DNA from: a bacterium
GTDB lineage: Bacteria; Blakebacterota; Blakebacteria; Blakebacterales; Blakebacteraceae
Reading direction: 5' to 3'
NCBI GenBank assembly: GCA_025774615.1
Contig: JALGVQ010000181.1
Coordinates: 1 to 5,451, forward strand
Length of the DNA: 5,451 nt
Made by a program: the position numbers and the translations under genes. Below the pieces are notes generated by a model, which ran no database searches, had not been told where the DNA came from, and saw nothing but the letters and a program-made list of their open reading frames with translations. Positions 1 through 5,451 of the stretch are shown one piece after another; position 1 is the first letter of the stretch, and each line of letters opens with the position of its first letter.

Positions 1-452
1 GCTTCGTAATCGGTGGTCATCAGTTCACACCAGGAGAATTCACCCACATTCGGCACACCAGAAGTCTCGATCTCACCAGATGTGGCGTAGGGAGAGAAGA
101 CCGCTCCCTGCGGATCCCGGATCACTGAGAATCTGCCAGCTCCCGGGATGTCGGCCGGTTCCAGGAGTACACTGCCGCCAAGTTCCACTGCCTTCGCTGT
201 GGTCGAGTCGACGTCCTCGACGAGGATGGAAGCACTCCAATGGGGTGGGGTGCCTTCCTTCTTCGCCTCCTCATTGAGTTCACCCATACCTCCGATGGCT
301 TTTTCACCCGCCATCCACATGGTGTATGGCTGCTCGCCCTCTTCCCAGAGAGCGGTTTTCCAGCCGACGACCGCCATGTAAAACTCCTCGGCGGCTGCGG
401 CATCAGTCGTGCTCAGGTCGAACCAGACGAATCGTCCCAGATGCTCAGACAT
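1..452 (-). CDS. VOC (glyoxalase/bleomycin-resistance fold) family protein, C-terminal part cut off by the window edge
   Basis: The reading frame starts at the ATG at 452-450 and runs off the window at base 1, giving 150 complete codons. Residues 5-125 form one beta-alpha-beta-beta-beta VOC module: it opens with GRFVWFDLSTTDAAAAEEFY, has a middle strand around PYTMWMAGEKAIGGM, then PPHWSASILVEDVDST, and closes with IRDPQGAVFSPY. A second module begins at about residue 136 (VGEFSWCELMTTD), which repeats the opening of the first. The complete protein is therefore probably a tandem two-module VOC protein of about 260 residues. Known VOC proteins of this layout include cytosolic lyases, hydrolases and binding proteins; the substrate here cannot be named. 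An AAGGAG site at 464-459, six bases before the ATG, supports this start. The gene lies 15 bases after the CBS gene stop and is probably co-transcribed with it. The family call is firm and the function is unknown. Confidence 0.88.
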   Translation of the reverse strand, partial: MSEHLGRFVWFDLSTTDAAAAEEFYMAVVGWKTALWEEGEQPYTMWMAGEKAIGGMGELNEEAKKEGTPPHWSASILVEDVDSTTAKAVELGGSVLLEPADIPGAGRFSVIRDPQGAVFSPYATSGEIETSGVPNVGEFSWCELMTTDYE

Positions 453-458
453 TCACTG

Positions 459-464
459 CTCCTT
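459..464 (-). promoter_or_regulatory. Ribosome binding site of the VOC gene
   Basis: AAGGAG on the minus strand lies six bases before the ATG at 452. It sits in the short gap after the stop of the CBS gene, as expected for the second gene of an operon. Confidence 0.75.
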
Positions 465-467
465 CAC

Positions 468-905
468 TCACATTCCTGGCGGTACGAAGTAGAGGTAATC
501 GTTGAGGTACTCGATCTCCTGTGACTTCTCATCGAGTTCGATGGTTCGCAGGTCACGGAGCGAGATGACTCCTATCAGTCGGTCGCCGTCGGCGACCACC
601 AGGTGGCGGATACCTTTTTCGATCATCTTGACGCCTGCCTGCTGATAGGTCTCATCGGGAGGGGAACAGATCATCGTCTTCGTCATGACATCGCCGACTT
701 TGATCGTCTCGGGATCGAGTCCTTCAGCCACGACGCGCTTGAGAATGTCCCGTTCACCGAAGACACCGATCACCCGTTCTCCGTCCATGACCGGTACCAG
801 ACCGATACCCTTTTCGGTCATGAATCGTGCTGCCTCGCGCACGCTGATGTCTGTGCCTATGGTGTAGACTTCTCTTCCTTCTATGAGGTCTCCGACGCTC
901 TTCAT
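468..905 (-). CDS. Stand-alone two-CBS-domain protein (145 aa)
   Basis: This small protein consists almost only of a pair of CBS domains, a Bateman module. CBS 1 covers about residues 8-60: a helix with SVREAARFMTEKGIG, then LVPVMDGERVIGVFGERDIL. CBS 2 covers about residues 72-122: VGDVMTKTMICSPPDETYQQ, then GIRHLVVADGDRLIGVISLRDL. The G-x-x-x-x-R-D turns at residues 47-53 and 112-118 correspond to the strand-turn that holds ribose in adenine-nucleotide-binding CBS pairs; the first has Gly where Ser/Thr is usual. In known families such modules bind AMP, ATP, SAM or NAD-type ligands and regulate a partner. No enzyme domain is fused here, so a partner would have to act in trans. An acidic tail (TIELDEKSQEIEYLNDYLYF) ends the protein. 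There is no signal peptide, so it is cytoplasmic. It is the first gene of a probable operon with the VOC gene. The ATG at 905 has a strong GGAGGA site. Confidence 0.93.
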   Translation of the reverse strand: MKSVGDLIEGREVYTIGTDISVREAARFMTEKGIGLVPVMDGERVIGVFGERDILKRVVAEGLDPETIKVGDVMTKTMICSPPDETYQQAGVKMIEKGIRHLVVADGDRLIGVISLRDLRTIELDEKSQEIEYLNDYLYFVPPGM

Positions 906-911
906 CGATAA

Positions 912-917
912 TCCTCC
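912..917 (-). promoter_or_regulatory. Ribosome binding site of the CBS gene
   Basis: GGAGGA on the minus strand lies six bases upstream of the ATG at 905 and fixes that start. Confidence 0.8.
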
Positions 918-1108
918 ATACTGATTGGATTGTTCTGATTACACACAACAGCCCAACCCCGCCCGGATATGAGAGGGAGTGCGACAGAAGAGTCCTTTAT
1001 TACAGTCGTTTCCTGATCTCGATGACCGCGGGTGTGCCGATTACGACGAATCCTTACACTACCATGACCGGTTCCAAAGTCTGACAGGTAGATGGGGAGA
1101 GCAAAATC

Positions 1109-1117
1109 TGATAGAAT
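1109..1117 (+). promoter_or_regulatory. Extended -10-like promoter element abutting the UshA-like gene
   Basis: TGATAGAAT fits the extended -10 pattern TGnTATAAT with one mismatch. No convincing -35 lies 16-18 bases upstream. The distance from its last base to the ATG is eight bases, so transcription would begin at or within a couple of bases of the start codon, producing a leaderless message. Seen: the motif and spacing. Inferred: promoter activity. Confidence 0.45.
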
Positions 1118-1125
1118 CTTTTCTT

Positions 1126-2133
1126 ATGCGGACATTCCCATCAGCAGGAATAGTGGCGCTTTGCCTGTCATTTGGTGTGCTCTCAAGTACAACCGATGCC
1201 CAATCCGGCCCGGCATCTGACAGAGAGACCCCGGAAACGCAACAGGGACGCCACAGGATACGTCTGCTTTTCACCGGAAACACGCTTGGCTACATCGATC
1301 CGTGCGATTGTGGTGGAGGTGTGCTTGGAGGATTGGACCGGCGATCAGCTACGGTGAGGGATATGCTCAACCAGAACAGGCCCACAGCCCTCTTCGATCT
1401 GGGAAATCTGTTCGAAGTACCCAACGACAGCTATCTTTCTGAACTGGGACGCCGTCAAGCCAGGTATCTCTCAGATGAGATGGAGCAGATGGACTACCTG
1501 TTCATGGCTCTTGGATACCAGGATCTTGCCTTTGATTCCCTGTTTCTGACTGAACACCTTCCCCATCTGGAATATCCACCCTTATTGACGAACAGATCAT
1601 CAGACCAGAACGATTTGATTGAAACTGTTCCACGTATTCGGCTGAAGATCGGTGAGCTGACTCTCGATTTCTTCAATGTGGTTGAGCCTGACCTGGTTAC
1701 TCGACCTGGACTTCTCCTGCCCTGGAGAGCAACTCTCGGCGAACACCTTCATGCATCGGAGCATGGTGAGGATCCGGCTGATCTGCAGGTCGTGATCGCC
1801 CATGTCGCCTGGGAAACGTCTGAATCCATGCCTGCGGAATTTCCGGCGATCGATGTGATCATCAATGGAATCATGCTCATTCCCCGGCAGGGCACCAGAG
1901 TCGGGAACAGTATAGGGATGACGGCTGCAAGTAAGGGGCAGATGCTTGCGCTGCTTGATCTCACATCGAGATCGCTGTCATCTCAACAAACAGGACAATC
2001 AGCGATCCTCGGATTTCAGGGGCGTCATATCGAGCTCAAACAATCCTCTCTTTCTGACCCCTCTGTATATGAGCGAATGACCGCTTTTTTACAGGAACTG
2101 AAACGGGATAATCTCATCCCACCGGGATCGTAA
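1126..2133 (+). CDS. Exported UshA/5'-nucleotidase-like metallophosphoesterase-fold protein with degenerate metal sites and a PCxC motif (335 aa)
   Basis: Residues 1-25 form a Sec signal peptide (Arg2, hydrophobic 8-20, likely cleavage after TDA), which supports the ATG at 1126 over the upstream GTG at 979. The mature part follows the N-terminal domain of UshA-type 5'-nucleotidases: first strand RLLFTGNTLGYIDPCDC (46-62), then GGVLGGLDRR (64-73), FDLGNLF (90-96), MALGYQDLAF (127-136), VVIAHVAW (222-229), DVIINGIML (243-251) and SKGQMLALLDL (269-279). In active relatives these are D-x-H, G-D, G-N-H, a lone His and G-H-x-H/Q. Here they read N-T-L, G-N, G-Y-Q, His226 and G-I-M-L, so six of seven expected ligand positions look replaced. 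Catalysis by the usual two-metal mechanism is unlikely. Cys60 and Cys62 are the only cysteines of the predicted mature protein. The C-terminal nucleotide-binding domain of true 5'-nucleotidases is absent. No Shine-Dalgarno site precedes the start. The fold call comes from motif order only; function is unknown, possibly a redox, metal or binding role in the periplasm. Confidence 0.8.
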   Translation: MRTFPSAGIVALCLSFGVLSSTTDAQSGPASDRETPETQQGRHRIRLLFTGNTLGYIDPCDCGGGVLGGLDRRSATVRDMLNQNRPTALFDLGNLFEVPNDSYLSELGRRQARYLSDEMEQMDYLFMALGYQDLAFDSLFLTEHLPHLEYPPLLTNRSSDQNDLIETVPRIRLKIGELTLDFFNVVEPDLVTRPGLLLPWRATLGEHLHASEHGEDPADLQVVIAHVAWETSESMPAEFPAIDVIINGIMLIPRQGTRVGNSIGMTAASKGQMLALLDLTSRSLSSQQTGQSAILGFQGRHIELKQSSLSDPSVYERMTAFLQELKRDNLIPPGS

Positions 2134-2136
2134 AAC

Positions 2137-2145
2137 TGATATACT
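2137..2145 (+). promoter_or_regulatory. Extended -10-like promoter element upstream of the propeller gene
   Basis: TGATATACT matches TGnTATAAT except for one base. It begins four bases after the stop of the preceding gene. No good -35 is visible 16-18 bases upstream, as is common for extended -10 promoters. A start near 2152 would give a leader of about 65 bases. It closely resembles the element at 1109-1117. Confidence 0.5.
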
Positions 2146-2202
2146 CTCGCCACCTGGAACGGACCGTGCCCGCGGCCCCGATCTATTCCGATAACCTTTC
2201 AG

Positions 2203-2209
2203 AAGGAGG
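2203..2209 (+). promoter_or_regulatory. Strong ribosome binding site that fixes the propeller gene start
   Basis: AAGGAGG lies seven bases before the ATG at 2217. This rules against the in-frame GTG at 2166, from which the signal peptide would be internal. Confidence 0.88.
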
Positions 2210-2216
2210 AAGTTCG

Positions 2217-5168
2217 ATGTCACGGTCGAGCCGATGGCCAGTTCTCTCTTCATGCCTTGCTCCATTCCTTGCCGCGATATTCCTGGGCAGTGCAGTTGGC
2301 GCGCAGACAACCGGTGAGAACCTGATCAAGGATCTCAGCTGGAGGAATATCGGACCAGCCAACATGGGGGGACGGATATCCGACATCGAGGCGCTTGATG
2401 ACGATTTCACCCACGTCATCGCCGGCACAGCCTCGGGGGGCGTCTGGAAATCGATCAACGGCGGTAGTTCGTGGGAGCCGATCTTCGACGATTACGGCGC
2501 GGCCTCGATCGGTGACATTGCCATCTTCCAGCCAGATCCCGACATCATCTGGGTCGGAACAGGAGAAGAATGCGGTCGAAACAGTGCCGCCTGGGGAAAC
2601 GGAGTATACCGGTCGACGGATGGTGGTGAGACATTTGAACATGTAGGCCTTGAGGATACGTACACGATCGGCACCATCCTCACCCATCCGACCGATCCCG
2701 ATGTCGCCTGGGTGGCGGCGACCGGCTGCATCTGGGGATTCATCGGTGACCGGGGTTTCTTCAAGACGACCGATGGCGGCACGACCTGGCGGAAACTGGA
2801 AGGGGGGCTGCCCGATGACGGCAGGACCGGGGCGATCGAGGCGATCATGCACCCCGATGACCCCGATATCCTGTATGTCGCCTTCTGGGAGCGACTGCGT
2901 CAATCATTCCGGATGGACAGCGGCGGCCCGAACGGCGGGATCTTCAAGTCGACCGACGGGGGAGAGACATGGCAGAAACTGACACATGGTCTGCCCGAGG
3001 GTGACTCGGGCAAGATCGGTCTCGCCATCTCCCGTTCCACTCCCGATGTCATGATGGCGTACTACGAACACGGGTATCAGCCGACACAGGATGACCCGGA
3101 TTATAACGATATGACGAAACTCGGTTCGGGCATGTACCGTTCAGAGGACGGTGGAGCGAGCTGGACCCTGGTGAACCGTTATCAGAACCGCCCCTTCTAC
3201 TATAGCCATGTGTGGATCAATCCCCTCGACGACCAGCTGATCTATCGGCTGACCGGAGGTTTCCAGTACTCGGATGACGGGGGCACGACGTGGCAGCGAT
3301 TCGGGGGACGGGGGATCCACAGTGATTATCACGCTCTCTGGCTCGACCCCGCGAACCGGGACCGGTTCTATGTTGGGAACGACGGCGGCGCGTATCTGAC
3401 CCATGATCACGGGGACAACTTCATCATGTTCAACAACTTCGTGGTGAGTCAGTTCTACATGATCGGGGTCGATATGCGGGACCCGTACTACGTCTATGGC
3501 GGACTGCAGGACAACGGCACCTGGGGCGGACCCTCGGCGACCCGCGATCGTGCCATCTACACCGACCTCTGGTATACCATCAGCGGTGGGGATGGTTATC
3601 ACGTGCAGATCGACCCGACCGACTGGCGTATCGCCTATTCAGAGCCCCACCCGGGGAACACCGGGGGGCGGATCCAGCGCACCGACATCCTGACCCGCCA
3701 GGTTGCGGCGATTCGTCCGCAGAAGGGCGAGAATATCATCAATTACGATGATTACATCACCCCCGAGATAGAGGCATTGCAGTTGGAGAAGGGGTGGGGG
3801 CCATCGCCGGGTAACGGTAGCGGCGCATTCCGGTGGAACTGGTCGAGCCCGATCATCATGTCGCCTCACAATCCCCGGACCATCTACTTCGGCGCGAATC
3901 ATCTGTTCAAGACCGTCGACCGGGGGGAGACATGGTCTCTGATCAGTGGCGATCTGACGAAGAACGATCCTTACCGGACGATCAAGGAATCGGGTGGACT
4001 CACCGCCGACCACAATCCCGGTGGTGGTGCTGAGTTCCACGGCACGATCATCACCATCTCTGAATCACCGGTCCGGGAGGGCCTGCTCTGGGTCGGCACT
4101 GATGACGGAAACGTCCAGTTGTCCCTGAATGGTGGGGCGGAGTGGACGAATGTACGGGGGAACGTCCCGGGGGTTCCGGAAGATCTCTGGGTCAGTCGGG
4201 TTGAAGCCTCCCACACCGAGGAGGGATCCTGCTACCTGACCTTCGACGGTCACCGGAGCGCGAACTTCCAGCCATGGGTATTCAATACCTCCGACCACGG
4301 CCGGTCATGGGTGAATATCTCCGGCAACCTCCCGAAGGACCAGCCGGTATATGTGATCAAGGAAGACCTGCATAATCCAAACCTCCTGTTTGTGGGCACT
4401 GAGTTTGCGGTCTTCTTCTCGATCGATCGAGGGGACTCCTGGACCCGGTTGAACCAGAACATGCCGACGGTCGCGTTCCACGATCTGGTCATCCATCCGC
4501 GTGATGGTGACCTGGTTGCCGGGACACACGGTCGGGGGATCTGGGTCATGGATGACATAACCCCGCTTCAGCAGGCGACCCCCGAGGTGCTTGCCTCTGA
4601 GGCGCACCTCTTCGACAACAGGGTTGCGACCAGGTGGCTGAGTGTCAGGACCGGTGGCGGTGGTGGTTCGTTGATCTTCGGCGGCGAGAATCCTCGCCGG
4701 GATGCGGCGATCAACTACTACCTCGGCGAGGGAGAGACCGGTGACGTCACGTTCCAGATCTCTGATATCAGCAGAGATCTGATCTGGACACGCACGGTTG
4801 CCGCGGAATCGGGAATCAACCGATTCTGGTGGAACATGTACTTCGATCCCACCTCGTCACAGATCGATCAGCTGAGCGAACAGATCCGTGAGGCGATCGA
4901 TGGATTCCGGGCAGAGGCTTCCCGGGCACAGATCCGCCAATTGAGGGGTATCGAGAGCAGACTGGCGGATGCCGGGGGTGATTACGCCGCTCTGCAGGAG
5001 ATCGTGGCGGCTCTCACAGAACTCTCGGATGGATCGTACCGGTTCCGCCGACTCTCGATCCGTGGTCCGGCAGCTGAACCTGGAGAATACCTGGTCACGA
5101 TGACCTTCAATGGTTCGACTGAACAGAACCGCCTAGTGATCAGGCCTGATCCTCTGCTTGAGAAGTAA
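2217..5168 (+). CDS. Exported BNR/Vps10 (sortilin)-type beta-propeller protein, 'glycosyl hydrolase-like' (983 aa)
   Basis: Residues 1-29 form a Sec signal peptide (Arg3/Arg6, hydrophobic 13-28, likely cleavage AVGA before Gln30). Residues 38-780 hold Asp-box repeats of the S-x-D-x-G-x-x-W type at about 79 (SINGGSSW), 133, 184, 245, 309, 352, 566, 636, 691 and 735, plus a looser one at 395 (THDHGDNF). This fits two tandem beta-propellers, as in GH74 xyloglucanases and sortilin-type proteins. Family landmarks include GTASGGVWKS, GTGE-CGRNS-WGNGVYRS, FYVGNDGGAYLTHD, GGLQDNGTWGG, SGGDGYHVQIDP and GTHGRGIWVMDD. After residue 790 come a beta-sandwich-like segment (INYYLGEGETGDVTFQI), FWWNMYFDP, a helical stretch (about 877-938) and a final PGEYLVTMTFNGS strand pair ending in RPDP. 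Such proteins are often annotated as glycosyl hydrolases, but I cannot point to catalytic residues; protein- or glycan-binding is equally possible. No membrane anchor or secretion-tail domain is seen. It is convergent with an apparent paralogue. Confidence 0.93.
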   Translation: MSRSSRWPVLSSCLAPFLAAIFLGSAVGAQTTGENLIKDLSWRNIGPANMGGRISDIEALDDDFTHVIAGTASGGVWKSINGGSSWEPIFDDYGAASIGDIAIFQPDPDIIWVGTGEECGRNSAAWGNGVYRSTDGGETFEHVGLEDTYTIGTILTHPTDPDVAWVAATGCIWGFIGDRGFFKTTDGGTTWRKLEGGLPDDGRTGAIEAIMHPDDPDILYVAFWERLRQSFRMDSGGPNGGIFKSTDGGETWQKLTHGLPEGDSGKIGLAISRSTPDVMMAYYEHGYQPTQDDPDYNDMTKLGSGMYRSEDGGASWTLVNRYQNRPFYYSHVWINPLDDQLIYRLTGGFQYSDDGGTTWQRFGGRGIHSDYHALWLDPANRDRFYVGNDGGAYLTHDHGDNFIMFNNFVVSQFYMIGVDMRDPYYVYGGLQDNGTWGGPSATRDRAIYTDLWYTISGGDGYHVQIDPTDWRIAYSEPHPGNTGGRIQRTDILTRQVAAIRPQKGENIINYDDYITPEIEALQLEKGWGPSPGNGSGAFRWNWSSPIIMSPHNPRTIYFGANHLFKTVDRGETWSLISGDLTKNDPYRTIKESGGLTADHNPGGGAEFHGTIITISESPVREGLLWVGTDDGNVQLSLNGGAEWTNVRGNVPGVPEDLWVSRVEASHTEEGSCYLTFDGHRSANFQPWVFNTSDHGRSWVNISGNLPKDQPVYVIKEDLHNPNLLFVGTEFAVFFSIDRGDSWTRLNQNMPTVAFHDLVIHPRDGDLVAGTHGRGIWVMDDITPLQQATPEVLASEAHLFDNRVATRWLSVRTGGGGGSLIFGGENPRRDAAINYYLGEGETGDVTFQISDISRDLIWTRTVAAESGINRFWWNMYFDPTSSQIDQLSEQIREAIDGFRAEASRAQIRQLRGIESRLADAGGDYAALQEIVAALTELSDGSYRFRRLSIRGPAAEPGEYLVTMTFNGSTEQNRLVIRPDPLLEK

Positions 5169-5212
5169 CGGCGGACCGACGCAGGCAGCTGGCAGAGTGT
5201 AACAAAAGAAAA

Positions 5213-5246
5213 AAGGGGCGGAGAGCATTGCTGCTTCCCGCCCCTT
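5213..5246. terminator. Bidirectional intrinsic terminator between convergent genes
   Basis: A 9-bp perfect stem (AAGGGGCGG at 5213-5221 with CCGCCCCTT at 5238-5246) encloses a 16-base loop. On the minus strand the stem is followed by a long T-rich run (complement of 5201-5214, CTTTTTTCTTTTGTT type), making it a strong terminator for the gene entering from the right. On the plus strand it is followed by TTGTGTTTG, a weaker tract, and it lies 44 bases after the propeller gene stop. Confidence 0.85.
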
Positions 5247-5295
5247 GTGTTTGCATCGTAATGGCGTCTTGAGGAACGCCACTTTCAGTCGGCCC

Positions 5296-5451
5296 CTACT
5301 TGCCGGCCCAGTAGTCGGGCATGATCAGTGCCTTCTTCGATTGTGCCTGACCATTCACTACCAGTTCGACACGGAACTCACCCGGGCGTACACGCGCCTC
5401 GATCCAGTTGGAATCACCGCCGGAGGTCTGGCGACCGAAGCCACCGCCGCC
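5296..5451 (-). CDS. C-terminus of a probable BNR/propeller paralogue (last 51 aa, 5' part outside the window)
   Basis: The minus-strand frame enters at 5451 and ends at the TAG at 5298-5296. The 51 residues begin with a glycine-rich stretch (GGGGFGRQTSGGDSN) and continue with WIEARVRPGEFRVELVVNG, QAQSKKALIMPDYW and AGK. The pattern P-G-E-[YF]-x-V-x-[ML]-x-[FV]-N-G, then about eight residues, then a beta strand and P-D, also closes the neighbouring propeller protein (AAEPGEYLVTMTFNG, LVIRPDP). Glycine-rich linkers followed by this beta-hairpin module are typical of exported BNR/Vps10 proteins. The identity of the missing N-terminal part is inferred from this tail alone; another exported protein with the same C-terminal module is possible. 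The gene is convergent with the propeller gene and shares the stem-loop at 5213-5246. Confidence 0.75.
   Translation of the reverse strand, partial: GGGGFGRQTSGGDSNWIEARVRPGEFRVELVVNGQAQSKKALIMPDYWAGK

Follow-up and report, generated by a model that had tools for sequence, protein, structure and literature searches.

The window, i.e., the whole 5,451-nucleotide stretch of DNA analyzed here, carries an uninterrupted open reading frame of 335 codons whose product begins with a hydrophobic signal (Table 1). The gene is flanked by a CBS-domain gene, on the opposite strand, and by a sortilin/BNR-repeat gene; neither is informative, and no redox gene adjoins this copy. The BNR-repeat gene (2217–5168, + strand) encodes a Sortilin/Vps10-type protein (PF15902, 3e-29) with 21 matches listed in its own genome, hence a member of a large paralogous family. 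No Rfam family and no tRNA were found in the window, and a promoter/terminator scan yielded no promoter and three terminator-like matches.

Table 1. Features of the gene and its protein (positions in the window; residue numbers refer to the 335-residue product)
Feature	Position	Strand	Basis or comment
UshA-like (seleno)protein superfamily, Cys-form member of 335 aa	1126..2133	+	MPE domain, residues 41–334; without C-terminal nucleotidase or cytochrome domain
Predicted N-terminal export signal, residues about 1–25, putative cleavage site	1126..1200	+	Sequence read directly; AlphaFold2 pLDDT <50 for residues 1–37
N52-T53-L54, vestige of D-x-H (UshA D41/H43)	1279..1287	+	Profile alignment and 109-protein alignment
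P59-C60-D61-C62, conserved motif of redox type; many relatives have Sec (TGA) at the position of C62	1300..1311	+	Homologue alignments
G68-G69-L-D-R-R, start of the GGLARR helix of the family	1327..1344	+	Homologue alignments
D91-L-G-N94; N94 corresponds to UshA metal ligand D84	1396..1407	+	Profile alignment and 109-protein alignment
G130-Y-Q-D133, in place of G-N-H-E (UshA N116/H117)	1513..1524	+	Profile alignment and 109-protein alignment
H226, corresponding to UshA H217; two of the three nearest homologues have Asn here	1801..1803	+	Profile alignment, close-homologue alignment
G248-I-M-L251, in place of G-H-S-Q (UshA H252/Q254)	1867..1878	+	109-protein alignment

Pfam-A has no family for the protein, and a single-sequence PDB search gives no match; UshA is reached by profiles only. 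The profile of ten family members aligns with E. coli UshA at E 1.6e-14 (hhalign), while the four closest sequences alone give no alignment (E 0.29), diverse members being needed. Against solved 5'-nucleotidases a family profile reaches E 2.6e-30, and its C-terminal part matches cytochrome c554. The AlphaFold2 model (pLDDT 79, pTM 0.80; 8-row alignment) superposes with residues 41–333 on 5'-nucleotidases at Z 28.7 (VIA-align), the values for UshA (1ush) and SoxB being 25.3 and 26.7, respectively. It covers only the N-terminal domain of UshA; the C-terminal nucleotide/substrate-binding domain is missing. As judged by profile and predicted structure, the protein is of the metallophosphoesterase (MPE) fold of UshA-type 5'-nucleotidases.

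The metal ligands of these enzymes (D-x-H, D, N-H, H, H-x-H/Q) are lost, with one exception. The hhalign pairs between UshA and the window protein are D41–N52, H43–L54, D84–N94, N116/H117–Y131/Q132, and H217–H226, and the 109-protein alignment adds H252–I249 and Q254–L251; H226 is thus the sole remaining ligand. At this position the paralogue in the same genome (L002) and a homologue from another genome (L004) have Asn, and among the 331 aligned residues of L004 just one is His. That the window protein no longer has the dinuclear metallohydrolase centre is well supported by these alignments together with the model. The earlier note, made from the sequence alone, had proposed a UshA-type MPE fold, the assignments N-T-L, Asn94, G-Y-Q, and G-I-M-L, an intact 335-codon frame with an export signal, and a lost hydrolase centre, and on all these points our results agree with it, the assignments being recovered as the same pairs in hhalign and in the 109-protein alignment. 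It had also taken His226 for the only ligand kept; the residue does align with UshA H217, but is not conserved.

The best conserved feature of the protein, C60-x-C62, is absent from that note. Directly after the former D-x-H the sequence reads G-Y-I-D-P-C60-D-C62-G-G-G-V-L-G68-G69-L, and so contains the superfamily motif, P-C-x-C/U followed by GG after strand 1. Both cysteines are invariant in the aligned close and intermediate homologues; the only other Cys of the window protein is C13 in the signal, and L004 has no Cys beyond the pair. By alignment, the pair belongs to the loop after strand 1, past the former metal ligands of that strand; the AlphaFold2 model gives this loop pLDDT <50.

The NCBIfam model NF041198, "UshA-like (seleno)protein", matches residues 38–291 at E 7.3e-20, with 71 bits against a curated cut-off of 275, which the window protein thus does not reach; NF049981, "family 2", gives E 5.3e-11 and 42 bits (cut-off 140). 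The 56% identical paralogue L002 and the homologues found in two related genomes, one in each, all keep C-x-C. Loci in other genomes have PCGC, or PCGU where the second position is an in-frame TGA, and a second group has CxxU. The genome of the window protein has selA and selB matches above cut-off; missing Sec machinery is hence not the reason for the Cys form.

Relatives were sampled as 30 loci from the NF041198 search and 60 further stretches from the same match list, together with the loci from a scan of genome contigs for the family (seven loci). Rows for the motif counts were chosen by HMM rather than by motif, and 108 proteins were scored. The motif C-x(1-2)-C/U is present in 91 of these, with TGA at the second place in 45 of the 91; since the sampling model was trained on the PCGU family, the motif count is inflated, and the percentages cannot be read as frequencies in MPE proteins at large. 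The UshA N116-H117 pair is kept in none of the 91 motif-bearing and in 8 of the 17 motif-less rows (Fisher p 7e-8), and H43 in 6/91 and 12/17, respectively (p 3e-8), related rows being treated as independent in both comparisons.

In the family tree, built without the motif columns, all motif-bearing rows fall on one branch (95 rows, four of them without the motif; SH-aLRT 98), and canonical 5'-nucleotidases lie outside it. Sec and Cys interchange frequently (17 changes). The four window-clade rows form a clade (support 100) with a long stem (2.22). At locus L099, three UshA-like genes lie close together, with Cys and Sec forms adjacent to each other.

Exactly four CxxCH motifs follow downstream in 52 of the 91 motif-bearing proteins and in 1 of 18 without the motif (Fisher p 4e-5), and Pfam Cytochrome_C554 is matched in all four full-length family members scanned. 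The window protein has no CxxCH, and so lacks the C-terminal tetrahaem cytochrome c554 region of NF041198, as does its whole clade. Within this orphan selenoprotein superfamily, which already carries a name, the window clade is best read as a divergent Cys branch without haem.

Part of the metal site survives elsewhere in the family. Residues D84, H217, and H252 are all kept in 24 of the 91 motif-bearing relatives; here, position 116 is Asp or Glu in 24/24, compared with 12/67 of the others (Fisher p 2e-13). The earliest branch with the motif has eight rows, and six of them show the same combination. The window clade lacks D84, H252, and in part H217. The relatives that keep this set suggest, from their aligned residues, a possible one-metal evolutionary stage. 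A possible mixed state between the nucleotidase and UshA-like selenoprotein families is seen in L037 and L072, where an intact D-T-H occurs together with C-G-C.

The paralogue and its homologues in the two other genomes adjoin genes for MauE (PF07291) and for a membrane-anchored CxxC protein with an invariant SP-[TS]-C-D-x-C motif. We read the latter as putatively thioredoxin-like, from its motifs; Pfam and PDB searches gave no confirmation of this reading. In an unrelated genome (L079:995-5302), DUF1573, rhodanese, MauE, a UshA-like CGU selenoprotein, and a Fer4_5 polyferredoxin are clustered on one strand. A survey of about 80 loci revealed no conserved neighbour across the wider family; of 72 proteins, 3 have MauE as a neighbour, and two of these belong to the phylum of the window. 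Genes for GHL13 glycosyl-hydrolase-like proteins also occur beside UshA-like genes (L027:297-1532, L031:2680-3795, L040:2388-3578; 6 of 75 neighbours, one sample).

Taken together, the window protein is probably an exported thiol-redox protein on the MPE fold, with the hydrolase centre gone, and belongs to a divergent Cys-form lineage within the UshA-like (seleno)protein superfamily. C60 and C62 would form a thiol/disulfide redox site at the mouth of the old active site; in the Cys/Sec-form relatives, a selenolate would take the place of the second thiol. In most relatives, the electrons would come from the tetrahaem cytochrome fused to them. Without a fused haem domain, the window protein would need an electron partner in trans, e.g., MauE and the putative thioredoxin-like protein, whose genes adjoin the paralogue. 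Catalysis by the pair is something we infer from sequence. About half of the sampled relatives have Sec at the motif position, which is an argument for chemistry at this site.

The protein might instead be a true pseudoenzyme, its MPE fold serving as a scaffold or for binding but not for catalysis, and C60–C62 being a structural disulfide only; the earlier note spoke of an apparent pseudoenzyme. The lost canonical ligands, all but one, are in line with this alternative, as are the missing C-terminal substrate domain and haems and the lack of a redox gene next to this copy; yet the second Cys is replaced by Sec in 45 of the 91 motif-bearing relatives, and the pair has been retained amid the divergence of most other residues. 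To our knowledge, a structural role of a Cys pair would not favour Sec, and we consider this alternative unlikely. The metal centre is indeed lost, but given the Cys-x-Cys/Sec superfamily a changed active site describes the protein better, and is more likely, than a dead enzyme. The suggestion that the gene is maintained for a non-catalytic role finds no support, for ligand loss accompanies a conserved Cys-x-Cys/Sec, often with a fused tetrahaem cytochrome.

At least as unlikely is that C-x-C/U binds metal, the MPE centre having been rebuilt as a thiol-ligated or mixed site. The 24 relatives with D84, H217, H252, and Asp/Glu116 do resemble a remodelled one-metal site near Cys/Sec; however, the window clade has lost most of this set, L004 has only its one His, and the strong ligands left in the window protein are mainly the two Cys.

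The window gene shows no sign of decay. Comparison of L002 with L004 gives dN 0.19 and dS 1.11; between the window copy and all others, synonymous sites are saturated (pS 0.77–0.78), with pN of 0.34–0.36. From columns fixed in the other three sequences the window copy departs at 19%, and L005 at 23%. The third-position GC is 0.53 for positions 1126–2130, compared with 0.70 in the paralogue; on the same contig it is 0.67 in the CBS gene and 0.65 in a glyoxalase gene. A degenerating duplicate on its way to a pseudogene is accordingly very improbable: the low third-position GC and the presence of this copy in only one of the four genomes of its phylum, all of them incomplete, point that way, but the frame is intact, both Cys are kept, pN is 0.34 against saturated pS of 0.78, and the departures from fixed columns do not exceed those of L005.

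The protein may be compared with the closest known systems. The protein resembles NF041198 (PCGU; "COG0737 UshA-like" of PMC2398784) in the MPE domain, the eroded D-x-H, and P-C-x-C/U...GG after strand 1; it differs in having Cys rather than Sec, in lacking the C-terminal tetrahaem c554 domain, and in lacking the D84/H217/H252 set that a quarter of the relatives keep. Among NF049981 (CxxU), the short haem-less members L048 and L050–L052 start similarly, with TGNTLGYLDPC, and are 24–25% identical to the window protein; they match both NF049981 and NF041198, but the spacing of NF049981 is CxxU, while that of the window protein is CxC. With the 5'-nucleotidases E. coli UshA and CD73 the MPE fold is shared (Z 25–29), whereas the metal ligands and the substrate domain are lost and the Cys pair is gained. 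The thiosulfohydrolase SoxB has the same fold (Z 26.7), and against its NCBIfam model full-length family members score as well as 4e-25; SoxB, however, is a dinuclear hydrolase, and the window protein, without such a site, matches the model at E 0.065 only.

More tentatively, the superfamily may have remade a phosphoesterase site with two metals as a redox site with Cys/Sec, the fold staying the same and the route leading through forms with one remodelled metal site (D84, Asp/Glu116, H217, H252) beside C-x-C/U; the window clade, with no metal and no haem, would be the end point of this conversion.

The UshA-like selenoproteins have been listed since 2008, as an entry in PMC2398784, PMC9312934, and PMC13188914; the open-access papers searched yielded no tested function, i.e., no functional study or enzyme assay of any family member. 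PMC2398784 names UshA-like, SelD, and FdhA as three families in which no Cys-based redox motif is conserved. Contrary to this, the alignments suggest that motif-bearing members have lost the hydrolase site and that their active centre is likely the Cys/Sec pair, to which four haem sites are often fused. As a short Cys form without Sec or haem, the window protein would be a convenient member to express and test.
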